Translations under genes and position numbers: made by a program
Shown here: positions 1-64,000 of the stretch, one piece after another
How the letters are laid out: each line of letters opens with the position of its first letter
How positions within the stretch are numbered: the stretch's first letter is position 1
The notes under the pieces: model-generated
Database searches by the model: none
What the model was told of the DNA's origin: nothing
Seen by the model: the letters and a program-made list of their open reading frames with translations, nothing else
Source of the DNA: a virus
Virus record (IMG/VR): IMGVR_UViG_3300007511_000003
Span: 1 to 64,000 of that record
Reading direction: 5' to 3' (one strand)
DNA: 64,000 bases

Positions 1-150
1 CAACGTCCCCATACGGCTGCCCAGTTGTTGCAGGTTTTACAAGATATGGAAGCTCACAAGGCGGTGGTTACTGCAAACTACCATGCCAAAGTTTCCGCTC
101 TCGAGGCTGCAGCTGACGTCGCCTCTATCACAGCCGTTTCTTGGGCTTGA
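1..150 (+). CDS. C-terminal end of an unidentified protein, probably tail-associated (5' end outside window)
   Basis: Reading frame 1 is open from base 1 to a TGA at 148-150 and gives 49 residues, alanine-rich and probably helical (ends VASITAVSWA). It directly precedes a short tail-region gene in the same orientation, so it is probably the last part of a tail or tail-fibre assembly protein. Too little is present for a family call; coding status rests on the open frame, its composition and its tight spacing to the next gene. Confidence 0.5.
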   Translation, partial: QRPHTAAQLLQVLQDMEAHKAVVTANYHAKVSALEAAADVASITAVSWA

Positions 151-162
151 GGTTAATGGCTC

Positions 163-513
163 GTGGCAGCAGGGAAACTTGATTTTCTGATCGAACAGGG
201 CGCGACATTTTACCACCGTTTACGCTGGCTTGGGGAGGATGACCTCCCCATCCAGCTGGACGGATACATGGGTAGAATGCAGATTCGTGAAGCCATTGAC
301 GCTGAAGAAGTACTCCACGAATTAACATCTTGTAACGGTCAGATCAGCATTAATGGCCCTACTGGGGAAATTGTGCTTGCGATCCCTGCCTCAGACACCG
401 AAGCCTTTGCTTGGGTATCCGGTGTTTACGATCTTGAGATTGTGTCTGCTGATGGATATGTCACACGTTTAATCGCAGGGGACGTATCAGTGTCTCCAGA
501 GGTGACGCGATGA
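163..513 (+). CDS. Small conserved tail-region protein
   Basis: 116 residues from a GTG start; GAGG at 149-152 gives normal spacing, while the ATG at 156 is in another frame and stops after eight codons. It opens with LDFLIEQGATFYHRLRW and closes with GDVSVSPEVTR. Short beta-rich proteins with this opening and a VSPEVTR-like ending recur in phage tail-fibre regions, but their job is unknown to me. No signal peptide or membrane segment. It sits just before a collagen-like protein, so a virion or fibre-attachment role is inferred, not shown. Confidence 0.7.
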   Translation: MAAGKLDFLIEQGATFYHRLRWLGEDDLPIQLDGYMGRMQIREAIDAEEVLHELTSCNGQISINGPTGEIVLAIPASDTEAFAWVSGVYDLEIVSADGYVTRLIAGDVSVSPEVTR

Positions 514-537
514 CTATCATGTGTACGGGGTTTAATC

Positions 538-1014
538 ATGTCAATCATCGTATCGGAGAGGGACTGCCAAACGGTAGTTGAATCCACAGGAGCCTCCGAT
601 ACGAAGGTCGTAACCCACGATCCAGTTACACATGTTGTCCAAACAGGAGAACGGGGACCAAGGGGTTTACAAGGACCAAGGGGTTTACAAGGACCTCCCG
701 GTATCGGGGCCTTGGCTTCCACATCGACTGAGGTGGCGGTCGGGGAACAAAAAAACGTGTTTATGATTCCTTCGGCTGAGATTGGGTTTTCGCACAAATG
801 GATAGTTGACATTGAGGGGGAGGACGGCAGCAGTTTCGCCTTGGAAATACTTGCCAAACCACAGGCGGCAGAAGTTGTTTTCTGTTGGGAGTATATAGGT
901 GATGACCTCCAGTTTAATGTTGACGTTGCATATGATGCGTCAGGTCTGGTGATGCGTTATGAGAACCTACACTCAGCGGATGTACTGGCTGAAGTGGTTA
1001 TGCTGAAGGGGTAA
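538..1014 (+). CDS. Collagen-like tail protein with short Gly-X-Y stretch
   Basis: 158 residues. After an N-terminal beta-type segment there are seven consecutive Gly-X-Y triplets near residues 38-58 (GER GPR GLQ GPR GLQ GPP GIG), including a direct repeat of GPRGLQ that is also visible in the DNA at about 658-690. The C-terminal about 100 residues look like a beta-sandwich. Short collagen-like triple helices serve as trimeric stalks in phage fibres, so a trimeric virion appendage is likely. Neighbours are tail-region genes in the same orientation. Confidence 0.75.
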   Translation: MSIIVSERDCQTVVESTGASDTKVVTHDPVTHVVQTGERGPRGLQGPRGLQGPPGIGALASTSTEVAVGEQKNVFMIPSAEIGFSHKWIVDIEGEDGSSFALEILAKPQAAEVVFCWEYIGDDLQFNVDVAYDASGLVMRYENLHSADVLAEVVMLKG

Positions 1015-1018
1015 AAAC

Positions 1019-1243
1019 ATGGCAGAAATATCGGTCGATAAACTGGGCCTTGCGGCTTACATGAAGATGAAAGGTTGTCAGGTCGTGAGGGTCCAACCGC
1101 GGGCCATTATTTTCGACATTGATGACCAAAAGGACATGCAGGCCTGGACATTAGAGTACAGCCAAAGCTGCTGCCGGTTACATGACTTCAACTTATGTGA
1201 CCTGCGTAACATGCAGAGGCAGGCCTCTCAATCCGAAGGCTAA
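1019..1243 (+). CDS. DUF5659-like small protein
   Basis: 74 residues, starting four bases after the previous stop. The order KLGLAAYMKMKGCQVV, then a central beta strand (RAIIFDIDD), then W..EYSQSCCRLHDF and a final leucine-arginine helix matches the DUF5659 pattern as I recall it (LALAAYLKMKG, W..EY..S.C..F). This family is small, of unknown function and common in phages and prophages. No membrane segment. Co-transcription with the flanking tail genes is likely from the spacing. Confidence 0.7.
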   Translation: MAEISVDKLGLAAYMKMKGCQVVRVQPRAIIFDIDDQKDMQAWTLEYSQSCCRLHDFNLCDLRNMQRQASQSEG

Positions 1244-1278
1244 GTCTCCCTACTAACGAAAACCGCCTGCGGCTGAGT

Positions 1279-1443
1279 ATGGAGTGGGTCGCGGTTACAA
1301 GTGTCAGGTCATGTGGGAATTCTCCCATCTGCTTGATCTTGGTTCCTGAGTATGAGATTGTGGATGTGTATGTGCGTGTGGCTGATATACCAAGTAAATC
1401 AGATACTCACTTCCAAATAGGAGAGTTTTCTCATGTCTGTTGA
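1279..1443 (+). CDS. Possible 54-residue ORF overlapping the fibre gene start
   Basis: ATG at 1279 to TGA at 1441-1443 gives 54 residues with a hydrophobic middle (ICLILVPEYEIVDVYVRV) and normal composition. It overlaps the first 11 bases of the large fibre gene. There is no convincing Shine-Dalgarno sequence before 1279. The rest of the 189-base gap 1244-1432 holds no other feature except AGTAAATC at 1393-1400, a weak match to the TGTAAATA motif, and the ribosome-binding site AGGAGAG before 1433. Confidence 0.35.
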   Translation: MEWVAVTSVRSCGNSPICLILVPEYEIVDVYVRVADIPSKSDTHFQIGEFSHVC

Positions 1444-4400
1444 ATACAAAAAGATGCATGGCTTGGAGATGGCGGATGCTTCGCACATCAAGAATGCCGT
1501 GGTCGAAAGTTTTGCGTCAAACCCTACCCCAACCGTAGCCGGTCGGTGGTGGTTCAATACAACCCTCAAGGAGTTTATGTTCAGTGGCCTTGACGGCGGC
1601 GGAGGTGTTATCACTGAGCAGGTACATTCCAAGGCCGACTTTGACACTTGGGTTGCCCTGCTTGCTGCCACCGCAACTGGTGGCCCCCTGGTGGGTTACA
1701 GTGGACAGGTTGGTTCCAACGGTCAGTTCAGTACGTCTGCCGCCCAACTGGATTCCACCTTGGACACCATCACCTTGGCAATCGACGCCGACCGTCAAGA
1801 AGAGGTTGATTGGCGCGCGATCTTGGCGGCCACCACGGCCACCAATGGTACCAACAAAGTCGGTTATCAGGGTCATGCCGGTTCCAACGGTAACCTGACC
1901 GTTTCGACCGTCAGTCTGAAGTCCAGTTTGGACCAAATCATCGACGCCATCGATCAAACCCAACAGGATATTATCGACAATGCTTCCAGCGGTGGTCAAG
2001 GTCTGTCCGACCTGCAAGCTGAGTTGGATGTGACCCAGAATGCTTTGGGTACGATGATCAACGTTGACGGTACCTTCAATACCACGGCCCTCGATGGCGG
2101 CAACTACATGGATGCCTCCACCGACGTGGCTTCTGCCGCGTTGGCACTCGACACCCAGATCAAAGTTAACGCTGACGGTCTGGCCCAGGAAATCATCGAC
2201 CGTGGTGCTGCCGACGATAACATCCAAGCAGAACTGGATGCCACCCAGGCTTCCATGGGTGCCATGATGGACGCCAATGGGGATTATGTTGCCCATGTTG
2301 GTTCCAATTATCTCGGTTCCAACTCTGACGTTGCCGAAGACCTGACGGATTTGGACAGCCAGCTCAAGACCGTTACCGACGGCCTGGCTCAAGAGTTGAT
2401 TGACCGGGCTGCCCAAGACGCTCTGTTGCTGCCTCTCGCCGGTGGTACCATGTCCGGTGGTATTGCAATGGGTTCTCAGACCATCAGTAACATGGCAAAC
2501 CCCAGTGATGCCCAAGACGCCGCCACCAAGATTTACGTGGACAACTTGGTGACTGGTATTACCGCCAAGTACAGCGTGCGTTATGCGGTATCCAGTAACG
2601 TTGCTGATCTGGGTGCTTTCACCGTGGAGCAAGACGGTGTGACTGGTGTGGCTGATGATCGTGTTCTGCTGTTCGGTCAGACGGACCCGATCGAGAATGG
2701 CCTTTACATCGTCGGTACCGTTACCACAGGTTCTGCTGCGTTGACGCGTGCGGATGATTTTGACGGTACCCCCGATAATGAAGTACCACCCGGCGCCCAT
2801 GTCTTTGTTTCCGAAGGTACGCTCAACGGAAACAACGGTTACAGTGTGACCTCCAGTGGTTCCTTGGCTCAACAAAACCATGACGTTGGAACCGATGACA
2901 TTACCTTCACCCAGTCTTCGGGTGCCGGTCAGATCATCGCGGGTAACGGCCTCAGCAAGAACGGTAACGAACTGTACATCAACTTTGGTGCCGGTATTGA
3001 AATGCGGCCCAATGATGAAGTCGGTGTTGATGTTCGTGCCACTGGTGGTGTTTTCTGTACAGTTGACGGCACAGCTCAATCCGACGATGCCGGCGCTGAA
3101 CTGGCGATCAAGATTGACACCACAGACGCTACCCACGGCGCCACCCTCTCCACCTCCGCCAGCGGTGCCCGGGTTGCTCAGGCTGTTATCGACCTGATCA
3201 ACACCAACGAAAGCGGACTCGCTCAAGAGATTACGGATCGAGGTAACGCTGACACAGCCATCCAAGCCGAACTGGATGATACTCAAGCGGCCATGGGTGC
3301 CATGATGGACGCCAATGGAGATTATGTCGCTCACATTGGTTCCAATTATCTTGGTGGTAACAGTAACGTGGCTGAGGACCTCACGGACCTCGATACCCAG
3401 GTCAAGACCAACACGGATGGCTTGGCTCAGGAAGTCACCGACCGTGGCGACGCTGACACGGCCCTTCAGGCTGAGTTGGACGCCACCCAAGCTGCTATGG
3501 GCGCCATGATGAATGCCAGTGGCAACTACGTGGCACACACCGGCAAGAACTACATCAACGGTAACGCTGATGTAGCGTCTGACCTCATCGACTTGGATGC
3601 TGCGATCGGCGCCAACGTTTCCGATGGTAACTACATCCTGGCCGCCAACACTGTACAGGCCAATATCGCGGCTCTGGACGCGGAATTGGGTTCGGATGCG
3701 GATGGAAACTACACCGCAGCCTCCAACACCCGGGCGGCCAATCTGGCGGCTTTGGATACTGCAATCGGTGCCAATCTTGCCAACGGCAACTATGTTTTGG
3801 CTTCGAACAAAGTCCAGGCCAACATCACGGCTCTTGATACCGCAATCGGTGCCAACGTCGGTGACGGCGACTACATCCTGGCCGCCAACAAAGTCCAGCA
3901 GAACATCACCGCGTTGGATGTGGCTCTTGCAGCTCTGGCCAGTCAACAGGCTGGTGACAACAGTGCTTTGCAGACGGAAGTTGACAACATCGAGACCGCT
4001 GGCGGTGCGATGATCAACACTGACGGTACCTTCAACAACACAGCGTTGAATGGTTCCAACTGGATGGGTTCTGCCACGACTGTTCAAGGGGCTTTGGAAG
4101 CTCTGGACACTGAGGTCGGTGCCAATCTTTCTGACGGTTCTTACGTCTTGGCCGCCAACACTGTCAATGCAAACTTGACAGCACTGGATACCGGTCTCGA
4201 CACCGAGGTTACCAACCGTACCAATGCTGACACGGCTATTCGCGCGGACGTGAACGCTCAGAAGTACACCTATGAGGCGACTTCGGCGGCGACTTCCTAC
4301 AGCTTGGCCCACAACTTGAACACCAGTTTCCCACAGATCACCGTGTTGGTGCAGGACGAAGACCTCCTGTATTACAACCACGGTGTGCTGGTTCGTATTG

Positions 4401-4486
4401 ATAACGCCGACAACATCACCATCACATTGACCGAATCACGTAAGGTCAAGGTAATGGTCCAGAAGATGGAAAACATCCCGTCGTAA
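1433..4486 (+). CDS. Large repetitive tail fibre protein
   Basis: 1017 residues. N-terminal about 80 residues (GRWWFNTTLKEFMFS) resemble the attachment end of many phage fibres. The body is built of degenerate helical and beta repeats: units such as AMGAMMDANGDYVAH plus SNYLGGNSNVAEDLTDLD, and later AIGANVSDGNYILAANTVQ plus ANIAALD. Residues about 365-520 form the common fibre module with VADDRVLLFGQTDPIENGLY. The last about 75 residues (YSLAHNLNTSFPQITVLVQD) are a small beta domain also recognisable near the N-terminus of the next fibre protein. Role: host recognition or shaft. Start chosen by AGGAGAG upstream. Confidence 0.9.
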   Translation: MSVEYKKMHGLEMADASHIKNAVVESFASNPTPTVAGRWWFNTTLKEFMFSGLDGGGGVITEQVHSKADFDTWVALLAATATGGPLVGYSGQVGSNGQFSTSAAQLDSTLDTITLAIDADRQEEVDWRAILAATTATNGTNKVGYQGHAGSNGNLTVSTVSLKSSLDQIIDAIDQTQQDIIDNASSGGQGLSDLQAELDVTQNALGTMINVDGTFNTTALDGGNYMDASTDVASAALALDTQIKVNADGLAQEIIDRGAADDNIQAELDATQASMGAMMDANGDYVAHVGSNYLGSNSDVAEDLTDLDSQLKTVTDGLAQELIDRAAQDALLLPLAGGTMSGGIAMGSQTISNMANPSDAQDAATKIYVDNLVTGITAKYSVRYAVSSNVADLGAFTVEQDGVTGVADDRVLLFGQTDPIENGLYIVGTVTTGSAALTRADDFDGTPDNEVPPGAHVFVSEGTLNGNNGYSVTSSGSLAQQNHDVGTDDITFTQSSGAGQIIAGNGLSKNGNELYINFGAGIEMRPNDEVGVDVRATGGVFCTVDGTAQSDDAGAELAIKIDTTDATHGATLSTSASGARVAQAVIDLINTNESGLAQEITDRGNADTAIQAELDDTQAAMGAMMDANGDYVAHIGSNYLGGNSNVAEDLTDLDTQVKTNTDGLAQEVTDRGDADTALQAELDATQAAMGAMMNASGNYVAHTGKNYINGNADVASDLIDLDAAIGANVSDGNYILAANTVQANIAALDAELGSDADGNYTAASNTRAANLAALDTAIGANLANGNYVLASNKVQANITALDTAIGANVGDGDYILAANKVQQNITALDVALAALASQQAGDNSALQTEVDNIETAGGAMINTDGTFNNTALNGSNWMGSATTVQGALEALDTEVGANLSDGSYVLAANTVNANLTALDTGLDTEVTNRTNADTAIRADVNAQKYTYEATSAATSYSLAHNLNTSFPQITVLVQDEDLLYYNHGVLVRIDNADNITITLTESRKVKVMVQKMENIPS

Positions 4487-4503
4487 GCTGATTGTTTCAC
4501 AAC

Positions 4504-4527
4504 GGGGGCCATCGTAAGGTGGCCCCC
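4504..4527 (+). other. Stable inverted repeat after the fibre gene
   Basis: GGGGGCCA (4504-4511) pairs with TGGCCCCC (4520-4527) around an 8-base loop. No T tract follows, so it is either a weak or Rho-independent-like terminator remnant or an mRNA-stabilising hairpin. It ends 19 bases before the next start codon and could also limit downstream translation. Confidence 0.5.
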
Positions 4528-4546
4528 ACCCAAATAGGATCGCTGA

Positions 4547-4750
4547 ATGTTACAAACGCTTGAAAACGTCAACCTAGACCACGTAACCTCCATTGAGGAC
4601 ACGATAGGCCTAGTTATATCCTGTTTCGACGAGATGGAGCGGGAAGCAGCAAAGGGCCTTTTTATGTCCAGGCGCAGACGTTTGCAAGAAGCCATCCAAG
4701 AAGTAGACAAGGTGTATGCTCGGATGGATGCCCTTGTTATAGGGATTTGA
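4547..4750 (+). CDS. Small helical hypothetical protein
   Basis: 67 residues, predicted mostly alpha-helical (LDHVTSIEDTIGLVISCFDE, then a basic helix with SRRRRLQEA). No recognised domain. It follows the hairpin at 4504-4527 and overlaps the next gene at the TGA/TTGAG junction. Placed between two giant fibre genes, so it may be a fibre-assembly factor, but this is only positional. Confidence 0.6.
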   Translation: MLQTLENVNLDHVTSIEDTIGLVISCFDEMEREAAKGLFMSRRRRLQEAIQEVDKVYARMDALVIGI

Positions 4751-4752
4751 GT

Positions 4753-4971
4753 ATGGAGACGCCTGAAAAACAGGTTGGTGTGTGGCTGGGAATGTGTAGA
4801 CGTAACCTTAGGAACTTTCAGGTAGAACATCCTGAAATGTCACCTGGGGACAAGCTCCAGTTTATCCAAGAACAACGTCGCCTGCTTAAATCCCTTGAGG
4901 ATGTCTTGAACAGGAAAGCGTTCGTAACAGGAGTAGATCCTAGTAAATTTGACCATTCAGCCCAACGATAG
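4753..4971 (+). CDS. Small hypothetical protein between fibre genes
   Basis: 72 residues from ATG 4753; an in-frame TTG at 4747 would add two residues and overlap the upstream stop. The sequence (VWLGMCRRNLRNFQVEHP, then LQFIQEQRRLLKSLEDVLNR) suggests two amphipathic helices. No family recognised. A further 17-codon frame (4984-5037, start MRITAPSAPP) lies between this gene and the next fibre gene and overlaps its start codon; it is too short to call. Confidence 0.55.
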   Translation: METPEKQVGVWLGMCRRNLRNFQVEHPEMSPGDKLQFIQEQRRLLKSLEDVLNRKAFVTGVDPSKFDHSAQR

Positions 4972-5033
4972 GGAGCGCATGACATGAGAATCACAGCACC
5001 GTCAGCACCCCCGGTTTATAATGGAGGTGCCGC

Positions 5034-7928
5034 ATGAGTACCACGCAACGTATGCTTGCCCACCAAGCGATTCCGAAATCAACCCGGATCACTTGGGAAA
5101 GCGATACCGTCTTTCCAACTAGCCCAGGCATTGGGCAGATGGCGTTCGTCAATCAGATCCTTTATCTTTACACGTCCATTGGTGGCGTGGAGATGTGGTT
5201 TCCCCTGACCAATGCCAAAGACAGCTATGTTCATACACAGGCTGTTTCTGCCACAACCTGGACCATCACACATAACCTGGACAGCACCGACTTCGGTTAC
5301 CACGTTTATGACTCCAATGGGAATGTCATGGACGTGCCGATCGACAACGCCAGCATTACCTCTAACAGCTTCGCCATTGAGCTGACGGAGTCTATGGCTG
5401 GTAAAGTGGTGGTGTTCGTCAACACGGAACTGCTGGCGCCAAGCATGAAAGCCAGCGTTGCTTACTTCGACACGTTACAGTCGAATACCGGCGACACAAT
5501 CAACTTTTCTGCTCATCTGGTACCAACCGATGACATTACCTGGGATATCGGTACATCCGGTAACCGGGTGCGTGACATCTACGTTGGTCCTGGTTCGGTC
5601 CACATCGGTGACGAGGTAATACTGAACGCCACTGGTTTGATCGTGAGTCCTCCCGCCGCACCAACGGACTTGAGCGAAACGCCGTTATCCCAGGCCTCTC
5701 AGTATACCGCCATTCCCTTTACCTATGATCCAGGCGGAGGTGACGTTACCATTAATCCGACCTATCAGTTGAAGACTGTCGGTGGGGTGGTGTACGAAAT
5801 GGTGTTGGACCTTGCGACCAACAAGATTCGCTTTGACGCGGACGGTGTTGCAGCTGACGCCACTGTGGTTGTCAAAGGGATGGAAATTGGGTCAGGTGGT
5901 TTGACTCTTACCTCTGGTAACGTCGGCGCTGTTGATGGTAACTTCAGCGGTAATGTCGTTGTAACCGGAAACTTCACTGTCAACGGTACCACCACAACTG
6001 TCAACACCACTGAGTTGGATATCAGTGATAACATCTACCGTCTCAACGCTGACCATGTGGGCATTCCTTCACAGAATGCTGGTTTTGAAGTCGAACGTGG
6101 TGATGAACTTGATGCAGCCATGCTTTGGGTTGAGGCGGCAGGTAACTTCCAATGCGGTATCAGTGGAAGTTTGCAGCCCATCGTGTTGGACAACGACAGC
6201 CGGTTGATTGATAGCCGGGTCTGCAATAACACCTTCGACAACATCGGCACTGCAAGGACCAACCTCGAGGTTTATTCAACGGCTGAGCTTGATACCTCTC
6301 TTGGCCTAAAGGCCGACCAGACCTCTCTGGATACCCATACAGGGGATTCTGACATTCACTTCCCTGTGAACGATAGCTTGTCTACGAACGCTGTGATCTG
6401 GACAGCGGCCAAAATCGTGGATATGCTGAGTGGTTATTCCAGTGGCGCGCACACCCATGCCGTTGAAGACAACACCAACGTGACGATCACCAACGTTGGA
6501 AACCTGGAAGTGATGGCCTACAATCTGTCGGGTGGCCAGTGGAACAACATGACTCCGGCAGAAGCCGGGCTTGCCACTGCCTCTGACTTGTCATCTCATG
6601 AAGGGGACGCTGCCAATCCACACAGCGTTACCAAGGCTCAGGTAGGTCTTGGAAGCGTGGCAGATGCTCTTCAACTGGTGGCTGCCAATAATCTGAGTGA
6701 CGTGACCAACATCACGAATGCTCGGAGTAACATCGGGGCCGCCTCAACTTCCGACCTTACCACGCATACCACCAACGCGGCGCTCCACTTCGTCATCGAT
6801 GATGGGAATTCGGCGGCCAATGAAGCTTGGTCAAGCAGCAAGCTGACCACGGAATTCGGGCTCAAGTTGGATGCCTCTGAAAAGGGCGCAGACAACGGGG
6901 TGTGTGAACTGGTTGGGGGACTCGTCCCCAATAGCCGACTCGATGCTAGTGTCTTGGGTCAGGTCGAATACCAAAGCGGGTGGAACGCCAACACCAACAC
7001 GCCGACGATCCCTGCCGCTGCCTCAGGTAACAAAGGTCATTACTATGTTGTAACCACAGGAGGTTCCACTGACGTTGATGGTGTGACTGACTGGGTTGCC
7101 GGTGACATGCTGATCTCCAACGGCACTACCTGGGACAAGATGGATAACACGGCCAACGTGACTTCGGTTGCGGGTAAGACCGGTCCTGTTACTTTGGTTG
7201 CTTCTGACGTTGGTCTCGGTAACGTTGTCAACGCCCTGCAGTTGCAAGCTGCCAATAACCTGAGTGACCTGGTGAACGATGCCACCGCTCGGACCAACTT
7301 GTCGGTCTATAGTCAGGCAGAAGTGGATTCTCACACGGGTAACTCCGCCGTCCACTTTATCCTCAATGACACCGGAACTGCCAACAACGAAGGTTGGTCG
7401 GCCCAGAAGATCAACAGTGAAGTCGGTGCCAAAGCCGATGCCGCGGACCTGACTTCACATACTTCTGACTCTGGCAACCCTCACGGGGTAACCAAAGCTC
7501 AAGTGAGTTTGGGGTCGGTCACGGACGATGCCCAGCTGGCGATTGCCAATAACCTGAGTGACCTGAACGATGCTCCTACCGCCCGTACCAATATGGGTCT
7601 GGACACCGTTGGGTTGACGGAAAGTAACGACACCACAATGTCCAGTGGTGGTCAGATCACAGCCAACAAAGCCATTATGCAGGTACATTCTGCAGGTGGT
7701 GAGGTTACGTTGAGCGGTACTGCCCAGATCGTGGCTGGTGTTGGAGGTCAGGAGGTGAAAGTCCTCGGAACCAATGACACCAACTATGTGAAGCTTACCA
7801 ACGGGGCTGGCTTGATCTTACAAGGTAACATCCTCCTGAAGTATGGTGTGATGATCACCTTGATGTATGTTGCCAATCTCAGTGCCTGGGTGGAGGTCAG
7901 TCGGAACCAACCGATTGTTGCAGGATAA
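5034..7928 (+). CDS. Second large tail fibre protein
   Basis: 964 residues, GGAGGTG ribosome-binding site just upstream. Residues about 10-55 again resemble a fibre attachment module (FPTSPGIGQMAFVN, LYLYTSIGG). Residues about 65-130 carry the beta module WTITHNLDSTDFGYHVYDS that is also at the end of the preceding fibre. The middle has YWN-type beta modules (VVVTGNFTVNGTTTTVNTTE). From about 480 onward there are fibre repeats such as NPHSVTKAQVGLGSV and ANNLSDVTNITNARSNI, repeated three to four times. The C-terminus is a beta-rich tip. Likely receptor binding or shaft. Confidence 0.9.
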   Translation: MSTTQRMLAHQAIPKSTRITWESDTVFPTSPGIGQMAFVNQILYLYTSIGGVEMWFPLTNAKDSYVHTQAVSATTWTITHNLDSTDFGYHVYDSNGNVMDVPIDNASITSNSFAIELTESMAGKVVVFVNTELLAPSMKASVAYFDTLQSNTGDTINFSAHLVPTDDITWDIGTSGNRVRDIYVGPGSVHIGDEVILNATGLIVSPPAAPTDLSETPLSQASQYTAIPFTYDPGGGDVTINPTYQLKTVGGVVYEMVLDLATNKIRFDADGVAADATVVVKGMEIGSGGLTLTSGNVGAVDGNFSGNVVVTGNFTVNGTTTTVNTTELDISDNIYRLNADHVGIPSQNAGFEVERGDELDAAMLWVEAAGNFQCGISGSLQPIVLDNDSRLIDSRVCNNTFDNIGTARTNLEVYSTAELDTSLGLKADQTSLDTHTGDSDIHFPVNDSLSTNAVIWTAAKIVDMLSGYSSGAHTHAVEDNTNVTITNVGNLEVMAYNLSGGQWNNMTPAEAGLATASDLSSHEGDAANPHSVTKAQVGLGSVADALQLVAANNLSDVTNITNARSNIGAASTSDLTTHTTNAALHFVIDDGNSAANEAWSSSKLTTEFGLKLDASEKGADNGVCELVGGLVPNSRLDASVLGQVEYQSGWNANTNTPTIPAAASGNKGHYYVVTTGGSTDVDGVTDWVAGDMLISNGTTWDKMDNTANVTSVAGKTGPVTLVASDVGLGNVVNALQLQAANNLSDLVNDATARTNLSVYSQAEVDSHTGNSAVHFILNDTGTANNEGWSAQKINSEVGAKADAADLTSHTSDSGNPHGVTKAQVSLGSVTDDAQLAIANNLSDLNDAPTARTNMGLDTVGLTESNDTTMSSGGQITANKAIMQVHSAGGEVTLSGTAQIVAGVGGQEVKVLGTNDTNYVKLTNGAGLILQGNILLKYGVMITLMYVANLSAWVEVSRNQPIVAG

Positions 7929-7960
7929 CCCACCTTTCCACATGTCGTATGTTCGACCAC

Positions 7961-7993
7961 ACAAGGGGCGAGTTACCCCGCCCCTTGTTTTTT
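7961..7993 (+). terminator. Strong intrinsic terminator closing the fibre operon
   Basis: ACAAGGGGCG (7961-7970) pairs perfectly with CGCCCCTTGT (7979-7988) around an 8-base loop, followed by TTTTT to 7993. It lies between the second fibre gene and the lysis module, so it separates two transcription units. The remaining bases to 8046 contain an AT-rich stretch and the ribosome-binding site GAGGTGG for the holin gene. Confidence 0.9.
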
Positions 7994-8046
7994 CACTAAT
8001 TTTATTTAAGTGGTGGATAACACAATGACTATGAGGTGGAACATTC

Positions 8047-8418
8047 ATGGATTTTTCAGTAATCGAACAGTTTCAGGGCCTTGGGTGGGTTCTGGTACTG
8101 GCCATTCTTGGAGGAGTTAATAGCTTCCTTAGAAGGTACTTGGATAAGGGGTATTCGAGTTCCTTATCCAAGGTCGGCTTCTTCTTTGCGTTCTTACATA
8201 GCATTCTGTCTTCTGCCTTGGCCGGTATGGTTGGTTTCTGGGGTTGTAAAGAATTTGAACTATCCCCACATTGGACTGCCATTGTTGTAGCTATGTCGGG
8301 ACACATGGGTGCTCGTTGGTTATCTCTGGCAGAACGCCTGCTTACATCAAAGGTTACAAGTGCTGTTGGCGTAGACCCCAAGGAATGTCCTGTCCCTGAA
8401 GAAGGAAAGCCTAAATGA
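8047..8418 (+). CDS. Holin, LydA-like (copy 1)
   Basis: 123 residues with three predicted membrane segments near residues 12-30 (WVLVLAILGGVNSFL), 43-65 (VGFFFAFLHSILSSALAGMV) and 75-92 (WTAIVVAMSGHMGARWL), and a charged C-terminal tail. The last segment with SGHMGARW is typical of the LydA holin family (holin superfamily III). Role: timed permeabilisation of the inner membrane so the endolysin reaches the wall. Its stop overlaps the next start (ATGA). A second, shorter relative is at 9120-9380. Confidence 0.8.
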   Translation: MDFSVIEQFQGLGWVLVLAILGGVNSFLRRYLDKGYSSSLSKVGFFFAFLHSILSSALAGMVGFWGCKEFELSPHWTAIVVAMSGHMGARWLSLAERLLTSKVTSAVGVDPKECPVPEEGKPK

Positions 8419-9090
8419 GAAAGCAAACCGCTTTATGGACCCTTCCACCTGGCTGGCCCGGGGGTGAGAACGCAGGACAAGTTATTCCAAGGGGTGGGGA
8501 TCCAGACCCAAACGCTGAACCAGGAGTCGTTCTTCCGATTCAGCATTACACTGCTCTATTGAGTTCTGACGGAACCGACAGCGGTAGCCAGAACATGGCT
8601 GTCAATGGTTCCTCTATACCTTCTTTATTTTATCTCGAAGCCAACTCTGACTTCACGATCTCCATCATGCACATAGGCATCGTTATTGTGGACGATGACG
8701 TTCGACACAACCGGTTTGGGTCTATCCCTGCCGGTTCAATCGTGAATGGGTGGGATTTCTTTGTCCAAAAAGGTGGTCAAGAGGGGCCTATTGTAAGTGG
8801 GGCCAAAACCAGTGGGGAAATCATTGTACAAACAGGTGCTAATGATCCCTATGGTGACGGAGGTACTGCCTTTGAGTTGATAGGTTACCAGAACCAAAAG
8901 AACGCGCATACCATCCCTATAGGGTAGGGTCCATAATGCCTGGGGTATCCGATTGGTTAAGGGGAGTAGTGATCGTATCGTATCACGTGTTAGTGATGAT
9001 CTTTCCAACCTTGAAAGCTTTTTTATAACAGTCCATGGTTTCAAAATTTTCGGTTCGAGTACCCTAGGTACAGGGTTTGGTGGAGGCTAG
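8415..9090 (+). CDS. Virion-type beta protein, frameshifted at 8922-8927
   Basis: The first frame (8415-8927) gives 170 residues ending at TAG 8925-8927. The +1 frame is open immediately afterwards to TAG 9088-9090 and encodes a convincing continuation (VHNAWGIRLVKGSSDR, then SDDLSNLESFFITVHGFKIF, then a glycine-rich end). Removing one G from GGG 8922-8924 joins them into 224 residues. The protein is beta-rich, with a Trp-rich N-terminus and an Asp/Gly-rich middle; a tail decoration or fibre-tip role is suggested by position only. No start codon with a ribosome-binding site exists for the downstream part alone. Confidence 0.65.
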
Positions 9091-9119
9091 ACCTCCGAGT
9101 TATGTGAGGAGTGCACGAG

Positions 9120-9380
9120 ATGAATAGTGGTATGGTTGTGACCAACGAGTGGGGACACCGTAAAAGCTTATTTCAAGAGCGCACGTTTGCAACGTGTTGT
9201 GACCTGATGGTGTCAGGTATTTTTGGGTTGCTTATTTACCTGGGAGGCACGGCCTTGAAATTGCCGGTGAACACCATAGTGTTCTTGGTGGCAATCGGAT
9301 CACACTTGGGCACTCGATCATTATTTCTTTACTTTCAGGGGAAGGGCACCAGTCCATGGTGGCTTTCCTGGCTGGGTTAG
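9120..9380 (+). CDS. Holin-like protein, LydA family (copy 2)
   Basis: 86 residues from ATG 9120, which has AGGAG at 9107-9111 at ideal spacing; the GTG at 9111 overlaps that site and is unlikely to be the start. Two predicted membrane segments (LMVSGIFGLLIYLGGTAL and IVFLVAIGSHLGTRSLFLYF). The second aligns with the SGHMGARWL segment of the holin at 8047 (AIGSHLGTRSL), so the two are paralogues. It may be a second holin, an antiholin or a pinholin partner. Next gene starts ten bases later. Confidence 0.7.
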   Translation: MNSGMVVTNEWGHRKSLFQERTFATCCDLMVSGIFGLLIYLGGTALKLPVNTIVFLVAIGSHLGTRSLFLYFQGKGTSPWWLSWLG

Positions 9381-9389
9381 AGGATTACT

Positions 9390-9980
9390 ATGGCTCTTCC
9401 TGCTCTCTTGGGATTCATCCCCAGTATTATCAAGTCAGGTGTAGATGGTTTCTTCCGGTTTAAAGAGGGGGAACAAAAGAAGGAGGTCACCCGACAAGAG
9501 TTTGAGCTGGCCAAAGAACAGCTGGCAGCAGACATTGAGTTTCGGTTTCTGGAGGAGATGCGGAAACCAGACAGTGACTTCCGCAAGTTTGTCCTGGACT
9601 ATGAAGGAAAAGCAGAGGACATGCATCCTGTGGTCCAGTTTATCCGCGCCTCTGTACGTCCTGCCGTTACCTACTGGGCCCTTGTTATCATCACCTGTGT
9701 CATGTTTGGTTGGGTTGACGGACCCACATTAAAAGCCAACATGGAAGCCATCCCACCCAAGCTATGGTCGATCTTTGAGATCGTGTTTGGTTTCTGGTTT
9801 GGTGGTCGTGCGTTGATGCAAGGCATCCAGACGTACAAGGATGGTCAAGCCAAAGTCGCACGAGAAGAAATGCGTACCCGTGTGGAAGAAGCCCAAGCCA
9901 AGGTCCAGATTGCTCAAGCTCAGCGCCAGCAAAAAGAGGCTGAGGGAGAGGATGACGACAAGAGCTGGTTCAACTGGTAG
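9390..9980 (+). CDS. Holin, 3TM family (GTA_holin_3TM-like)
   Basis: 196 residues. N-terminal amphipathic helix, a long charged coiled-coil region with EFELAKEQLAADIEFRFLEE, then membrane segments at about 88-110 (RPAVTYWALVIITCVMFGWV) and 125-145 (LWSIFEIVFGFWFGGRALM), and a charged helical tail rich in Gln/Glu ending DDDKSWFNW. This order, including RPxxTYWA and FGFWFGGR, matches the 'holin of 3TMs' family (PF11351). It is the third membrane lysis candidate in a row and is followed directly by the endolysin. Confidence 0.8.
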   Translation: MALPALLGFIPSIIKSGVDGFFRFKEGEQKKEVTRQEFELAKEQLAADIEFRFLEEMRKPDSDFRKFVLDYEGKAEDMHPVVQFIRASVRPAVTYWALVIITCVMFGWVDGPTLKANMEAIPPKLWSIFEIVFGFWFGGRALMQGIQTYKDGQAKVAREEMRTRVEEAQAKVQIAQAQRQQKEAEGEDDDKSWFNW

Positions 9981-9989
9981 GAGCCGACA

Positions 9990-10598
9990 ATGGACCTTGG
10001 TATAAAGCTAGGACCCAATTTTACCCTTCTTGAGTTACTGGATTCCCAGATAGCCCAGCGACACCCGGATATTTGGAAGGAGCAGATGAACCCTCCTGAA
10101 TGCGTGGTCGGGTGTCTACAAAATCTGGTAACCCACTGCATTCAGGTTGCGCGTACAGAGATCGGGTTTCCGATCATGGTGAGCAGTGGGTGGCGGTGCC
10201 CTTCCTTAAACGAGAAAGTAGGCTCCGAACCGACATCCCAACACCTGAAAGGGCAAGCCGCCGACCTGGTCCTTCCAAGGTCCTTCCTTGCTTCCAAAGA
10301 GCCAGGAGTGTTAAGGCTGCGTCAACATATCGAAAGGCGCGTACAGGACCTTACAGGGGCAGGAATACGGCAAGATGTAGGTTCCAACTTCTACCTGTGG
10401 GCTTACCTGGTCTTGAACCGGGAACGTTTGCGGATTGATCAGGTGATCCATGAGTTTGGGTCGGGTCCTGGTCAACCTGGATGGATTCACGTGTCATCTG
10501 TGCCAGGGTCTGTAGGTCGGCAAAAATTAACAGCCCTTGGTGGTTGGGTTAAGAACAGCCCGCGTTCCGTCGAGGAAGCCCTGAGTTACGGCACATGA
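9990..10598 (+). CDS. Endolysin-type M15 zinc peptidase
   Basis: 202 residues, start set by GGAGCCGA at 9980-9987. The Peptidase_M15_3 signature is visible: SSGWRCPSLNEKVGS near 65-79, SQHLKGQAADLV at about 83-94 (zinc ligands His85 and Asp92), and later IHEFG...GWIHVS supplying the third ligand. Such enzymes cleave peptide cross-links in peptidoglycan and act as phage endolysins. There is no signal peptide, so export depends on the holins encoded just upstream. Stop overlaps the next gene. Confidence 0.85.
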   Translation: MDLGIKLGPNFTLLELLDSQIAQRHPDIWKEQMNPPECVVGCLQNLVTHCIQVARTEIGFPIMVSSGWRCPSLNEKVGSEPTSQHLKGQAADLVLPRSFLASKEPGVLRLRQHIERRVQDLTGAGIRQDVGSNFYLWAYLVLNRERLRIDQVIHEFGSGPGQPGWIHVSSVPGSVGRQKLTALGGWVKNSPRSVEEALSYGT

Positions 10599-11032
10599 AA
10601 GAGCTTCGTGTGCTTGGTAGTATAGGCACTATTAAGGGTGTGCTCGATGTAATACGAAAAGCCTATAAAAGGGACCGCTTGGGTAAAGAAGGAGGGACCT
10701 GCCATTCACGCACAGGGATAAGTTTACACCACCCGGAAGTGCAAGCCGCTGACGAAGTAGTGTTATTAGGTGGAACTAAGCGTGGAAATTTTATTTCCCA
10801 TTCTATCATTACACGTAGTAAAACCGGTATTATTTTTGACTGTTATGGAGGTCCTTGCCTCGATGTTTGTAATCCACGAGTGGAAGGAAAGAGGATATCC
10901 TTTGACGGAACTAACTATATTTATTGGTTCCAACCCCGACGAGGGGATAAAAACAAAACCCCTTGGGGTGAACCTGTTAAACAGAAGGCTGTCGTAGTCA
11001 GGAGATTTCCTGTCTCTATGTTTACGAAATAA
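10595..11032 (+). CDS. Hypothetical protein with Cys/His/Asp pattern
   Basis: 145 residues, ATGA overlap with the endolysin gene, so probably co-translated with the lysis module. The order GTCHSRTG, GNFISHSIIT, GIIFDCYGG gives a Cys-His-Asp sequence reminiscent of small cysteine peptidases, but spacing and neighbours do not let me name a family. The C-terminus is basic. No membrane segment or signal peptide. Could be a lysis accessory or a virion protein. Confidence 0.6.
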   Translation: MKELRVLGSIGTIKGVLDVIRKAYKRDRLGKEGGTCHSRTGISLHHPEVQAADEVVLLGGTKRGNFISHSIITRSKTGIIFDCYGGPCLDVCNPRVEGKRISFDGTNYIYWFQPRRGDKNKTPWGEPVKQKAVVVRRFPVSMFTK

Positions 11033-11041
11033 GGACTTAAG

Positions 11042-11434
11042 ATGCCCAATCTTGTCATACCATACACGCTGCCTGACAACTACACCTACGACCCAAACAA
11101 GATTGAGGTGGTGGATGGGCACAGCCAACTAAAGACTGCCGGTGTGTGGTCTGGTCTTGTCGCCTATTACAGGATGGAGGAGATGTCCTGGAACGGTTCC
11201 TCTGGGGAGGTCAAAGACAGCTCGCCCAATCATTATGATGGGGTCGCCTATGGTGGTCTCTCGACAAACTCTGCAGGGTTGATAGGACGGTGTGGACTTT
11301 TTGACGGGTCCAACGACCGCATCAAGGTACAGTCTACCTCGATCTCCAGCATCATCTCTGGGTCAAGGCCCTGTTTCTCGTCAACCAGCCGCTCCAAGTA
11401 TGTTCTCATGCCTCTCATGGCGCCCTCCTGCTAA
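11042..11434 (+). pseudogene. Truncated LamG/concanavalin-type lectin protein fragment
   Basis: 130-codon frame. Residues 1-97 are the start of a LamG-type lectin domain: GLVAYYRMEE, KDSSPNHYDGVAYGG, GRCGLFDGSNDRIKV. At the point where the next strand (usually an AWVK-type motif) should follow, the sequence becomes a non-protein-like tail ending in APSC. That tail is the reverse complement of the start of another gene (see 11248-11418, minus). The gene is therefore a broken fibre or adhesin gene, cut near 11330 by a rearrangement. Confidence 0.65.
11248..11418 (-). pseudogene. Inverted 5' fragment of an unknown gene
   Basis: On the minus strand, a textbook start (AGGAGGG on the minus strand, complement of 11423-11429, then ATG at 11418-11416) opens MRGMRTYLERLVDEKQGLDP and continues for about 30 protein-like residues before running into the antisense of the LamG fragment and stopping at 11248. 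The true gene seems to be only its first about 30 codons. It marks one side of an inversion or illegitimate recombination junction near 11330. It may still yield a 56-residue product. Confidence 0.45.
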
Positions 11435-11491
11435 TCGTTAACCTACCCTACGATTCTCAGTGTATAGAAGGGCCCTGTCGGCGTCAACACG

Positions 11492-11517
11492 AAATCCACC
11501 AAGGAAGGTGGATTTTT
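11492..11517. terminator. Bidirectional intrinsic terminator between convergent genes
   Basis: AAATCCACC (11492-11500) pairs with GGTGGATTT (11507-11515) around AAGGAA, with T residues to 11517 on the + strand and an A-run start giving a T-rich end on the minus strand. It lies between the + strand lysis/fibre genes and the minus-strand primase and can serve both. Bases 11435-11491 show no gene. Confidence 0.85.
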
Positions 11518-11535
11518 CATATCTTGTTGGTATCG

Positions 11536-12495
11536 TTACCTTATTGCGATCTTACGTCGTAGCTTTTGCCTCCACTCCCGTGGCATGTTGGCCGGATCCA
11601 CCGACCGTCCCAACTCATCCGAAGCTTGCTTGAGCTTCAACACAGACACCCGTGCCAGTCCCTTGAGAGACCGCCAAACGTCATTGGAGGCCGCTACCCC
11701 GGCTTGGTCTCCGTCAAAGGCCAGGACTATCTTGGGGGCCTCCAGACTGAGTAACAAATCCCTCTTTTCTCGGCCCCAGTTCTTGGCGCCCAGGACCGCC
11801 AACGCCGGTATGCCCTTGTCAATGAGGGCCAACGCATCTCTGGGCCCCTCAACCAACGCTATGCCCTTATTATCCTGTATCAGTGTCCGCACATGGTCGA
11901 AAGGGAATAGACCTTTATTCTTCACCCATGGTCCTTCACTGGTCACATAAGACAAGGCACCTCTCTTCTTCCTCATGCGGGCACGGACGGCTCCCTCCAG
12001 GTGGCCGTTCACCCATACCGGTAACAGCAGGGACGTGGTTTCCTCTTTGGAATCAAAGATAACTTTGGCGTCTACCGCTTGCATGGTAGCCCGCGTCACA
12101 CGTCTCCACTCTGGGTCCTTGAAAGTGAATAAGAGGCCGTCCCCATAATATTGGGCAAAGTCATCCAAAGTGGTACCTGTATGAAATAATTTTCGTTTGA
12201 TACTACGCAGGTCCACCTTGCCTACACGTGTGCCTTGGAATTGGTGGCTGGCTATCTTCTCGAGGTCCAACGTTTTTGCCAGTTGATTCCAATGCCCTTT
12301 AACACCGCAGCCAAAACAATGGAAGTAGCCTATTGGAACCACAGAGTCGTGACCAATATGTATGCTACAGCTAGGTACCGTTTCATGGTGGTAGGGGCAG
12401 CAGATCTTCACATGGCTACCTGAGTACTGCTTGGATATGTGAAGGCGTTGGACTTCGCGTTGGACAATTCTGAGGGCTTCTGACTCTGCAAGCAT
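11536..12495 (-). CDS. DNA primase (CHC2 zinc finger and TOPRIM)
   Basis: 319 residues, one of the few minus-strand genes. N-terminal zinc finger of DnaG type: Cys33-x2-His36 (CPYHHE) and Cys60-x2-Cys63 (HCFGCG). The TOPRIM domain has VEGPRD at 215-220 (catalytic Glu216) and FDGDQAG at about 260-266 (metal-binding Asp261/Asp263). It makes RNA primers for replication. Shorter than bacterial DnaG, lacking the helicase-binding region, as usual for phage primases. A minus-strand TGTAAATT motif (12544-12537) upstream may be its promoter. Confidence 0.9.
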   Translation of the reverse strand: MLAESEALRIVQREVQRLHISKQYSGSHVKICCPYHHETVPSCSIHIGHDSVVPIGYFHCFGCGVKGHWNQLAKTLDLEKIASHQFQGTRVGKVDLRSIKRKLFHTGTTLDDFAQYYGDGLLFTFKDPEWRRVTRATMQAVDAKVIFDSKEETTSLLLPVWVNGHLEGAVRARMRKKRGALSYVTSEGPWVKNKGLFPFDHVRTLIQDNKGIALVEGPRDALALIDKGIPALAVLGAKNWGREKRDLLLSLEAPKIVLAFDGDQAGVAASNDVWRSLKGLARVSVLKLKQASDELGRSVDPANMPREWRQKLRRKIAIR

Positions 12496-12516
12496 GGCAT
12501 GCTCCTACAATAAACT

Positions 12517-12544
12517 TGTAAATATAACTCACAATCAATTTACA
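12517..12544. promoter_or_regulatory. Divergent phage promoter pair (TGTAAATA / TGTAAATT)
   Basis: In the 59-base gap between the divergent primase and nuclease genes, TGTAAATA (12517-12524, + strand) lies 30 bases before the nuclease ATG, and TGTAAATT on the minus strand (12544-12537) lies 42 bases before the primase ATG. The octamer recurs upstream of eight other genes in the window. Back-to-back placement in a divergent gap supports a promoter role. Confidence 0.6.
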
Positions 12545-12554
12545 GAGGGTTCTC

Positions 12555-13550
12555 ATGGTACACCAAATATTGGAAATCTTGGCCCAAGGCCAGTATAAGA
12601 AGACAAAGTATGGCCTTAAGTACGAGGCCATGACCAACGACCAGCAACCAGAACCGGAGCGCCTACCCGAACTACGACCATCCTCGTTTCCAATGTGTTC
12701 TATCCTGACGTTGGAGCAATGGGTTCGTCATAAGCAAGGCCTCCCACGACAACAGGAATGGACAGGTGATTACTATTGTGACGTTGGAACCACTCTTCAT
12801 GCGGTCTGTGAACGATGGATGGGACGCAGGGGCCGACTGTTCGGGAACTGGAGATGCGTGCAGGAGAAATGCCCTTCTAAGGCTGTTCCTACCCAGACCC
12901 CCAGCACAGTAAACAAGTGCCCTCAATGCGGGGCCCAAAGGCATTACGTCGAGCTGGAGGTCAAGTACAAAGGCATTACCGGTCACATTGATGTGGTGGT
13001 CCAAACGCGTGGCGGGTACATCATCGGGGATTACAAAACCACCAGCTTGGAGAAGCTCGGTGGTTGGATCGACAAGCGGGCCAAGAAACTAGGTAAGCCA
13101 AGTCGGTACCTCGTGTCCGAGAAGTACGTAGCCCAGATTAACTCCTATGCCTACATCTTCAGGCGCCTGTTCAAGAAGAAGGTGGTAGGGTGCTCTTTGT
13201 TGTTTGTGGCTCGGGATGATCCGCGGGCGTTCCAAGAGTTTCATATGCCCTATACACAGGCCAACAGCCAACGGATTCGCGGATTCCTTCGACAACAAAC
13301 AGAGGCATTTCAGGCAGCAGAGAAGTCGGTCAAGACAGGGGATCCACGATGGGCCTTCGATGCTCGCATGTGCCAGCAACAACAAGGTACTGACCTTGAT
13401 TACTACAAGAAATCGGCCAAGAAATTCTTTTACCGTGATTGTCCTTGGTTTAAAACGTGCGTTGGAGGACAACAGGCATCCAAATGTAAATCAAGGGTGG
13501 GGGCCCGGTTCAAACGGATGGGCCTTCGTTCCAGGGGTAATACCCTATAA
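12555..13550 (+). CDS. Cas4/RecB-like PD-(D/E)XK nuclease with Fe-S and zinc-ribbon cysteines
   Basis: 331 residues. Nuclease core: GHIDVV (Asp146), IGDYKTT (Asp159, Lys161) and a later AQINSYAY (QxxxY) helix, the arrangement of RecB/Cas4 family nucleases. Cys48 plus three C-terminal cysteines (DCPWFKTC...SKC) match the four-cysteine Fe-S arrangement of Cas4/AddB proteins. Between them is an inserted zinc ribbon (Cys101, 106, 122, 125). Likely a 5'-3' or flap exonuclease in phage replication or recombination. Transcription probably starts at TGTAAATA 12517-12524. Confidence 0.8.
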   Translation: MVHQILEILAQGQYKKTKYGLKYEAMTNDQQPEPERLPELRPSSFPMCSILTLEQWVRHKQGLPRQQEWTGDYYCDVGTTLHAVCERWMGRRGRLFGNWRCVQEKCPSKAVPTQTPSTVNKCPQCGAQRHYVELEVKYKGITGHIDVVVQTRGGYIIGDYKTTSLEKLGGWIDKRAKKLGKPSRYLVSEKYVAQINSYAYIFRRLFKKKVVGCSLLFVARDDPRAFQEFHMPYTQANSQRIRGFLRQQTEAFQAAEKSVKTGDPRWAFDARMCQQQQGTDLDYYKKSAKKFFYRDCPWFKTCVGGQQASKCKSRVGARFKRMGLRSRGNTL

Positions 13551-13573
13551 CCGTATCAATTGAAAGGGTAGTC

Positions 13574-14468
13574 ATGTTAAGACTGAACTCCAAAGGATCT
13601 GAGGTGCGAGACCTACAGGTCAAACTCAACGAGTTCCTGGGTAAACACAACCAGGCGCTCCTCGTTACAGACGGGCACTTCGGAGAAAAGACCGAGGACG
13701 CCGTCATTTTTCTGCAGGAGAAAAAATGACCTGTTGCCGGACGGTATTGTTGGTCCCAATACCATGGAGGCCCTCGGCGTCAAGGTAAAGTCTCCCGAAC
13801 CACTGTTCCATCTTGGAAGCACCCCTGCCCCGGCTCCTTTGGTGAAAGTACGGGCACATGAGTACAAGGATGGGTACAATAACTTCCGCCTCCAAGGGAA
13901 CGCTGCAGCCGCCTATGAAAGTGTGCTCCAGAAAGTAGAACAGGCAGGGGCTTTGATTACCTCCAGTGGTTCCCTCCGTGGTCTCGGTGCCAAAGTGGGT
14001 GCCGCCCGGTCCGCTACTTCCTTTCATTACTCGGGCCTTGCCCTGGACCTTGGGCTTGCCTCAGGTATGAACAATCCCCACAGAGATCCGATGGTGTGTA
14101 CCTGGGATGGGGATTCCAGCGGGCGCCGGTTCCGTGTTTATGCTCGGGCAGAACATGGCGAACAAATGACGTTGGACGCCGTCTCCTACGACAAACGCCA
14201 AGGGGGTATCCGGGTCACCGGCAAGTTTATCGATCTGACGGCACTTTTTGAAGCCAAGGGTTTCGAGAGGATCCGATGCCGTAAGTCCTTCCTGCATGGT
14301 GGGTCCTACCTTGGGGCCGAGTGGTGGCACTTCCAGTTTACCAAGAACCTTGTCCGAGGGACCTCCACTTTCGGCGAGCAACTCCTCAAGGTTTACAGCC
14401 TCCGTGAATTGGAAGGTACTCCTCCCTGGCGGTTCCGTGACCGTGTGTTCGGCATAAACTGGTTCTGA
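13574..14468 (+). CDS. Second endolysin: peptidoglycan-binding domain plus M15 peptidase (frameshifted)
   Basis: ATG 13574 opens a PG_binding_1 domain (SKGSEVRDLQVKLNEFLG, DGHFGEKTEDAV) that meets TGA 13727-13729. The +1 frame continues the same domain (LLPDGIVGPNTMEALGV) and then an M15 peptidase with SFHYSGLALDL and EWWHFQ zinc motifs, ending at 14468. Dropping one A from the run 13721-13726 joins a 297-residue protein. A TTG start at 13734 could make the C-terminal part alone. It cleaves peptidoglycan, either as a second endolysin or a virion-associated lysin. It stands away from the holin cluster. Confidence 0.75.
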
Positions 14469-14471
14469 CTC

Positions 14472-14603
14472 ATGTGGAGCCTGTCCTACATTTTGGCTCA
14501 GGCTTGGCGGCTCCTCGTGCATAGATTTCATGACCACGAGGATGCTGCCTTATATACCAACGATTTTGCCAATGGAGAGCATGATGGCCTTGCGAAAGAT
14601 TGA
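14472..14603 (+). CDS. Possible 43-residue protein
   Basis: ATG 14472 to TGA 14601-14603, three bases after the endolysin gene and overlapping the next start. The product is amphipathic at its N-terminus (MWSLSYILAQAWRLLVHRF) and acidic at its C-terminus. Composition is protein-like, but no Shine-Dalgarno sequence is clear and no family is recognised. Confidence 0.35.
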   Translation: MWSLSYILAQAWRLLVHRFHDHEDAALYTNDFANGEHDGLAKD

Positions 14604-15027
14604 CCACTGTTGGGAACGTTTTGGGACCGAAAACTGCCCTCATGCCACCGTGGACAACAACGTGTCTGACTGTGTTAAACCCCCATTACCTGTTACACCA
14701 GGTGTCCTAAGTTCTTTGGGGCGTAGGGTGTTTATGTTTCCACCAAAGTGGGAGTCTGCTTACACCAAGTACAATCGGCTGTACCTCCTTGATGGTACAG
14801 CCGCCGAACGCTGGTTTGCAGACATGGATTTATTAAATACTATTCGATCCTACGGTTGGTATTATTCGCCCCTGGCCTGGCTGATTTGGATTATCACTCG
14901 GGTTGGTGGTGGGCCTTATTGGCCTTTTTGCTGGAGGTGGAATTGCGGGTGGCCTTGGCCCCAGAAGTTGTGGTACTGGGAACAGGAATCCTATGAATAT
15001 TGGGAACGTTTTGACGAGGAACAATAA
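14584..15027 (+). CDS. Tryptophan-rich hypothetical protein
   Basis: 147 residues from ATG 14584, chosen because GGAG at 14574-14577 is well placed; an ATG at 14530 lacks such a site. The N-terminal half is cysteine-containing and globular. A hydrophobic stretch (YYSPLAWLIWIITRV) is followed by an extraordinarily Trp-rich segment (WPFCWRWNCGWPWPQKLWYW) and an acidic end. All three frames are open over about 14880-14990, so a frame change cannot be excluded. Possible membrane-anchored protein; function unknown. Confidence 0.45.
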   Translation: MALRKIDHCWERFGTENCPHATVDNNVSDCVKPPLPVTPGVLSSLGRRVFMFPPKWESAYTKYNRLYLLDGTAAERWFADMDLLNTIRSYGWYYSPLAWLIWIITRVGGGPYWPFCWRWNCGWPWPQKLWYWEQESYEYWERFDEEQ

Positions 15028-15028
15028 C

Positions 15029-16015
15029 ATGTCCAAATGGTTGTATAAATACGTAGAGAAGGACCACTATGTCATTCTGTGGGTCCAGGACAAGAAGAAG
15101 CTTGGGCAGGTCGTCAAGAAAGACACTGACTACCTCCAAGTGGTGTTGGAAGAAGGCCGTCCTGATCCTGAGACGCGCCAGGAGCTCACCATTGAGCCTG
15201 CCGATGTTATCCTCAACCTTGGACCAGAACCCGTCCATGGGTCCGTCCATGGCTGTAAGGTCGAACCTTGGCACCAAACGGTGGACAGTGATTTCTGGGG
15301 CCAAATCCACTTCTTCCGTAAACTTTGCAAGGAAGACAAGGCCGAGCTCAAGAAAGGTATGCACGCAGCCCAGAAGGCGCTCAAGAAACACCGGCTATCG
15401 GCGTTCCTTCCCTTGGACGTTGAAGTGCGTCCTGCCCAAGGGAAGTACAGTGGACGTTACAAGTACAGGCAGAAAGGCACAGATACCCTGACCCTGAACC
15501 CCAAGGACTTCCATCCCGCGTCTGTACCTCACCTTGTTACTCACGAGTCGGCACACGGGGTTTGGTTCCGGATGGTACCACAGCACCTCAAAGCTAAGTG
15601 GGTCCAGCTTTATCATGCCTATACCGAGTTGACTGCCTCTACCCCGCAGGAGATTGCCACCCTTCGTGAGGAACTCGAACGGTCCAACATGACAGTCGGC
15701 CAGTTCAAGAAGGCATCAGGCATGACCGACATGCTGAAGGAGTGCCTTGATTATGTAAAAAGAAAGCACGGGCTGACGGTACAGCACGTTGACATCCTTC
15801 TGGACTCGGATGAATCTGTGGCTAAGTATTGGCCCAAAACCATCCAGTTGTTTGACATCGACATACCTGTAACCGATTATTCCAAAGAGTCACCGGAGGA
15901 ATTCTTTGCGGAGTCGTTGGCCATGTACCTCCTTGGAACCAAACTCCCTTCTCGGATTGAAAAAGCCATCCGACAGACCCTCCAAAAAGTGGATCGTTCC
16001 AATGATCCTGGGTGA
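15029..16015 (+). CDS. Zinc metallopeptidase-like protein (HESAH motif)
   Basis: 328 residues; start after GAGGAAC and immediately after the upstream stop. The N-terminal about 90 residues are a small domain rich in Lys. The peptidase region has VTHESAHGVW (HExxH zinc motif, about residues 171-175 by position) and, about 120 residues later, EEFFAESLAMYLLG, whose Glu fits the third ligand of gluzincin-type peptidases. Similar HExxH...FAE.LAMY domains occur in phage head-associated and toxin proteins. The TGA at 16013 is followed in the same frame by 51 open codons of protein-like sequence. Confidence 0.65.
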   Translation: MSKWLYKYVEKDHYVILWVQDKKKLGQVVKKDTDYLQVVLEEGRPDPETRQELTIEPADVILNLGPEPVHGSVHGCKVEPWHQTVDSDFWGQIHFFRKLCKEDKAELKKGMHAAQKALKKHRLSAFLPLDVEVRPAQGKYSGRYKYRQKGTDTLTLNPKDFHPASVPHLVTHESAHGVWFRMVPQHLKAKWVQLYHAYTELTASTPQEIATLREELERSNMTVGQFKKASGMTDMLKECLDYVKRKHGLTVQHVDILLDSDESVAKYWPKTIQLFDIDIPVTDYSKESPEEFFAESLAMYLLGTKLPSRIEKAIRQTLQKVDRSNDPG

Positions 16016-16352
16016 CCTCTTATTGGTGGTGGGTATATACTGGTTGACACTGCGGCCAGTTTGGTTGACTTTGAAGGTAAACCTATTATTACATTCCTCA
16101 AGGACCTACCCCTTGACGGTAGGGGTAATGCAGGAAACAGCGCGGGCCTTCCCTTCTACCTGGACCCATGATGCGAACATGAAATGGCCTGCCTTACACG
16201 CGGAATTACAACGCTTGGGATGGTGTTGGAAAAGCGATTACCAATGGAATTTTATCCTACGGTTCTGCACGCAGAACGACCTTATTAGGTGGGATGGAAC
16301 TTCAGGTGTAAATAGAATGGTACGCGGAAACCACTCATGGGAACCGCAATAA
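16002..16352 (+). CDS. Small hypothetical protein, possible N-terminal membrane segment
   Basis: 116 residues from ATG 16002, overlapping the previous gene by 14 bases. The first about 20 residues are hydrophobic (GDLLLVVGIYWLTL). The C-terminal half (LHAELQRLGWCWKSDYQWNF) is globular and reads as true coding sequence. The N-terminal half is less sure, because the frame downstream of the metallopeptidase stop is also open over 16016-16171. An internal ATG at 16179 or 16128 could be the real start. No family recognised. Confidence 0.4.
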   Translation: MILGDLLLVVGIYWLTLRPVWLTLKVNLLLHSSRTYPLTVGVMQETARAFPSTWTHDANMKWPALHAELQRLGWCWKSDYQWNFILRFCTQNDLIRWDGTSGVNRMVRGNHSWEPQ

Positions 16353-16364
16353 GGAGAGCAGATA

Positions 16365-17888
16365 ATGATACCAGGAAAATATGAGTTTATCCCGGCAGGG
16401 ATGTTTTATCCTAACCATGGTGGTATGGGGATTTATGTACGGTACCGCGGTGGGGACAACCGCGTTGTATTGAAGTCCCACAGCCCTTGGCATTCCCATG
16501 TCCAATGCCCTGACCGTGAGCTGTACATGGTATGGGATACCAATTATGCCTATGGAAACCACCCAACGGATGGAAGCTGGGATCGGTTCGTGGTCTTGTC
16601 CCCATTCCACGAAAGACAAGCTCAGGACTGGGGTATTCCAACGTTCATGCTCAATTACTTCCAGGTTATGACAAAGGGCTCCCAGAACCATGCTACGCGT
16701 AGGAACGGCAAACGAGGGAAGATCAATCTGGTATGTGATAGCGGAGGGTTCCAGATTCTGACAGGTGTTGTTGAATACCTGGATCCCGTGCAAATTGTTG
16801 AGTGGTATAATGAGAACGTGGACATCGGTCTCGTTCTGGATATCCCTGGTCATGTTAACTGCCATGATACTTACCTTCGGGCGGCTGAGGTACAACGCAA
16901 AAACACCGAGTTGATGCTGAAGCACAAGGCACCGCACTTGGAACTCATGAACATTTTTCATGGGGCCTTTGCCGAGGACAAGGCGGCGTACCGTGAGGTG
17001 TGCGAACACCCAGACATCAACCGCCTCGCGCTTGGGTCTGCTTATTTCGGCAGCATCATGAACAGCATCGATGATATATTTAGTGTTGTAACCACCGGCC
17101 GCAAGTATGACCAATACCATGTTCTTGGGGTTTCAAACGTCCTCCAAGTAATTTTACTTATGCGCATGGCGGCAAAGGGTTTTGCACCTTTGATTACCAG
17201 CGACAGTAGCAGTCATATTGCGGAGGGTACGGTTAAGAGATACCGCTTGTACCCGCATATTGGGGCACATGGCAGGTCGTTTGATATTGGGGACAATACC
17301 AACTACCCAAACCCCAAGAACACCTTGCCATGTAACTGCCCGGTGTGCGAGAACATCAAATACATGGACGTGTTGGCAGCCCTAGACAGTAACGTCGTTA
17401 ACATGATGCTGATGTACCACAACATTTTTGCGGTCCAAAAGTATTACCAAGCGATGGCCGAGATCACTCGCGAGGCTTCTACCACCGAATTGAAACAGCT
17501 AACGAGACTCCAAATGTCTCGGGCTCGTAGTGGTCGCCAGGAGATGATGCGGGGCCTTGATTATATCGACCACATTTGTGACCACGGCGTGGATAAAGCC
17601 CGCCAGAATTACCACTTTTACCTGTCTAAAGGTTTGTTCGGAGGTGGTCCAATGTCTGGGTTCCAAAAGGAAGGCCAGCCCAAGAAAACAGTGGTCGATG
17701 GCAACCTCAAGCATATGCAACGTATTATCGGTCTATACGAGGGTGACCGAAGTGGTCTTGTACATGGACAGAAACCACCCAAACGCCGACTCGTGAAAAA
17801 CCTTGCTGCCTATGCCAAGGCTCGCGTTCCTCCTGGGATGGATCAGAAGAGGAAAGGAAGCTCCAAACATGCGGCAGGAAACGTGTAG
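16365..17888 (+). CDS. dpdA: DpdA-type DNA-guanine transglycosylase
   Basis: 507 residues, TGT superfamily. Visible: CDSGGFQ at 124-130 (substrate-binding Asp), IFHG near 197-200, LALGS near 221-225, ITSDSSSH near 277-284 where the nucleophile Asp is expected, and the zinc site Cys323-x-Cys325-x2-Cys328...His352. The non-bacterial spacing and long C-terminal basic extension fit the phage DpdA group rather than tRNA Tgt. DpdA exchanges guanine in DNA for a 7-deazaguanine base. A QueD gene at 36545 supports precursor synthesis. Expected effect: protection of phage DNA from restriction. Confidence 0.8.
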   Translation: MIPGKYEFIPAGMFYPNHGGMGIYVRYRGGDNRVVLKSHSPWHSHVQCPDRELYMVWDTNYAYGNHPTDGSWDRFVVLSPFHERQAQDWGIPTFMLNYFQVMTKGSQNHATRRNGKRGKINLVCDSGGFQILTGVVEYLDPVQIVEWYNENVDIGLVLDIPGHVNCHDTYLRAAEVQRKNTELMLKHKAPHLELMNIFHGAFAEDKAAYREVCEHPDINRLALGSAYFGSIMNSIDDIFSVVTTGRKYDQYHVLGVSNVLQVILLMRMAAKGFAPLITSDSSSHIAEGTVKRYRLYPHIGAHGRSFDIGDNTNYPNPKNTLPCNCPVCENIKYMDVLAALDSNVVNMMLMYHNIFAVQKYYQAMAEITREASTTELKQLTRLQMSRARSGRQEMMRGLDYIDHICDHGVDKARQNYHFYLSKGLFGGGPMSGFQKEGQPKKTVVDGNLKHMQRIIGLYEGDRSGLVHGQKPPKRRLVKNLAAYAKARVPPGMDQKRKGSSKHAAGNV

Positions 17889-17900
17889 GGAGACACATAG

Positions 17901-18311
17901 ATGGCACATTTAACAGCCGCTCAGTTGATCAAGCTCACAGACGGGCCCAGGAGAAAGAGGGCTCAGTTTGTGCGTATCGCTGGCGCCAAGAAATACCGTA
18001 CCAAGAAAACAAAACAGGGTGTGATCAGGGCCTCCGTTCGATGTTTGAAGCCTCATGGTTCCGGGCGTATGCATGGGGTGGAGATTCGAGCCCTTACCAA
18101 GCAATATAAAATCAGCAAAGGTCCGGTACGCGTGTGGTGTACTTGCGAAGACTTTATGTACCGGGAGGAATACCCTTTGACCAAGTTGGATGCTAGCCGC
18201 ATTCGTTGGTCCAATGGTATGCCGGCTGTTGTGACGAACCCCTACAACATCCCCTATGTGTGCAAACACTTGGCCAAAGTGCTTGCTACCGCCATCAACA
18301 AACGTATGTAA
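17901..18311 (+). CDS. SWIM zinc-finger protein
   Basis: 136 residues. Basic N-terminal half; C-terminal SWIM-type motif with VWCTCEDFMY (CxC) and, about 45 residues later, YVCKHLAKVL (CxH). SWIM fingers bind zinc and act in DNA or protein binding. Phage homologues of this layout (CEDF then CKH) are common but uncharacterised. It follows dpdA by 12 bases and may be co-expressed with it. Confidence 0.75.
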   Translation: MAHLTAAQLIKLTDGPRRKRAQFVRIAGAKKYRTKKTKQGVIRASVRCLKPHGSGRMHGVEIRALTKQYKISKGPVRVWCTCEDFMYREEYPLTKLDASRIRWSNGMPAVVTNPYNIPYVCKHLAKVLATAINKRM

Positions 18312-18315
18312 CCCG

Positions 18316-19293
18316 ATGGCCTACGATTCTTCGATAGTTTCCAGCTTAAAGACCGTTAAGGAACAAATCCAAGGGAATTATACCAGCAGCCAACTCTTAC
18401 AGGTACTCGACCGGTTGTTGGAACAAGCGATCGTACCTATCATTGAAAACACTACCTTCATGGACCGCATTGTGTCGGTGATTATTGGCTGGTACACTGA
18501 CAACCCATGCCGCAAGATCTCATCGATCGGGAGGGAGAAGACATTTTCCCTCCTATTTTTGTACCTGGCGGCCAAGACGGTGCGTGCCAAAAAGCGGATT
18601 CTACGTCAGTTGAGGTTGGAGCGTAACATCCTGATATCCACCATCACGTTATTCTTGGAGCACGTGCGGCCCTACAGGGACCTCATGATACGCAAGATCA
18701 AAACCAAGGATCCTTTTCGCAGGGCCTCCCTGCAACAAAACTTGGATGACATTGAAAAGCAGGTAGGTGCGGTCTCTGAGGTTTATCCAATGTGTGAGAC
18801 CGTTACCTATTGGTTGGCCGAGGCTATGCGGTTCAAAAATATGATCCTTGAGAAGTACATGCGGCATATCGTAAACAGAGCCCATGCCTTCCAATCCCAA
18901 AGTGGTTCTCGCGTAGACATCGAAGACCTCATCCAAAACTTTGTACTGGCGGCCTCCAAGGCTATTGACAAGGCGGATGCCGGCCAAGGAACCCTTACCA
19001 CTTATATTAACCACTGGTTAAAAAACGCCAGCCACAACAGTATAAACGGACATGAGTATGGGGTGGCGTATGTTATCCCACAGTCAGTAAAGTCCAAGAT
19101 CGCGAGAGGAGAATCCCATGACTTTAACCTAGCCCTTGCCCTAGACGACAAATCTTTGGCCCCACAACTTATGGTGGACCCTGAAATAGGCATGGAACAG
19201 CGCATGGAACAGGACCTAATTAGGCGGTTGGCCAAAGCCGCAGACCCAGAGGGGTTTGCTCGCATCGCCCTCAGTATCCCAGAGGTATTGTAG
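18316..19293 (+). CDS. Sigma-70 region 2-like phage protein, putative sigma factor
   Basis: 325 residues; ATG 18316 follows the preceding stop by four bases and is preferred over an in-frame ATG at 18256 inside that gene. Residues about 185-245 resemble sigma region 2: VNRAHAF, VDIEDLIQNFVLAASKAIDK, then GTLTTYINHWLKNA, where an aromatic-rich strand binds the -10 element. The first 180 residues are helical and not recognised. T4 gp55, which reads TATAAATA promoters, has only region 2-like sequence. This protein could read the TGTAAATA motif found nearby. The sigma call is moderate. Confidence 0.6.
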   Translation: MAYDSSIVSSLKTVKEQIQGNYTSSQLLQVLDRLLEQAIVPIIENTTFMDRIVSVIIGWYTDNPCRKISSIGREKTFSLLFLYLAAKTVRAKKRILRQLRLERNILISTITLFLEHVRPYRDLMIRKIKTKDPFRRASLQQNLDDIEKQVGAVSEVYPMCETVTYWLAEAMRFKNMILEKYMRHIVNRAHAFQSQSGSRVDIEDLIQNFVLAASKAIDKADAGQGTLTTYINHWLKNASHNSINGHEYGVAYVIPQSVKSKIARGESHDFNLALALDDKSLAPQLMVDPEIGMEQRMEQDLIRRLAKAADPEGFARIALSIPEVL

Positions 19294-19308
19294 GTGGATT
19301 CATTAATA

Positions 19309-19316
19309 TGTAAATG
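19309..19316 (+). promoter_or_regulatory. Phage promoter motif (TGTAAATG) before the ssDNA-binding protein gene
   Basis: TGTAAATG at 19309-19316 in the 67-base gap 19294-19360, 45 bases before the ATG. One mismatch to the window consensus TGTAAATA. The gap otherwise holds GAGCCGA at 19324-19330 and the ribosome-binding site GGAGG. Confidence 0.5.
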
Positions 19317-19360
19317 GACGTTGAGCCGAATATAAACCCAAAGAGTATGGAGGAGCACCA

Positions 19361-20770
19361 ATGGCCAGACAACTACGTCGTTCGCCAAAGAAAGGGTTCG
19401 CTGACAGTAACCCAAATTCCAAGAAACCCAGGTTGACCGATATGGTTGACGTCTTCCCCTTCCCCAAAAAGAAGGATGACTGGTTGACGCTGCGGCTGGT
19501 CGGTAACGTCACCAGCTATGCCCAGCACTGGATTGAGATCCTGAGTGAGAAGAAGGGTAAAACCAAGTTTCCCAAACAATGCCTGAATTGGGACCCAGAG
19601 ACTGAGAGCCACGACACGACCAAAAAATGTCCATACTGCAGATGGGTAACGAACCTGCAGATCTCGTACTACTCAAATGCCATTATTCGGGACTTACAAG
19701 AACGCCAACCACGCAAAATCAGTCGGCCTTCCAAGGAAGAGGACGCCAGCGGCTTCAAAGATAAGGGTTCTGATTCCTGGACACCCGTTCGGGCGGTACG
19801 TATCCCTCCAACGTTGGCAGCAAAGTTCAAAAGCCGTAGTAACCTTAATGTCCGCCGTAATCGCAAGACAGGGGCCAAGACCGCCTATGACCTGTCAGAC
19901 CCCAAATACGGCATTGACGTACATGTGTCGTTTGATCCTGACGCCAAGGGTAGTGCCATGTACGACGTGGAGAAAGGTGATCGATCGCCTTTGACGGAAG
20001 AGGAGATGGACTACCTTATCTACAAGCTGGAAGGTCTCATGGAACCAGAATCGGTTACCGCCGCCCGCAAGGAGATCGATCGCCTCCGTGAGTCTGGTAA
20101 TCTGCCAGACGCTGAGGGCGATAAAGACTACGCCACCAGCGACGATGAGGATGGTTACGATGGTGACGTGGACTACGATGGGGAAGACGGTGACCTGGAT
20201 GGTTACGATGGAGACAGTGGCTATGACGGGGAAGAAACTGCTCCCAAGTCGTCGAGGTCTCGGAAGTCTTCTGGCAAGAAAAAGAAGGACACGGAACCTG
20301 AGTATGAAGGCGACGGCTATGATGGTGATGAGGCGGGTGACTATGATGGTGATGGCGAGTATGACGGAGAAGGTGATTACGAAGGGGAAGAGGAAGAGGA
20401 AGAGGAAAAGCCTGCCCGCGAGCCACAATCCAGTCGGTCCAAGAAAAAGAAGGAGCCAGAGCCGGAACCTGAATACGAAGGTGACGGTTACGATGGTGAC
20501 GAGGGTTATGATGGGGAAGACGATCCTCCATTTGATCCGGACCCCCCAAAGAAAAGCCGGTCCAAGAGTAAGGCACGTTCTTCCTCACGGCAGAAGCCAA
20601 AGCCCAAACCAGCTGAGGACGACTACGATGGGGATGACGGACCTATTGATGATCTGGACGACGTAGATGAACCGAAAGAGAAGTCCACACGGTCCAGCAA
20701 ACGCAGTTCCAGCAGGTCCAAGGCAAGGTCGGGTACGAAAACACGTTCTCGCCGATCAAGTCGTAGGTAG
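19361..20770 (+). CDS. gp32-like ssDNA-binding protein with long acidic YDGD-repeat tail
   Basis: 469 residues. Residues 1-250 form the DNA-binding part: MVDVFPFPKKKDDWLTLRLV, a zinc site that includes KKCPYC near 90, and IDVHVSFDPDAKGSAMYDVE. This resembles gp32-type proteins of large phages. From about 255 to 435 the tail repeats YDGD/YEGDGYDGD units interspersed with basic SSRSRKSSGKKKK blocks, and ends in an arginine/serine-rich stretch. Acidic tails of gp32 and SSB recruit replication partners. Here the tail is very long, with alternating charge. It sits just upstream of the RecA-like recombinase. Confidence 0.75.
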   Translation: MARQLRRSPKKGFADSNPNSKKPRLTDMVDVFPFPKKKDDWLTLRLVGNVTSYAQHWIEILSEKKGKTKFPKQCLNWDPETESHDTTKKCPYCRWVTNLQISYYSNAIIRDLQERQPRKISRPSKEEDASGFKDKGSDSWTPVRAVRIPPTLAAKFKSRSNLNVRRNRKTGAKTAYDLSDPKYGIDVHVSFDPDAKGSAMYDVEKGDRSPLTEEEMDYLIYKLEGLMEPESVTAARKEIDRLRESGNLPDAEGDKDYATSDDEDGYDGDVDYDGEDGDLDGYDGDSGYDGEETAPKSSRSRKSSGKKKKDTEPEYEGDGYDGDEAGDYDGDGEYDGEGDYEGEEEEEEEKPAREPQSSRSKKKKEPEPEPEYEGDGYDGDEGYDGEDDPPFDPDPPKKSRSKSKARSSSRQKPKPKPAEDDYDGDDGPIDDLDDVDEPKEKSTRSSKRSSSRSKARSGTKTRSRRSSRR

Positions 20771-20797
20771 GTCCTTACAGGGCCCTTGTTGGTAAAT

Positions 20798-20831
20798 GAG
20801 GGTCGGTCTGTGACATGGCCGACCCTCTTTA
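20798..20831 (+). terminator. Intrinsic terminator after the ssDNA-binding protein gene
   Basis: GAGGGTCGG (20798-20806) pairs with CCGACCCTC (20819-20827) around a 12-base loop, followed by TTTAT. It probably attenuates transcription between this highly expressed type of gene and the recombinase operon. Confidence 0.8.
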
Positions 20832-20845
20832 TATGGAGTAAAAAG

Positions 20846-21109
20846 ATGGTTACGACAAACTGGGAACCCGGAAACGATTATGGGATTAGGCTTTCGGATG
20901 AAACCGGGGACTCTCGCACGGAAGAGGAGTTAACTGGGATGGTGGAACAAATTCAGAATGTGGCCAACATGTATGGATTCGACCTTTCGGCTACCGGCGG
21001 GTGGTCTTCCTTTGTTAAAATGATGGCTGGTGAGGATGCCTTTACCCAAAACCTCAATCAAAAGGTTGGTAACCTGGACCAGATGACAACGGAGGAGCCT
21101 CATGAGTGA
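20846..21109 (+). CDS. Small acidic protein before the recombinase
   Basis: 87 residues from ATG 20846 with GGAGT upstream. Sequence is acidic and partly helical (RTEEELTGMVEQIQNVANMYGFDL, shown here only in part: EELTGMVEQIQNVANMYGF). It overlaps the RecA-like gene by eight bases, so translation is coupled. A recombination mediator (UvsY-like role) is possible by position, but there is no sequence support. Confidence 0.6.
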   Translation: MVTTNWEPGNDYGIRLSDETGDSRTEEELTGMVEQIQNVANMYGFDLSATGGWSSFVKMMAGEDAFTQNLNQKVGNLDQMTTEEPHE

Positions 21110-22430
21110 TGCCTTTGTTCCTGACTATGCAGGAGTAATCAACAGCGTTGACAAGTCCTTCCGCCTCAGTAGTGGTCAGATGGATGCCACTACCCGGAGA
21201 GCCACGGCTTTGTCAACAGGCCTGTTAGTGACTGACCTTATCATGGGAAGCGGTGGCCTCCTCCCAGGTGGTATGTATACTTTCTTCGGCCCAGAGGCCG
21301 CCGCCAAGTCAACCCATTCCTACCACATCTTGGACGCCGCCGTACAAAAGGATGTACCTATCCTCAATGTATGGGACTATGAGAAGTCTATGGACCCATC
21401 CTATTTGGAGGGGATTTCCAGCGGGCGTCTCATTGCCGAGGACATTTTTGGAACCCCGGATGGTAAAGGTGGGTGGTCAATTCCACCTCGCGTGCGGTAC
21501 TACGATGAAGTACTTGGTCAGGTCTTTTTTGACAGTATGTCGGCCATGCTCCGACGGTTGCCTGATAAACGGTTGGTAGACGGGGACTGGTTCTACGTGT
21601 GGTCGAATACCAAAGCCCACCAGAAGATGCTATCGGGTAAGTACAGCAAAACCCTGTTCTCCAAGACCAACGAGTTTTGGATTGAAGCCCCTGATGGAGG
21701 CCTCCAGTCTCTAATCTTTGTAGATAGCTGGCCCGGTATGTTGGCGGATGACGAGGATGAAGCATCCAACGCCATGGCGGTCGAGGCACGGATGTTCTCC
21801 AAGCAGGTAAAGCGGGTGAAATCCAAGCTTCGCAAGAAAGCGGTGGCTCTCATCGGTGTCAACCAGCTTCGCCTCAAGCCTGCCCAGATGTATGGGTCAC
21901 CTGAGTATGAACCGGGTGGTGAAGCCCTTAAGTTTTGGTCGGACTTTCGTCTCCGTCAGAAACCTCGGGCAATCCCGCATGGAAAGGGCCAAATCGAGGT
22001 AGAGGATTCTGTGCTGGAAGACGGTGCAGAAGACCAGTACAAGTACATCCACGTCCAGTCCATTAAGAATAAGTATGGCACGCCCTACTTGGATGGGTGG
22101 CACCGGATTTGGTTCGAGGATCATAAAGGCCGCGGGCGTGGTTTTTGTCCTGTCTGGGATACCTTCCAGTACCTCAAGATGACTGGCCAGGTGCAGGGTA
22201 ACATGAAGAAAATGCGTATTACGATGGAAGGGTTTCCTTATGACGGGACCCTTTCCTGGTACGATTTCAAATCGCTGGTGTTGTTGAAGGGGCAGCGCGG
22301 TAAGAAGTTCTGTCACGACATTGGCATTACACGCCCACCCAAACTTCGGGAACGTTGCTTCCAGCAACTCCAGTATGGAAAGGCACAGGCCCTCCGCGTG
22401 GCGGAGAAAAAGAGGAGTAAGAAAAAATGA
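21102..22430 (+). CDS. RecA/UvsX-family recombinase
   Basis: 442 residues. Walker A at 63-71 reads GPEAAAKST, a variant of the RecA loop. Walker B-like SLIFVDSW lies near 203-210. The RecA hallmark segment IGVNQLRLKPAQMYGSPEYE followed by PGGEALKFWSDFRLR is clear. The protein coats ssDNA and catalyses strand exchange in recombination-dependent replication, together with the gp32-like, gp46-like and gp47-like proteins encoded here. Longer than UvsX (about 390 residues), with an extra basic C-terminus. Overlaps the next gene by four bases. Confidence 0.85.
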   Translation: MSDAFVPDYAGVINSVDKSFRLSSGQMDATTRRATALSTGLLVTDLIMGSGGLLPGGMYTFFGPEAAAKSTHSYHILDAAVQKDVPILNVWDYEKSMDPSYLEGISSGRLIAEDIFGTPDGKGGWSIPPRVRYYDEVLGQVFFDSMSAMLRRLPDKRLVDGDWFYVWSNTKAHQKMLSGKYSKTLFSKTNEFWIEAPDGGLQSLIFVDSWPGMLADDEDEASNAMAVEARMFSKQVKRVKSKLRKKAVALIGVNQLRLKPAQMYGSPEYEPGGEALKFWSDFRLRQKPRAIPHGKGQIEVEDSVLEDGAEDQYKYIHVQSIKNKYGTPYLDGWHRIWFEDHKGRGRGFCPVWDTFQYLKMTGQVQGNMKKMRITMEGFPYDGTLSWYDFKSLVLLKGQRGKKFCHDIGITRPPKLRERCFQQLQYGKAQALRVAEKKRSKKK

Positions 22431-23369
22431 GTACCGATTTTTGGTCAGACGGGAAGGCCGACCTCAAGATTTTTGACATTGTGGACAAAGCCCAACATCC
22501 CGTATCCTTGCAGGACATACGACACATGTTGGATTTACCTGAGGACCAAACCACGTATCTGAAACTTACCCAACGGTTGAGTGGTTTGATAAAGTCGGAA
22601 GACTTGCAAAGGGTTCGTCACAAAGGAGGAGGTCGCAGTCGGCCCTACTACTATTTTTCAGCAGACAAGGACGAGGAATGGGCCCTGTCGTGCCTGACAA
22701 AAACAGAGGAGGAACCTGTTAAGGCAGAAGAGCTTCCCACAAAGCCGAAACCTGTTACAGAGAAAAAGGACTTGGCTCCTGCAGCAGCAAAATCTCTGGT
22801 GCCACCAAAGGAAGAGATAAAACCGGTTCCGCCTGCCGTCAAAGAAAAGCCTGTAAAGGAACCAGTAAAAGCAGAGCCAACGAAGGTTAGAAAACCCGAA
22901 CCGCCCGAGGTCCAGGTAGATCAAACCTCTCCTCTTGACGGCTTTGTCCAACCCCTCCCTAATCATGAAAGGCGCAAACTTATGGATGCCTTCTTGGAGG
23001 TGTGTATCATCCAGTCGAAGAAAGGCCCTCCCTACCTTATAGATTACCTTACAGATTACCTTTGGATCGGTGGTTCAAAAGGCTTTGGGTATACCCAAAG
23101 GTGGTCACTGTGAAATCTATTTTCGGGCCAAAGATCGGAAGATGACCCTGTTGTTTTATCCGGCCTCTACCGGGGACTCCTTTACTCTGCGACATGATTC
23201 CCAACGCAGTAGTAAGAACGTATTTATCCGTCTCTTGATGGCTACTGGATTCCCTACCGTGGATAAAACCACACCGATCTTGGAGATGGATGAGATGGAG
23301 TTGGTCGTTGACGGAAAATCTGTACAGGGTATCCAGTTTGACTTTCCAGGCCGGAAGACATACCGATGA
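22427..23369 (+). CDS. Winged-helix protein with Pro/Lys-rich linker, apparent frameshift at 23077-23080
   Basis: First frame (22427-23113): N-terminal winged helix (VSLQDIRHMLDLPEDQ, then GGGRSRPYYYF), a long Pro/Lys/Glu linker, then a C-terminal domain that breaks off at YTQRWSL. The +1 frame continues it (ALGIPKGGHCEIYFRA, then DSFTLRHDSQRSSKN) to 23369. Dropping one A from AAAA 23077-23080 gives one 313-residue protein. A GTG at 23070 could alternatively start a separate 99-residue protein. It is coupled to the recombinase gene; a role in DNA binding during replication is inferred. Confidence 0.6.
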
Positions 23370-23818
23370 AAATATATTTGGCGTCTACTGCATGTAACCG
23401 TCTGTTTATACAAGCCATCCAATACTATCTCGGGCAGAAAGTACAGGCTACCTTGGAGTTTGTCAGTCATTGGTACTGGAAACCGCCTATTGATAGTGTA
23501 CCAGAGCGAGCCGAGATGGACTACCAAGGGGTACAAGAGGCAGACATAGTGATTGCTTTTGGGCCACATGGTGAAGGCACAACCAGTGAAATGGGGTATG
23601 CTTTGGCCCAGTATACCACGGTGGTATATGTTCCTGCTTGGTGCCATAAAAATCGCATCCCCCTCCCAGCAGGTATGCTTCACAAATACAAGGGACCGGA
23701 ATTATTGGATGCCAAGAGCCCTGGTTGGGTGGTCGAAAAGTTGGAGGACTTGGTGGAAATGTTGGAAGCTTTGTACCAGGATAAACAAGACGGACTGTTG
23801 GCACCAACAGATGGGTGA
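23366..23818 (+). CDS. Nucleoside 2-deoxyribosyltransferase-like protein
   Basis: 150 residues. Starts MKIYLAST and carries EADIVIAFGPHGEGTTSEMG near 58-77, the family signature with a catalytic Glu in the SEMGYAL helix. These enzymes transfer deoxyribose between bases or hydrolyse nucleotides (as in DNPH1). The product may salvage or clear nucleotides for phage DNA synthesis. Overlaps both neighbours. Confidence 0.7.
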   Translation: MKIYLASTACNRLFIQAIQYYLGQKVQATLEFVSHWYWKPPIDSVPERAEMDYQGVQEADIVIAFGPHGEGTTSEMGYALAQYTTVVYVPAWCHKNRIPLPAGMLHKYKGPELLDAKSPGWVVEKLEDLVEMLEALYQDKQDGLLAPTDG

Positions 23819-24278
23819 TCGTAAAACAATCACCCGGGCCCTTACAAAAGCAGGCGTCGGATACTGGGTTAAGAAGGGTTTTGGTGTCACCCCTGAAATA
23901 GGTGTCCTACCATGGGGCCGACGTAGAGCAGACCTGCTGGCAGTCAACCAAAAAGGTGTGTTAGTGGTGTGCGAGGTCAAGAGTGGTTTGTCTGACTTCC
24001 GAGCCGACAAGAAATACGAGCAGTACCTTCCACACTGCAACAAGATGTATTTTATCGTGCACGACAAAGACTGGATCGAACCATTCAAGGACACTCTGAA
24101 AAGCCAGGGTATAGGCATCCTGTGGTTGAATCCTAAAACAGGTCTCTTGAAGTCCATACTGTCGGCCCCTCACCGAGAGATGCCTAAGGGTAACAAGAAG
24201 GCTATCGTCCTCCGCATCGCTTGGAAGGCATCCAAGTTCAACAAAAGTAACACCAAACGATACCGCGTTTTCTTATGA
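23811..24278 (+). CDS. MmcB-like DNA repair nuclease
   Basis: 155 residues from ATG 23811, overlapping the previous stop. Pattern GRRRADLLAVNQKG, VCEVKSGLSDFRADKKYEQY and MYFIVHD is that of the MmcB family (PF06319), a PD-(D/E)XK-like fold with Asp and E-x-K (EVK) residues. In Caulobacter MmcB belongs to the SOS mutagenesis system. Here it probably processes DNA in recombination. Confidence 0.75.
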   Translation: MGDRKTITRALTKAGVGYWVKKGFGVTPEIGVLPWGRRRADLLAVNQKGVLVVCEVKSGLSDFRADKKYEQYLPHCNKMYFIVHDKDWIEPFKDTLKSQGIGILWLNPKTGLLKSILSAPHREMPKGNKKAIVLRIAWKASKFNKSNTKRYRVFL

Positions 24279-24291
24279 CAAGGGACCAATA

Positions 24292-24534
24292 ATGAGCTTT
24301 TTTATTCAAGCATTGGAGGACGTGGCGGACCTCCTTGAACCATTTAATTTCCGCCCCTCGGACACCGAGGATGAGTGCCTGACGTGTATGAAAGGTAGGC
24401 ATTTCCAGTTAAACCCTTCACGTTATGATAGGGTCACCACCTGTGAAGTCCTCAGCCATTTCAAAATACTGGAGGTTGGGGAAGGTATGGTCTGTGACCG
24501 ATACGACTACAATTCGTCTGGATTTAATAGGTGA
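24292..24534 (+). CDS. Hypothetical protein with CLTC motif
   Basis: 80 residues. Contains DECLTCMKGRHFQL, a CxxC that could bind metal or be structural, and a second half with FKILEVGEGMVCDRY. Function unknown. Its stop overlaps the GTG start of the next gene. Confidence 0.55.
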   Translation: MSFFIQALEDVADLLEPFNFRPSDTEDECLTCMKGRHFQLNPSRYDRVTTCEVLSHFKILEVGEGMVCDRYDYNSSGFNR

Positions 24535-24806
24535 ACATAATTTCGGGCCTTGCGGTAGATTGCTTGTACATGTCGATGATGTACCCTACTGAGACAGTCA
24601 TGGAATTGCTGGATGACATCCATTATGCCCCTGGGTTCTCTGAGTTAATACAACAAGGGATGGTAACAATAGATGTGGTGGAACAGTCTCTGCATGTGTA
24701 CAGCACGTCATTCATGGTGATGCCCAAAGGGCAGGCGTTGATAAGGGCACTAGAGATCGAAAGTGGGAGGGCTTCACCAGGTCCGCCTATTACCCTACCT
24801 GGATAG
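24531..24806 (+). CDS. Hypothetical protein (GTG start)
   Basis: 91 residues from GTG 24531, which overlaps the upstream TGA. A helical N-terminal half (GLAVDCLYMSMMYPTETVME) and a C-terminal segment ending with a proline-rich tail. No recognised domain. Tightly packed between MmcB-like and gp47-like genes. Confidence 0.5.
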   Translation: MNIISGLAVDCLYMSMMYPTETVMELLDDIHYAPGFSELIQQGMVTIDVVEQSLHVYSTSFMVMPKGQALIRALEIESGRASPGPPITLPG

Positions 24807-24815
24807 GAGTACCTC

Positions 24816-25838
24816 ATGTCGGTAGAAGGTGTGTTCATAGGAGACCTCCATCTGGATGGCCTCCGTAAGTTGTTCCCTGACAATCATTTGGACCTACAAA
24901 TGGCAGAGTTCCGCAAACCACTGAGGTATGCGGTTGAACTCGGTCTCAACTTTGTTATCCTTGGTGGGGACATTTCCCACAATACTAGGCTTTCATACGA
25001 AGCCCAAATGGCGTTCCTTGAGGTCCTCCACGAGTACGATGGAACGTTAGACATCCATGTTATCCTGGGTAACCATGACGTTCGGAACAAAGACCTCCAC
25101 AGCCTACAACCACTTGTACAATTATGCAGGATGGAGAAATTTCGTACCATCTACATTTATGACCGTCCTAACCGTATCCAGTTGGATGGAACGGTCATTA
25201 ACTTTCTTCCTTTTCCCTATGACTGTCCTCCTTTTTCCTTGGGACCCACGGTTAATATTGGGCACTTAGAAACAACAGGTGCCCGCCGAGATAATGGCCA
25301 ACGGATTACCAAGGGTTGGCGTCCTACGAGAGACCAAGACATCTGGTTAATGGGGCACCTCCATCTCAAGCAAAAGACGGGTAATGTGTGGTACCCCGGC
25401 ACGCTCTACCAGATGAACTTTGGGGAACCCTTACCCAAGGGATGGATGCACTTTATTCTGGATACACGTAATAACCAGATTGACGCTGACATAACGTGGA
25501 TCCAGAACGAACCAGCGTTTCGCCTAGTTAACTTGTCCATCGAGGTAGAGGCAGACCTAGATAAAATTGAGTCCAATCCATTACACCGATACAAGCTATG
25601 GTTGAAGAGTGGTGTAGTATTACCTCCTGGCTTCCTGACAGCCCATCCAAACGTCTACAACGTTGTTGGGTACAAACATCGGCAAGAACTCTTATCCCTT
25701 GAGGATACGGCCGTAGATGGTCCGCAATGGGATCTCCTGACAGGGCTGGATGTTTTCCTGAAGGATAAGGGAGCTACACGGTCCCAAATTCGTCGGGGAC
25801 AACAATTAATAGAAAGCTTCTTAAAGGACGCGACATGA
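24816..25838 (+). CDS. gp47/SbcD-like nuclease (calcineurin-type phosphoesterase)
   Basis: 340 residues. Metallophosphoesterase motifs: GDLHLDG at 9-15, GGDISHN near 50-56, GNHDVR at 85-90 and GHLHLKQ near 175. This is the Mre11/SbcD fold. With the gp46-like ATPase at 29236 it should form the recombination exonuclease that resects DNA ends and, in T4-type phages, degrades host DNA. Unusually, the two subunit genes are separated by about 3.4 kb of clamp-loader and small membrane genes. Confidence 0.85.
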   Translation: MSVEGVFIGDLHLDGLRKLFPDNHLDLQMAEFRKPLRYAVELGLNFVILGGDISHNTRLSYEAQMAFLEVLHEYDGTLDIHVILGNHDVRNKDLHSLQPLVQLCRMEKFRTIYIYDRPNRIQLDGTVINFLPFPYDCPPFSLGPTVNIGHLETTGARRDNGQRITKGWRPTRDQDIWLMGHLHLKQKTGNVWYPGTLYQMNFGEPLPKGWMHFILDTRNNQIDADITWIQNEPAFRLVNLSIEVEADLDKIESNPLHRYKLWLKSGVVLPPGFLTAHPNVYNVVGYKHRQELLSLEDTAVDGPQWDLLTGLDVFLKDKGATRSQIRRGQQLIESFLKDAT

Positions 25839-26689
25839 CTGCCAATACTGCCGTTGGATTTACTGTCCAACACATGGAACTCCAAGATGAGGTAGAGGTA
25901 CTTGAGATTGAGTGCCAGCAACTGGAGACCAAGAGAGCCGAGTTTCAAGGGATGATGGACGATCTTGATGGTTGGTTGCAAGCAGAGCTGTCAGAAGAGG
26001 ATGAGATGATAACTCACCTTGAAACCGCCTGCCGTGATCTCTTGGACCAACATCGTAAATTACAGGAGCGACACAACCAAGAGGAACCTAACAAACCACG
26101 GGGGCCAAACTTCGAAACCAATTTTGAAAAGCGGCAGGAAAAGCAAAAGGTTAAACCAAGCTCAGAAGCCAAAAGGTTGTTCCGCCGCATTAGCCTGTTG
26201 TGCCACCCTGATAAAACGCCGGGTAAAACCTGGCTCCACGAATTTTTTAAGATGGCGTCAGAGGCCTACGAGAACAACAACGTCAAAGCTCTGTTGGATA
26301 TATGGGATGGGCTGGTAAAACTAGGGCGGGGTAAGAAAAAAGGTACAGAGGTGAACCTTCCGGACCGTCCAGCCTATGACAGGTTGGTGGCCAGACTCCG
26401 AAAAAGGCACGGCATCTTACTAGGCCGTATCCAAGAATTGCGGGCGGAGATAAATACCCTAGAGAATTCCGAGGGGCACAACAACTGGAAGTTGTGGCAA
26501 ACCCCTGTAGGGAGAGCACACGTCATTGAAAACACACGTGCCCAACTTATAGCCAAGTACCAAACGTTCCAAAAACAGATGGAACGCATCCAAGGGGATA
26601 TAGAGCGGATGAGGAATCCTGAAAAAGTGAACGTCACCTTTGGTCATGAAGGTACCACAGTTAACTGGGGACAATTCTGGAAACTGTAA
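25835..26689 (+). CDS. J-domain protein with coiled coils
   Basis: 284 residues, ATGA overlap with the gp47-like gene. Residues about 10-90 are coiled coil. A J-domain follows: EAKRLFRRISLLCHPDKTPG with the HPD motif near 124-126, and LHEFFKMASEAYENNN. The C-terminal half is again coiled coil. The HPD motif predicts stimulation of host DnaK. Phage J-proteins may help replication-complex remodelling. The stop TAA is part of a TGTAAATT motif that precedes the clamp-loader gene. Confidence 0.8.
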   Translation: MTANTAVGFTVQHMELQDEVEVLEIECQQLETKRAEFQGMMDDLDGWLQAELSEEDEMITHLETACRDLLDQHRKLQERHNQEEPNKPRGPNFETNFEKRQEKQKVKPSSEAKRLFRRISLLCHPDKTPGKTWLHEFFKMASEAYENNNVKALLDIWDGLVKLGRGKKKGTEVNLPDRPAYDRLVARLRKRHGILLGRIQELRAEINTLENSEGHNNWKLWQTPVGRAHVIENTRAQLIAKYQTFQKQMERIQGDIERMRNPEKVNVTFGHEGTTVNWGQFWKL

Positions 26690-26692
26690 ATT
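26685..26692 (+). promoter_or_regulatory. Phage promoter motif (TGTAAATT) before the clamp-loader gene
   Basis: TGTAAATT at 26685-26692 overlaps the stop codon of the J-domain gene and lies 37 bases before ATG 26729. One mismatch to the window consensus TGTAAATA. Confidence 0.5.
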
Positions 26693-26728
26693 AAAGGTAT
26701 ATGAACACAAAGCCGTAGGAGCCGAGAT

Positions 26729-27409
26729 ATGCCACCAGTAAAAGGATGGGCCCAGAAGTACAGGCCCCAAAAGTTAAGCCAAGTCGCAGGTCAAAAGTCT
26801 ATTGTTACCACGTTTCGGGGTAACATTGAAAAGGGTGAGATTCCCAGCGCCTACCTTCTGACAGGTCCAAGTGGATGTGGTAAAACCACCATCGGTCGGT
26901 TGATCGCCAAATACCTGAACTGTACAGAGATGACAGGGTGTGGTAAATGTGATTCCTGCGTCGCCTTACAGGAAGGCCGCCATCCTGATATCGAAGAGTT
27001 CAACATGGCAGACAGCCGGAAGATCGAGGACGTTCGTAACTTAATCGCCCGCAGTAGATTTATGTCCACCCATCGCCTCCGTGTCTTTATCCTTGACGAA
27101 TGTTTCCCTCCAGACGCGGAGGTAGAGGTGGCCCCTGATCAGTGGGCCACCATCGAGGATATTTGTCAAAATCCTGATAGATACCCAGAGGTGTTATCCT
27201 ATGATACAAAGGTAGGTAGGATAGAGGCCCAACCTGTAATTAGCAGGACACCAAAGGAAGCCAAGCCCGATCAAATGGTACGTGTCGATCTTGAGGATGG
27301 ATCCCATCAAGACTGCACGGATACACATAAGTGGTGGTCTGTCACGCGTGGACGTATGGTAGAAGCCCAAGAGCTTTTAGAGGGGGAGGAACTTTTGGTT
27401 CGCGATTAG
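26729..27409 (+). CDS. Clamp-loader ATPase (DnaX-like), N-terminal extein plus N-half of a split intein
   Basis: 226 residues. Residues 1-124 are the start of a DnaX gamma/tau-like AAA+ clamp loader: WAQKYRPQKLSQVAGQ, Walker A GPSGCGKTT, a zinc site CGKCDSC, and the beginning of Walker B, VFILDE. Cys125 (codon 27101-27103) starts an intein: block A CFPPDAEVEV and block B with the TxxH motif (CTDTHKWW). The frame ends EELLVRD at TAG 27407-27409 after 102 intein residues. The other half is encoded at 27636. Start set by GGAGCCGA at 26718-26725. Confidence 0.9.
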   Translation: MPPVKGWAQKYRPQKLSQVAGQKSIVTTFRGNIEKGEIPSAYLLTGPSGCGKTTIGRLIAKYLNCTEMTGCGKCDSCVALQEGRHPDIEEFNMADSRKIEDVRNLIARSRFMSTHRLRVFILDECFPPDAEVEVAPDQWATIEDICQNPDRYPEVLSYDTKVGRIEAQPVISRTPKEAKPDQMVRVDLEDGSHQDCTDTHKWWSVTRGRMVEAQELLEGEELLVRD

Positions 27410-27610
27410 ACTCCCGCTGTAAGTAAGGCCTTGTTTAAAATCGGTTTCCCAAATGTATACCACATTGTAACCTGCCAAGACTAGCCGTAATAACCTGTCC
27501 ATAGTTTTGCGGTATAGTGTTTTGGCAGTTACTTTGCGGTTAAATGGGTGGCACTTATGGTCAGGCTTGAATTTGAAAGGGGACCCGTGGTAATGATTCT
27601 CCGATGTAAC
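27377..27610 (-). pseudogene. C-terminal remnant of a Vsr-like homing endonuclease, antisense in the intein gap
   Basis: On the minus strand a frame without a start codon is open from 27610 to TAA at 27379-27377 (77 residues): NHYHGSPFKFKPDHKCHPFN, then TAKTLYRKTMDRLLRL and LAGYNVVYIWETDF. The pattern HG(S/D)P...KCHPFN...T..LY.KT...E/R..L...GYNVV.IWE is that of Vsr-like (EDxHD) homing endonucleases reported between halves of fractured split-intein genes. The N-terminal catalytic half is missing. It overlaps the last 33 bases of the N-half gene on the other strand. Confidence 0.75.
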
Positions 27611-27635
27611 TTATCTAAATTAGTGAGAGGAATTT

Positions 27636-28553
27636 ATGAAAACTGTTAAAGTCAAAAAAGTCACGCGGTTGGGTAATCCGTGTCAACGCGTATATGATAT
27701 CGGTGTCGCTAAGAACCATAATTTTTTCATTCGACCAAAAGGCTCCACAAATAGCGTCCTGGTATCAAATTGCCACCAGTTAACGCCTCAGGCAGAGCAA
27801 GCCCTCTTGAAACCGCTGGAGGATCCTCCAAGTCACGTCCTATGGATTCTTGGCACCACAAACCCAGAGAAGTTGGCGGCTGCCATCAAGGGGCGTTGTC
27901 ACCATTTACCTGTGAAACCTTTAGGGCACCAGTCCATTATTCGACGCCTCCAACAGATTGCCAAACGAGAACGTGTTACTGGCCTCGAGGAACCTCACTT
28001 TAAGGCCATGGCGAATCTGTCAGGTGGTCAGATGCGTGACGCCATTGGTATCTTGGAAAATACCAGTTCCTTCATTGCAGGGCTCGGCACAGATGTTGAA
28101 CCTGAAGCTCTGTCCAAGATTATCGAAGACCAAGCCATCCAAACGGTTGACAGTGTTTTGGATAACATTGCAAGCGCCATCTTGGTAGGTCTGTACACGA
28201 ACAGTACCCGCATAGTGTGCAGAGAGATAGCCAAGACTACGGAGTTCGTGCCCCTCATGCAAAAATTAATGGACCTCAACCAATACATGGTGGACAGGGC
28301 CACGCTCCATTTTGATAGCAGGGGTCAACACCCAGCGGTGTTTGCCAGTGTATCCCGGAAGAACCTGCACAGGGCGATGTTAAAGCGGGAGTTCGACATC
28401 AAGAGGAACCTCGGTCTATTACTACGTGTCCATAATTTAATATTGGATGCTCGGGCTGAGATGATGACCTTTGTAACACCTGAAAGGTCAATGCTGGTTG
28501 CTCGGCTTGGGCGTATGTCAGGTATCCACCGACAACGTTCAAGGAGTAAGTAA
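27636..28553 (+). CDS. C-half of the split intein plus C-terminal part of the clamp-loader ATPase
   Basis: 305 residues from ATG 27636 with GAGAGGA upstream. Residues 1-45 are a C-intein: block F CQRVYDIGVAKNHNFFI and block G NSVLVSN, ending with Asn45. The next residue, Cys46 (27771-27773), restores the clamp-loader sequence CHQLTPQAEQALLKPLED, then GTTNPEKL (sensor 1) and the lid and collar domains. Trans-splicing would yield a 384-residue ATPase with Walker B DECH. Without splicing neither half is functional, so replication should depend on it. Confidence 0.9.
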   Translation: MKTVKVKKVTRLGNPCQRVYDIGVAKNHNFFIRPKGSTNSVLVSNCHQLTPQAEQALLKPLEDPPSHVLWILGTTNPEKLAAAIKGRCHHLPVKPLGHQSIIRRLQQIAKRERVTGLEEPHFKAMANLSGGQMRDAIGILENTSSFIAGLGTDVEPEALSKIIEDQAIQTVDSVLDNIASAILVGLYTNSTRIVCREIAKTTEFVPLMQKLMDLNQYMVDRATLHFDSRGQHPAVFASVSRKNLHRAMLKREFDIKRNLGLLLRVHNLILDARAEMMTFVTPERSMLVARLGRMSGIHRQRSRSK

Positions 28554-28814
28554 ATGAAATGGATGTTAAAGAGCTTCCGTTACATGCAAGCGGAATTACT
28601 ATACGTGTTCCCAGTAATTGTGTTCCTGTGCGGTCTTATTCTTGGCTGGGGTTCCCACGAACATGTCTTTGGTCACAAGTCTCCTAATGTCCTGCATAAA
28701 GACACTCACGTACCTCTAGTAAAAATGCACCGACAACTACAACTTGAACATGAAGAGTGCCTTGAGTGTCATGGTAAACAGGGTGACCCGCATGTAATCG
28801 GGGAAAAGCCATGA
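28554..28814 (+). CDS. Small single-pass membrane protein A with CxxCH motif
   Basis: 86 residues. A membrane segment at about 15-33 (LLYVFPVIVFLCGLILGW) precedes a His-rich loop and a C-terminal CLECHGKQGDPH. The membrane segment shares PxIxFLxGLxxGW with the next two small proteins (28811, 29098). CxxCH is the haem c attachment motif, but a single motif in a phage protein may equally bind metal. It starts right after the clamp-loader stop. Confidence 0.6.
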   Translation: MKWMLKSFRYMQAELLYVFPVIVFLCGLILGWGSHEHVFGHKSPNVLHKDTHVPLVKMHRQLQLEHEECLECHGKQGDPHVIGEKP

Positions 28815-29089
28815 AAGACAGACGCCACGTTATCCGTACCCTGATGGAGCTCAAATCCCTGATACCCATCGCCATATTCATCGCCGGTATGGTATTTGGT
28901 TGGGCTTCCGACCCTGTTGTCAACTTCTCCTGGAAGGGGCATTACCTGTTCCCCCGGAAGGTGTTGAACGGTTGCGTTCTCCATGGCACCCATTATGATT
29001 GTGCAAAGGAGACGGTACTGCGTTGGGCACAACCTGAAGACCTGGTACCTAACAAACCAACCAATCCTGACGGGACTCCAACTAGATAG
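28811..29089 (+). CDS. Small single-pass membrane protein B
   Basis: 92 residues, ATGA overlap with the previous gene. Membrane segment near 15-33 (SLIPIAIFIAGMVFGW), then a periplasmic-type domain with two cysteines (NGCVLHGTHYDCAKE) that could form a disulphide. The PIxxFxxGxxxGW core is shared with the neighbours on both sides, which suggests tandem duplication. Orientation is predicted N-in by the basic N-terminus. Confidence 0.6.
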   Translation: MKDRRHVIRTLMELKSLIPIAIFIAGMVFGWASDPVVNFSWKGHYLFPRKVLNGCVLHGTHYDCAKETVLRWAQPEDLVPNKPTNPDGTPTR

Positions 29090-29097
29090 GTACCTAC

Positions 29098-29217
29098 ATG
29101 CCAACGAAGAGACGACACTATACCCTCAAAACGTTGGTCCATCTCTGGCATCAAACTAACCTCGTGTTACCAATCATATTCTTCCTATTAGGATTGTTTA
29201 TCGGTTGGTGGCTTTAA
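29098..29217 (+). CDS. Small membrane protein C (39 residues)
   Basis: ATG 29098 to TAA 29215-29217. Basic N-terminus (MPTKRRHYTLKTL) and one membrane segment PIIFFLLGLFIGWWL that ends the protein. It shares the P-I-x-F-x-x-G-x-x-x-G-W pattern with the two upstream proteins and looks like the minimal member of the trio. Function unknown; superinfection exclusion or lysis control are possibilities only. Confidence 0.55.
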   Translation: MPTKRRHYTLKTLVHLWHQTNLVLPIIFFLLGLFIGWWL

Positions 29218-29235
29218 TCATGGGAGAGCCGACCC

Positions 29236-31704
29236 TTGATACAGTTCACTCGTTTGCGTTTGGCCAATATTGTTTATTACCGGGAAGCCTCCCTTGACCT
29301 AGACCATCGTGGTCTTACGGTAATCCGAGGCCAAAACTTTAATGTCCCAGCCGGACTCAAGAAGTCCAACGGTAGTGGTAAATCCCTCCTCGTTTCAACC
29401 ATCCCCAACCTGCTGTATTCCAGTTCCCCCATCATCTGGCAAAACAAATCCAGGGCCAAGAAAGACATACACCGTAAAGGTAGCCGGATCCAACTCGATT
29501 TGACCATCGACGGTGACAACTATGAGCTGGAGAAAGGTCAGAGAGGAGCGTCCCTTAAGTACCGGATACACAAAAACAAAGACAACCTAGAACCACGCAC
29601 AACGACTATAGCCGAGGAAATGGTCCAGCAGATCGTCCCTATTAATGAGGAGCAGTTCTGGTCCCTGGTCTACCTTGACAGTCGCAGACCGTTTGTCCTC
29701 CACATGGGTACAGTTGCTCAGCGTATGTCCTTCTTCAGTGACCTGTTTGTTTTAGATGATTTTGACCAGTTGAAGGGTAGGGTACAGAAGCAAATCCGGA
29801 AACTCCAGGCGGAACAAGCGGTGTATGAAAGCCGACAAAAAGACGTGGTTGAGCTAACCAGTAGGGTACAGGATATTGATATTACCCAACTGAGGGTCCG
29901 GCATGACAGGTACCAAAAGGAACTGAAGTCCTTGGTCAAAGGACAGGACCATAGGCACAAGGCTATCGCAGACCTCCGGCTGGCAGTGTCCCACCAAACA
30001 GAGGCACTGGATAAATTATCTGGTTTGACTGCTGAATACCTTGCCTCAATAGACCGCCCAATCACTATATTTGACATGACCGCCTCAGAGTTATTGGAGT
30101 TCCGGGATTCTCTGGGGGCCAAGATAACCGGGTTAGAACAAAAGCATGAAGCACACCAAGAGTGGAGGCATTGGCGCCGATCTACGAAAGCCTACAGAGA
30201 CCAGCTCAAGCATATTACGGGCCAGAAAAAGGGCTTATCAAAGCCTCCAAAAGATGGGCAACAACAGATCGAACAGGACCGGCAACAACGATCTGACCTC
30301 CGATCCAAGTTACGAGAAACGCGAGCCCAGTATGAGAAGGTAGGTCGCCGGATTAAATCCGCCCGCAGAGAACGCAAGCAATACGGGGAGGCGTTGGGTC
30401 GAGTAACAGGTCCGTGTAAGGACCTAGGGCTGGACCTAGAGGAGTTAGGGGTCCAAGGGACCCTACAGAAGTTATCTGGGGTCCTAGGGGACCTACGGGG
30501 GCAGGAACGCGACTTTAAACGTTCCCTTCACTTAATGTCCCAACACATGGAACACGCTGAGGGTGGCCAGTGTACGGTGTGTCAACAGGACTTGTCCAAG
30601 GTTCAAGCGGAATCCATCCATGATACCCTTCGCAAACGTTTGAGCCAGTTACGTGCCAAGCGTAAACGTAGGGAATCTCTGGTACAGAAGCTACAAGAGG
30701 TACCAGAGGTTATTACCTATGACCACCTCAAGGAACAACAGCAGGAACTGAGAGACCATTATAATCAACTATGCAGTCAGAAAGATAAACGAAAGGACCG
30801 CTCCAGAGAGTTCGACAAATGGAGGGCATGGTGGGACCTTGACAACCAGGAACAGGCATTACGTGTACCCAAGAGAACGGGTGAACAAGCGTCGGATCCC
30901 TCTAAAATCGAGAACGAATTAAGGGACCTACGCTGGATGTACGGCCAGCTGGAGTCTTTGGTTTACGTGGTACCCAAGTTGGTGGCCCTGTGGGACCAGT
31001 TCGGTACACGAGACGTGTCCAAATTGCGGGCTAAACGGCAGCATCTGGAACAAAAGGTTGACCAACAGAAAACCCGATTGATGGACCTTCAACGGAGAAC
31101 CCCACGTTTACAGGTCAAGATAGAGCAGTATGAACAGGATACCAAGAGGCTGGCGGACCTGGAGGCGGAGGGCCAAAAATTGAAGGATCGTCTCAAGGAC
31201 CTACCTGTTCTCAAGATGCTGTCTGATGCGTATTCCCCTAAGGGCCTAAAGTCCCTGGTGGTCCAACAGTTGGCAGAAACAGTACAACAGAATATGAACG
31301 TCTATGCTCGACACCTGTTCCATGAACCAACGGAGTTCGAGTTCCAGATAGGACCGAACAAGTTTGACGTGTTGTTTCATAGGGTAGAAGGTAGTAAAAC
31401 GGTGACGGCTGATGTGAGGTCCCTCAGTGGTGCGGAAGGGCGGGCGTTTAATATGCTGCTTTTGCTTGGTGTCCTGCCCCTAATTCCGGCCAACAAGCGT
31501 ACCAACATTCTCGTGCTTGATGAGATGACGGCTAACATGGATGAAGGTGGACGGGACCTGTTTATCCAGGAATTCTTACCCGCCCTCAACAGGGTGATCC
31601 CTCACATCATTGTGGTTACACCAACTGACGAGGAGTACCCACAGGCCCGGGAGTTTGTGGCCCAAAAGAAAGGCCAAAAGATGCGGTTTATCCCTGTTAT
31701 GTAA
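29236..31704 (+). CDS. gp46/SbcC/Rad50-like recombination ATPase
   Basis: 822 residues from TTG 29236; GGGAGAGCCGA upstream supports it and no in-frame ATG is nearby. Walker A SNGSGKS at 44-50. Long coiled coils flank a zinc hook CTVC at about 446-449. The C-terminal ATPase part has LSGAEGRAFNMLLLL (signature) and NILVLDEMTANMD (Walker B and D-loop). It pairs with the gp47-like nuclease at 24816. The rare TTG start may keep levels low. The stop codon lies within the TGTAAATA motif at 31700. Confidence 0.9.
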   Translation: MIQFTRLRLANIVYYREASLDLDHRGLTVIRGQNFNVPAGLKKSNGSGKSLLVSTIPNLLYSSSPIIWQNKSRAKKDIHRKGSRIQLDLTIDGDNYELEKGQRGASLKYRIHKNKDNLEPRTTTIAEEMVQQIVPINEEQFWSLVYLDSRRPFVLHMGTVAQRMSFFSDLFVLDDFDQLKGRVQKQIRKLQAEQAVYESRQKDVVELTSRVQDIDITQLRVRHDRYQKELKSLVKGQDHRHKAIADLRLAVSHQTEALDKLSGLTAEYLASIDRPITIFDMTASELLEFRDSLGAKITGLEQKHEAHQEWRHWRRSTKAYRDQLKHITGQKKGLSKPPKDGQQQIEQDRQQRSDLRSKLRETRAQYEKVGRRIKSARRERKQYGEALGRVTGPCKDLGLDLEELGVQGTLQKLSGVLGDLRGQERDFKRSLHLMSQHMEHAEGGQCTVCQQDLSKVQAESIHDTLRKRLSQLRAKRKRRESLVQKLQEVPEVITYDHLKEQQQELRDHYNQLCSQKDKRKDRSREFDKWRAWWDLDNQEQALRVPKRTGEQASDPSKIENELRDLRWMYGQLESLVYVVPKLVALWDQFGTRDVSKLRAKRQHLEQKVDQQKTRLMDLQRRTPRLQVKIEQYEQDTKRLADLEAEGQKLKDRLKDLPVLKMLSDAYSPKGLKSLVVQQLAETVQQNMNVYARHLFHEPTEFEFQIGPNKFDVLFHRVEGSKTVTADVRSLSGAEGRAFNMLLLLGVLPLIPANKRTNILVLDEMTANMDEGGRDLFIQEFLPALNRVIPHIIVVTPTDEEYPQAREFVAQKKGQKMRFIPVM

Positions 31705-31707
31705 ATA
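31700..31707 (+). promoter_or_regulatory. Phage promoter motif (TGTAAATA)
   Basis: TGTAAATA at 31700-31707 includes the TAA stop of the gp46-like gene and lies 31 bases before ATG 31738. It would drive the small basic protein, the 84-residue protein and the UvrD-like helicase. Confidence 0.55.
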
Positions 31708-31737
31708 GGTAGAAACCAACACACTAGGAGAAACGTG

Positions 31738-31968
31738 ATGCACAATAAACCAATGGATGTTAATCTTCTTCCAGCATTGGCTGGTGGGTTGCAAGGCGGC
31801 ATAGCCATGAATGATGCTCAACGTATGGTGTCCCAGTTGCAGGAGTCTCAAGGAGGTCGGCGCCGTTCTATGTCCACCGGCACCTTGACCGCCAAGCAAA
31901 AGGCCATCCGTAACAAAAAGCGGTGCCAGCAAAAGAAGAGCCGTCGGGCGAACAGACCAAAGAAGTAA
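31738..31968 (+). CDS. Small very basic protein
   Basis: 76 residues from ATG 31738 (AGGAGA upstream; an in-frame GTG is at 31735). The C-terminal half is rich in Lys/Arg/Gln (RRRSMSTGTLTAKQKAIRNK), suggesting nucleic-acid binding. It is the first gene after a TGTAAATA motif. No family recognised. Confidence 0.6.
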   Translation: MHNKPMDVNLLPALAGGLQGGIAMNDAQRMVSQLQESQGGRRRSMSTGTLTAKQKAIRNKKRCQQKKSRRANRPKK

Positions 31969-31971
31969 TCC

Positions 31972-32226
31972 ATGGAGACCTATGTTCGTCGTAAATGGTT
32001 GAACCCGAAAGGGCCCCAGACGAGTTCGGTTACTGCCTTCCACGGCGAGTCCTACTGGGGTAGGACTCTACGACCCACTACATTTCTTAACATCAAGGAT
32101 TGTAACCATTCGGTTAAACTCCACGTCTACTCGGATGATAAACACCACCGGAAGTTTATCAAGAAACTCTGCAGGTTGGCCCGCGAGATTACACGGTTCG
32201 CCGACTGGTTGGAGCGTCAACAATAG
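31972..32226 (+). CDS. Small hypothetical protein
   Basis: 84 residues, basic, with beta-rich start (WLNPKGPQTSSVTAFHGESY) and a helical end (RKFIKKLCRLAREITRFADW). The order resembles small phage proteins of single-domain type, but I cannot name it. It precedes the UvrD-like helicase by eight bases. Confidence 0.6.
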   Translation: METYVRRKWLNPKGPQTSSVTAFHGESYWGRTLRPTTFLNIKDCNHSVKLHVYSDDKHHRKFIKKLCRLAREITRFADWLERQQ

Positions 32227-32234
32227 GAGCCGAC

Positions 32235-34160
32235 ATGCCGATCAGTTATATCAGTACACTCAACAGAGAGCAGAAGGTGGCAGCCACCTACCTTGGTCCC
32301 AAGAAAAACGTCTTGTTACTGGCTGGAGCCGGGACCGGGAAGACCCGAACCTTGGTGGCACGCGCTGAACACCTCATGCGTCAAGGGGTACGGCCCAACA
32401 GGATTGCTCTCCTGACGTTTACCCGACGGGCCACCCATGAAATGAAAGACCGCCTTCAACAGGTGATGCCTAAGAACACCAACCAGCAAGCAGGGCCCGT
32501 TGTACACACCTTCCACATGTTTTGCATGATGATGTTGCGTCGGCACTGGAAGCAGCTCAAGTTTGACACCAAGATGGTTATCATTGACCAGGAAGACCAG
32601 CTGACGCTTATGAAATACGCCCTCGGAACTGTCAAACGACCAGAGGACATGCCCAAGATTTGGGACCTCATGAACTACTATTCTTATGCTCGCAACACAG
32701 GCATCGCGCCTGCCGAATGGTTGCGTAAAGCCCTTCCACAACAGGCTCACCCATTAATTCCGGCCATCCTCCAAATATTTCGGGCTTATAGTGACCGAAA
32801 GAAAGCCCGCGGTTACATGGATTTCGATGACATGCTGTACATGGTGGCACGTAGGCTGAAGCGGAGTAACCGTATTCGGTCCTATGTTGCCGGTCTGTTT
32901 GACCACATGTTGGTGGACGAGATGCAAGATACTAACCACCTTCAGTGGACGATCCTTCATCAGTTGGCACAAGCCGGGGTGCGTCTGTTTTGTGTAGGCG
33001 ACGATGCGCAGTCCGTATACGCGTTCAGAGGTGCCGACTTCCAAAACGTCCACAACTTTGTCGCCAAGATTCCCAACGCCGTGAAACTCAAGCTCGAGTT
33101 GAATTACCGCTCAACCCAAGAGATACTGGATTTGGCCAACCATATGCTGGCCCAAAGCGATCTGAACTATGACAAGAAGCTGGAAGCCTATAGAGGCCCT
33201 GGGAATGATCCACAGGTTTGGGGCTTTCAGGACCCGACGGTAGAAGGACAGTGGATACAAGAGGACATTTCCAAACGGCATAAAGCCGGTGCCAAGTGGG
33301 GAGATCATATGGTGCTAGTAAGAACCGCCTACCAAGCCCGTGACCTCGAGGGCTTCCTCTTAAACGAGAAAATTCCCTACCGGATGATTGGTGGTAAAGG
33401 TCTGTTGGGTACACAACACGTCCGAGACTTTCTGTCCATGATACGCGCCGCCCGATCACATCGCGCTGACATCCACTGGACCCGATACCTCAACCTGTGG
33501 CCACGTATTGGTCAGGTAACATCCACTCGGTTGGTAGAGGCTGTTGAGCGGTGTGCCAATGTTGGGGAAGCCCTTAACCGAGTGGATGAAATCCTGGGCC
33601 GTAAAATGGTCACAGATGGCCTACGCAGTATTGCCCGGAACCGGAAGTCCCCTATACGCGCCCTCCGCGCTGCGAGGAAGCACTTTGATCCAATTCTGGC
33701 CGCAAAGTATAAGGACGAATGGGAAAACAGGAGGAAGGACCTGGAGGTCGTTGTCAAGCTCAGCGAGAAGTTCAAGACCTTGACCCAGTTTCTGGAGTCT
33801 TACACGATTGACCCCATCACCGAGAAGGGTGTTGATGCCAACGATGGGCTCGTAACCATCATCACCACCCACTCTGCCAAAGGTGCTGAAGCCCCTACGT
33901 GTTACGTGATGGGTGCCCAGCCTGGTTTCTTCCCACATGAACGTAGCCTCCACGATCCAGAAGAGGTTGAGGAGGAGCGGCGGGTGTTTTATGTCGCCCT
34001 CACTCGGGCCGAGAACAATCTGATACTTACCCGCACCCGCAGTGCGTTGGCTTACGGACCAGAGTTTCTGGTGGCAGGGGCTGGGTCCGCCTACCGTGAG
34101 ATGGAAGAGCGTTTGGAAGACAGTCAAGGGTCTGTGATGTTAGTCGACAGGATTATGTGA
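32235..34160 (+). CDS. UvrD/Rep-family superfamily 1 DNA helicase
   Basis: 641 residues; start set by GGAGCCGA at 32226-32233. Walker A GAGTGKTRTL at 31-40, motif Ia LTFTRRATHEMKDR, Walker B MLVDEMQDTNHLQW near 224-237, motif III VGDDAQSVYAFRGAD, motif IV LELNYRS, motif V ITTHSAKGAEAP, motif VI RRVFYVALTRAEN. All SF1A motifs are intact. A 3'-5' helicase for replication or repair (Dda/UvrD role). Confidence 0.9.
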   Translation: MPISYISTLNREQKVAATYLGPKKNVLLLAGAGTGKTRTLVARAEHLMRQGVRPNRIALLTFTRRATHEMKDRLQQVMPKNTNQQAGPVVHTFHMFCMMMLRRHWKQLKFDTKMVIIDQEDQLTLMKYALGTVKRPEDMPKIWDLMNYYSYARNTGIAPAEWLRKALPQQAHPLIPAILQIFRAYSDRKKARGYMDFDDMLYMVARRLKRSNRIRSYVAGLFDHMLVDEMQDTNHLQWTILHQLAQAGVRLFCVGDDAQSVYAFRGADFQNVHNFVAKIPNAVKLKLELNYRSTQEILDLANHMLAQSDLNYDKKLEAYRGPGNDPQVWGFQDPTVEGQWIQEDISKRHKAGAKWGDHMVLVRTAYQARDLEGFLLNEKIPYRMIGGKGLLGTQHVRDFLSMIRAARSHRADIHWTRYLNLWPRIGQVTSTRLVEAVERCANVGEALNRVDEILGRKMVTDGLRSIARNRKSPIRALRAARKHFDPILAAKYKDEWENRRKDLEVVVKLSEKFKTLTQFLESYTIDPITEKGVDANDGLVTIITTHSAKGAEAPTCYVMGAQPGFFPHERSLHDPEEVEEERRVFYVALTRAENNLILTRTRSALAYGPEFLVAGAGSAYREMEERLEDSQGSVMLVDRIM

Positions 34161-34166
34161 AGGGCC

Positions 34167-34664
34167 ATGTCAAGCCTAACCGTAGGATCACGCGGTTTTC
34201 TCCTTCCAGGGCTTGAAAAACCCGTCGTCGTGTCTAACAAGGATTGGGATCTCATGGTTATGGCGGTGTGTCGTGACCTACAGAGTCTTAGTATCACCTC
34301 AGGTTCTCGGTGTTTATTGGTGGCACCTACCGGACCACACCCATTAAGTGCCCTCTTGAGTGAGGGCATTTTGAGGGTTCCTGCCTCTGTCTTGGCAGTC
34401 GGGGAATACAAACCACATATTCCTTGTGCTTTGAACCTGCTCCAACATGGACATTTTAACACCTTAATAATTGGGCAACGTGGTGCCAAGTTATTGTTAG
34501 ACGCAAGGAGGTCGTACGAGGCGGTTATCGAACCCTTGTCACCCCTTGCCTTGGACCAAGTTGTAGTCTTTGGTCCAATTAAAGACCGACAGCCAATAAG
34601 AATGCCAGGATTTAGTCATCAGGTTAAAAGGTTACAAACACCTGGTGTCCTACCTTGTTTGTAA
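34167..34664 (+). CDS. Hypothetical protein
   Basis: 165 residues. Alternating beta and alpha segments (CLLVAPTGPHPLSALL, FNTLIIGQRGAKLLLDA, LDQVVVFGPIKDRQP) suggest a Rossmann-like fold, but no diagnostic motif is visible. Its stop TAA is part of the TGTAAATA motif that precedes the next gene. Confidence 0.55.
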   Translation: MSSLTVGSRGFLLPGLEKPVVVSNKDWDLMVMAVCRDLQSLSITSGSRCLLVAPTGPHPLSALLSEGILRVPASVLAVGEYKPHIPCALNLLQHGHFNTLIIGQRGAKLLLDARRSYEAVIEPLSPLALDQVVVFGPIKDRQPIRMPGFSHQVKRLQTPGVLPCL

Positions 34665-34667
34665 ATA
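34660..34667 (+). promoter_or_regulatory. Phage promoter motif (TGTAAATA)
   Basis: TGTAAATA at 34660-34667 overlaps the upstream stop codon and lies 30 bases before ATG 34697. Would drive the LexA-like winged-helix protein and MazG. Confidence 0.55.
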
Positions 34668-34696
34668 AAAGGCAGAGACCATCTATAGGAGTCGAT

Positions 34697-35761
34697 ATGA
34701 AAGCATTGTATGGAGTAACAACACACGGGATGGAATTTGTCGCCAAAGCCGTGTCCCGGTACAAAAGGAGCCTCCCGGAGGCCAAACAAAAGCGGTTGAA
34801 GACTCAACTGTTAGGGTTCGACGAAAAGATTAATCCACGTGCGTTGGTAGTCCTGGTACCAACGCTCCAGTGGTTCTTGCAAAACCTACGGGAGTTTAAC
34901 AAGAGTCGGGCGGTGGTATTCGTGTTCGACAACCCCGTCCAGTGTGACATGTTGGATCCCATCAACCTGTTAGATGTCCGCGAGATGCGTCATAGTTACC
35001 AATATGAACTCCAGCAACTGACGTTCGATGACATCCGCGAGGCTATCCAAAAGGGACTTAATAATAGGCACCAGGTGGAGGTGACCCGTGAAACAGTGGA
35101 CATGATCCCTCGGATGTTGTACACAACCAGGGTGTCCTTCTTGAGTCCCCTCCAGACCTTCCTGTACCGCATCCCGGACACGACTGTCCGGGCAAAGGCT
35201 CGAATTTGGATCTTCCGTTGGATGGCATCAAAACGGACGCCGGAAGAACTTGAGCAGAAGCTCGCCCGTGTGATAGGGTATGACAAAACGCCTGTATCGG
35301 TGACACGTATCCTGGAGTTCTTTGAAACCGACACTGGACAGAAAGGACGGGCGGCACTGGCCGAGTATGTCAAAGGTAAGAAGGTTGGCAAGGCACCAGG
35401 TTACGCCTTGTTGTCAAAAACGCATGGTTTGGATGCCTTCGACATCAAGTTTGTGGTGAGGGCCATGCGGAAGGCAGATTACTGGCAGTTTCCAGAGAAA
35501 GACGCCATGGAGCTTTTTAAGACACGGAAGCTTCCACAAGCCCAGGCCAAGCTCTATGGCTTCATCCTAAGCTACCAGGATGAACATGGAATGTTGCCGA
35601 CAGTAACGGAATTGTCGGCTCACAGCGGAATGGCCAAGTCGGGACTGCCCACGGCTGTCCGTAAGTTGGAGGGCCGTGGTTATGTTAGACTCCCTTCCGC
35701 CAAAAGTAGGATCCAATTAATCGAACGTACGACAGAAGCTGAAACAGAGGTAGACGTATGA
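34697..35761 (+). CDS. Protein with C-terminal LexA-type winged helix
   Basis: 354 residues from ATG 34697 (AGGAG upstream). The N-terminal about 280 residues are alpha/beta and helical and not recognised. Residues about 290-340 form a LexA-like DNA-binding domain: KLYGFILSYQDEHGMLPTVT, ELSAHSGMAKSGLPTAVRKL, EGRGYVRL. A regulator or replication protein that binds DNA is likely. It overlaps the MazG gene by ATGA. Confidence 0.6.
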   Translation: MKALYGVTTHGMEFVAKAVSRYKRSLPEAKQKRLKTQLLGFDEKINPRALVVLVPTLQWFLQNLREFNKSRAVVFVFDNPVQCDMLDPINLLDVREMRHSYQYELQQLTFDDIREAIQKGLNNRHQVEVTRETVDMIPRMLYTTRVSFLSPLQTFLYRIPDTTVRAKARIWIFRWMASKRTPEELEQKLARVIGYDKTPVSVTRILEFFETDTGQKGRAALAEYVKGKKVGKAPGYALLSKTHGLDAFDIKFVVRAMRKADYWQFPEKDAMELFKTRKLPQAQAKLYGFILSYQDEHGMLPTVTELSAHSGMAKSGLPTAVRKLEGRGYVRLPSAKSRIQLIERTTEAETEVDV

Positions 35762-36153
35762 CCAACCCAAAAGATTTGACTCTCAATGAGTACCAACAGT
35801 TAGCTGGTAGAACTGCCAGCACTACCAGCAGTTCTTTGGAAGACCTCGAACATGGAGTGATGGGGCTCGTCACTGAGGCTGGTGAATTGACGGATGCCTT
35901 CAAACGCCATCGGTTCTACGGCAAGGAACTGGATATTGACAATATCCGAGAGGAACTGGGTGACCTCCTTTGGTACCTCGCGTTGGCTGCTCATGGAACA
36001 GGCCTTTCTCTCGGTGCCATTGCCGACATGAACATCCGTAAGTTGAAAGCCCGTTATCCCGAAGGCTTCACCCAAGAAGCAGCTCTCAACAGGGATATAG
36101 AGGCAGAACAGGAGGCAATGACACCGAGAGAAAGTCTGGCTGAGGACTGGTAG
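35758..36153 (+). CDS. mazG: MazG-like NTP pyrophosphohydrolase
   Basis: 131 residues. MazG motifs: GLVTEAGELTDAFKRH (ExxE) near 36-51 and REELGDLLWYLALAA (ExxD) near 63-77. Removes pyrophosphate from (d)NTPs. In phages MazG has been proposed to clear aberrant nucleotides or to lower ppGpp. A SpoT-like HD hydrolase is also encoded (42558). Confidence 0.85.
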   Translation: MTNPKDLTLNEYQQLAGRTASTTSSSLEDLEHGVMGLVTEAGELTDAFKRHRFYGKELDIDNIREELGDLLWYLALAAHGTGLSLGAIADMNIRKLKARYPEGFTQEAALNRDIEAEQEAMTPRESLAEDW

Positions 36154-36163
36154 GGAGACCATA

Positions 36164-36385
36164 ATGTTGTTTAAGGTAGGGAACAAGGTCTTCACAACCC
36201 AGGACGGTCCTCTATTAGTTGTATTTACCGCCGAAGATCTTGAGAACATCAGGAACATGGAACCAAAGGCCCGACGGTATGCCATCTTTGATAGCTGTCA
36301 CTTTGAAGGCAAGGCACATATCGAGGCATGGATGAAGGATACACCAACAGGGGAAGACCCCACAGAATTTGGAGCCGACTTATGA
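36164..36385 (+). CDS. Hypothetical protein
   Basis: 73 residues with GGGAG upstream. Contains VGNKVFTTQDGPLLVVFTAE and acidic C-terminus. Its last codons contain the GGAGCCGA ribosome-binding motif used by the following QueD fragment, which overlaps it by four bases. No family recognised. Confidence 0.55.
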   Translation: MLFKVGNKVFTTQDGPLLVVFTAEDLENIRNMEPKARRYAIFDSCHFEGKAHIEAWMKDTPTGEDPTEFGADL

Positions 36386-36552
36386 AAGCACACAGATACC
36401 ACGATTTTTGCGCTGGCCACCGCGTGGTTGGCCACGAAAACAAATGCCGTCACCTCCATGGCCACAACTACCGGGTGACTTTTTACTGTGAATCCCAAGA
36501 GTTGGATGGTGTTGGTCGTGTTGTTGATTTTGGAGGACGTAACCATGGGTAA
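36382..36552 (+). pseudogene. QueD family fragment (N-terminal 56 residues)
   Basis: ATG 36382 with GGAGCCGA at 36371-36378. Encodes the QueD/6-pyruvoyl-tetrahydropterin synthase start: CAGHRV, KCRHLHGHNYRV (zinc and catalytic residues) and VVDFG, then stops within a few codons (GRNHG). The core beta strands and C-terminal Glu are lost. The complete copy begins at 36545, inside this fragment's end. The two share only the family motifs, so this looks like a resident gene displaced by a divergent copy, not a recent duplication. Confidence 0.75.
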
Positions 36553-37078
36553 CACCTTCACGATTACACGAAAAATTGAAATTGATGCGGGTCATCGTGT
36601 CCAAACACATGGGTCCAAGTGCCGTAACATTCACGGTCATCGTTATACCGTCGAAGCCGTGTGTAAAGGGTTCCTTTACTTGGAAGGGGAACAAACGGAC
36701 ATGGTGGTGGATTTTGGGTTCTTGAAGACCTGCATGATGGATATTATTGATGTAGGGTGTGATCATGGTTTTATTCTGTCCATCCAAGATCAGCAGCTTT
36801 GTCCGGTATTCATCCATGACTTTGGCCGACACGTCTCTGCCATACAGAAAGCGTGTGATGAGAAGGGGTATTGGAATTCGCAAGAAAGTGACGTTGAGAC
36901 TCTCCAAGGTACCAAGATTTATGTGGTACAGGGCATTCCAACCGCAGAGGTCTTGGCACAACACTGGTACCAACGTCTCAAAGAAGAGGTTCAAAAGAAA
37001 TTTGGAAAGGATATCCTACACCAAGTGCGGGTGTATGAAACACCTAACAGTTGTGCAGTATATCCCGGACACGTTTAG
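36545..37078 (+). CDS. queD: QueD-like 6-carboxytetrahydropterin synthase
   Basis: 177 residues from ATG 36545 (GGAGGACG upstream). Motifs: DAGHRVQTHGSKCRNIHGHR with the Cys and three zinc His residues, MVVDFGFLK, DHGFIL and C-terminal VRVYETPNSCAVYP with the catalytic Glu. QueD converts dihydroneopterin triphosphate to 6-carboxytetrahydropterin, the second step to preQ0. With DpdA at 16365 it supports 7-deazaguanine DNA modification. FolE, QueE and QueC are not in this window and would come from elsewhere in the phage or from the host. Confidence 0.85.
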   Translation: MGNTFTITRKIEIDAGHRVQTHGSKCRNIHGHRYTVEAVCKGFLYLEGEQTDMVVDFGFLKTCMMDIIDVGCDHGFILSIQDQQLCPVFIHDFGRHVSAIQKACDEKGYWNSQESDVETLQGTKIYVVQGIPTAEVLAQHWYQRLKEEVQKKFGKDILHQVRVYETPNSCAVYPGHV

Positions 37079-38243
37079 GTTCCATGTGGTACCAGTTATG
37101 TGGTAACGGGAGTCGGCTACCAGCAGGGTCCATCACAAGGAGTTTAAATCGGAATCCAGCTTTTAAGCAGGCTTTCGCTTTGGCTTGAGTCATTTCCAAT
37201 CTGGACCTTCTACCACAGAAGGTCCATAAGGATTTGACTTCCACTAATATGTTACGTATAGGAATCCAAAGGTCTGGATAGTATTTCCTATTACGTCCAC
37301 CCAAATGGTAGGGAACCACAGGTAGATTATCATTGGCGCTCGTTTTTATATTTTCGGCAGGTATTTCTGTATTGGCCAAAATCCAAAGGATGGCTTGTGG
37401 TTCATACCCTTGGACTTGCACAAAGCGGTCTCCGAGTTTAAAATCCTTAGGTTGGAAAGCCTTTTGTCGTGCACATACCGGGCACCCTGAACCACGAATA
37501 ACCATGCTTGGTTCAGCTTTCCATGTGTGGTTTTTAACACATTGGTGTCGGATGGCTGAGTTCGCCCCAACATATTTTTCGAGAACTTTAATCGTATTAC
37601 CATGCATGTGTCTTACTTCCCGTAGGTATTGTTGGGGGTGTTTTCTTTTCCGTGATTGGGCACATGAGGGGCAACCACATCCAGAAGTTACTGATTGAGT
37701 TGATGCCGCCCATCGGTGATGACATAGATGGCATTTGTACCGAGATTTTTGTCGAGAACCCGGATTATACTCTAACACTTGGATAGTTGATCCATGGATC
37801 CTTCTTAGCTTTTTCTCGTAGGTAGTTAATGGTACCTTGGTTCCACGATGACGGTCCGCACAAATGGGACAATTGGTAGCTCTCAGTGCTCGGTAGGGAG
37901 AAGTCTCCCAATCGGTACTACACCTAAGGCATCGGTGTAATATAAAATGATTGGCTCCTCGGTATTGTTCCAAGCAAATTAAGTAACCTTGGTGCTTAGC
38001 TTTTAACTGTTCCAAGTAGTCCTCGTGGGTCCATGTTCGATTTCGTGTGTTGCAAGCAGGACAACCAGCACCTCTTAAAATAACGCCTGGTTTGGTGTAC
38101 CATTTATGGTTACACTCAAGGCATTGGTGTAGGATTTTAATTCTTCCTTTGACGTAGGATCCGAGGACTTTAATTTTATTTCCATGTGGTAGCTGTTTGA
38201 TCGCCTTTTTGTAGGTTTCTGTAGTATACTTAACACCGCGCAT
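37044..38243 (-). CDS. Free-standing homing endonuclease with four zinc-ribbon repeats and PD-(D/E)XK domain
   Basis: 399 residues from minus-strand ATG 38243-38241 (GGGAGA upstream). Four repeats of about 65-70 residues share H.C..C...W...P..V..G.GCP.C (for example ILHQCLECNHKWYTKPGV and GAGCPACN), similar to the zinc-ribbon repeats (DUF4379-like) found beside homing endonuclease domains. The C-terminal about 100 residues carry YYPDLWIP and ILVEVKS, a PD...ExK nuclease core. It ends inside the 3' end of queD on the other strand (35-base overlap). Probably a selfish gene inserted between queD and the OPRT gene. Confidence 0.75.
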   Translation of the reverse strand: MRGVKYTTETYKKAIKQLPHGNKIKVLGSYVKGRIKILHQCLECNHKWYTKPGVILRGAGCPACNTRNRTWTHEDYLEQLKAKHQGYLICLEQYRGANHFILHRCLRCSTDWETSPYRALRATNCPICADRHRGTKVPLTTYEKKLRRIHGSTIQVLEYNPGSRQKSRYKCHLCHHRWAASTQSVTSGCGCPSCAQSRKRKHPQQYLREVRHMHGNTIKVLEKYVGANSAIRHQCVKNHTWKAEPSMVIRGSGCPVCARQKAFQPKDFKLGDRFVQVQGYEPQAILWILANTEIPAENIKTSANDNLPVVPYHLGGRNRKYYPDLWIPIRNILVEVKSLWTFCGRRSRLEMTQAKAKACLKAGFRFKLLVMDPAGSRLPLPHNWYHMEPKRVRDILHNC

Positions 38244-38286
38244 CCTATTTCTCCCGTGTATAAAAAGGTTATCTATTAAATTAGTA

Positions 38287-38294
38287 TGTAAATA
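38287..38294 (+). promoter_or_regulatory. Phage promoter motif (TGTAAATA) before the OPRT gene
   Basis: TGTAAATA at 38287-38294, 25 bases before ATG 38319, in the 75-base gap between the divergent homing endonuclease and the orotate phosphoribosyltransferase gene. The gap is very AT-rich and also contains TATAAAAAGG at 38258-38267. Confidence 0.55.
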
Positions 38295-38318
38295 GACTTC
38301 AATAGGGAGGTAAACAAA

Positions 38319-38951
38319 ATGAACGACATTGATTGGGAACAAGAACTAGGGGCTGGAGGCGCCCTCTGGATCCATGACGGCAATGGGCCTCACGCCCTGC
38401 TTACATCTGGCAACCACAGTGATGGCTTCTTCAACGCCAGCCAGGTAATCAAACACCCGACCTTGGTTTTGGATGTTTGTCTCCACTGGAAGGACCTTAT
38501 GGCCTCCCATGACTTTCATTGGGTAATCGGGTCTGCCATGGGAGTAGTAACGTTAGCCCACCAAATGGCTTTAATCCTGGGAGGGTCTATTGGTGGAGAC
38601 GTGTATACAGGCTTTACCGAACCCATGAGGGATGATGACGGCGAGAAGCAAATGGTCCTTAAGAGGTTTACCTTGGAACCGGGCCAACAAGTGTTGGTAG
38701 TCGAGGATGTATTAACCACCGGTGACACCACACGGAAGACCATCCAGGCTATCAAGGTACAAGGAGCCAAGGTAACGATGGTAGCAGTTATACTCAACCG
38801 AAGTGGTCACCGACATATTAATGGCCTACCTATCGTGTCCTTACTTGATAAACAACTCCAGATTTGGCCTCCCCATATGTGCCCACTCTGTGCGGACGGT
38901 TCTGAAGCTGTCCGCCCAAAAGAAAACTGGGACCTGTTAACAGCGTCATGA
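38319..38951 (+). CDS. pyrE: Orotate phosphoribosyltransferase-like protein (copy 1)
   Basis: 210 residues. Type I PRTase: SGNHSDGFFNAS near 26-37 (orotate side), VIGSAMGVVTLAH, and the PRPP loop VLVVEDVLTTGDT near 126-138. A C-terminal CPLC pair (MCPLCADGSEAV) may bind zinc. It converts orotate and PRPP to OMP; the phage also has OMP decarboxylase at 61492. A second PyrE-like gene is at 51863. Confidence 0.8.
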   Translation: MNDIDWEQELGAGGALWIHDGNGPHALLTSGNHSDGFFNASQVIKHPTLVLDVCLHWKDLMASHDFHWVIGSAMGVVTLAHQMALILGGSIGGDVYTGFTEPMRDDDGEKQMVLKRFTLEPGQQVLVVEDVLTTGDTTRKTIQAIKVQGAKVTMVAVILNRSGHRHINGLPIVSLLDKQLQIWPPHMCPLCADGSEAVRPKENWDLLTAS

Positions 38952-39160
38952 GTGCCTCGGAGTTAGAAAACTGGTACCGATCCCAAGTTACCACTGCTTC
39001 ACCTTCCATTGTACAAGGAATACGAAACTTGAAGGGTATCTTACAAACGGGACAATACACAAGAACCCTATCTGCTGACAACCAATTGTTGGTAGTGGTT
39101 TTAATGAAAAACAACCAACCTGTTTGGCGGTATGAACTCTGGGTTTTGGAGACGTTATGA
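38948..39160 (+). CDS. Hypothetical protein
   Basis: 70 residues, ATGA overlaps at both ends, so translationally coupled with the OPRT gene and the next one. Contains SIVQGIRNLKGILQTGQYTR and a beta-rich end (LLVVVLMKNNQPVWRYELWV). No family recognised. Confidence 0.5.
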   Translation: MSASELENWYRSQVTTASPSIVQGIRNLKGILQTGQYTRTLSADNQLLVVVLMKNNQPVWRYELWVLETL

Positions 39161-39603
39161 CAGACGAGCAAATGCAGCAACTGTTGGATAAAGTGGTTCG
39201 GTTGGCAACGGAGGACGGTTATCCCCCCGAACTGACGAACAAGAACAACCTGCTTGACGCCCGTACAATGAAGATGACGACCACTGAGGAAACGTTCATC
39301 CGCCATTTCATTGAGGCTTACAGTTCCAAAGCCGGTATCATTTGTGTGATGGAACATGCTCTCGATGTATGGATGCGTCGGTATGAGGTACTTGAAAATA
39401 GTACCACTTATCACTACGCAGTGGTAACAGTACCAACACAACAGGGGTACGCTTTACGTCCGATTTACCAATCCAATAAGGATGGACATGGCTTTGATGC
39501 CCTCGGTCTTTTGAAGGACCAACCACCGGGGTCTATTGTGACCTTTCACACAGACCTGACGGCAGAACGGTTTTTTGCTGCCATGGATATATTGAAAGGA
39601 TAA
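39157..39603 (+). CDS. Hypothetical protein
   Basis: 148 residues. Helical N-terminus (DEQMQQLLDKVVRLATEDG), TEETFIRHFIEAYSSKAGII in the centre, and a C-terminal beta region with VTFHTDLTAERFFAAMDILK. No diagnostic motif. Part of a coupled gene string from the OPRT gene to HPRT. Confidence 0.55.
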   Translation: MTDEQMQQLLDKVVRLATEDGYPPELTNKNNLLDARTMKMTTTEETFIRHFIEAYSSKAGIICVMEHALDVWMRRYEVLENSTTYHYAVVTVPTQQGYALRPIYQSNKDGHGFDALGLLKDQPPGSIVTFHTDLTAERFFAAMDILKG

Positions 39604-39605
39604 GA

Positions 39606-39962
39606 ATGAAAAAGCTGGTTGACATCCCGGCTCCTAGGGTTAGGGTCCCGCTCCGTCCAGACCTAAATGAAGACCCACCAACACAAGGTGCCGCCTTTAA
39701 AGTAAAGTCTCCTGTGTCCGGACACCTAAGAGTGATTGCAACGTCATCCGATGGTTGGGACCACGTTTCTATCAGTCATAAATCCAGGATTCCTCTTTGG
39801 AAGGAAATGGAGTTTATCAAACGTATGTTCTTTCACCCGGACGAGGTGGCATTTCAGTTACACGTACCTCCAGCCAAGCACATTAACTACCATGCCAATT
39901 GCCTTCACTTATGGCGACCGCATGACCAACCAATCCCACTCCCTCCTATTGAAATGGTGTGA
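39606..39962 (+). CDS. DUF7694-like small phage protein
   Basis: 118 residues. The end pattern WDHVSISHKSRIPLWKEMEF, then RMFFHPDEVAFQLHVPP, HINYHANCLHLWRP and PPIEMV matches a conserved phage and bacterial family that I recall as DUF7694 (WDHVSVS..R.P.W.EM...K.LF......VQ.H.P...........LHLW). Function unknown. Confidence 0.65.
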   Translation: MKKLVDIPAPRVRVPLRPDLNEDPPTQGAAFKVKSPVSGHLRVIATSSDGWDHVSISHKSRIPLWKEMEFIKRMFFHPDEVAFQLHVPPAKHINYHANCLHLWRPHDQPIPLPPIEMV

Positions 39963-39964
39963 TC

Positions 39965-40171
39965 ATGACCATCAAGACCTTACCGCAAACGGAAGAACCA
40001 TCGGTTCCTGATTACGGGGCCTTTCGCGTAGATGGATTCTATCCAGCCGAATACCCAGGGCTACCTAAAGGTAAAACCCTTAAACAGGTGGCAGAAGACA
40101 GTGCCAAACTCAATCCGGGGACCCTAAGGGTTGAGACCGTAGACGGAACGGTTTTGTGGAGGGCAGAATGA
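39965..40171 (+). CDS. Small hypothetical protein
   Basis: 68 residues from ATG 39965; an in-frame GTG at 39959 overlaps the upstream stop. Contains GFYPAEYPGLPKGKTLKQVA and a beta-rich end. It overlaps the HPRT gene by four bases. No family recognised. Confidence 0.5.
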   Translation: MTIKTLPQTEEPSVPDYGAFRVDGFYPAEYPGLPKGKTLKQVAEDSAKLNPGTLRVETVDGTVLWRAE

Positions 40172-40671
40172 AAATCAAGATCCTGTATACAGAGCAACAA
40201 ATTGCCGAACAAGTTGACGAGCTAGCGGAAAGAGTGGTGGACCGGCTCGGGCATTCTTTCCATGTCCTGTGTGTCCTTCAGGGCGCCTACATGTTTACCG
40301 CCGACTTGATGCGGGCCCTCGATCGCCGCGTTGCGAAGCCAACCCTGGGGTTTATCCAGGTGCAGAGTTACCAAGGGACTGAAAGCCGAGAGCTCAAGCT
40401 GGTTCAAGATTGCGGAGACCTACAAGGTAAAAGTGTGGTGGTAGTCGAAGATATTCTCGATACAGGTCAGACCCTTCGGTGGTTGAACGATCATCTCCGA
40501 AAGAAGGGTGCCCGCGAGGTCCTCAACTGTGTGTTGCTGGACAAGTTCAAGGCGGAACGTTGTGATCGTCTGTATGGGTTCCAATGTCCAGATGAGTTTG
40601 TGGTTGGTTACGGCTTGGATCATAATGGCCGGTATAGAGGGCTTCCTCACATCGGAGTGTTGGAGAGTTAA
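40168..40671 (+). CDS. hpt: Hypoxanthine(-guanine) phosphoribosyltransferase
   Basis: 167 residues from ATG 40168 (GGAGGG upstream). HPRT features: VLCVLQGAYMFTADLMRAL (PPi loop), FIQVQSYQGTESRELKLVQD, PRPP loop SVVVVEDILDTGQT near 91-104, and FVVGYGLDHNGRYRGLPHIG (base-binding and hood). Salvages hypoxanthine or guanine. For a phage making a 7-deazaguanine base from GTP this would help guanine supply. Close to usual bacterial length. Confidence 0.85.
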   Translation: MKIKILYTEQQIAEQVDELAERVVDRLGHSFHVLCVLQGAYMFTADLMRALDRRVAKPTLGFIQVQSYQGTESRELKLVQDCGDLQGKSVVVVEDILDTGQTLRWLNDHLRKKGAREVLNCVLLDKFKAERCDRLYGFQCPDEFVVGYGLDHNGRYRGLPHIGVLES

Positions 40672-40857
40672 ATGATCACAATCTTTTATATCGTGTACCT
40701 TATGCTGGGTCTAGGTACAGCTTTTGGTACCTCCTATGTATCTGACCTACTTCTGTACGACGGGCTCAAACATAGGATTGAGAACCTAGCCATGTGCCTC
40801 CTGATAATCCTAACGTGGCCTGGCGTGTTCGCTTTCAAGGTTAGGATAAAACGGTAG
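40672..40857 (+). CDS. Small two-pass membrane protein
   Basis: 61 residues, starting directly after the HPRT stop. Two predicted membrane segments: IFYIVYLMLGLGTAFGTSYV and MCLLIILTWPGVFAFKV, with a short charged loop and a basic C-terminus. Function unknown. Confidence 0.55.
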   Translation: MITIFYIVYLMLGLGTAFGTSYVSDLLLYDGLKHRIENLAMCLLIILTWPGVFAFKVRIKR

Positions 40858-40873
40858 TAAAGGTAGTATCCGT

Positions 40874-40954
40874 ATGGCTGAACAATGTAAGACTTTCCCA
40901 CCCACAACAACAAGAGAGGAAAGAGTAGATGAGTGCGTTGAATGCAATTTATGA
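40874..40954 (+). CDS. Possible 26-residue cysteine-containing peptide
   Basis: ATG 40874 to TGA 40952-40954, overlapping the next gene's start by 26 bases. Product contains EQCKTFPPTTTREER and DECVECN; three cysteines in this spacing look non-random, and similar short Cys peptides occur in phages. Weak ribosome-binding site. Confidence 0.3.
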   Translation: MAEQCKTFPPTTTREERVDECVECNL

Positions 40955-41324
40955 AACCGTTGGCGACCTTCAGGATGACCTGTTACAAGCTGCGTTGGTC
41001 CAAAACAATCTGACCTTAGTCAAGGAGATTGGTCGGAAGGCTGACCTGGACCAAGGGTTGGAGTGGAAGGATGTGGCAGGCATCTTGGGGAAGTTGGTCC
41101 CTGAATTGATGGATGTGGCCACCACTTTCAAAGAACTGGAAGGACAAGCCAAGAGAGAGTTCGTTGTGGACTGTCTGTGGGTCTTGTATAAGACCATAGA
41201 CCCTAACATCCCTTGGATTCCAGAGCCAATGGAAACTAAGCTCGAACGATTGGTAGTTACTCGCCTGGGTGAGGCAGCCGTGGAGGCCGCCTACACCCTT
41301 GGTAAGATGGTGGGACGGTTCTGA
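40929..41324 (+). CDS. Hypothetical helical protein
   Basis: 131 residues with GAGGAAAG upstream. Mostly helical: LQDDLLQAALVQNNLTLVKE, KDVAGILGKLVPELMDVATT, RLVVTRLGEAAVEAAYTLGK. No recognised family. It is the last gene before a terminator, so it ends the nucleotide operon that starts at the OPRT gene. Confidence 0.55.
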   Translation: MSALNAIYETVGDLQDDLLQAALVQNNLTLVKEIGRKADLDQGLEWKDVAGILGKLVPELMDVATTFKELEGQAKREFVVDCLWVLYKTIDPNIPWIPEPMETKLERLVVTRLGEAAVEAAYTLGKMVGRF

Positions 41325-41362
41325 CTCCTTGCTTTCTACCCCCTGATGGTTCGACTATTCTT

Positions 41363-41387
41363 GGGGACCTTTGCGGTCCCCACTTTT
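41363..41387 (+). terminator. Intrinsic terminator
   Basis: GGGGACC (41363-41369) pairs with GGTCCCC (41375-41381) around TTTGC, then ACTTTT to 41387. It isolates the upstream operon from the sigma-70-type promoter that starts 13 bases later. Confidence 0.85.
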
Positions 41388-41399
41388 GCGTCCAGATGC

Positions 41400-41428
41400 T
41401 TGACAAATCCATTCAGATGTGGTATACT
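41400..41428 (+). promoter_or_regulatory. Consensus host sigma-70 promoter
   Basis: TTGACA (41400-41405), exact 17-base spacer, TATACT (41423-41428). This is the best match to the bacterial housekeeping promoter in the window and stands alone behind a terminator, 65 bases before ATG 41493. It should be recognised by host RNA polymerase on entry, marking the following gene as a candidate immediate-early gene. Confidence 0.85.
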
Positions 41429-41492
41429 ATAAGTATAGGGTGCGTATTGGGCGCGCTCTACACAGAACTAACCAAACCCGATGGAGGGTAAT

Positions 41493-42449
41493 ATGAACAA
41501 GAACAACAAAGACAAAGACCGAATCCTGCTGTTTGATCTCTTATGTAGTACACAATTAAAGTTCGGTAAGCTTTTGAAGAAACAAGAGCGTGATGTAGAC
41601 CTGGACCTAGGTAACACATTGAGACAGTGCGCCTTGTTTGACGTTGACTCCACCTTCCCTGGGAAGTTTGATGAGAACACCCAACAGATGTTAGAAGAAG
41701 TAGTACTACCCTTCCCAGTTACAGGTGTACAGTTCGATGTGGACAACAAGCCGTTGGTACTCTTACGTGATACCGAAGTAGATGCCAAAGGCTTCAACAC
41801 CACCAGGCTTCATATAGAGATAGGTCCCATGCAAGACGATGGCTTACCTTTCCGTCAACAGGGCCTCACAATCTATTATCTGGCCCTATCAAAGGTACTT
41901 ACAAGTTTGAATCTAAAAGAGGACGAAGTTAGTATAAATGTACTATACCTATCAGAGTACGTTATAGGGGCCAAGGGTACCACGGCTAAAGCTCTCGACC
42001 GCCCTACTTTTTACAACGCAGATGGAACGGTGGATCATATGGATCCTGATAGTGTGTGGTCTGTCAAAAGTTCGATAGTAAAGACAATGGGGACTATTGC
42101 TAGGATCGGAGATATGAGGCGTTTTATTGTGGAGTCAGAGGTTAGTGCTAAGCCGTTGTCCTATCGACGTAGACCCGCTGCGAAATTCGGGCAAAAGAAG
42201 GTCTTCCGCAGCCTTACCCTACCAGAAGTACACACGTTAGGTTTGGGTCAACAGAAAGATCAGAACCCTGACACCCCGTCAAAACAACGGACAATTGCCC
42301 CTCACCCAAGGCGTCGTCATAAACGTGTACTTCGTAGTCCTAGGTGGGGTAAACGACAAGGTGAGGTGATTGATGTAAAGGCTTGCTGGGTGGGACCTAC
42401 TGAAATCAAGGACCGTCATGTCATCCACAAGGTAAGGATTGACTTGTAA
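41493..42449 (+). CDS. Putative early protein with basic C-terminal domain
   Basis: 318 residues from ATG 41493 (GGAGGG at 41483-41488; the ATG at 41481 overlaps that site). The first about 215 residues are alpha/beta (TLRQCALFDVDSTFP, TTRLHIEIGPMQDDGLPFRQ) and unrecognised. The end is basic: RTIAPHPRRRHKRVLRSPRW and then VIDVKACWVGPTEIK, a pattern seen at the ends of unannotated phage proteins. The only gene here behind a consensus host promoter. Possible DNA-binding or host-takeover protein. Its stop TAA lies in a TGTAAATA motif. Confidence 0.6.
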   Translation: MNKNNKDKDRILLFDLLCSTQLKFGKLLKKQERDVDLDLGNTLRQCALFDVDSTFPGKFDENTQQMLEEVVLPFPVTGVQFDVDNKPLVLLRDTEVDAKGFNTTRLHIEIGPMQDDGLPFRQQGLTIYYLALSKVLTSLNLKEDEVSINVLYLSEYVIGAKGTTAKALDRPTFYNADGTVDHMDPDSVWSVKSSIVKTMGTIARIGDMRRFIVESEVSAKPLSYRRRPAAKFGQKKVFRSLTLPEVHTLGLGQQKDQNPDTPSKQRTIAPHPRRRHKRVLRSPRWGKRQGEVIDVKACWVGPTEIKDRHVIHKVRIDL

Positions 42450-42452
42450 ATA
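42445..42452 (+). promoter_or_regulatory. Phage promoter motif (TGTAAATA)
   Basis: TGTAAATA at 42445-42452 overlaps the upstream stop codon. The next ATG (42558) is 106 bases away, the longest leader of all the sites. The leader contains the alternative hairpins at 42489-42523. Confidence 0.5.
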
Positions 42453-42488
42453 GGTATAAAGCCATCAGACCTATTTGTGTGCTCGGAC

Positions 42489-42523
42489 TTAGCCTGCCTC
42501 CTACTGGCTAAGAGGCTAATTTT
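42489..42523 (+). promoter_or_regulatory. Leader with two mutually exclusive hairpins before the HD hydrolase gene
   Basis: TTAGCC (42489-42494) can pair with GGCTAA (42506-42511), or TTAGCCT (42489-42495) can pair with AGGCTAA (42513-42519), which is followed by TTTT (42520-42523). The two foldings exclude each other and the second resembles a weak terminator. This could be an attenuator, or just a repeat of GGCTAA. Sequence-based guess only. Confidence 0.3.
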
Positions 42524-42557
42524 GGTCAATGACCACCAACACTAAAGGGAAGAGGGG

Positions 42558-43184
42558 ATGAGCAGAAGCGGCAAATTTGATAAGATCAAGATTAGTCTTC
42601 AGGAATGGCTTCGCGGCCAAACATTCACCCGTGCCCTTGAGGCTCTGGAGTGTGGGCTATCCTTCCACACAGGTACACGCAAGGACGGCCACACTCCAGA
42701 GTTCAGCCATCAGCTAGAGATTGCTCACTATATAAGAACCTTACCTCTTGGGGAGAACCTGGAAAACTGCTTGATTGTGGCGTTCCTACATGATGTTGTT
42801 GAAGACCACTACACAACCTTGGATGCGCTGGAAGCCAGGTTCGGACCCTTCATTCGAGAATGTGTGGATGTCCTTACCAAACAGGGTCGATGGACGGACA
42901 AAGCTAGGCGAGAGTATTACAGGAGGCTAGGCACCAATTGTGTGTCCTCTGTGGTTAAAGGCGTGGATCGTATGCACAACGTCCAGTCTATGCAACATGT
43001 GTTTACCGTCAATAAGCAACAGAGGTACCTCCGGGAAGTGGAGAGGTGGGTGCTTCCAATGCTAAGACAAGCACACAAAGCCTACCCTTCTCAAGAAGCA
43101 GCCTACGAGAACATCATGTTTGTTCTGCAAGGTCAAATTGATCTCATCCGTCACATACATGTAGCCCAAGCCAAAGCTCGCTAG
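42558..43184 (+). CDS. SpoT/MESH1-like HD hydrolase
   Basis: 208 residues. HD-domain motifs as in (p)ppGpp hydrolases: FHTGTRKDGHTPEFSHQLEI, then LIVAFLHDVVED (HD at 78-79, VED at 81-83), and GVDRMHNVQSM, the equivalent of the SpoT DRLHN motif. No synthetase or regulatory domain is present, as in small alarmone hydrolases. Likely removes ppGpp to keep host transcription and nucleotide pools favourable to the phage. Confidence 0.75.
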   Translation: MSRSGKFDKIKISLQEWLRGQTFTRALEALECGLSFHTGTRKDGHTPEFSHQLEIAHYIRTLPLGENLENCLIVAFLHDVVEDHYTTLDALEARFGPFIRECVDVLTKQGRWTDKARREYYRRLGTNCVSSVVKGVDRMHNVQSMQHVFTVNKQQRYLREVERWVLPMLRQAHKAYPSQEAAYENIMFVLQGQIDLIRHIHVAQAKAR

Positions 43185-43203
43185 GCACCATACTCCTGGC
43201 TCT

Positions 43204-43211
43204 TGTAAATA
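43204..43211 (+). promoter_or_regulatory. Phage promoter motif (TGTAAATA)
   Basis: TGTAAATA at 43204-43211, 19 bases before ATG 43230, in the 45-base gap after the HD hydrolase gene; followed by GAAGGAGG as ribosome-binding site. Confidence 0.55.
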
Positions 43212-43229
43212 TAGCTGAAGGAGGACCAA

Positions 43230-43385
43230 ATGAATATAAACCGATTTTTCTGTTGGATTGGGTGGCACGAATGGAAGTACCAGTATCAAGTAGGCCCAGA
43301 ACCAGCCGACCGTCAATGTTTGCGGTGTGGGCGGTTCCAATACTTTGACGACTTTGACGACACTTACAAGGACTACACGACATGA
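43230..43385 (+). CDS. DUF1660-like small zinc protein
   Basis: 51 residues with GAAGGAGG upstream. Starts NINRFFCWIGWHEWKYQY and has QCLRCGRFQYFDDF. The order C..(G)WHEW..........C.RCG matches the DUF1660-type phage proteins that bind one zinc ion. Function unknown. Overlaps the next short frame by ATGA. Confidence 0.6.
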   Translation: MNINRFFCWIGWHEWKYQYQVGPEPADRQCLRCGRFQYFDDFDDTYKDYTT

Positions 43386-43459
43386 CCATTACTGAATTTA
43401 TCCAGTACCTGAACCGTGAATTCCGTGAAGGCGCGGGCAAGACCCTGATAAACAGGTAG
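43382..43459 (+). CDS. Possible 25-residue peptide
   Basis: ATG 43382 (overlapping the previous TGA) to TAG 43457-43459; MTITEFIQYLNREFREG is a plausible amphipathic helix. Coding status uncertain; only the overlap and composition support it. Confidence 0.3.
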   Translation: MTITEFIQYLNREFREGAGKTLINR

Positions 43460-43496
43460 GACATGCCCCGGAACCAGATTCCACGGGCTTTGTTTG

Positions 43497-43505
43497 TGAT
43501 ATAAT
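43497..43505 (+). promoter_or_regulatory. Extended -10 promoter (TGATATAAT)
   Basis: TGATATAAT at 43497-43505 is a perfect extended -10 element (TGn-TATAAT) with no good -35 box, which such promoters do not need. The 121-base stretch 43460-43580 holds no convincing gene (only a 32-codon frame 43504-43602 lacking a ribosome-binding site). It would transcribe the membrane protein and lipoprotein genes downstream using host sigma-70. Confidence 0.5.
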
Positions 43506-43580
43506 GCTTTACAGCCCTTTGTGGGTGTTGGTGGCCAAAGACCTAAGGGGTGCCCATCTTAGGAACCTGGCTCTTGAACA

Positions 43581-43775
43581 GTGTCCACCCAAACTACCAT
43601 GAGGACCACTGTCCTGACCCTGGTGATAGGGTCAATCTTACTCAGCGCCTTCCATTGGTTAGTGCCTGAAACACCTATTACAGAGGTGGGGGTTGTTGTA
43701 ACCCCGATTGCCGTAGCCCTGGCTTGGGCCATAAACCATTACTGGAACCAATATGACAAAGATAACCCACATTAA
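43581..43775 (+). CDS. Small two-pass membrane protein
   Basis: 64 residues from GTG 43581, or 58 from ATG 43599; neither has a strong Shine-Dalgarno sequence. Two predicted membrane segments (TVLTLVIGSILLSAFHWLV and VGVVVTPIAVALAWAINHYW). Lies just before the lipoprotein gene. Possibly an envelope-modifying protein; function unknown. Confidence 0.5.
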   Translation: MSTQTTMRTTVLTLVIGSILLSAFHWLVPETPITEVGVVVTPIAVALAWAINHYWNQYDKDNPH

Positions 43776-43800
43776 CATAACTGTTCATTGAGAGGTTGCC

Positions 43801-44646
43801 ATGACTACCTGGTGGAAAGTTGGTGTAATTTTGATGGTAATGATGTTCGTGGTGGTGGCCTGTATGTCTGCTGTGGACATGAGACGGACAGTTCCCGTGA
43901 TGGCCCCTCCCGACCATCCTCCCCAAACGGCTCCTATTGGAGGTGGCCAAGGTGGAGCCGGGACTCCTGGGGCTTGGCCAGAAGAAGCCATGGAAGGAGA
44001 GGCAAGCCCTGAGTACGAACCACCGCCCAGCATGGAAGACCAAGGTTACTCGCCGCCAAATCATCACGTATGGAGTTACTTAAAGGCTTATGATTCCGAG
44101 CCTGCAGGGTACGCCATGTACACTTATGTCCTGGCCGCCCGTAAAGTAATAGAGGGCCAGCCTGCCCAGGTGCGGTTACAGGCTCTTGTCGAAGCAGTAC
44201 AGGCATCCACTACTAGCGACGAAATGTCCCGAATAGCTTTGGACCATGCAAATCTTTTTCTAATACCAGGAGGCGATTACTACCACTATGATCTTTCTTT
44301 GTTAGTGTTACAACAATTCCGCATTACGATGAGTTCCCTTGGTAAAAAGCTGGATCGAGCCGGTCCTTACTTGGTGTCGGTCATCTACCCAGCATCCCAT
44401 GTAGTTGAGCAGACCCTCATGCGGAGACCTGTGGAGACGCCCATCCTGATTGCGGACCTGTCCAACACTAGTCCCGCTGTTATGCGAGACCTTGTAAGGA
44501 TGTATAAGTCTCGACTCAGCGGACCAATGTTAACCCAACCTGTAAATGAATTTAAGAGTTTGAGGCTTCAACTAGCCTCTATACTGACCACCGCCGATGA
44601 CTACCTGTTATTGATCGGCAAGCACCTGAAGGAGATAAAGGGATGA
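43801..44646 (+). CDS. Predicted lipoprotein
   Basis: 281 residues. Signal sequence TWWKVGVILMVMMFVVVACM with a lipobox-like VVAC near 18-21, then a Pro/Gly-rich linker (about 30-85) and a helical domain (VIEGQPAQVRLQALVEAVQA, VMRDLVRMYKSRLSG). Predicted to be lipidated and held at the inner or outer membrane. Phage lipoproteins commonly act in superinfection exclusion or lysis, but no family is recognised. An extended -10 promoter lies upstream. Confidence 0.65.
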   Translation: MTTWWKVGVILMVMMFVVVACMSAVDMRRTVPVMAPPDHPPQTAPIGGGQGGAGTPGAWPEEAMEGEASPEYEPPPSMEDQGYSPPNHHVWSYLKAYDSEPAGYAMYTYVLAARKVIEGQPAQVRLQALVEAVQASTTSDEMSRIALDHANLFLIPGGDYYHYDLSLLVLQQFRITMSSLGKKLDRAGPYLVSVIYPASHVVEQTLMRRPVETPILIADLSNTSPAVMRDLVRMYKSRLSGPMLTQPVNEFKSLRLQLASILTTADDYLLLIGKHLKEIKG

Positions 44647-45065
44647 AGATCCTGAAGTTTGAAGAGGTAACGGACGAAATGATGCCTGACCTGGACCACC
44701 TGGAAGCCATCCATTTGGTGGCTTTTGACATGGGGTACCTAATGGGTAACATGTTGGAAGACCAAGGGTTGTTGTTGCAGGCCGAAGGAACCTACGACAA
44801 GGAACAGGGTATCTTTTCTATCAAGGAACCCTTTGTCTTCTGCCACTCCATGTTCCAACCACTTGATGGGGCCAAGGTTCACGATGGTGTGATACGACTG
44901 GCTTTCCAAGGGACCTATGCTTGGGGTTGGAAACTTACCTTCGAAGATAACGCCGAGGCGATCCTGGTTCACAACGATGGACCACGAAAGCAGGCGTTCA
45001 ACCATAAAACCGGATACGTTACGGTAGCTCCTGATGATACCAACTTTCGATCAACCGTTCATTGA
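44643..45065 (+). CDS. Hypothetical protein
   Basis: 140 residues, ATGA overlap with the lipoprotein gene. N-terminal helix (DLDHLEAIHLVAFDMGYLMG) and beta-rich remainder (IRLAFQGTYAWGWKLTFEDN). It overlaps the RNase HII start by 32 bases. No family recognised. Confidence 0.55.
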   Translation: MKILKFEEVTDEMMPDLDHLEAIHLVAFDMGYLMGNMLEDQGLLLQAEGTYDKEQGIFSIKEPFVFCHSMFQPLDGAKVHDGVIRLAFQGTYAWGWKLTFEDNAEAILVHNDGPRKQAFNHKTGYVTVAPDDTNFRSTVH

Positions 45066-45636
45066 TCAACACGGGTGGGTGGCAGGTGTTGATGAAGCCG
45101 GTCGTGGTCCATGGGCTGGTCCTATCGTGGTAGCGGTAGCCGATATAGGAGGTCAACAGTTTACGGGCCTGGACGATTCCAAAAAACTTAAAGAACACCA
45201 ACGCGAGCGCCTATATGAGGAGCTAGGTCGCAAGAAGGATGTTCGGTGGGCTTGGGCTCAGGTATCAGCCCGACGTATTGACAAGATAGGCATCGACCCT
45301 GCCACCCGTAGGGCCTTAAAAGAGGCTTACCAAGATTTCCGGCCACCTTTCCTTATGATTGATGAGATGTCTATCGACGTGCCAGCACCTCATCAATTCT
45401 TCATTAAAGGGGATACTCAAAGCCCATCCATTGCAGCCGCTTCTATTGTAGCCAAAGTGGTGCGTGACAGGATGATGCTGGAACTGCACAAAGAATTCCC
45501 ACAATATGGGTTTGACCGACACAAAGGGTACGGGACCGAACTCCATCGGAAAATGATTGTGAAGCATGGACTCTGTAGAGCCCACCGGAGGTCCTACAAA
45601 CCCATTAAACGGTATCTGGGTGGGTTTACACCCTGA
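45034..45636 (+). CDS. rnhB: Ribonuclease HII
   Basis: 200 residues. Catalytic motifs: VAGVDEAGRGPWAGPIVVAV (Asp20, Glu21), GLDDSKKLKEHQRERLYEE, MIDEMSIDVPAPHQFFIKGD and PSIAAASIVAKVVRDRMM, ending with HKGYGTELHRK. All DEDD residues appear present. Removes RNA primers and misincorporated ribonucleotides. Full length for the family. A hairpin (GGACCT 45644-45649 with AGGTCC 45655-45660) follows, without a T tract. Confidence 0.9.
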   Translation: MIPTFDQPFIDQHGWVAGVDEAGRGPWAGPIVVAVADIGGQQFTGLDDSKKLKEHQRERLYEELGRKKDVRWAWAQVSARRIDKIGIDPATRRALKEAYQDFRPPFLMIDEMSIDVPAPHQFFIKGDTQSPSIAAASIVAKVVRDRMMLELHKEFPQYGFDRHKGYGTELHRKMIVKHGLCRAHRRSYKPIKRYLGGFTP

Positions 45637-45684
45637 CCAACTAGGACCTCCCGTAGGTCCTTACACAGCAAGGAGCCGAATAAA

Positions 45685-46656
45685 ATGTTACGAGAAGCCA
45701 TTGACCGCCTCGACGATCAGATTTCATCCATTGGGTTTGGTGGAGATTTCTCTCCCGTCTGCCACCAACTCGCCCAGTTGGTTACACAGGTGTGGCCTGA
45801 ACGAGATAACGTTCCTCGGGACCAACTCCAAGACCTTTCTGGCCTTTGCCTGGAAATGTTGGATCGAGGTGCCGTCAAGATCTCGGAACCAGACCCCAGC
45901 GGGCACAAACATGACAACGGGATACCATCCTACGTCATCAATGATTGGCCCAAGCTTGGTATCTTGATGTGGTTCAAGAGCCATGACATGGAGGTGATGC
46001 GCACCAAGTCTACTTCGGGACCCGGTATGCAGGCGATCGACCAGATTGCCTACGACAAAGTACCACTCAAAACCAGTCGGTGGGGTAAACAGGATTTTGA
46101 AGCCCATGGCTTCCGCGTGGTTCCCGGAGGTGTTATCCGTTACGGAGCCTATATAGCACCCAACGTTATCCTGATGCCGTCTTTTATTAACCTGGGGGCC
46201 TACGTTGACAGCGGTACCATGATTGATACCTGGGCCACTGTCGGGTCCTGCGCTCAGGTCGGGAAGAACTGCCACATTAGTGGTGGTGCCGGTCTTGGAG
46301 GGGTACTGGAGCCCATTAACGCACGTCCTGTTATTGTTGAGGACGATTGCTTTATCGGTGCCCGGTCAGAGGTTGCGGAAGGGGTGGTGGTCGGCCGTGG
46401 ATCGGTGTTGAGTATGGGTGTCTATATTGGCGCCTCCACGCCGATCCTGAACCGTAAGACGGGCGAGATCACTACTGGTTATGTGCCACCCTACTCGGTG
46501 GTGATTCCAGGGGCTCTACACAAAGGCCAATGTGGGCCCTCCGAAACGATGCGTGGCCTTTATATTGATTACTCTACCTATGCCGCAGTTATCGTCAAGA
46601 CCGTAGACGAAAAGACACGGGCATGTACTAGTATCAACGACCTACTGAGGGACTAA
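45685..46656 (+). CDS. dapD: Tetrahydrodipicolinate N-succinyltransferase (DapD)
   Basis: 323 residues; start set by GGAGCCGA at 45672-45679. C-terminal left-handed beta-helix and active-site segments are typical: VVPGGVIRYGAYIAPNVILM, GTMIDTWATVGSCAQVGKNC, ISGGAGLGGVLEPINARPVI, VVIPGALHKG. It succinylates tetrahydrodipicolinate on the path to meso-diaminopimelate and lysine. Its presence in a phage is unusual and suggests boosting lysine or cell-wall precursor supply during infection. About 45 residues longer than bacterial DapD at the N-terminus. Confidence 0.9.
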   Translation: MLREAIDRLDDQISSIGFGGDFSPVCHQLAQLVTQVWPERDNVPRDQLQDLSGLCLEMLDRGAVKISEPDPSGHKHDNGIPSYVINDWPKLGILMWFKSHDMEVMRTKSTSGPGMQAIDQIAYDKVPLKTSRWGKQDFEAHGFRVVPGGVIRYGAYIAPNVILMPSFINLGAYVDSGTMIDTWATVGSCAQVGKNCHISGGAGLGGVLEPINARPVIVEDDCFIGARSEVAEGVVVGRGSVLSMGVYIGASTPILNRKTGEITTGYVPPYSVVIPGALHKGQCGPSETMRGLYIDYSTYAAVIVKTVDEKTRACTSINDLLRD

Positions 46657-46658
46657 TC

Positions 46659-46871
46659 ATGACCACACAAGAAGACCTGAACAACCGATTTACCTACCAT
46701 CCACCCAAGCCAGGGCAGGCGGATCGTTATGTCAAGATTCGAGACACTGCCCACGAATTTGCCTCCTTGCTCAACGACGAATGCCCAGATAGCCGGGAGA
46801 AGTCGGTGGCTTTCACCAAGTTGGAGGAGGCCGTTATGTGGGCTAACGCCTCGATCGCGAGGAACGAGTAA
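46659..46871 (+). CDS. acb2: Predicted Acb2 anti-CBASS cyclic-nucleotide sponge
   Basis: 70 residues with GAGGGAC upstream. Sequence NRFTYHPPKPGQADRY, then SREKSVAFTKLEEAVMWANA and SIARNE matches the Acb2/Tad1 hairpin family: two helices with the REKS-x-A-x-TKLEEAVMWANA signature. Characterised Acb2 proteins form hexamers that bind CBASS cyclic di- and trinucleotides and so block effector activation. Immediately followed (TAATG) by another small gene, as expected in an anti-defence string. Confidence 0.8.
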   Translation: MTTQEDLNNRFTYHPPKPGQADRYVKIRDTAHEFASLLNDECPDSREKSVAFTKLEEAVMWANASIARNE

Positions 46872-47227
46872 TGTCCAAGACCTTGACCAAAGCCGCCTTG
46901 ACCTACATCGGGGAAGCCATTCGAGCCACCATGCAGAGCATGGGTGCCTTCATTGGTGACGACGTAGGCTACCAGCGGTTCAAACAAACAGCCGTCCAGC
47001 ACTTGGGGACCACTGCCCGCTTACCTCAGAATTGGGGCTGGCGTGTATCTATCCCTGAGGACCTTAATACGCCAGAGGTCAAGGACAAACATGAAATGTG
47101 GGTCCTTGTCCGCATCACCACCGACGATGGAGTAGTTCATCCTGTCCGAGTACATGTGGCACCTCGCTATGGGGACGTACTCGGAATCAACCCTGTTATT
47201 CAAGTCAAGTACACACCAAAGGAGTAA
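46871..47227 (+). CDS. Hypothetical protein after acb2
   Basis: 118 residues. Helical first half (KAALTYIGEAIRATMQSMGA) and beta-rich second half (HEMWVLVRITTDDGVVHPVR). No family recognised. Its TAATG junction with acb2 suggests co-translation; an anti-defence function is possible by association only. Confidence 0.5.
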   Translation: MSKTLTKAALTYIGEAIRATMQSMGAFIGDDVGYQRFKQTAVQHLGTTARLPQNWGWRVSIPEDLNTPEVKDKHEMWVLVRITTDDGVVHPVRVHVAPRYGDVLGINPVIQVKYTPKE

Positions 47228-47231
47228 ACAC

Positions 47232-47432
47232 ATGGCCCTCGTAGCAGTCGTAGTAAAATACAACAAAGAAGGCGCTCTCAGCGGTCCGCATAAGGAACGC
47301 CTGGCCTACCTACAAGGTCAGGTTTTGCCGGGCCCGAATGGCGAACCCCCGACAAGCCAGGACCTACATGTACATGTCCACAACCACCGAACCGACACTC
47401 TGGATTCTGAACTCAAGGAGGCCTCCCTATGA
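47232..47432 (+). CDS. Small hypothetical protein
   Basis: 66 residues from ATG 47232 (GGAG upstream). Beta start (MALVAVVVKYNKEG), then a His-rich strand (DLHVHVHNHRTDTL). No family recognised; the alternating His residues could bind metal. Confidence 0.45.
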   Translation: MALVAVVVKYNKEGALSGPHKERLAYLQGQVLPGPNGEPPTSQDLHVHVHNHRTDTLDSELKEASL

Positions 47433-47932
47433 CCATCAAACGTGTACCGCTTTTAACCCGCTCCGGTTACGGTTTGTGGAGTGCTTTCGTTAACCTGTTA
47501 TACTGGGGGTTCAACTTCTACCGGTTACCAGGAGCCCTCAAGGAGCTCAAGCACATCGATTCACGTGTGACCGGTCCGCGGGCTACCACAAACATTGAAG
47601 CCTATATGCGGGGCTTCCAGTGGACGGAAGACAAACCCACCGATTGGAAGCCCTGGGTTATCACGATCTTGGCCCGCAAGTTGAAGGATGACTGTGATGG
47701 CGCCGCCACTTTGGGTAAATACCTGTTCGACCAAGGTGGGCGTCCTGCGAGCCTGTTTTTGTTGAAAGGGCCTGACGGCAACCACATGGTGGCGGTCACA
47801 GATGACAGTAACTTTATGGTGTCGAACGCCAATGTGGTAAAGTTACACGACGTAATTGGTCCATACCAAGAGCCCTATCAGAAGGTCCTTGGCTACCACA
47901 ATGGCCAATACACTTCCATCCAAAAGTGGTAA
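47429..47932 (+). CDS. Transglutaminase-like cysteine peptidase family protein
   Basis: 167 residues. N-terminal hydrophobic helix (LWSAFVNLLYWGFNFY), then KLKDDCDGAATLGKYLFDQG with the likely catalytic Cys, GPDGNHMVAVTDD with the His, and SNANVVKLHD which could supply the acidic residue. This Cys-His-Asp order fits bacterial transglutaminase-like cysteine proteinases. Substrate unknown. Confidence 0.6.
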   Translation: MTIKRVPLLTRSGYGLWSAFVNLLYWGFNFYRLPGALKELKHIDSRVTGPRATTNIEAYMRGFQWTEDKPTDWKPWVITILARKLKDDCDGAATLGKYLFDQGGRPASLFLLKGPDGNHMVAVTDDSNFMVSNANVVKLHDVIGPYQEPYQKVLGYHNGQYTSIQKW

Positions 47933-47945
47933 GAGGGAGGCAGTG

Positions 47946-48467
47946 ATGACCCTTGGTCACCCGAGAATCATGGTTTTTATTGACGGGTCCAATTTCCATT
48001 CTACTTTAAAGGCTCTTAACCTAGACATCTGTTACAAACGTTTACATGCGTACTTGAGTGACCAAGGGGTCGTTCAACGCATCTACTATTATACCGCGTT
48101 GGATGAGGGTGATTACAATCCCCTTAAACCCTTGGTAGACTGGATGCACTACAACGGTTATCACATTGTGTCCAAACCAGTAAAAACCTGGAAAGCCCCT
48201 AATGGTGACGTCCGCCGTAAGGGTAACATGGATGTGGAGATGGCTGTAGACATGCAATCTTTCGCTGATAATTATGACACGGCTTTCCTGTTTACCGGGG
48301 ATGGGGACTTTCGGTACCTGGTTGACAAACTACAACAACTAGGTAAGAAGGTAGTTGTTGTGTCTACCAAGAAAACGGACCCTCCAATAGCGGCGGACGA
48401 ACTACGTCGCCAAGCCGATGAGTTCCGCGACCTGGTGGAAATTAAAGATAACCTTGTCAAGAAATGA
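47946..48467 (+). CDS. NYN domain (LabA/DUF88-like) nuclease
   Basis: 173 residues from ATG 47946 (GGGAGG upstream). NYN/PIN-like acidic motifs: IMVFIDGSNFHSTL near 8-21, RRKGNMDVEMAVDMQSFA, and AFLFTGDGDFRYLVDKLQ near 113-130, then KKVVVVSTKK. Predicted metal-dependent RNase. Role in a phage might be host RNA turnover. Confidence 0.75.
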   Translation: MTLGHPRIMVFIDGSNFHSTLKALNLDICYKRLHAYLSDQGVVQRIYYYTALDEGDYNPLKPLVDWMHYNGYHIVSKPVKTWKAPNGDVRRKGNMDVEMAVDMQSFADNYDTAFLFTGDGDFRYLVDKLQQLGKKVVVVSTKKTDPPIAADELRRQADEFRDLVEIKDNLVKK

Positions 48468-48637
48468 GGGCCCGAGATATAAGTGCCTTCATTGGTATAC
48501 TGAGGGACCACTGGGACCTCTTTTGCCAGGACTGTAAATGGTTTAAGAGAGACGCACAACATTCCTGCACTGGTTGGTGCACCAAATTTGACAAATTCGT
48601 AACCCTACACTGGGGTTGCCGAGGAGACTATAAATGA
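48464..48637 (+). CDS. Small cysteine-rich protein
   Basis: 57 residues, ATGA overlaps both upstream and downstream, so almost certainly translated. Cysteines in FCQDCKWFKR and SCTGWCTKFDKF plus WGC near the end suggest a zinc ribbon. It is too short for most gene finders. Function unknown. It couples the NYN nuclease to purC. Confidence 0.6.
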   Translation: MRARDISAFIGILRDHWDLFCQDCKWFKRDAQHSCTGWCTKFDKFVTLHWGCRGDYK

Positions 48638-49395
48638 CACTATTATACAAGGGTAAAGCAAAGGAACTTCATACCGTGAAAGACGCGGGCTTGTTGCGGA
48701 TGTTGTTCTGTGATGACACCAGTGCCTTTGATGGCAAAAAGACAGACCAGCTGGCAGGCAAAGGTCGGTTGAACGGCCTGTTCAACTGGCATATTATGCA
48801 GCTTCTGCGGAGTAACAACGTCCATACCTGCATGGTGGACAAGTTATCTGACACGGAATACCTGGTAGCCCAGCTGAAGATGTTTAAAGTAGAAGTCATC
48901 GTACGTAACGATGCGACCGGTTCTTTCTGTCGGCGTTACGGCTCAGAATTTGAGCTCACCCAGTTCGACCCTCCACTGGTAGAGTTCTGTTACAAGTCCG
49001 ACGAACACGGTGACCCTTTGATCAACATGCCGGCCATTGTGGCCCTGGGCTTGGCGACCAAAGAAGAATTACTTACCATGCAAGACCTGGCCCTCCACAT
49101 CAACAGTGTCCTCCGCCGTTTCTTTGGTCAACGAAAGCTGAACCTCGTCGACTTCAAGTTGGAGTTTGGCACTACCACACACCCATACAAGGTACAAGGC
49201 GAGGACAGGGCTCCTGCTGGGTTTGGGTGGACAGAGGATGTATTGATGCTGGGTGACGAGTTCTCCCTTGACAGTTGCCGCCTGTGGACCAAAGAAGGCA
49301 GAGGCGAACGGTGGTGGCGGTGGATCCGTCACGACCTAGGGCCGGTCATTGAGGGTTACCAAGAGGCACTCGATGCTGTCACAGGAGGCCTATAA
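48634..49395 (+). CDS. purC: SAICAR synthetase (PurC)
   Basis: 253 residues. PurC hallmarks: LYKGKAKELHTV, DDTSAFDGKKTDQLAGKG, VEVIVRNDATGSFCRRYG, FCYKSDEHGDPLIN, LVDFKLEFG and EFSLDSCRLW. Catalyses the ATP-dependent aspartate addition in purine synthesis. Seen in several large cyanophages and other phages. With HPRT here it supports purine supply. Complete and close to the bacterial length. Confidence 0.9.
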   Translation: MTLLYKGKAKELHTVKDAGLLRMLFCDDTSAFDGKKTDQLAGKGRLNGLFNWHIMQLLRSNNVHTCMVDKLSDTEYLVAQLKMFKVEVIVRNDATGSFCRRYGSEFELTQFDPPLVEFCYKSDEHGDPLINMPAIVALGLATKEELLTMQDLALHINSVLRRFFGQRKLNLVDFKLEFGTTTHPYKVQGEDRAPAGFGWTEDVLMLGDEFSLDSCRLWTKEGRGERWWRWIRHDLGPVIEGYQEALDAVTGGL

Positions 49396-49784
49396 TGTTA
49401 GAAGCTCTAAACTGCCCTGCTTGTGGTGGCTATGCCATTACCTCCAACGACCTCGAGGGACAACGATTCTCGGTCCAAGTGATGTGTGATGATCCTGTGG
49501 ACTGCGGGGTTGCGGGCCCTGTGGCTTATGACACGATACCTGCTGAGGAATCTGTGTCCAACAATATGCTGGACCACAAGTTGGAGCACGGGCACTGGCC
49601 TCAGAACATGACTCATGTCACCCAAGCCGCAATCGAACGGTGGAATAAGATGGTGGGCCAAGACAAGCAAGAAGTTATGGTCCTACGTCAGTATGGTAAC
49701 AAAGATTGTACTATAATGGCGGATGAACACCTTACAAAGCTGAGGGATCAAGGTAACTATACTGACATGGAGGACAGGGCATGA
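49395..49784 (+). CDS. Lar-like zinc-ribbon protein, possible restriction alleviation
   Basis: 129 residues. ALNCPACGGYAITSNDLEGQ and VMCDDPVDCGVAGPVA, later AIERWNKMVG, match the Lar restriction-alleviation pattern (CPFCG...C..C...GP....A...WN). Lar of the Rac prophage reduces EcoKI restriction. The C-terminal about 40 residues are an extra tail. Anti-restriction here would complement 7-deazaguanine DNA. Confidence 0.65.
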   Translation: MLEALNCPACGGYAITSNDLEGQRFSVQVMCDDPVDCGVAGPVAYDTIPAEESVSNNMLDHKLEHGHWPQNMTHVTQAAIERWNKMVGQDKQEVMVLRQYGNKDCTIMADEHLTKLRDQGNYTDMEDRA

Positions 49785-49975
49785 CGCGGGAAGAACTACA
49801 AAAAGCCGCCGACAACAAGGTTCCTGCCCAGGTAGGCTCTAAATCAGGTAGAGTCCATGCCTACGATATTGCAAGGGATCGGGTTGCTATCCAACTGGAT
49901 GATGAACAAGACCTACACTGGGAACCTATTCGAAACGTCCTGGTGATTCGCGGTATCCTGAGAGTGGTGACATGA
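49781..49975 (+). CDS. Small hypothetical protein
   Basis: 64 residues, ATGA overlaps both neighbours. VPAQVGSKSGRVHAYDIARD and beta-strand end (IRNVLVIRGILRVV) suggest a small beta barrel. No family recognised. Confidence 0.5.
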   Translation: MTREELQKAADNKVPAQVGSKSGRVHAYDIARDRVAIQLDDEQDLHWEPIRNVLVIRGILRVVT

Positions 49976-50228
49976 CTACCCATAAGCTTCCTGACGGTCC
50001 TGTTCCGGGGACCTCCACACACCAGACTCCTTAGGTGGAGAATGGTTATGGCGGGTTGGGAAGGATGGAGTAGGTCAATGGAAACCGGTTATAACCGACC
50101 TCGAGCTCGAAACATCCTTTCCCAAAGAGCCAGTAATGGGCCAAGCCCATGAGGACAAGGCGGGTAGAATATGGACATGGACCCCGACAACGGACGATAA
50201 TATTTGCAGATGGAGGTACCTGAAATGA
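49972..50228 (+). CDS. Small Trp-rich protein, apparent frameshift near 50029-50034
   Basis: ATG 49972 (ATGA overlap) opens 20 residues (THKLPDGPVPGTSTHQTP) and meets TAG 50032-50034. The -1 frame is open across this point and encodes LGGEWLWRVGKDGVGQWKP, LETSFPKEPVMGQAHEDKAG, RIWTWTPTTDDNICRWRYLK, stopping at 50226-50228 with an ATGA overlap onto the dCMP deaminase gene. One missing base (for example in CC 50029-50030) would join an about 85-residue protein. The second part has no start codon near its beginning. Confidence 0.5.
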
Positions 50229-50791
50229 CTACCTACCCTTGGAGTCTTGAGGAAACTATCAGGAACCTCAAGAGAGGTTCCCAAAGTCCTACCCTAATCC
50301 AACAGTTGGTCGAAGCCTATGAAAAACTGTTGGGTAATGGCAGGCGCCCCTCTTGGGACCAACACTGGATGAATGCTGCTCACATGGCCAAGCAGATGTG
50401 TACCTGTCAATCCAGAGCTGTAGGGGCAGTATTCGTCCAAGATAAACGTCTGTTAGTATCAGGGTTTAACGGGGTGCCTGCCAAGTACCCACACCCAACA
50501 AGCTGTTTGCGTAAAGACCGAGGGTTCAAGACTGGCGAAGCTTTACACCTTTGTCCTTGTATGCACGCGGAACAAAACGGTATCTCCAATGCTGCCCGAC
50601 ATGGTATTGAGTTGAAGGACAGTACGGTATACGTGACTTGTATGCCCTGTCAGATGTGTATGGGTATGCTGGCAAACGTAGGCATTAAACGGGTGGTGTA
50701 TGACGGGGAGTATCCTGCAGCCGAAACGAGGGATGCTATTGCCAACTATGCAAGCATCCAACTCCAACAATTAGGTGATCTCAATGAGTAG
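50225..50791 (+). CDS. dCMP deaminase
   Basis: 188 residues from ATG 50225 (GGAGGT upstream). Zinc and catalytic motifs: PCMHAEQNGI with His114 and Glu116, and TCMPCQMCMGML with Cys142 and Cys145. An N-terminal about 45-residue helical extension precedes the deaminase core. Converts dCMP to dUMP, feeding the ThyX reaction encoded at 53204. Confidence 0.85.
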   Translation: MTTYPWSLEETIRNLKRGSQSPTLIQQLVEAYEKLLGNGRRPSWDQHWMNAAHMAKQMCTCQSRAVGAVFVQDKRLLVSGFNGVPAKYPHPTSCLRKDRGFKTGEALHLCPCMHAEQNGISNAARHGIELKDSTVYVTCMPCQMCMGMLANVGIKRVVYDGEYPAAETRDAIANYASIQLQQLGDLNE

Positions 50792-51675
50792 GATCTGGGA
50801 CTGGATATGTGGACGGCCTCGCTGGCCTCCCAAGAACTGGAAGGGAACCAAAGTCAAGGGAATGGTGGGAAAGACCTACGGCCAATTAACGGTGTTGGAA
50901 GAAAGCCCTGAGAGGGCCTCCAACGGGGCTATAATATATTTGTGTCTTTGCGTATGCGGAAAACGTTTGGAGGTCATAGGCACGGTACTCCGGCGTAAGA
51001 AATGGCCAAAGCATCACTGTGGGTGCCTGAAAAAACCCAGAGTTGTGGTAAAGCAGGGACCGAAAAAAGAGTCCCTCGCCCAAGAGATCGTTCCTAAGTT
51101 CGATCTGCCTGCCATTAACGATGGGTACCCTATGCCTACCCATCACAGTGGGGCCAAACGACCTGTTATCCGAGAACGACCGGAAGAGACCCGTGTACTG
51201 GACACCACTAAGCAAAAGCTAGCTGTTTTGCAAAAGGTGACAGGACAAACCACCGTCACCGCAGAGTCCCCTGTACAAAGAAAAAGACGCCAACAAGCCG
51301 TTTGGCAGGCCATGGAAAACAGGTGGAGGATAGAGAAGTCCGAGGACTTCAAAATGGGGATCAACCAAAACCATCGGATACGTCTCCACACGGAGCCCTG
51401 CGTAGCTTACTTTATGTGCCCAAATTGTGGGCAGTCCCTGGCAGATCAGTGCGACACAGGATACCCACAACTGCGACTTGACCAAATGATGGGCCCTTAC
51501 CTTGAGGTTGTTGCCATGGGCAGAGAATCAAATTGCTGTAAGTTTGGTTTCATGGTCCTGGTAGCGATCCAGTCTCAAGAGGATGGTACTCTTTTCAAAG
51601 GCCACAGCCGCCGTTGTCAACCGACAAGAACACCAACGATTACTGGAGCAACAGGATGGCTCGAAACAAGGATAA
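50784..51675 (+). CDS. AP2/HNH-associated DNA-binding-like protein, apparent frameshift at 51592-51595
   Basis: ATG 50784 overlaps the deaminase gene. Near the N-terminus GKTYGQLTVLEESP, YLCLCVCGKRLEVIG and HHCGCLKK match the zinc-containing N-terminal module of phage AP2 and HNH proteins. The middle is linker-like; later YFMCPNCGQSL is a second zinc site. The frame then runs into the next gene, but the +1 frame gives a natural end (SKATAAVVNRQEHQRLLEQQ, DGSKQG) at TAA 51673-51675. Dropping one T from TTTT 51592-51595 yields 296 residues. Confidence 0.55.
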
Positions 51676-51859
51676 CACCAATTTACCCACCCGTGATTTT
51701 TATACATGCAGAAACTGTAATCAGAAGCTTATGTTAAGCGGCCCTGAGAGGCGGCAGGGCACCAGGCAGGTATTCTTATACAGAAACCAATTCTCTCATA
51801 AGTGCGTCGATGGTAAGTACGGCATACTTGAACTCCAATACTACGAAATGCAGGGATAA
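51656..51859 (+). CDS. Small zinc-ribbon protein (paralogue of 52844)
   Basis: 67 residues from ATG 51656 (GGAGCAACAGG upstream). FYTCRNCNQKLMLSG and later FSHKCVDGKYGILELQYYEM. The layout C..C...H.C.DG.YG is shared with the protein at 52844 (YACHLCDKKW, RHNCQDGERGYVRI), so they are likely paralogues. Function unknown. Confidence 0.55.
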   Translation: MARNKDNTNLPTRDFYTCRNCNQKLMLSGPERRQGTRQVFLYRNQFSHKCVDGKYGILELQYYEMQG

Positions 51860-51862
51860 ACA

Positions 51863-52516
51863 ATGTTGAGTCCACTACGCAAACCCGAGTTTTTTCGTTT
51901 CTGCATGGAACACAAAGCGCTCCGTTTTGGAAACGTCACCCTACCATCTGGTACAGTATCCCCTTATATCTTCAACCCTGGCGAGATTCTCAATGGGTTC
52001 GGGTTATCGGTCTGGGGTAAGTTTATGGCCGAAGGTCTGGACGCTGACTGGGGTATCGGTCAAGACTTTAACCTAGTGTGGAGTCCGACTGGTGGGGTTC
52101 CGCACCTCATTTCTACCGTCATTGGCATCAACGACCTCCACGCCTTTCGTATGACCTACAGCTTTGGAGATGAACAAGGTTTCCATGGTGATCCTCAGAT
52201 TTATGGGTCCAAGGTCGTCCTGTTGTTCGATCAGATTACTGATGGTAAGGAGATTGAGGAAGCCCTGAAATGGATGCGTCCACATGGGTGTAAGCCTGTT
52301 GGTGTGTTGGTAGCCCTTGACAGAAGGGAACGAGTTCCGAATGGGCACACACAACACGCGTCCATCATTGAGATGGAGGTTAAGACTAAGGTCCCCGTCA
52401 AGTGCTTGGTGACGTTTAACGACATGATCAGGTTTGTGCGTGAACAACTAGGGCCTGAGTCTCCACAGTACAGAAGCCTAGTCACACATAAAGCCAATCA
52501 AGGGATTGACAAATGA
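51863..52516 (+). CDS. Orotate phosphoribosyltransferase-like protein (copy 2)
   Basis: 217 residues. RFGNVTLPSGTVSPYIFNPG resembles the PyrE N-terminal segment (RFGxFTLKSGRxSPYFFN), followed by VWSPTGGVPHLISTV and a PRPP-loop region VVLLFDQITDGKEIEEAL. That loop departs from the usual VDDVITTGT (Gln and Lys inserted), so activity is uncertain. It is not similar in detail to the copy at 38319. Could act on another base. Confidence 0.7.
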   Translation: MLSPLRKPEFFRFCMEHKALRFGNVTLPSGTVSPYIFNPGEILNGFGLSVWGKFMAEGLDADWGIGQDFNLVWSPTGGVPHLISTVIGINDLHAFRMTYSFGDEQGFHGDPQIYGSKVVLLFDQITDGKEIEEALKWMRPHGCKPVGVLVALDRRERVPNGHTQHASIIEMEVKTKVPVKCLVTFNDMIRFVREQLGPESPQYRSLVTHKANQGIDK

Positions 52517-52857
52517 AAATCTGGTTGGATGACGAACGCCCTGTTCCTGATTCCAGCTGGAAAGCCGTGCGTTGGCCCGAAGAAGTTATTGCCCTCTTGG
52601 AGCAACATGGACCAAACGTTTTAAAGATTAGCCTGGACCATGATCTTGGTGACGTTGGATCCAACAAGGAACGAACAGGTAAACAGGTTCTCGATTGGAT
52701 CGAGGAACAAGTAGTATTGTACGGGTACCATCCACCTCTGATATACGTTCACACAGCCAATCCAGTAGCAAGGCAAGTGATGTGTGATATAGTGGCCAGG
52801 ATTTATGCAGTGGCCACCTTATTAATGGACAAAGGAGGCGGTTGTGAATCAATATAA
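52513..52857 (+). CDS. Cyclic-phosphate processing receiver-domain (cREC) protein
   Basis: 114 residues, ATGA overlap upstream. KIWLDDERPVPDSSWKAVRW, SLDHDLGDVGSN and TGKQVLDWIEEQ, then YVHTANPVARQVM match the receiver-like domain proposed to process cyclic phosphates (PF20274): acidic pocket DDE, DHDLG and HTxNPxA. In phages it may take part in RNA end processing or signal removal. Function unproven. Confidence 0.7.
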   Translation: MKIWLDDERPVPDSSWKAVRWPEEVIALLEQHGPNVLKISLDHDLGDVGSNKERTGKQVLDWIEEQVVLYGYHPPLIYVHTANPVARQVMCDIVARIYAVATLLMDKGGGCESI

Positions 52858-53146
52858 GAGGGAACCAGAGGTCCCGGCTTTCCCAACCTTTGGGCTGTAT
52901 GCCTGTCATCTTTGTGATAAGAAATGGGCAGCCTCTGGATCAGATATGGTTGGTCATAGGGAGACATCCATGGAGAATGGCACTGTAAGGCATAATTGTC
53001 AGGATGGGGAACGTGGGTACGTAAGGATAACCAAGGCATGGAGGAACATATCAGACGAAGAAGTAGAATCCCTCCGATCCCTGTACTCCACCTATGGGCA
53101 GCAACAACACCAGTATACGCTGGATCTTGGTAGCGGAGGAATTTAG
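52844..53146 (+). CDS. Small zinc-ribbon protein (GTG start)
   Basis: 100 residues from GTG 52844 with GGAGG upstream, overlapping the cREC gene by 14 bases. GLYACHLCDKKWAASGSDMV and VRHNCQDGERGYVRIT resemble the protein at 51656. C-terminal helix (ISDEEVESLRSLYSTY). Function unknown. Confidence 0.55.
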   Translation: MNQYKREPEVPAFPTFGLYACHLCDKKWAASGSDMVGHRETSMENGTVRHNCQDGERGYVRITKAWRNISDEEVESLRSLYSTYGQQQHQYTLDLGSGGI

Positions 53147-53203
53147 GGAACCTTATATCTGTTGGCAGGAAGTAGGAAACACATTCTTTAAACGGAGTAA
53201 CAG

Positions 53204-54595
53204 ATGAAAATTACCCTTTATGACGGACAGGATTATGACCCCGAGACCTTGGCTATGTTACAGGCTTTCTATAGCCGGAGCCCAAAACCGATTGCCGATC
53301 GGGTTGCAGCCATGGAGAAGGACCCAAGACCTTTGATGGACCAGTACTATGTGGGGTATGGCCACCGTTCTATTGGTGACTGTGGAACCACTACGGTCTT
53401 CATGGAAGGTGTGTCCATGTTATTCGCCAAAGCCATCCAGGACTGGCCCCTCTACAGTGGGCAAGAAGGCTCGACCCGTTACATGGACTTTGGTAAAGGT
53501 GGTTGCGTCAATCCAGTAGGGTCGGCAGATGGGATGCAGATCCAACAAGGGTGGTTTGCCTTGTACAACCGTTATATGCCTCTGGTACGTGAGGCCTTGG
53601 CCAAACGTCACCTCTTCGAGTTCAAAGGGCAGGAGAACCCTGGTACGGCAAGGAAAGAGCATAATAGATCTATCAGTGCCCGGGCTTTCGACATTTGCCG
53701 TAGCCTCCTTCCATGTGGAACGCTCACTCAACTATCTTGGACGACAAACCTCCGACAAGCCAACGACCACCTAATGAGGCTGAGAGCACATCCGTTGGAG
53801 GAAGTACGCGAGACATCGGCCAAGGTGTACCTACAATTGGCGGAAAAGTACCCGCATAGTTTCAGCCCTGACCATTACGCTGGCGCTAATTTTAATTCAG
53901 GCGCGTTTAAGGGTGTGAGCAGCCAACAACATCTGGAGTACCACCAAAAGTACCCTGGGATCTTCTACGGAAATCCAGAATTGGATACGTTTTCCAGTAA
54001 CGATCTGAAAAACGGTGGGCTGGAATGTAGTACCGAACTTCTGGACTTTTCGGGTCTTTCCCATGCCCAAGGGGCACTGGAAGATCGACCTCGAGGTACA
54101 GAGGTACCACGGTATTTTGATCAATTCGGTGTCCTACGTTTTGGGTTCCTGTTGGATTTCGGATCCTTCCGGGACATCCAGCGCCATCGTAACGGTGTGA
54201 TTCGTATGCCTGTAGTAACAAGAGCTTATGATCTCCACCCTTGGTACTGGGGTCAGTACCAAGACCTTTTGAGTGGGTCCTTATTTACAGGTCTATGCTC
54301 ACATATCCAGGATCTCTTGGCGCGGGCGGAAAGGCTCCAAGCAGAACCTAGAGTAGAACAATACTACCTACCTATGGGGCTTCAGGTTCCAGTGTTTGTT
54401 ACCTGGACCGTACCTCAATTGGCGTATGTGGCTGAGTTACGTTCGGGTCGTGCGGTACATCCAACGTTACGTGTAGTAGCCCATCGTATTGGGCAATGGG
54501 CGCAAGAAAACATTCCAGGTTTAAAGCTCTACCTCGATAACGAACCTGACGGGTTCCAACCTGTACGAGGAGGGCAAACCATCGAGAGGAAATAA
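53204..54595 (+). CDS. thyX: ThyX-type flavin-dependent thymidylate synthase, long two-part form
   Basis: 463 residues, about twice usual ThyX length. N-terminal part: YYVGYGHRSIGDCGTTTVFM and the segment QEGSTRYMDF; a ThyX-like helix block (RKEHNRSISARAFDICRSLL, PCGTLTQLSWTTNLRQANDH). C-terminal part again ThyX-like: FRDIQRHRNGVIRMPVVTRA, FVTWTVPQLAYVAELRSG. The RHR motif is present in the second part. Makes dTMP from dUMP with methylenetetrahydrofolate and flavin. Upstream 53147-53203 contains only a GGAG ribosome-binding site. Confidence 0.8.
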   Translation: MKITLYDGQDYDPETLAMLQAFYSRSPKPIADRVAAMEKDPRPLMDQYYVGYGHRSIGDCGTTTVFMEGVSMLFAKAIQDWPLYSGQEGSTRYMDFGKGGCVNPVGSADGMQIQQGWFALYNRYMPLVREALAKRHLFEFKGQENPGTARKEHNRSISARAFDICRSLLPCGTLTQLSWTTNLRQANDHLMRLRAHPLEEVRETSAKVYLQLAEKYPHSFSPDHYAGANFNSGAFKGVSSQQHLEYHQKYPGIFYGNPELDTFSSNDLKNGGLECSTELLDFSGLSHAQGALEDRPRGTEVPRYFDQFGVLRFGFLLDFGSFRDIQRHRNGVIRMPVVTRAYDLHPWYWGQYQDLLSGSLFTGLCSHIQDLLARAERLQAEPRVEQYYLPMGLQVPVFVTWTVPQLAYVAELRSGRAVHPTLRVVAHRIGQWAQENIPGLKLYLDNEPDGFQPVRGGQTIERK

Positions 54596-54873
54596 TGCAA
54601 ATCGGTCCACCAGTTTTCCCACATGAAAAAGCGGAATGGGAAAAGCCTACCCGCATTATTCAACGTCAGGATCCGGATACTGGGTGGTTCATCACGATCC
54701 CTATGGATGAGTTAAGGGCAGGGGACGTATTCAGGCACTATGAACCTGACGGCAGGCTTATCGTGGATAAATATGGTCGCAGCCAGTTTATCACCACGGA
54801 AGACCCACGACCAGTGGATCCACATAACGTGTTTGAGTTCACCGTCAACATCAAACACTGGGAAAACGCTTAG
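54595..54873 (+). CDS. Hypothetical protein
   Basis: 92 residues, TAATG junction with thyX. Contains WFITIPMDELRAGDVFRHYE and PDGRLIVDKYGRSQF, beta-rich; a small phage-type beta protein of unknown function. Its end forms part of the GGAGCCGA motif for the next gene. Confidence 0.55.
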   Translation: MQIGPPVFPHEKAEWEKPTRIIQRQDPDTGWFITIPMDELRAGDVFRHYEPDGRLIVDKYGRSQFITTEDPRPVDPHNVFEFTVNIKHWENA

Positions 54874-54882
54874 GAGCCGATG

Positions 54883-55158
54883 ATGACAGGAACCAGAAAA
54901 GACTTCGCGCCAACCATTCATTCTAAGGACTGGGAATCCGCCGACAATGAACTGGTGTTAAACAAAGGAGAGGCAGGGGATGGTATTACTACGGGCTTTG
55001 GGGGTATCCGTATCCTGCGCGGTACAAAGCCTGATTTTTTGATCAGATTTACCGAGAGTGGCCAACGCCAGCCAAATTATTGGCTCTTAAACCTTGGAAC
55101 CACAAGAAGGTATAAACCAGGGCCACAAGTACCCTTCGTGTTAACAGAGCCGAGATAA
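54883..55158 (+). CDS. Hypothetical protein
   Basis: 91 residues from ATG 54883, preferred to ATG 54880 because GGAGCCGA (54873-54880) then has normal spacing. GDGITTGFGGIRILRG and SGQRQPNYWLLNLGTTRRY are beta-rich. No family recognised. Confidence 0.5.
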   Translation: MTGTRKDFAPTIHSKDWESADNELVLNKGEAGDGITTGFGGIRILRGTKPDFLIRFTESGQRQPNYWLLNLGTTRRYKPGPQVPFVLTEPR

Positions 55159-55169
55159 GGAACAATATA

Positions 55170-55391
55170 ATGGATTCTGAACCCTTGCTCGCTCTCCTGA
55201 GAGAATGTAACAATGCTCTTACCTTATTCCGCAAAACTAAGTACGAGGGCAGTGACCTTGAGCTACGCGTCCGACGCCAATTAGGTCTCCCTATCCGGAG
55301 AGTCTCTACCATGGCTTGTACGAGTCCTACTGAAAGTTGCAGTCCAGGAAGCGTTGTTGTCCCACCACATATGAGACCAAGGAGCACGTAG
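55170..55391 (+). CDS. Small hypothetical protein
   Basis: 73 residues, with AAGGAAC upstream. The first half (PLLALLRECNNALTLFRKTK) is a good helix; the second half is Pro/Ser-rich and less protein-like, so the true end may differ. It overlaps nothing and lies two bases before the next gene. Confidence 0.4.
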   Translation: MDSEPLLALLRECNNALTLFRKTKYEGSDLELRVRRQLGLPIRRVSTMACTSPTESCSPGSVVVPPHMRPRST

Positions 55392-55392
55392 C

Positions 55393-55917
55393 ATGATTTT
55401 CGGACGCCAGGACTATAACCGCCGGATTGTGGATAAAGCTGGTTTAATCCCCGAGGATGAACCGGTATTCTTGATTCGAGGGCAGGATCCAGTAGCTGTA
55501 AAGGTGGTAAAATACTGGGCTCAAGTCACTGCCAACCGAAACCGGGGACCTTCTGATGTAACCCAGAACGCTCTCCAACAAGCAGAAAGGATTGTTCTCT
55601 GGGCCAACAAAAAGCCGGTGGATATACCCACACCAGAACCAGAGGAAGACCTATCCTATCTGGAACCATTCTCCACTGATGGGTGTTCAATGTTTCCGGA
55701 TGGTAAGTGGAGAGAGTGTTGTGTGGAACATGACAAGGCATATTGGAAAGGTGACCCCGAGGATAAAGAGGGTCGCCGCAAAGCAGACTTAGAATTGATG
55801 GCGTGTGTTGCCAGGAAGGGATACCCCTTCACCGCGTTCATCATGTACGTGGGAGTTAGAATAGGTGGGAGTTCCTGGTGGCCCACCTCTTGGCGTTGGG
55901 GTTACGGGAGAAAATGA
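55393..55917 (+). CDS. Phospholipase A2-like fold protein (CCxxHD motif)
   Basis: 174 residues. The C-terminal half has FSTDGCSMFPDGKWRECCVE, then HDKAYWKG, then VGVRIGG and WRWGYG. The CCxxHD core is the PLA2 active-site motif, with His and Asp adjacent as in secreted PLA2. Many marine bacterial and phage proteins share this DGCSxFPDG...CC..HD.AYW layout, without known function. The N-terminal half is unrelated and unrecognised. Confidence 0.6.
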   Translation: MIFGRQDYNRRIVDKAGLIPEDEPVFLIRGQDPVAVKVVKYWAQVTANRNRGPSDVTQNALQQAERIVLWANKKPVDIPTPEPEEDLSYLEPFSTDGCSMFPDGKWRECCVEHDKAYWKGDPEDKEGRRKADLELMACVARKGYPFTAFIMYVGVRIGGSSWWPTSWRWGYGRK

Positions 55918-56375
55918 AGACAACGACGAAGGTACAACATTTGGTAGTAGTACCCTACCGATTTAAGGACGAAGCCCTTGAATTCCTCGTCTGTATTGAG
56001 GACCATCCAGTGTGCGAGGTAGAACCTCTCTGTGCTATCCTCAAGGAGTTGGAACCCTCAGATTCTTGTACCCGCGAGGTAGCCCTGTCCACGTTTGACA
56101 CGATGGGCTATGACTTCCCGATCGAGGCCATGATTCCTCTTGGTAAATGTTGGTTGTCCAAAACAGAAACAACCATCTGCCATTTATACACGGTTAACCT
56201 GACCGACAAAACCCCAGTTTCAAAAGGGGACTGTAAATGGATATCAGAAAAGTCGGTCGTGGCATCGCCCGACCCTTTGGTACACATTACAATCAATAAA
56301 TTGCGGAACCTACCACCAGGAGTAAAAGGAGATGATTCGCTGGTTGAAGAAGACGGTCAGGAGCCGATTATCTGA
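55914..56375 (+). CDS. Possible degenerate Nudix-fold protein
   Basis: 153 residues from ATG 55914, ATGA overlap. Layout VQHLVVVPYRFKDEALEFLV, then SCTREVALSTFDTMGYDFP, MIPLGKCWL resembles a Nudix domain in which the G5xEx7REUxEExGU box has lost most catalytic residues (only RE and G remain). Likely a non-catalytic relative if correct. Confidence 0.45.
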   Translation: MKTTTKVQHLVVVPYRFKDEALEFLVCIEDHPVCEVEPLCAILKELEPSDSCTREVALSTFDTMGYDFPIEAMIPLGKCWLSKTETTICHLYTVNLTDKTPVSKGDCKWISEKSVVASPDPLVHITINKLRNLPPGVKGDDSLVEEDGQEPII

Positions 56376-56670
56376 CCGACGACCCAAGGTGATTGAAGAC
56401 TGGTGTCAACAATTTGGCATCGCATTAGTGACCCAATACCACATGCCCTTTCATTGTGGTCAACTGGCACAATTAGCCTACTCCTCAATACCAAACAAGA
56501 GCTGCAGTAGCCTAGTGTGCTCGAACTGTGGTCTGCAATTAACGCAGGTCGAGAACAACCTGTGGATGTTGAAACACCGACCTACTGTTAAGAAAGTGCG
56601 TCCAAACCCTGACCAGGAAGAATTACACCAGATGGCTATGGCATACTTCCCCTATGAAGAACAATATTGA
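56332..56670 (+). CDS. Small protein with zinc-binding cysteines
   Basis: 112 residues, overlapping the previous gene by 44 bases. Basic N-terminus (RWLKKTVRSRLSDRR), then FHCGQLAQLAY and SSLVCSNCGLQL with a CxxC. No family recognised. The overlap is long, but the start has AGGAG at good spacing. Confidence 0.5.
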   Translation: MIRWLKKTVRSRLSDRRPKVIEDWCQQFGIALVTQYHMPFHCGQLAQLAYSSIPNKSCSSLVCSNCGLQLTQVENNLWMLKHRPTVKKVRPNPDQEELHQMAMAYFPYEEQY

Positions 56671-56688
56671 CCATTAGGAGCCGATTTA

Positions 56689-58839
56689 ATGGATTACCAA
56701 CCCGCATCTCAAGATACCATTGAGAAGAAATACCTGCTTCGAGACCACCAGAACCGACCAGTAGAAGACATACCAGGCCTTCACTTCAGGGTAGCCAAGG
56801 CATTGGCGGGCCAAGAGACAGAAGACAAGAAAGACTACTGGGAAGAACGGTTTCTCTGGGCTCTTGAAAACGGTGCAGTTCCCGGTGGAAGGATTATTGC
56901 CAACGCAGGCGCCCAAGACTACAAACCAGCTACGTCCCTCATCAATTGCACGATGAGTGGGACTATCCTGGATGATATGGATTCTATTCTATCATTGGTC
57001 CGTGAAGCGGGATTAACCCTCAAGGCTGGGTGTGGAATCGGATACGACTGGAGTTGCTTGCGACCATCAGGGGCCTTTGTCGGAGGGGCAGGCGCCTACA
57101 CCAGCGGGCCCATATCTTTCATGCACATTTATGACAGTATGTGCCGCACTATCAGCTCTGCAGGGGACCGCCGAGGAGCCCAGATGGCGACCATGGATAT
57201 CCGGCACCCCGACATTGAAGCCTACATCCGTGCCAAGCGGGAGCCTGGTGTCCTAACACAGTTTAACCTGTCTGTGTTGTTTACACAGGACTTCATGCAG
57301 GCAGTTGAAGAAGACAAAGACTGGAACCTGATTTTTCCTGTTCATTCTGGAGAATGGTGGGACCAAGAATACTTAGGTACTTGTGCCGTTGACAGAGATC
57401 CCCCACCCCCTATCGAATACGACTGGGTATGGGCACACTGGCCGGGCACGGAAGACCATCCCCATAAAAACCGGAATGGTGGGGGGACCGTCCCATGTAA
57501 GATTTACCGAATGATTAGGGCCCGTGACCTATGGCAAACGGTCATGCAGTCTGCCTATGACTTTGCAGAGCCAGGATTTATGCTGGTTGACAGACTGAAC
57601 GACCAGAACAACCTGTGGTGGTTGGAAGAAATCCGTGGAACCAACCCATGTGGAGAACAACCCTTGCCGCCGTATGGTGCCTGCCTGTTGGGATCCATCC
57701 TCTTGACAATGTTTGTAGACAACCCATTCACTGACAAAGCTACGTTTAACTTTGAAGGGTTCAAGGAGGTAGTACGGGTATTCACTCGTATGTTGGACAA
57801 CGTGGTGGACATCTCTGGGCTCCCGTTGGAGAAACAGCGAGAAGAAATTCTCGCCAAACGTAGGCATGGTATGGGGTTTATGGGTCTGGGTTCTGCTTTA
57901 GCTATGATGGGTGTTCCTTACGGATCGGAAAAAGCCCAGGCTTTCACCGAGGAGGTTGCCAAGACAATGGCAATCACTGGGTGGGAAGTAGGGGTAGAGC
58001 TGGCGAAAGAGAAGGGCGTGGCCCCTGTGCTGGACCAGGAATATGAAATCACTGCCGAAATACGTCATCGGCTGAAAGATTACCTAGGTGGGGATTTACG
58101 AATAGGGGACAAAGTAAACGGCTCTCTTTTACTTGCATATGGGTCCCGATACCTGGCCCAGTTCCCAAAGGAACTCAGGGCCGCCATTGAAAACCACGGA
58201 TCTCGGTTTACCCACCACACGTCCATCGCACCAACAGGGACCATCAGTTTAGGGTTTGGTAACAATTGTTCAAACGGTATCGAGCCAACGTTTGCCCAAC
58301 GATATGGTCGCAACATCACGCAACCAGATGGGTCCAAGAAGAAGGTGAAGGTATACTCAGCAGAGTTGATGGCGTATGCTAAATACATGACACGATCCAG
58401 AGGTGACGCGGTTTATGAACCTGATGACCTCCTGGACTACCCCAACGAGGTAGGAAACAAGCTACCGAAAGGATTCGTTGACACCGCTACCATTACGCCG
58501 GAACAACACTTGCGGATGCAGGCAGCAGCCCAAAAGTGGGTGGACTCCAGTATATCCAAGACCATCAACGTACCAGAAGACTTTCCGTTCGAGGACTTTA
58601 AGGGTGCGTATTTGTTGGCCCACCAACTAGGCCTAAAGGGTTGTACCATGTACCGCCCGAACCCAGACCGTGGTGAGGCTATACTGGTGCGTGAAGAGGA
58701 GACTCCGGCTATCATTGTGTTTGAGACAGAAGCCGGACCAGTAGAGGTACCACGAAACCAGATGATCGACTACCAAGGTGAGCAAGTATTGGCCCAGGAA
58801 TTGTGGCAACGCCTGCGACAAGAAACCCAAACAACATGA
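56689..58839 (+). CDS. nrdJ: Class II (B12-dependent) ribonucleotide reductase
   Basis: 716 residues; start set by GGAGCCGA at 56677-56684. Class II features: VPGGRIIANAGA, NCTMSGT with redox Cys near 87, KAGCGIGYDWSCLRPSGAFV, TSGPISFMHIYDSMCRTISS, RRGAQMATMDIRHPDIEAY and the active site NPCGEQPLPPYGAC (near 318-331). C-terminal GLKGCTMYRPNP is typical. I do not see the C-terminal Cys pair that usually reduces the active site. Makes deoxyribonucleotides using adenosylcobalamin, without a small subunit. Confidence 0.9.
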   Translation: MDYQPASQDTIEKKYLLRDHQNRPVEDIPGLHFRVAKALAGQETEDKKDYWEERFLWALENGAVPGGRIIANAGAQDYKPATSLINCTMSGTILDDMDSILSLVREAGLTLKAGCGIGYDWSCLRPSGAFVGGAGAYTSGPISFMHIYDSMCRTISSAGDRRGAQMATMDIRHPDIEAYIRAKREPGVLTQFNLSVLFTQDFMQAVEEDKDWNLIFPVHSGEWWDQEYLGTCAVDRDPPPPIEYDWVWAHWPGTEDHPHKNRNGGGTVPCKIYRMIRARDLWQTVMQSAYDFAEPGFMLVDRLNDQNNLWWLEEIRGTNPCGEQPLPPYGACLLGSILLTMFVDNPFTDKATFNFEGFKEVVRVFTRMLDNVVDISGLPLEKQREEILAKRRHGMGFMGLGSALAMMGVPYGSEKAQAFTEEVAKTMAITGWEVGVELAKEKGVAPVLDQEYEITAEIRHRLKDYLGGDLRIGDKVNGSLLLAYGSRYLAQFPKELRAAIENHGSRFTHHTSIAPTGTISLGFGNNCSNGIEPTFAQRYGRNITQPDGSKKKVKVYSAELMAYAKYMTRSRGDAVYEPDDLLDYPNEVGNKLPKGFVDTATITPEQHLRMQAAAQKWVDSSISKTINVPEDFPFEDFKGAYLLAHQLGLKGCTMYRPNPDRGEAILVREEETPAIIVFETEAGPVEVPRNQMIDYQGEQVLAQELWQRLRQETQTT

Positions 58840-58860
58840 CCTGTTTGATAAGGAAGTAGC

Positions 58861-59085
58861 ATGGTGTCATTTATACAACGGTGTACCCATCGTGAATGTC
58901 CTGATGGTAAGGTAGGGGAGCCCGCGTCTTATGTTGTTTGTCAAAGATGTTGGAGGGGGTCCATTTGCCGTACATGTAAATACGCGGAAGACAGACCATA
59001 CGTGAATCGTTGTACCACGGCACTAGCTTTGGTACTGTCAGGACTAGGGATTCACCTTTTAATTACATTGGGTACATCCCTTTAA
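58861..59085 (+). CDS. Zinc-ribbon membrane protein
   Basis: 74 residues. Cysteines in QRCTHRECPDGK, VCQRCWRG and CRTCKYAE suggest one or two zinc sites, followed by a C-terminal membrane segment (LALVLSGLGIHLLITLG). It starts 21 bases after nrdJ. It is not homologous by eye to the missing nrdJ tail. Confidence 0.5.
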   Translation: MVSFIQRCTHRECPDGKVGEPASYVVCQRCWRGSICRTCKYAEDRPYVNRCTTALALVLSGLGIHLLITLGTSL

Positions 59086-59104
59086 CGTAACCAAGAGGGC
59101 CGAC

Positions 59105-60025
59105 ATGGATAATACAGAACGACCAACCGGTAATTTGGCACAACAAGCGGAGGGCATGTCTTTCCGCCTCCCAGACCTGATCAACCAACGAGGTCAGATT
59201 GTACCGCGTAACAAGAGTGAGGAGGTAGAACTCCAACAGCTCTACAAAGCGTTCGGTGTAGAACCCCTTGGCAAGAAATACCGCAAACGCCAGGAAGCCA
59301 TCAACAAAGTCGAGAAGGACATGCCGATCCTGGCCTGTACGATTGTTTCTGTTGGTCAAGCAATGACCATCAAGGGCATCTGTCGGTTGGTAAACAAGCA
59401 AGACTTATGGCCCCTCTACCAACGGATGAAAACCAACCGTGAGAAGGTACGCATCCAACAAGAACAAGAACTGGTGATAAAGCAGCAGCAAGCGGCTTTG
59501 GCCAAGCATCGCCAGAAACAAGGTACGACACAGATTCCTGAAGGCATCCCTGTGAAAGAGGGTGACGGGGTTGTCAGTATTAGTTTGGACCAACCCATCA
59601 TGCCACAGGCAGACGAGCCCCTCGAGTTTGAGGACCAAGAGGGATTACCAGAGGAACCGACACCCGAAGAGTTGAAGCAACTTGTAGGAGAAACCTTGGG
59701 TATGAATCCTGACGAGGTTGTTCTACCGATAGAGCCTGAAGGTATTGCGGAGGAAGATCCAGGTGAGGTAGTTGAGTTCGCCGACAAGATGGGCACCCAA
59801 GACACCATAGAGATAGAGATGGATGGTAATGACGTGTCTGGCCAGGAATTCGGTCAGGATGTTCCACCTGTGTCGTTGGAGACTCCTGTAGATCCAGAAC
59901 CTCTTAAAAAGGTGACGGTCGAAGAGGTGGCACCCGCCGTAACCATCACACGACCTGGCGAAGAGGCCAAACAATTTCCTGATGCCTCCAGCAACCAAGC
60001 TGTTCAGTGGGGTACACCGAAATGA
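59105..60025 (+). CDS. Hypothetical acidic protein
   Basis: 306 residues; ribosome-binding site GAGGGCCGA just upstream. Residues 1-110 are globular (FRLPDLINQRGQIVPRNKSE). Then a Gln/Lys-rich coiled coil (EKVRIQQEQELVIKQQQAAL), and from about 145 a long acidic, Pro-rich, probably disordered tail (DEPLEFEDQEGLPEEPTPEE). Function unknown; the tail could bind partner proteins. It overlaps the exonuclease gene by four bases. Confidence 0.6.
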   Translation: MDNTERPTGNLAQQAEGMSFRLPDLINQRGQIVPRNKSEEVELQQLYKAFGVEPLGKKYRKRQEAINKVEKDMPILACTIVSVGQAMTIKGICRLVNKQDLWPLYQRMKTNREKVRIQQEQELVIKQQQAALAKHRQKQGTTQIPEGIPVKEGDGVVSISLDQPIMPQADEPLEFEDQEGLPEEPTPEELKQLVGETLGMNPDEVVLPIEPEGIAEEDPGEVVEFADKMGTQDTIEIEMDGNDVSGQEFGQDVPPVSLETPVDPEPLKKVTVEEVAPAVTITRPGEEAKQFPDASSNQAVQWGTPK

Positions 60026-60787
60026 GTATCCAAATGATGATAGACCTGGAGACGTTAGGTTTGGAACCCGGCTCCGTTATCTTGTCCATTGGTGCCGTTG
60101 TATTTGATCCCAATGCAGGATGGGTTCCTGATTTACCCCCCTATTCCAGAGGATCCCAATTCCATTAACGAAGTCCCTGGCTATTTTTACGCCAACATTG
60201 ATCCGGAGGACGCCCAACAACAAGGCTTGACAGTGGATGCCGGGACCGTCAAATGGTGGATGAGACAATCCAAGGAAGCCAGCTCTTACTTGGAGGTAAA
60301 CCAACGTCCTCTCCAAGACGTGCTCCATGACCTATACTATTTCTGCCTGAAGACAGCCCATGAGGCTCGGGCATCAGCCCCTCAATTCCTGCATAATGGA
60401 AAACCTATCGAGGTGCAAGACATAAAATATTTACGGGTATGGGGACATGGGGCGGACTTTGATCCTGTGCTATTGCAACAGGCCTTCCGTCTGTTTAAGG
60501 GTAGCGAGATTTCCCGCCCTTGGGGTCACCGGATGGCCCGTGATACCCGCACTGTTTTTGACCAGGTATGGCCCCAACTCGGAGGGCAGTACCCACACAA
60601 TACCCTACTTCCGGGTACAAACCACCTTCGACATATTGCGTGGGTAGACGCATGGCGACAAGCCCATGCAGTGTGTTGTGCTTACCACCAACTAGGGCTG
60701 ACAAATCAAGAATGCCCCTGTGACCGCCAAGCCGACTGTTTGGACGTAAACGAGGAATCTCATGGAAACACAAACAACCAAACCTAG
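60022..60787 (+). CDS. DEDDh 3'-5' exonuclease (frameshifted at C6 run 60136-60141)
   Basis: ATG 60022 (ATGA overlap) encodes MIDLETLGLEPGSVILSIGA (exonuclease motif I, DxE) and then stops in-frame. The +1 frame continues naturally: EVPGYFYANIDPEDAQQQGL, VWGHGADFDPVLLQQAF (motif II) and HIAWVDAWRQAH (motif III). Dropping one C from CCCCCC 60136-60141 gives 254 residues. Layout matches the Rv2179c-like 3'-5' exonuclease family (PF16473) common in phages. Probably degrades RNA or DNA 3' ends. Confidence 0.75.
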
Positions 60788-60974
60788 ACTACCTTCCCGA
60801 AACGACGGTCGGTATTATATTCAGCAATGGGACGCTGGACACGCTGTTATCGACAAGGATAGGGGAGAGACAGAACCGGTCCTTATTACCGACAGTTACG
60901 AAAGAGCCTGTGATTTCATTGAAGGGCTTTGGGGAGAACAAGATGCAGAGGAGGAACCGACGGATGGACCTTAA
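60762..60974 (+). CDS. Small hypothetical protein
   Basis: 70 residues, overlapping the exonuclease gene by 26 bases. RYYIQQWDAGHAVIDKDRGE and SYERACDFIEGLWGEQDAEE; acidic C-terminus. Small single-domain phage protein, function unknown. Confidence 0.5.
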   Translation: METQTTKPRLPSRNDGRYYIQQWDAGHAVIDKDRGETEPVLITDSYERACDFIEGLWGEQDAEEEPTDGP

Positions 60975-61137
60975 GGAGATGCGCGAATTTTGGCACGCAA
61001 AGAACCCTTCCAGACCTTTGCGTGCCCCCAAACCCGAGGATATTCCTCAACCAAAGAAACCTGATAGAGGGTCGCTCCTGGTCCACAGTCGGCACCTATG
61101 TGGATGTGACATGGGCAGACCTTGCGAAACAGTGTGA
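60964..61137 (+). CDS. Small hypothetical protein
   Basis: 57 residues from ATG 60964 (AGAGGA upstream), overlapping the previous stop. Basic, Pro-rich middle (RPLRAPKPEDIPQPKKPDRG) and LCGCDMGRPC cysteines at the C-terminus. An upstream in-frame ATG at 60910 is inside the neighbouring gene and less likely. Confidence 0.4.
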   Translation: MDLKEMREFWHAKNPSRPLRAPKPEDIPQPKKPDRGSLLVHSRHLCGCDMGRPCETV

Positions 61138-61139
61138 CC

Positions 61140-61481
61140 ATGGCTGAATGTGTTTTCCCTGATGAAGGCGTAACATTGGTACCGACCCTTGAGGAGTATA
61201 TTATCCAAGAGGGTTACGTTGATGGTACCTGTTTTCCCAACACGTTTTTCGTAAACATCCTGTGCTGTGCTCAACACTACATTGCCGACATGGAAGACTG
61301 GATGGAAGCTCATACTAATGGGGAGCCTGTGGGTACGAAAGCGTTTGGGGGCCTCAAGGGAATGTGGGTGACAGGATGGACAGGAAAACAAGCGTCCGGT
61401 GATATGAATTTTCGCCGGTATGCCATCCGGTATGCGGGTCCTTCTGGGGACCCATGGGAGTTCAATTCATTTGTAGTATAA
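61140..61481 (+). CDS. Hypothetical protein
   Basis: 113 residues from ATG 61140; an in-frame TTG at 61122 is possible. TLEEYIIQEGYVDGTCFPNT, FFVNILCCAQHYIADMEDWM and a beta end (RRYAIRYAGPSGDPWEFNSF). No family recognised and no clear ribosome-binding site. Confidence 0.45.
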   Translation: MAECVFPDEGVTLVPTLEEYIIQEGYVDGTCFPNTFFVNILCCAQHYIADMEDWMEAHTNGEPVGTKAFGGLKGMWVTGWTGKQASGDMNFRRYAIRYAGPSGDPWEFNSFVV

Positions 61482-61491
61482 GGGGCCGAGT

Positions 61492-62598
61492 ATGTTTGCA
61501 AAGAGAATGGTGGAAAGGGCACAAGAGATTGACAGCCGGGTAATCATAGGTCTGGATCCAGATCTGTCCAAGATGCCGCCAGAAGTACAAAAAGAAGCCC
61601 AAGAAAATGGAGTAGGGCTTTCCTCTGTCATTGGGTCCTATCTTCGGCAGGTTATTGAAGCCACCCGCCAACACGCGGTGGCGTTCAAGCCTCAAGCTAC
61701 TTTCTACGAACAATTCCAACGGGATGGTCTGGAGGTCTTGGAATACGTGATCGAAAGCCTCCGGGAACTTGGTCAGATTGTCATCTTGGACGCCAAGCGG
61801 AATGACATTGGCAACACCGCAGCCGCTTATGGAAGAGCTTGGTTAAACTCCCGGTCAACTCATGGTTTTCCCAACCCTTGGATGGTTGATGCAATTACAG
61901 TAGCACCTTACATGGGCAAGGATTCTGTTCTTCCTTTCCTGGACGCCAACAGGGATGCTGGAGTGTCCCTCCTCTGTCGGACCTCCAACTCTGGGGCCGA
62001 TGACTTTCAGGACTTTTCTGACAACATGGGTGGGTGTTTATATGAAAGGGTGGCAGAAAAAGCACATGACTGGGGGAAGGACTATCGACCCCTCCATTGT
62101 AAATACTCCAATCTTGGGCTTGTTGTAGGGGCCACCAAAGACATACGAGAGGTGCGATCGATCCGGCAGTTTAATAAACGGGCTTTGTTCTTGATGCCTG
62201 GTATTGGTGTTCAAGGAGGATCGATCGAAACGATCGTAGCTGGGGCAGGACCTGACTTACTAGGCGCCTATGCGGCAGCGTCACGGTCGGTATTGTATCC
62301 AAAGAGAAGGACTAAAGAGGAACAAGCGTTGTGGGACGGAGAGAACTGGCCAGAGTTTATCCGTCTTCGGTGTGAAGAGGAAGCTCGTCTGTTGAAGGAA
62401 GCCATCCAAAAGCGGTTCGCACTTGAAAGGTGGCGGAACAACTTAAAGAGCAAGGATATCGTGGTACACAACGGGCAACAAGAAGTGCTGGAAGGAGTTT
62501 ACACCTCTCAGGATACCTTGATGGGCAGGATCCGCAAGTCAGGAGCCAAGGTCATCAATGTCCCAGTGTCAGAGTTTAATCCAGTTTCACAAGGTTAA
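61492..62598 (+). CDS. pyrF: Orotidine 5'-phosphate decarboxylase-like protein with C-terminal extension
   Basis: 368 residues; ribosome-binding site GGGGCCGA upstream. PyrF type 2 motifs: VIIGLDPDLSKMP, AFKPQATFYEQFQRDG, the catalytic VILDAKRNDIGNTAAAYG near 98-115, TVAPYMGKDSVLPF, LCRTSNSGADDFQ and FLMPGIGVQGGS. The last about 75 residues (LKEAIQKRFALERWRNNLKS) are an extra helical domain. Converts OMP to UMP, completing the pathway from orotate with the PyrE-like proteins. A phage-encoded OPRT and OMPDC pair is uncommon. Confidence 0.85.
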   Translation: MFAKRMVERAQEIDSRVIIGLDPDLSKMPPEVQKEAQENGVGLSSVIGSYLRQVIEATRQHAVAFKPQATFYEQFQRDGLEVLEYVIESLRELGQIVILDAKRNDIGNTAAAYGRAWLNSRSTHGFPNPWMVDAITVAPYMGKDSVLPFLDANRDAGVSLLCRTSNSGADDFQDFSDNMGGCLYERVAEKAHDWGKDYRPLHCKYSNLGLVVGATKDIREVRSIRQFNKRALFLMPGIGVQGGSIETIVAGAGPDLLGAYAAASRSVLYPKRRTKEEQALWDGENWPEFIRLRCEEEARLLKEAIQKRFALERWRNNLKSKDIVVHNGQQEVLEGVYTSQDTLMGRIRKSGAKVINVPVSEFNPVSQG

Positions 62599-62599
62599 C

Positions 62600-62607
62600 T
62601 GTAAATA
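62600..62607 (+). promoter_or_regulatory. Phage promoter motif (TGTAAATA)
   Basis: TGTAAATA at 62600-62607 just after the pyrF stop, 44 bases before ATG 62651. AGAAGGAGAAG at 62637-62647 is the ribosome-binding site. Confidence 0.55.
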
Positions 62608-62650
62608 AACCCTGAGCGTTCACCCAACTATTACCAGAAGGAGAAGTACT

Positions 62651-63028
62651 ATGGCCGATGAGCCGAAGACCGAAACACCCCAACCCCCTGCGCCCACAGT
62701 AACTGCCCTGCCCGGAGAGAACGGGATCCAGCCGCCAGAGCCGATGGGAGCACGCCCACAAGGCCCCACGATTACCATGCCCATCGTCGAGCTGGCGGAA
62801 GCCTTGACCACCGCTTATGTTGACGGATTCAACTCAGCCGCGGCAGGCGTTACCTTAATCAGCCGGAAGTTCAACCGCGAACAGCATAAGCAAGCCACGA
62901 TCGTGCGAATTGCCAAAGCGGTCGGCGCCATCAAAGAGCCGGTTAAGGAAGCCCCTCCAGAGGGCCAGCCTGCCACTGACGCTCCGGCTGAGGCCAATGC
63001 CGAGGCAAAACCCCCGCAACAGGAATAA
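62651..63028 (+). CDS. Hypothetical protein with Pro-rich ends
   Basis: 125 residues. Pro-rich N-terminus (TETPQPPAPTVTALPGENG), a central helical core (VELAEALTTAYVDGFNSAAA, SRKFNREQHKQATIVRIAKA) and an Ala/Pro/Glu-rich tail. No family recognised. Its end overlaps, on the other strand, the truncated EAL region, so its last about 28 codons lie at a junction. Confidence 0.6.
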   Translation: MADEPKTETPQPPAPTVTALPGENGIQPPEPMGARPQGPTITMPIVELAEALTTAYVDGFNSAAAGVTLISRKFNREQHKQATIVRIAKAVGAIKEPVKEAPPEGQPATDAPAEANAEAKPPQQE

Positions 63029-64000
63029 AATCATCTGGGCGTTTCAACTCACCTTTATGTTCCCAACGGACAAGGGCTTCGACTGCTTCTACCTTGTTGG
63101 CCCCCAGGTTTATTTTAGGTTGGTATACCAGATAAAACTCACCTTTTTCCAGACCTTCACGGACGGAGGCTTCTATTTCAACACGACGGCAAGCTTTCTC
63201 TTGCATTTCTGGATGATAAAAGTGGAAGGTACCACGTCCAGCATTCTTGGATTCATACATTGCACTGTCGGCACTCTTGAGCAGGTCTTCTTGGAGTTCT
63301 GCGTCGTCTGGGTAGACTGAGATACCGATTGAACAGGAGATGAAAATGTTCTGCCCACACAGCTGGAAGGGTAACGTTAACTGTTCCAGAATCTTACGGG
63401 CAACCAACTCAACATAACAGGGATGGGTGATACCTGTCAGGATAGTAGTGAATTCATCCCCTCCAAGACGGGCTACAGTATCCGACTGCCGCACGCAACT
63501 CTTGATACGGATGGCTACCTCCCGCAGCAAGTCATCCCCTGCGTCGTGTCCGAGAGTGTCATTCACCCACTTGAAACGATCCAGGTCAATAAACATTAAC
63601 ACAACCTGTTCTCTGTGCCTCTTGGCGGCATACATAGACTGTGACAAACGGTCCAAAAATAGGCTGCGGTTGGGTAACCCTGTCAGTTTGTCCCTCTCTA
63701 CCTGGAGTTTTAGCTGGTGTTCCAAATACCTCCGTTTGATTAAACACGCGACTGTCGAAGCTACCACGCCAAGGAAATCCTGTTCTTCCTTATTCACAGG
63801 ATGCCCTTCTTCCAGATATAGGTTAAGTACTCCCAAGAGCTTATCAGCATCCATGATGGGCACTACATAATGCCCATGAGGAACCATGCCCTCGAATGTA
63901 AAGTCATGTTGGTGGTCCACTTTATCGGCGAAGAGGAGGCTCTGTGATTGCAGTACTCTACCACACAGACAATCCCCTAGTTTTATAACCGCGCATTGTA
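62943..64000 (-). CDS. GAF-GGDEF diguanylate cyclase with truncated EAL domain (5' end outside window)
   Basis: Open from the right edge to a stop at 62943 (about 350 codons in view). GAF domain first (CAVIKLGDCLCGRVLQSQSL, VPIMDADKLLGVLNLYL), then GGDEF: DKLTGLPNRSLFLDRLSQSM, FIDLDRFKWVNDTLGHDAGD, inhibitory RQSD and active-site RLGGDEF intact, GISVYPDDA. An EAL domain starts (YLVYQPKINLGANKVEAVEA, LVRWEH) but breaks at DDFIPVAG, and the rest is antisense of the neighbouring gene. Predicted to make c-di-GMP without a working phosphodiesterase. Could be host DNA at a junction. Confidence 0.8.
   Translation of the reverse strand, partial: QCAVIKLGDCLCGRVLQSQSLLFADKVDHQHDFTFEGMVPHGHYVVPIMDADKLLGVLNLYLEEGHPVNKEEQDFLGVVASTVACLIKRRYLEHQLKLQVERDKLTGLPNRSLFLDRLSQSMYAAKRHREQVVLMFIDLDRFKWVNDTLGHDAGDDLLREVAIRIKSCVRQSDTVARLGGDEFTTILTGITHPCYVELVARKILEQLTLPFQLCGQNIFISCSIGISVYPDDAELQEDLLKSADSAMYESKNAGRGTFHFYHPEMQEKACRRVEIEASVREGLEKGEFYLVYQPKINLGANKVEAVEALVRWEHKGELKRPDDFIPVAGVLPRHWPQPERQWQAGPLEGLP

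What the first reader, a model, noticed from the sequence alone, without database searches (positions are those of the whole stretch)
26729..28553. Naturally split intein inside the Walker B motif of a phage clamp-loader ATPase
Two adjacent genes encode halves of one DnaX-like ATPase. The first ends VFILDE then an intein N-half (block A CFPPDAEVEV, TxxH in CTDTHKWW, 102 residues, own stop). The second starts with a 45-residue C-half (VYDIGVAKNHNFFI, NSVLVSN) then Cys and the restored CHQLTPQAEQALL. The site lies within DE|CH of Walker B, so no active clamp loader exists without trans-splicing. Short C-halves and Cys +1 are typical of fast phage split inteins. Split inteins are known in phage gp41, NrdJ and IMPDH-type genes; I am not sure this exact host gene and site are described.
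Basis: partly seen in the sequence, partly recalled or inferred. Interest (0 to 1): 0.92.

Follow-up and report, generated by a model that had tools for sequence, protein, structure and literature searches.

The report
Split intein breaks phage clamp-loader gene
A phage's DNA-clamp-loading enzyme is encoded as two separate genes whose products are predicted to stitch themselves together with a naturally split, self-removing protein segment; the remains of a DNA-cutting 'homing' gene between them, and a closely related cassette in an unrelated helicase gene of a relative, suggest this selfish cassette can move between different genes that share the same short motif.

Summary
ORF 26729-27409 is the first 124 residues of a DnaX-type clamp loader plus a 102-residue intein N-half; ORF 27636-28553 is a 45-residue C-half plus Cys+1 and the remaining 260 residues. 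Uninterrupted loaders of Vibrio phages GR7B and GR11A align straight across DE|CH, and an intein profile built with the window halves matches solved inteins (NrdJ-1, Spl DnaX; E about 1e-12).

Two corrections. The site is not new: cyanobacterial DnaX inteins sit at exactly DE|CH, and I found cis and split inteins there in other viral clamp loaders. The intein's closest relative is not a DnaX intein, though. It is the split intein at the Walker B motif of an unrelated gene, the UvsW-like helicase of GR11A (111 bits; next best 76).

The 226-bp gap holds an opposite-strand C-terminal remnant of a homing endonuclease. Its only match in 50,697 phage records is the endonuclease between those UvsW intein halves. 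GR11A's clamp loader and this phage's UvsW are uninterrupted.

Best reading: a trans-splicing clamp loader with a decayed fractured-gene cassette shared between non-homologous Walker B sites. New member of a known kind, with an unusual mobility signature. Splicing itself is inferred, not shown.

The parts
26729..27100 (+). N-extein: DnaX-type clamp loader residues 1-124 (Walker A GPSGCGKTT, CxxC zinc module, Walker B ...VFILDE)
   Evidence: TIGR02397 positions 4-126, E 1.7e-35; aligned to intact loaders of GR7B, GR11A, PhiXhv-12; E. coli clamp loader fold hit 1.7e-8
27101..27406 (+). Intein N-half, 102 aa: C1, block B TDTH; TAG stop at 27407-27409
   Evidence: 43% aligned identity to the GR11A UvsW split intein; profile hits to NrdJ-1 and Spl DnaX inteins; Npu DnaE fold hit; TxxH check
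27380..27601 (-). Remnant (open frame of about 74 codons, C-terminal part only) of an opposite-strand homing endonuclease gene, filling the gap between the two halves and overlapping the end of the N-half
   Evidence: 62 codons at 27407-27592 match residues 205-265 of the endonuclease inside GR11A UvsW (40% identity, E 2e-14); sole hit of 50,697 phage records (3e-9); stops just upstream
27636..27770 (+). Intein C-half, 45 aa, own ATG with AGAGG upstream, ends LVSN (penultimate Ser instead of the commoner His)
   Evidence: an SN ending occurs in 10 of 66 inteins compared
27771..28550 (+). C-extein: Cys+1, His and the rest of the clamp loader, 260 aa (TAA stop to 28553)
   Evidence: TIGR02397 positions 123-288, E 4.7e-26; alignment

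Best explanation
The two ORFs encode the halves of one DnaX-type AAA+ clamp-loader ATPase, each fused to one half of a naturally split class 1 (Cys1, Asn-terminal, Cys+1) intein. The halves associate and trans-splice between Walker B Glu124 and Cys+1 to give a 384-residue ATPase, the only clamp-loader ATPase found in the genome record. The locus is a decayed 'fractured gene': an IN / opposite-strand homing endonuclease / IC cassette whose endonuclease has lost all but its C-terminal part, leaving the split intein held in place because the host needs the spliced product. The cassette shares ancestry with the one at the Walker B site (DE|CH) of the non-homologous UvsW-like helicase of Vibrio phage GR11A, so at some time it moved between two different ATPase genes that share the local DE|CH sequence. 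Shown: gene anatomy, homologies, site, remnant. Inferred: trans-splicing, essentiality, homing, and the ectopic move (its direction is unknown).
For: Halves and junctions; intact homologues across the junction; intein profile and fold matches; single split copy of the loader and two intein pairs in the 168.9 kb record; same layout in two other contigs. Shared cassette: best intein match is GR11A UvsW, 111 bits against 76 for Yersinia phage UvsW and 54 for the phage clamp-loader cis intein L043; tree pairs window with GR11A UvsW at 100/92; grouping with cyanobacterial DnaX inteins rejected, AU p 0.028; endonuclease remnant matches only the GR11A UvsW endonuclease, in the same orientation and overlapping IN in the same way. 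Reciprocal empty sites: GR11A clamp loader uninterrupted; this phage's UvsW uninterrupted, with IIDE|VH; GR7B UvsW matched in one uninterrupted piece.
Against: No splicing, expression or essentiality data. Penultimate residue is Ser, not His (present in 10 of 66 compared inteins, but activity untested). The intein tree has only 128 columns: AU does not reject GR11A UvsW + Yersinia UvsW as a pair (p 0.38) or window + L043 (p 0.36), so the ectopic move rests mainly on pairwise score plus the endonuclease remnant. The endonuclease could in principle have colonised two related split inteins independently.
Confidence: 0.87

Rival explanations
1. Same split-intein locus, but inherited allelically: an old DnaX-site intein (as in cyanobacterial DnaX and phage L043) that split within the clamp-loader lineage; the UvsW resemblance is chance or shared antiquity.
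For: Cis inteins exist at the identical site in cyanobacterial DnaX and viral clamp loaders L043, L038; AU does not reject window + L043 (p 0.36).
Against: GR11A UvsW is the best match by a wide margin (111 v 54 bits); window + cyanobacterial DnaX rejected (p 0.028); the endonuclease remnant points to GR11A UvsW alone.
Confidence: 0.2
2. A broken cis intein (a stop plus deletion): the clamp loader is dead or being lost and the halves are pseudogene fragments.
For: Endonuclease remnant shows the locus has suffered deletion.
Against: Both halves are full, open, with their own start and ribosome-site-like sequence; all catalytic positions kept; the split lies at the canonical endonuclease site, as in other fractured genes; only loader in the record; related split inteins have an endonuclease gene on the opposite strand there, so the split most likely precedes the deletion.
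Confidence: 0.05
3. RNA-level joining (intron) or programmed frameshift/readthrough joins the halves, with no protein splicing.
For: Two adjacent genes for one protein.
Against: No Rfam hit, even at permissive threshold; stops in all forward frames of the gap; the extra residues are themselves a complete intein.
Confidence: 0.01
4. Two-subunit clamp loader that works non-covalently without splicing, the intein halves acting only as docking domains.
For: None direct; split-intein halves of other systems bind each other tightly (general knowledge).
Against: All splicing residues (C1, TxxH, N45, C+1) are conserved; the junction lies inside Walker B and the strand next to it.
Confidence: 0.02

Closest known systems
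Fractured genes with split inteins and a free-standing endonuclease in phages (Dassa et al. 2009, doi 10.1093/nar/gkp095; not held here, described from general knowledge and citing papers such as PMC6892783)
   Same: Conserved DNA-metabolism gene broken by a split intein, with an endonuclease gene between the halves; phage setting.
   Different: Here the endonuclease is only a C-terminal remnant; host is a DnaX-type clamp loader. Whether that paper's eight enzyme types include a clamp loader could not be checked.
Cyanobacterial DnaX inteins (Ssp/Spl DnaX; PDB 7cfv)
   Same: Same host gene family and exactly the same insertion site, VIDE|C...HN|CHML.
   Different: Cis, often with an internal insert of about 1 kb; cellular; not the nearest relatives of the window intein.
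Split intein in the UvsW-like helicase of Vibrio phage vB_VcorM_GR11A (GR11A_00006/00005/00004)
   Same: Nearest intein and the only endonuclease match; split at the same place, at Walker B DE|CH, with the endonuclease on the opposite strand overlapping IN.
   Different: Host gene is a non-homologous SF2 helicase; the endonuclease is full length (271 aa).
Split intein in viral gp44-type clamp loader (IMG/VR loci L077, L084, found here)
   Same: Clamp-loader ATPase split at the same Walker B position, LDE|CD.
   Different: gp44/RFC-type loader; 319-aa TnsA-like endonuclease ORF on the same strand; distant intein.
Mycobacteriophage TerL1-e intein at Walker B and non-allelic intein kinships (PMC5050341)
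   Same: Walker B insertion and evidence that inteins move between different ATPase genes.
   Different: Class 3 cis inteins in terminases, not split, no separate endonuclease gene.

Membership tests
Naturally split intein (class 1) | IN starting with Cys/Ser and containing TxxH, on its own ORF | tested here: met
   C125, TDTH, own stop
Naturally split intein (class 1) | IC ending in Asn followed by Cys/Ser/Thr +1, on its own ORF | tested here: met
   LVSN|C; penultimate Ser rather than His
Naturally split intein (class 1) | HINT-family homology | tested here: met
   profile hits 8ubs 4.3e-13, 7cfv 9.3e-13; fold hit to Npu DnaE 4qfq 3e-4 with low TM-score
Naturally split intein (class 1) | Exteins join to a contiguous homologous protein | tested here: met
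   intact loaders align across the junction
Naturally split intein (class 1) | Trans-splicing activity | not testable with these tools
   needs co-expression
Fractured gene (split intein + free-standing endonuclease gene) | Intact endonuclease ORF between the halves | tested here: not met
   only a 62-74 codon C-terminal remnant; so called here a decayed relic of one
DnaX-site intein alleles | Insertion at DE|CH of dnaX | tested here: met
   same site as 18 cyanobacterial loci
DnaX-site intein alleles | Closest kinship with other inteins of that site | tested here: not met
   nearest is GR11A UvsW; AU for L043 inconclusive
DnaX-type clamp loader ATPase | Walker A, zinc module, Walker B and AAA+ lid of DnaX in the spliced product | tested here: met
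   TIGR02397 both halves; PF13177, PF22608 weak; E. coli gamma fold

The most novel reading that the evidence does not exclude
A whole split-intein plus endonuclease cassette has moved between two non-homologous ATPase genes (SF2 helicase UvsW and AAA+ clamp loader) because both carry the same short Walker B sequence (GAYGARTGYCAY, DE|CH). Walker B would then be a recurrent 'platform' by which inteins jump between gene families, and the window locus would be a late stage in which the endonuclease has decayed.
Probability: 0.65. Interest if true: 0.65.

Novelty: new member of a known kind. Interest (0 to 1): 0.5.

Why it matters
Ectopic movement of inteins is held to be very rare because homing needs flanking homology, and earlier candidate cases showed no similarity between the flanking DNA (PMC1635734). 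Here the two sites share the DE|CH codons (10 of 12 core bases with GR11A UvsW), and two parts of the cassette, intein and endonuclease, tell the same story. It gives a testable model of how a split intein reaches a new gene, a relic showing that the split intein outlives its endonuclease, and a new candidate split intein (102 + 45 aa) for protein ligation tools.

Tried and rejected
DNA search of the locus against 50,697 phages: no match. Pfam and NCBIfam on the halves: too weak alone for the intein. Rfam for introns: none. Promoter/terminator scan: no excess over shuffles. PDB search for the GR11A endonuclease: no match. Search for the same endonuclease in viral contigs found only free-standing distant relatives, not between intein halves, besides this locus. 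Dassa 2009 full text is not held, so its list of host genes could not be checked. A joint fold of both intein halves was not attempted: a fused sequence would be an altered copy.

Full report
What is there. The window is bases 1-64000 of a 168.9 kb virus record. ORF 26729-27409 ends a DnaX-type clamp loader at VFILDE and continues as a 102-residue intein N-half; ORF 27636-28553 begins with a 45-residue C-half, then CHQLTPQAEQALLKPL and the rest of the loader. The two extein parts match consecutive stretches of the DnaX model. Intact loaders of Vibrio phages GR7B and GR11A and of Xanthomonas phage PhiXhv-12 align across the join without a gap. The neighbourhood is a replication/recombination module with SSB-like, UvsX-like, SbcD-like and SbcC-like genes; GR7B and GR11A have the same metallophosphoesterase - clamp loader - large hypothetical protein order.

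Is it an intein. Single halves score weakly in Pfam, but a four-sequence profile including the window halves hits solved inteins NrdJ-1 and Spl DnaX at about 1e-12 and some 40 further inteins or HINT proteins. An AlphaFold model of the N precursor (pLDDT 85) matches E. coli clamp-loader gamma and, for its C-terminal part, the N-half of Npu DnaE (the TM-score for the intein part is low because a lone half is modelled). Catalytic positions C1, TxxH, terminal Asn and Cys+1 are present. The Ser before the terminal Asn is shared by 10 of 66 compared inteins.

The site is known, the host is not unique. Cyanobacterial dnaX genes carry cis inteins at exactly the same position (VIDE|C...HN|CHML). In viral contigs I found cis inteins at this position in DnaX-like loaders L043 and L038, a RarA-like ATPase L066, and split inteins in gp44-type loaders L077/L084 with an endonuclease ORF between the halves. 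SF2 helicases carry cis or split inteins at the matching Walker B position (L005, L006, L042, L072, L078, L080, L092, L095). Walker B DE|C is thus a common intein site in phage ATPases of several families. A Walker B insertion was also reported for mycobacteriophage terminases (PMC5050341).

The gap is a relic. Comparing endonucleases of related loci with the 226-bp gap shows an opposite-strand open frame whose 62 codons match residues 205-265 of the 271-residue endonuclease lying between the UvsW intein halves of GR11A (E 2e-14 against the gap, 4e-11 against the window). Searched on its own against 50,697 phage records, the remnant hits only that gene. In both phages the endonuclease is on the opposite strand and its end overlaps the IN coding region. 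The first roughly 200 codons are gone here.

Kinship. By pairwise score the window intein is nearest to GR11A UvsW (111 bits), then Yersinia phage fHe-Yen9-02 UvsW (76), then this genome's own polymerase intein (64); the phage clamp-loader intein L043 scores 54. The tree pairs it with GR11A UvsW at 100/92, and a clade with cyanobacterial DnaX inteins is rejected at p 0.028. With only 128 columns the tree does not exclude L005+L006 or window+L043 pairings. GR11A's clamp loader and this phage's UvsW are both uninterrupted, the latter with Val instead of Cys at the site. I conclude that the cassette shares ancestry with one in a non-homologous gene; direction and route are unknown. Literature treats such ectopic moves as rare and notes no flank similarity in earlier candidates (PMC1635734), though non-allelic kinships are known (PMC5050341). 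Here the 12 core bases agree at 10 of 12 positions, largely because both genes encode DECH.

Second split gene. The same genome has its family A DNA polymerase split at GEF|CLDEN with a 381-aa endonuclease-like ORF on the opposite strand; GR11A's polymerase is intact across that point.

Limits. Everything about splicing and essentiality is inferred. The record may be incomplete, so a second loader cannot be excluded. The main prior-art paper could not be read. Novelty is judged as a new member of a known kind (phage split inteins/fractured genes), with an unusual mobility signature as the most interesting part.

Noticed in passing
G000:C1 about 87.1-90.3 kb (L002, L148; outside the window): Second fractured gene of the same phage: family A DNA polymerase split by a split intein at WDTIAGEF|CLDEN, with an opposite-strand DUF7487 homing-endonuclease-like ORF between the halves.
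   Followed up: partly
window 37044-38342 (-): 432-aa endonuclease-like ORF (PHROG HNH/endonuclease, DUF7487), apparently free-standing; a third DUF7487 match lies at 102.9 kb of the genome record.
   Followed up: no
L077:3384-5732, L084:2-2298: Viral gp44-type clamp loaders split by an intein at LDE|CD with a 319-aa ORF between the halves (TnsA-like match shown for L077); appear unreported as far as could be checked.
   Followed up: partly
L005:1976-6155 (Vibrio phage GR11A): UvsW-like helicase carries two inteins: a cis one after PPRSGK (Walker A) and a split one at Walker B; all parts are annotated as hypothetical or helicase fragments in GenBank.
   Followed up: partly
L038:3962-5464: Viral clamp loader with a 188-aa cis intein at DE|CH; another frame of the same stretch (4461-4796) reads as a possible nuclease C-terminus, perhaps an endonuclease remnant here too.
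   Followed up: no
window 25835-26689 (+): ORF with a weak DnaJ-domain match inserted between the SbcD-like gene and the clamp loader; in GR7B and GR11A the two genes are adjacent.
   Followed up: no
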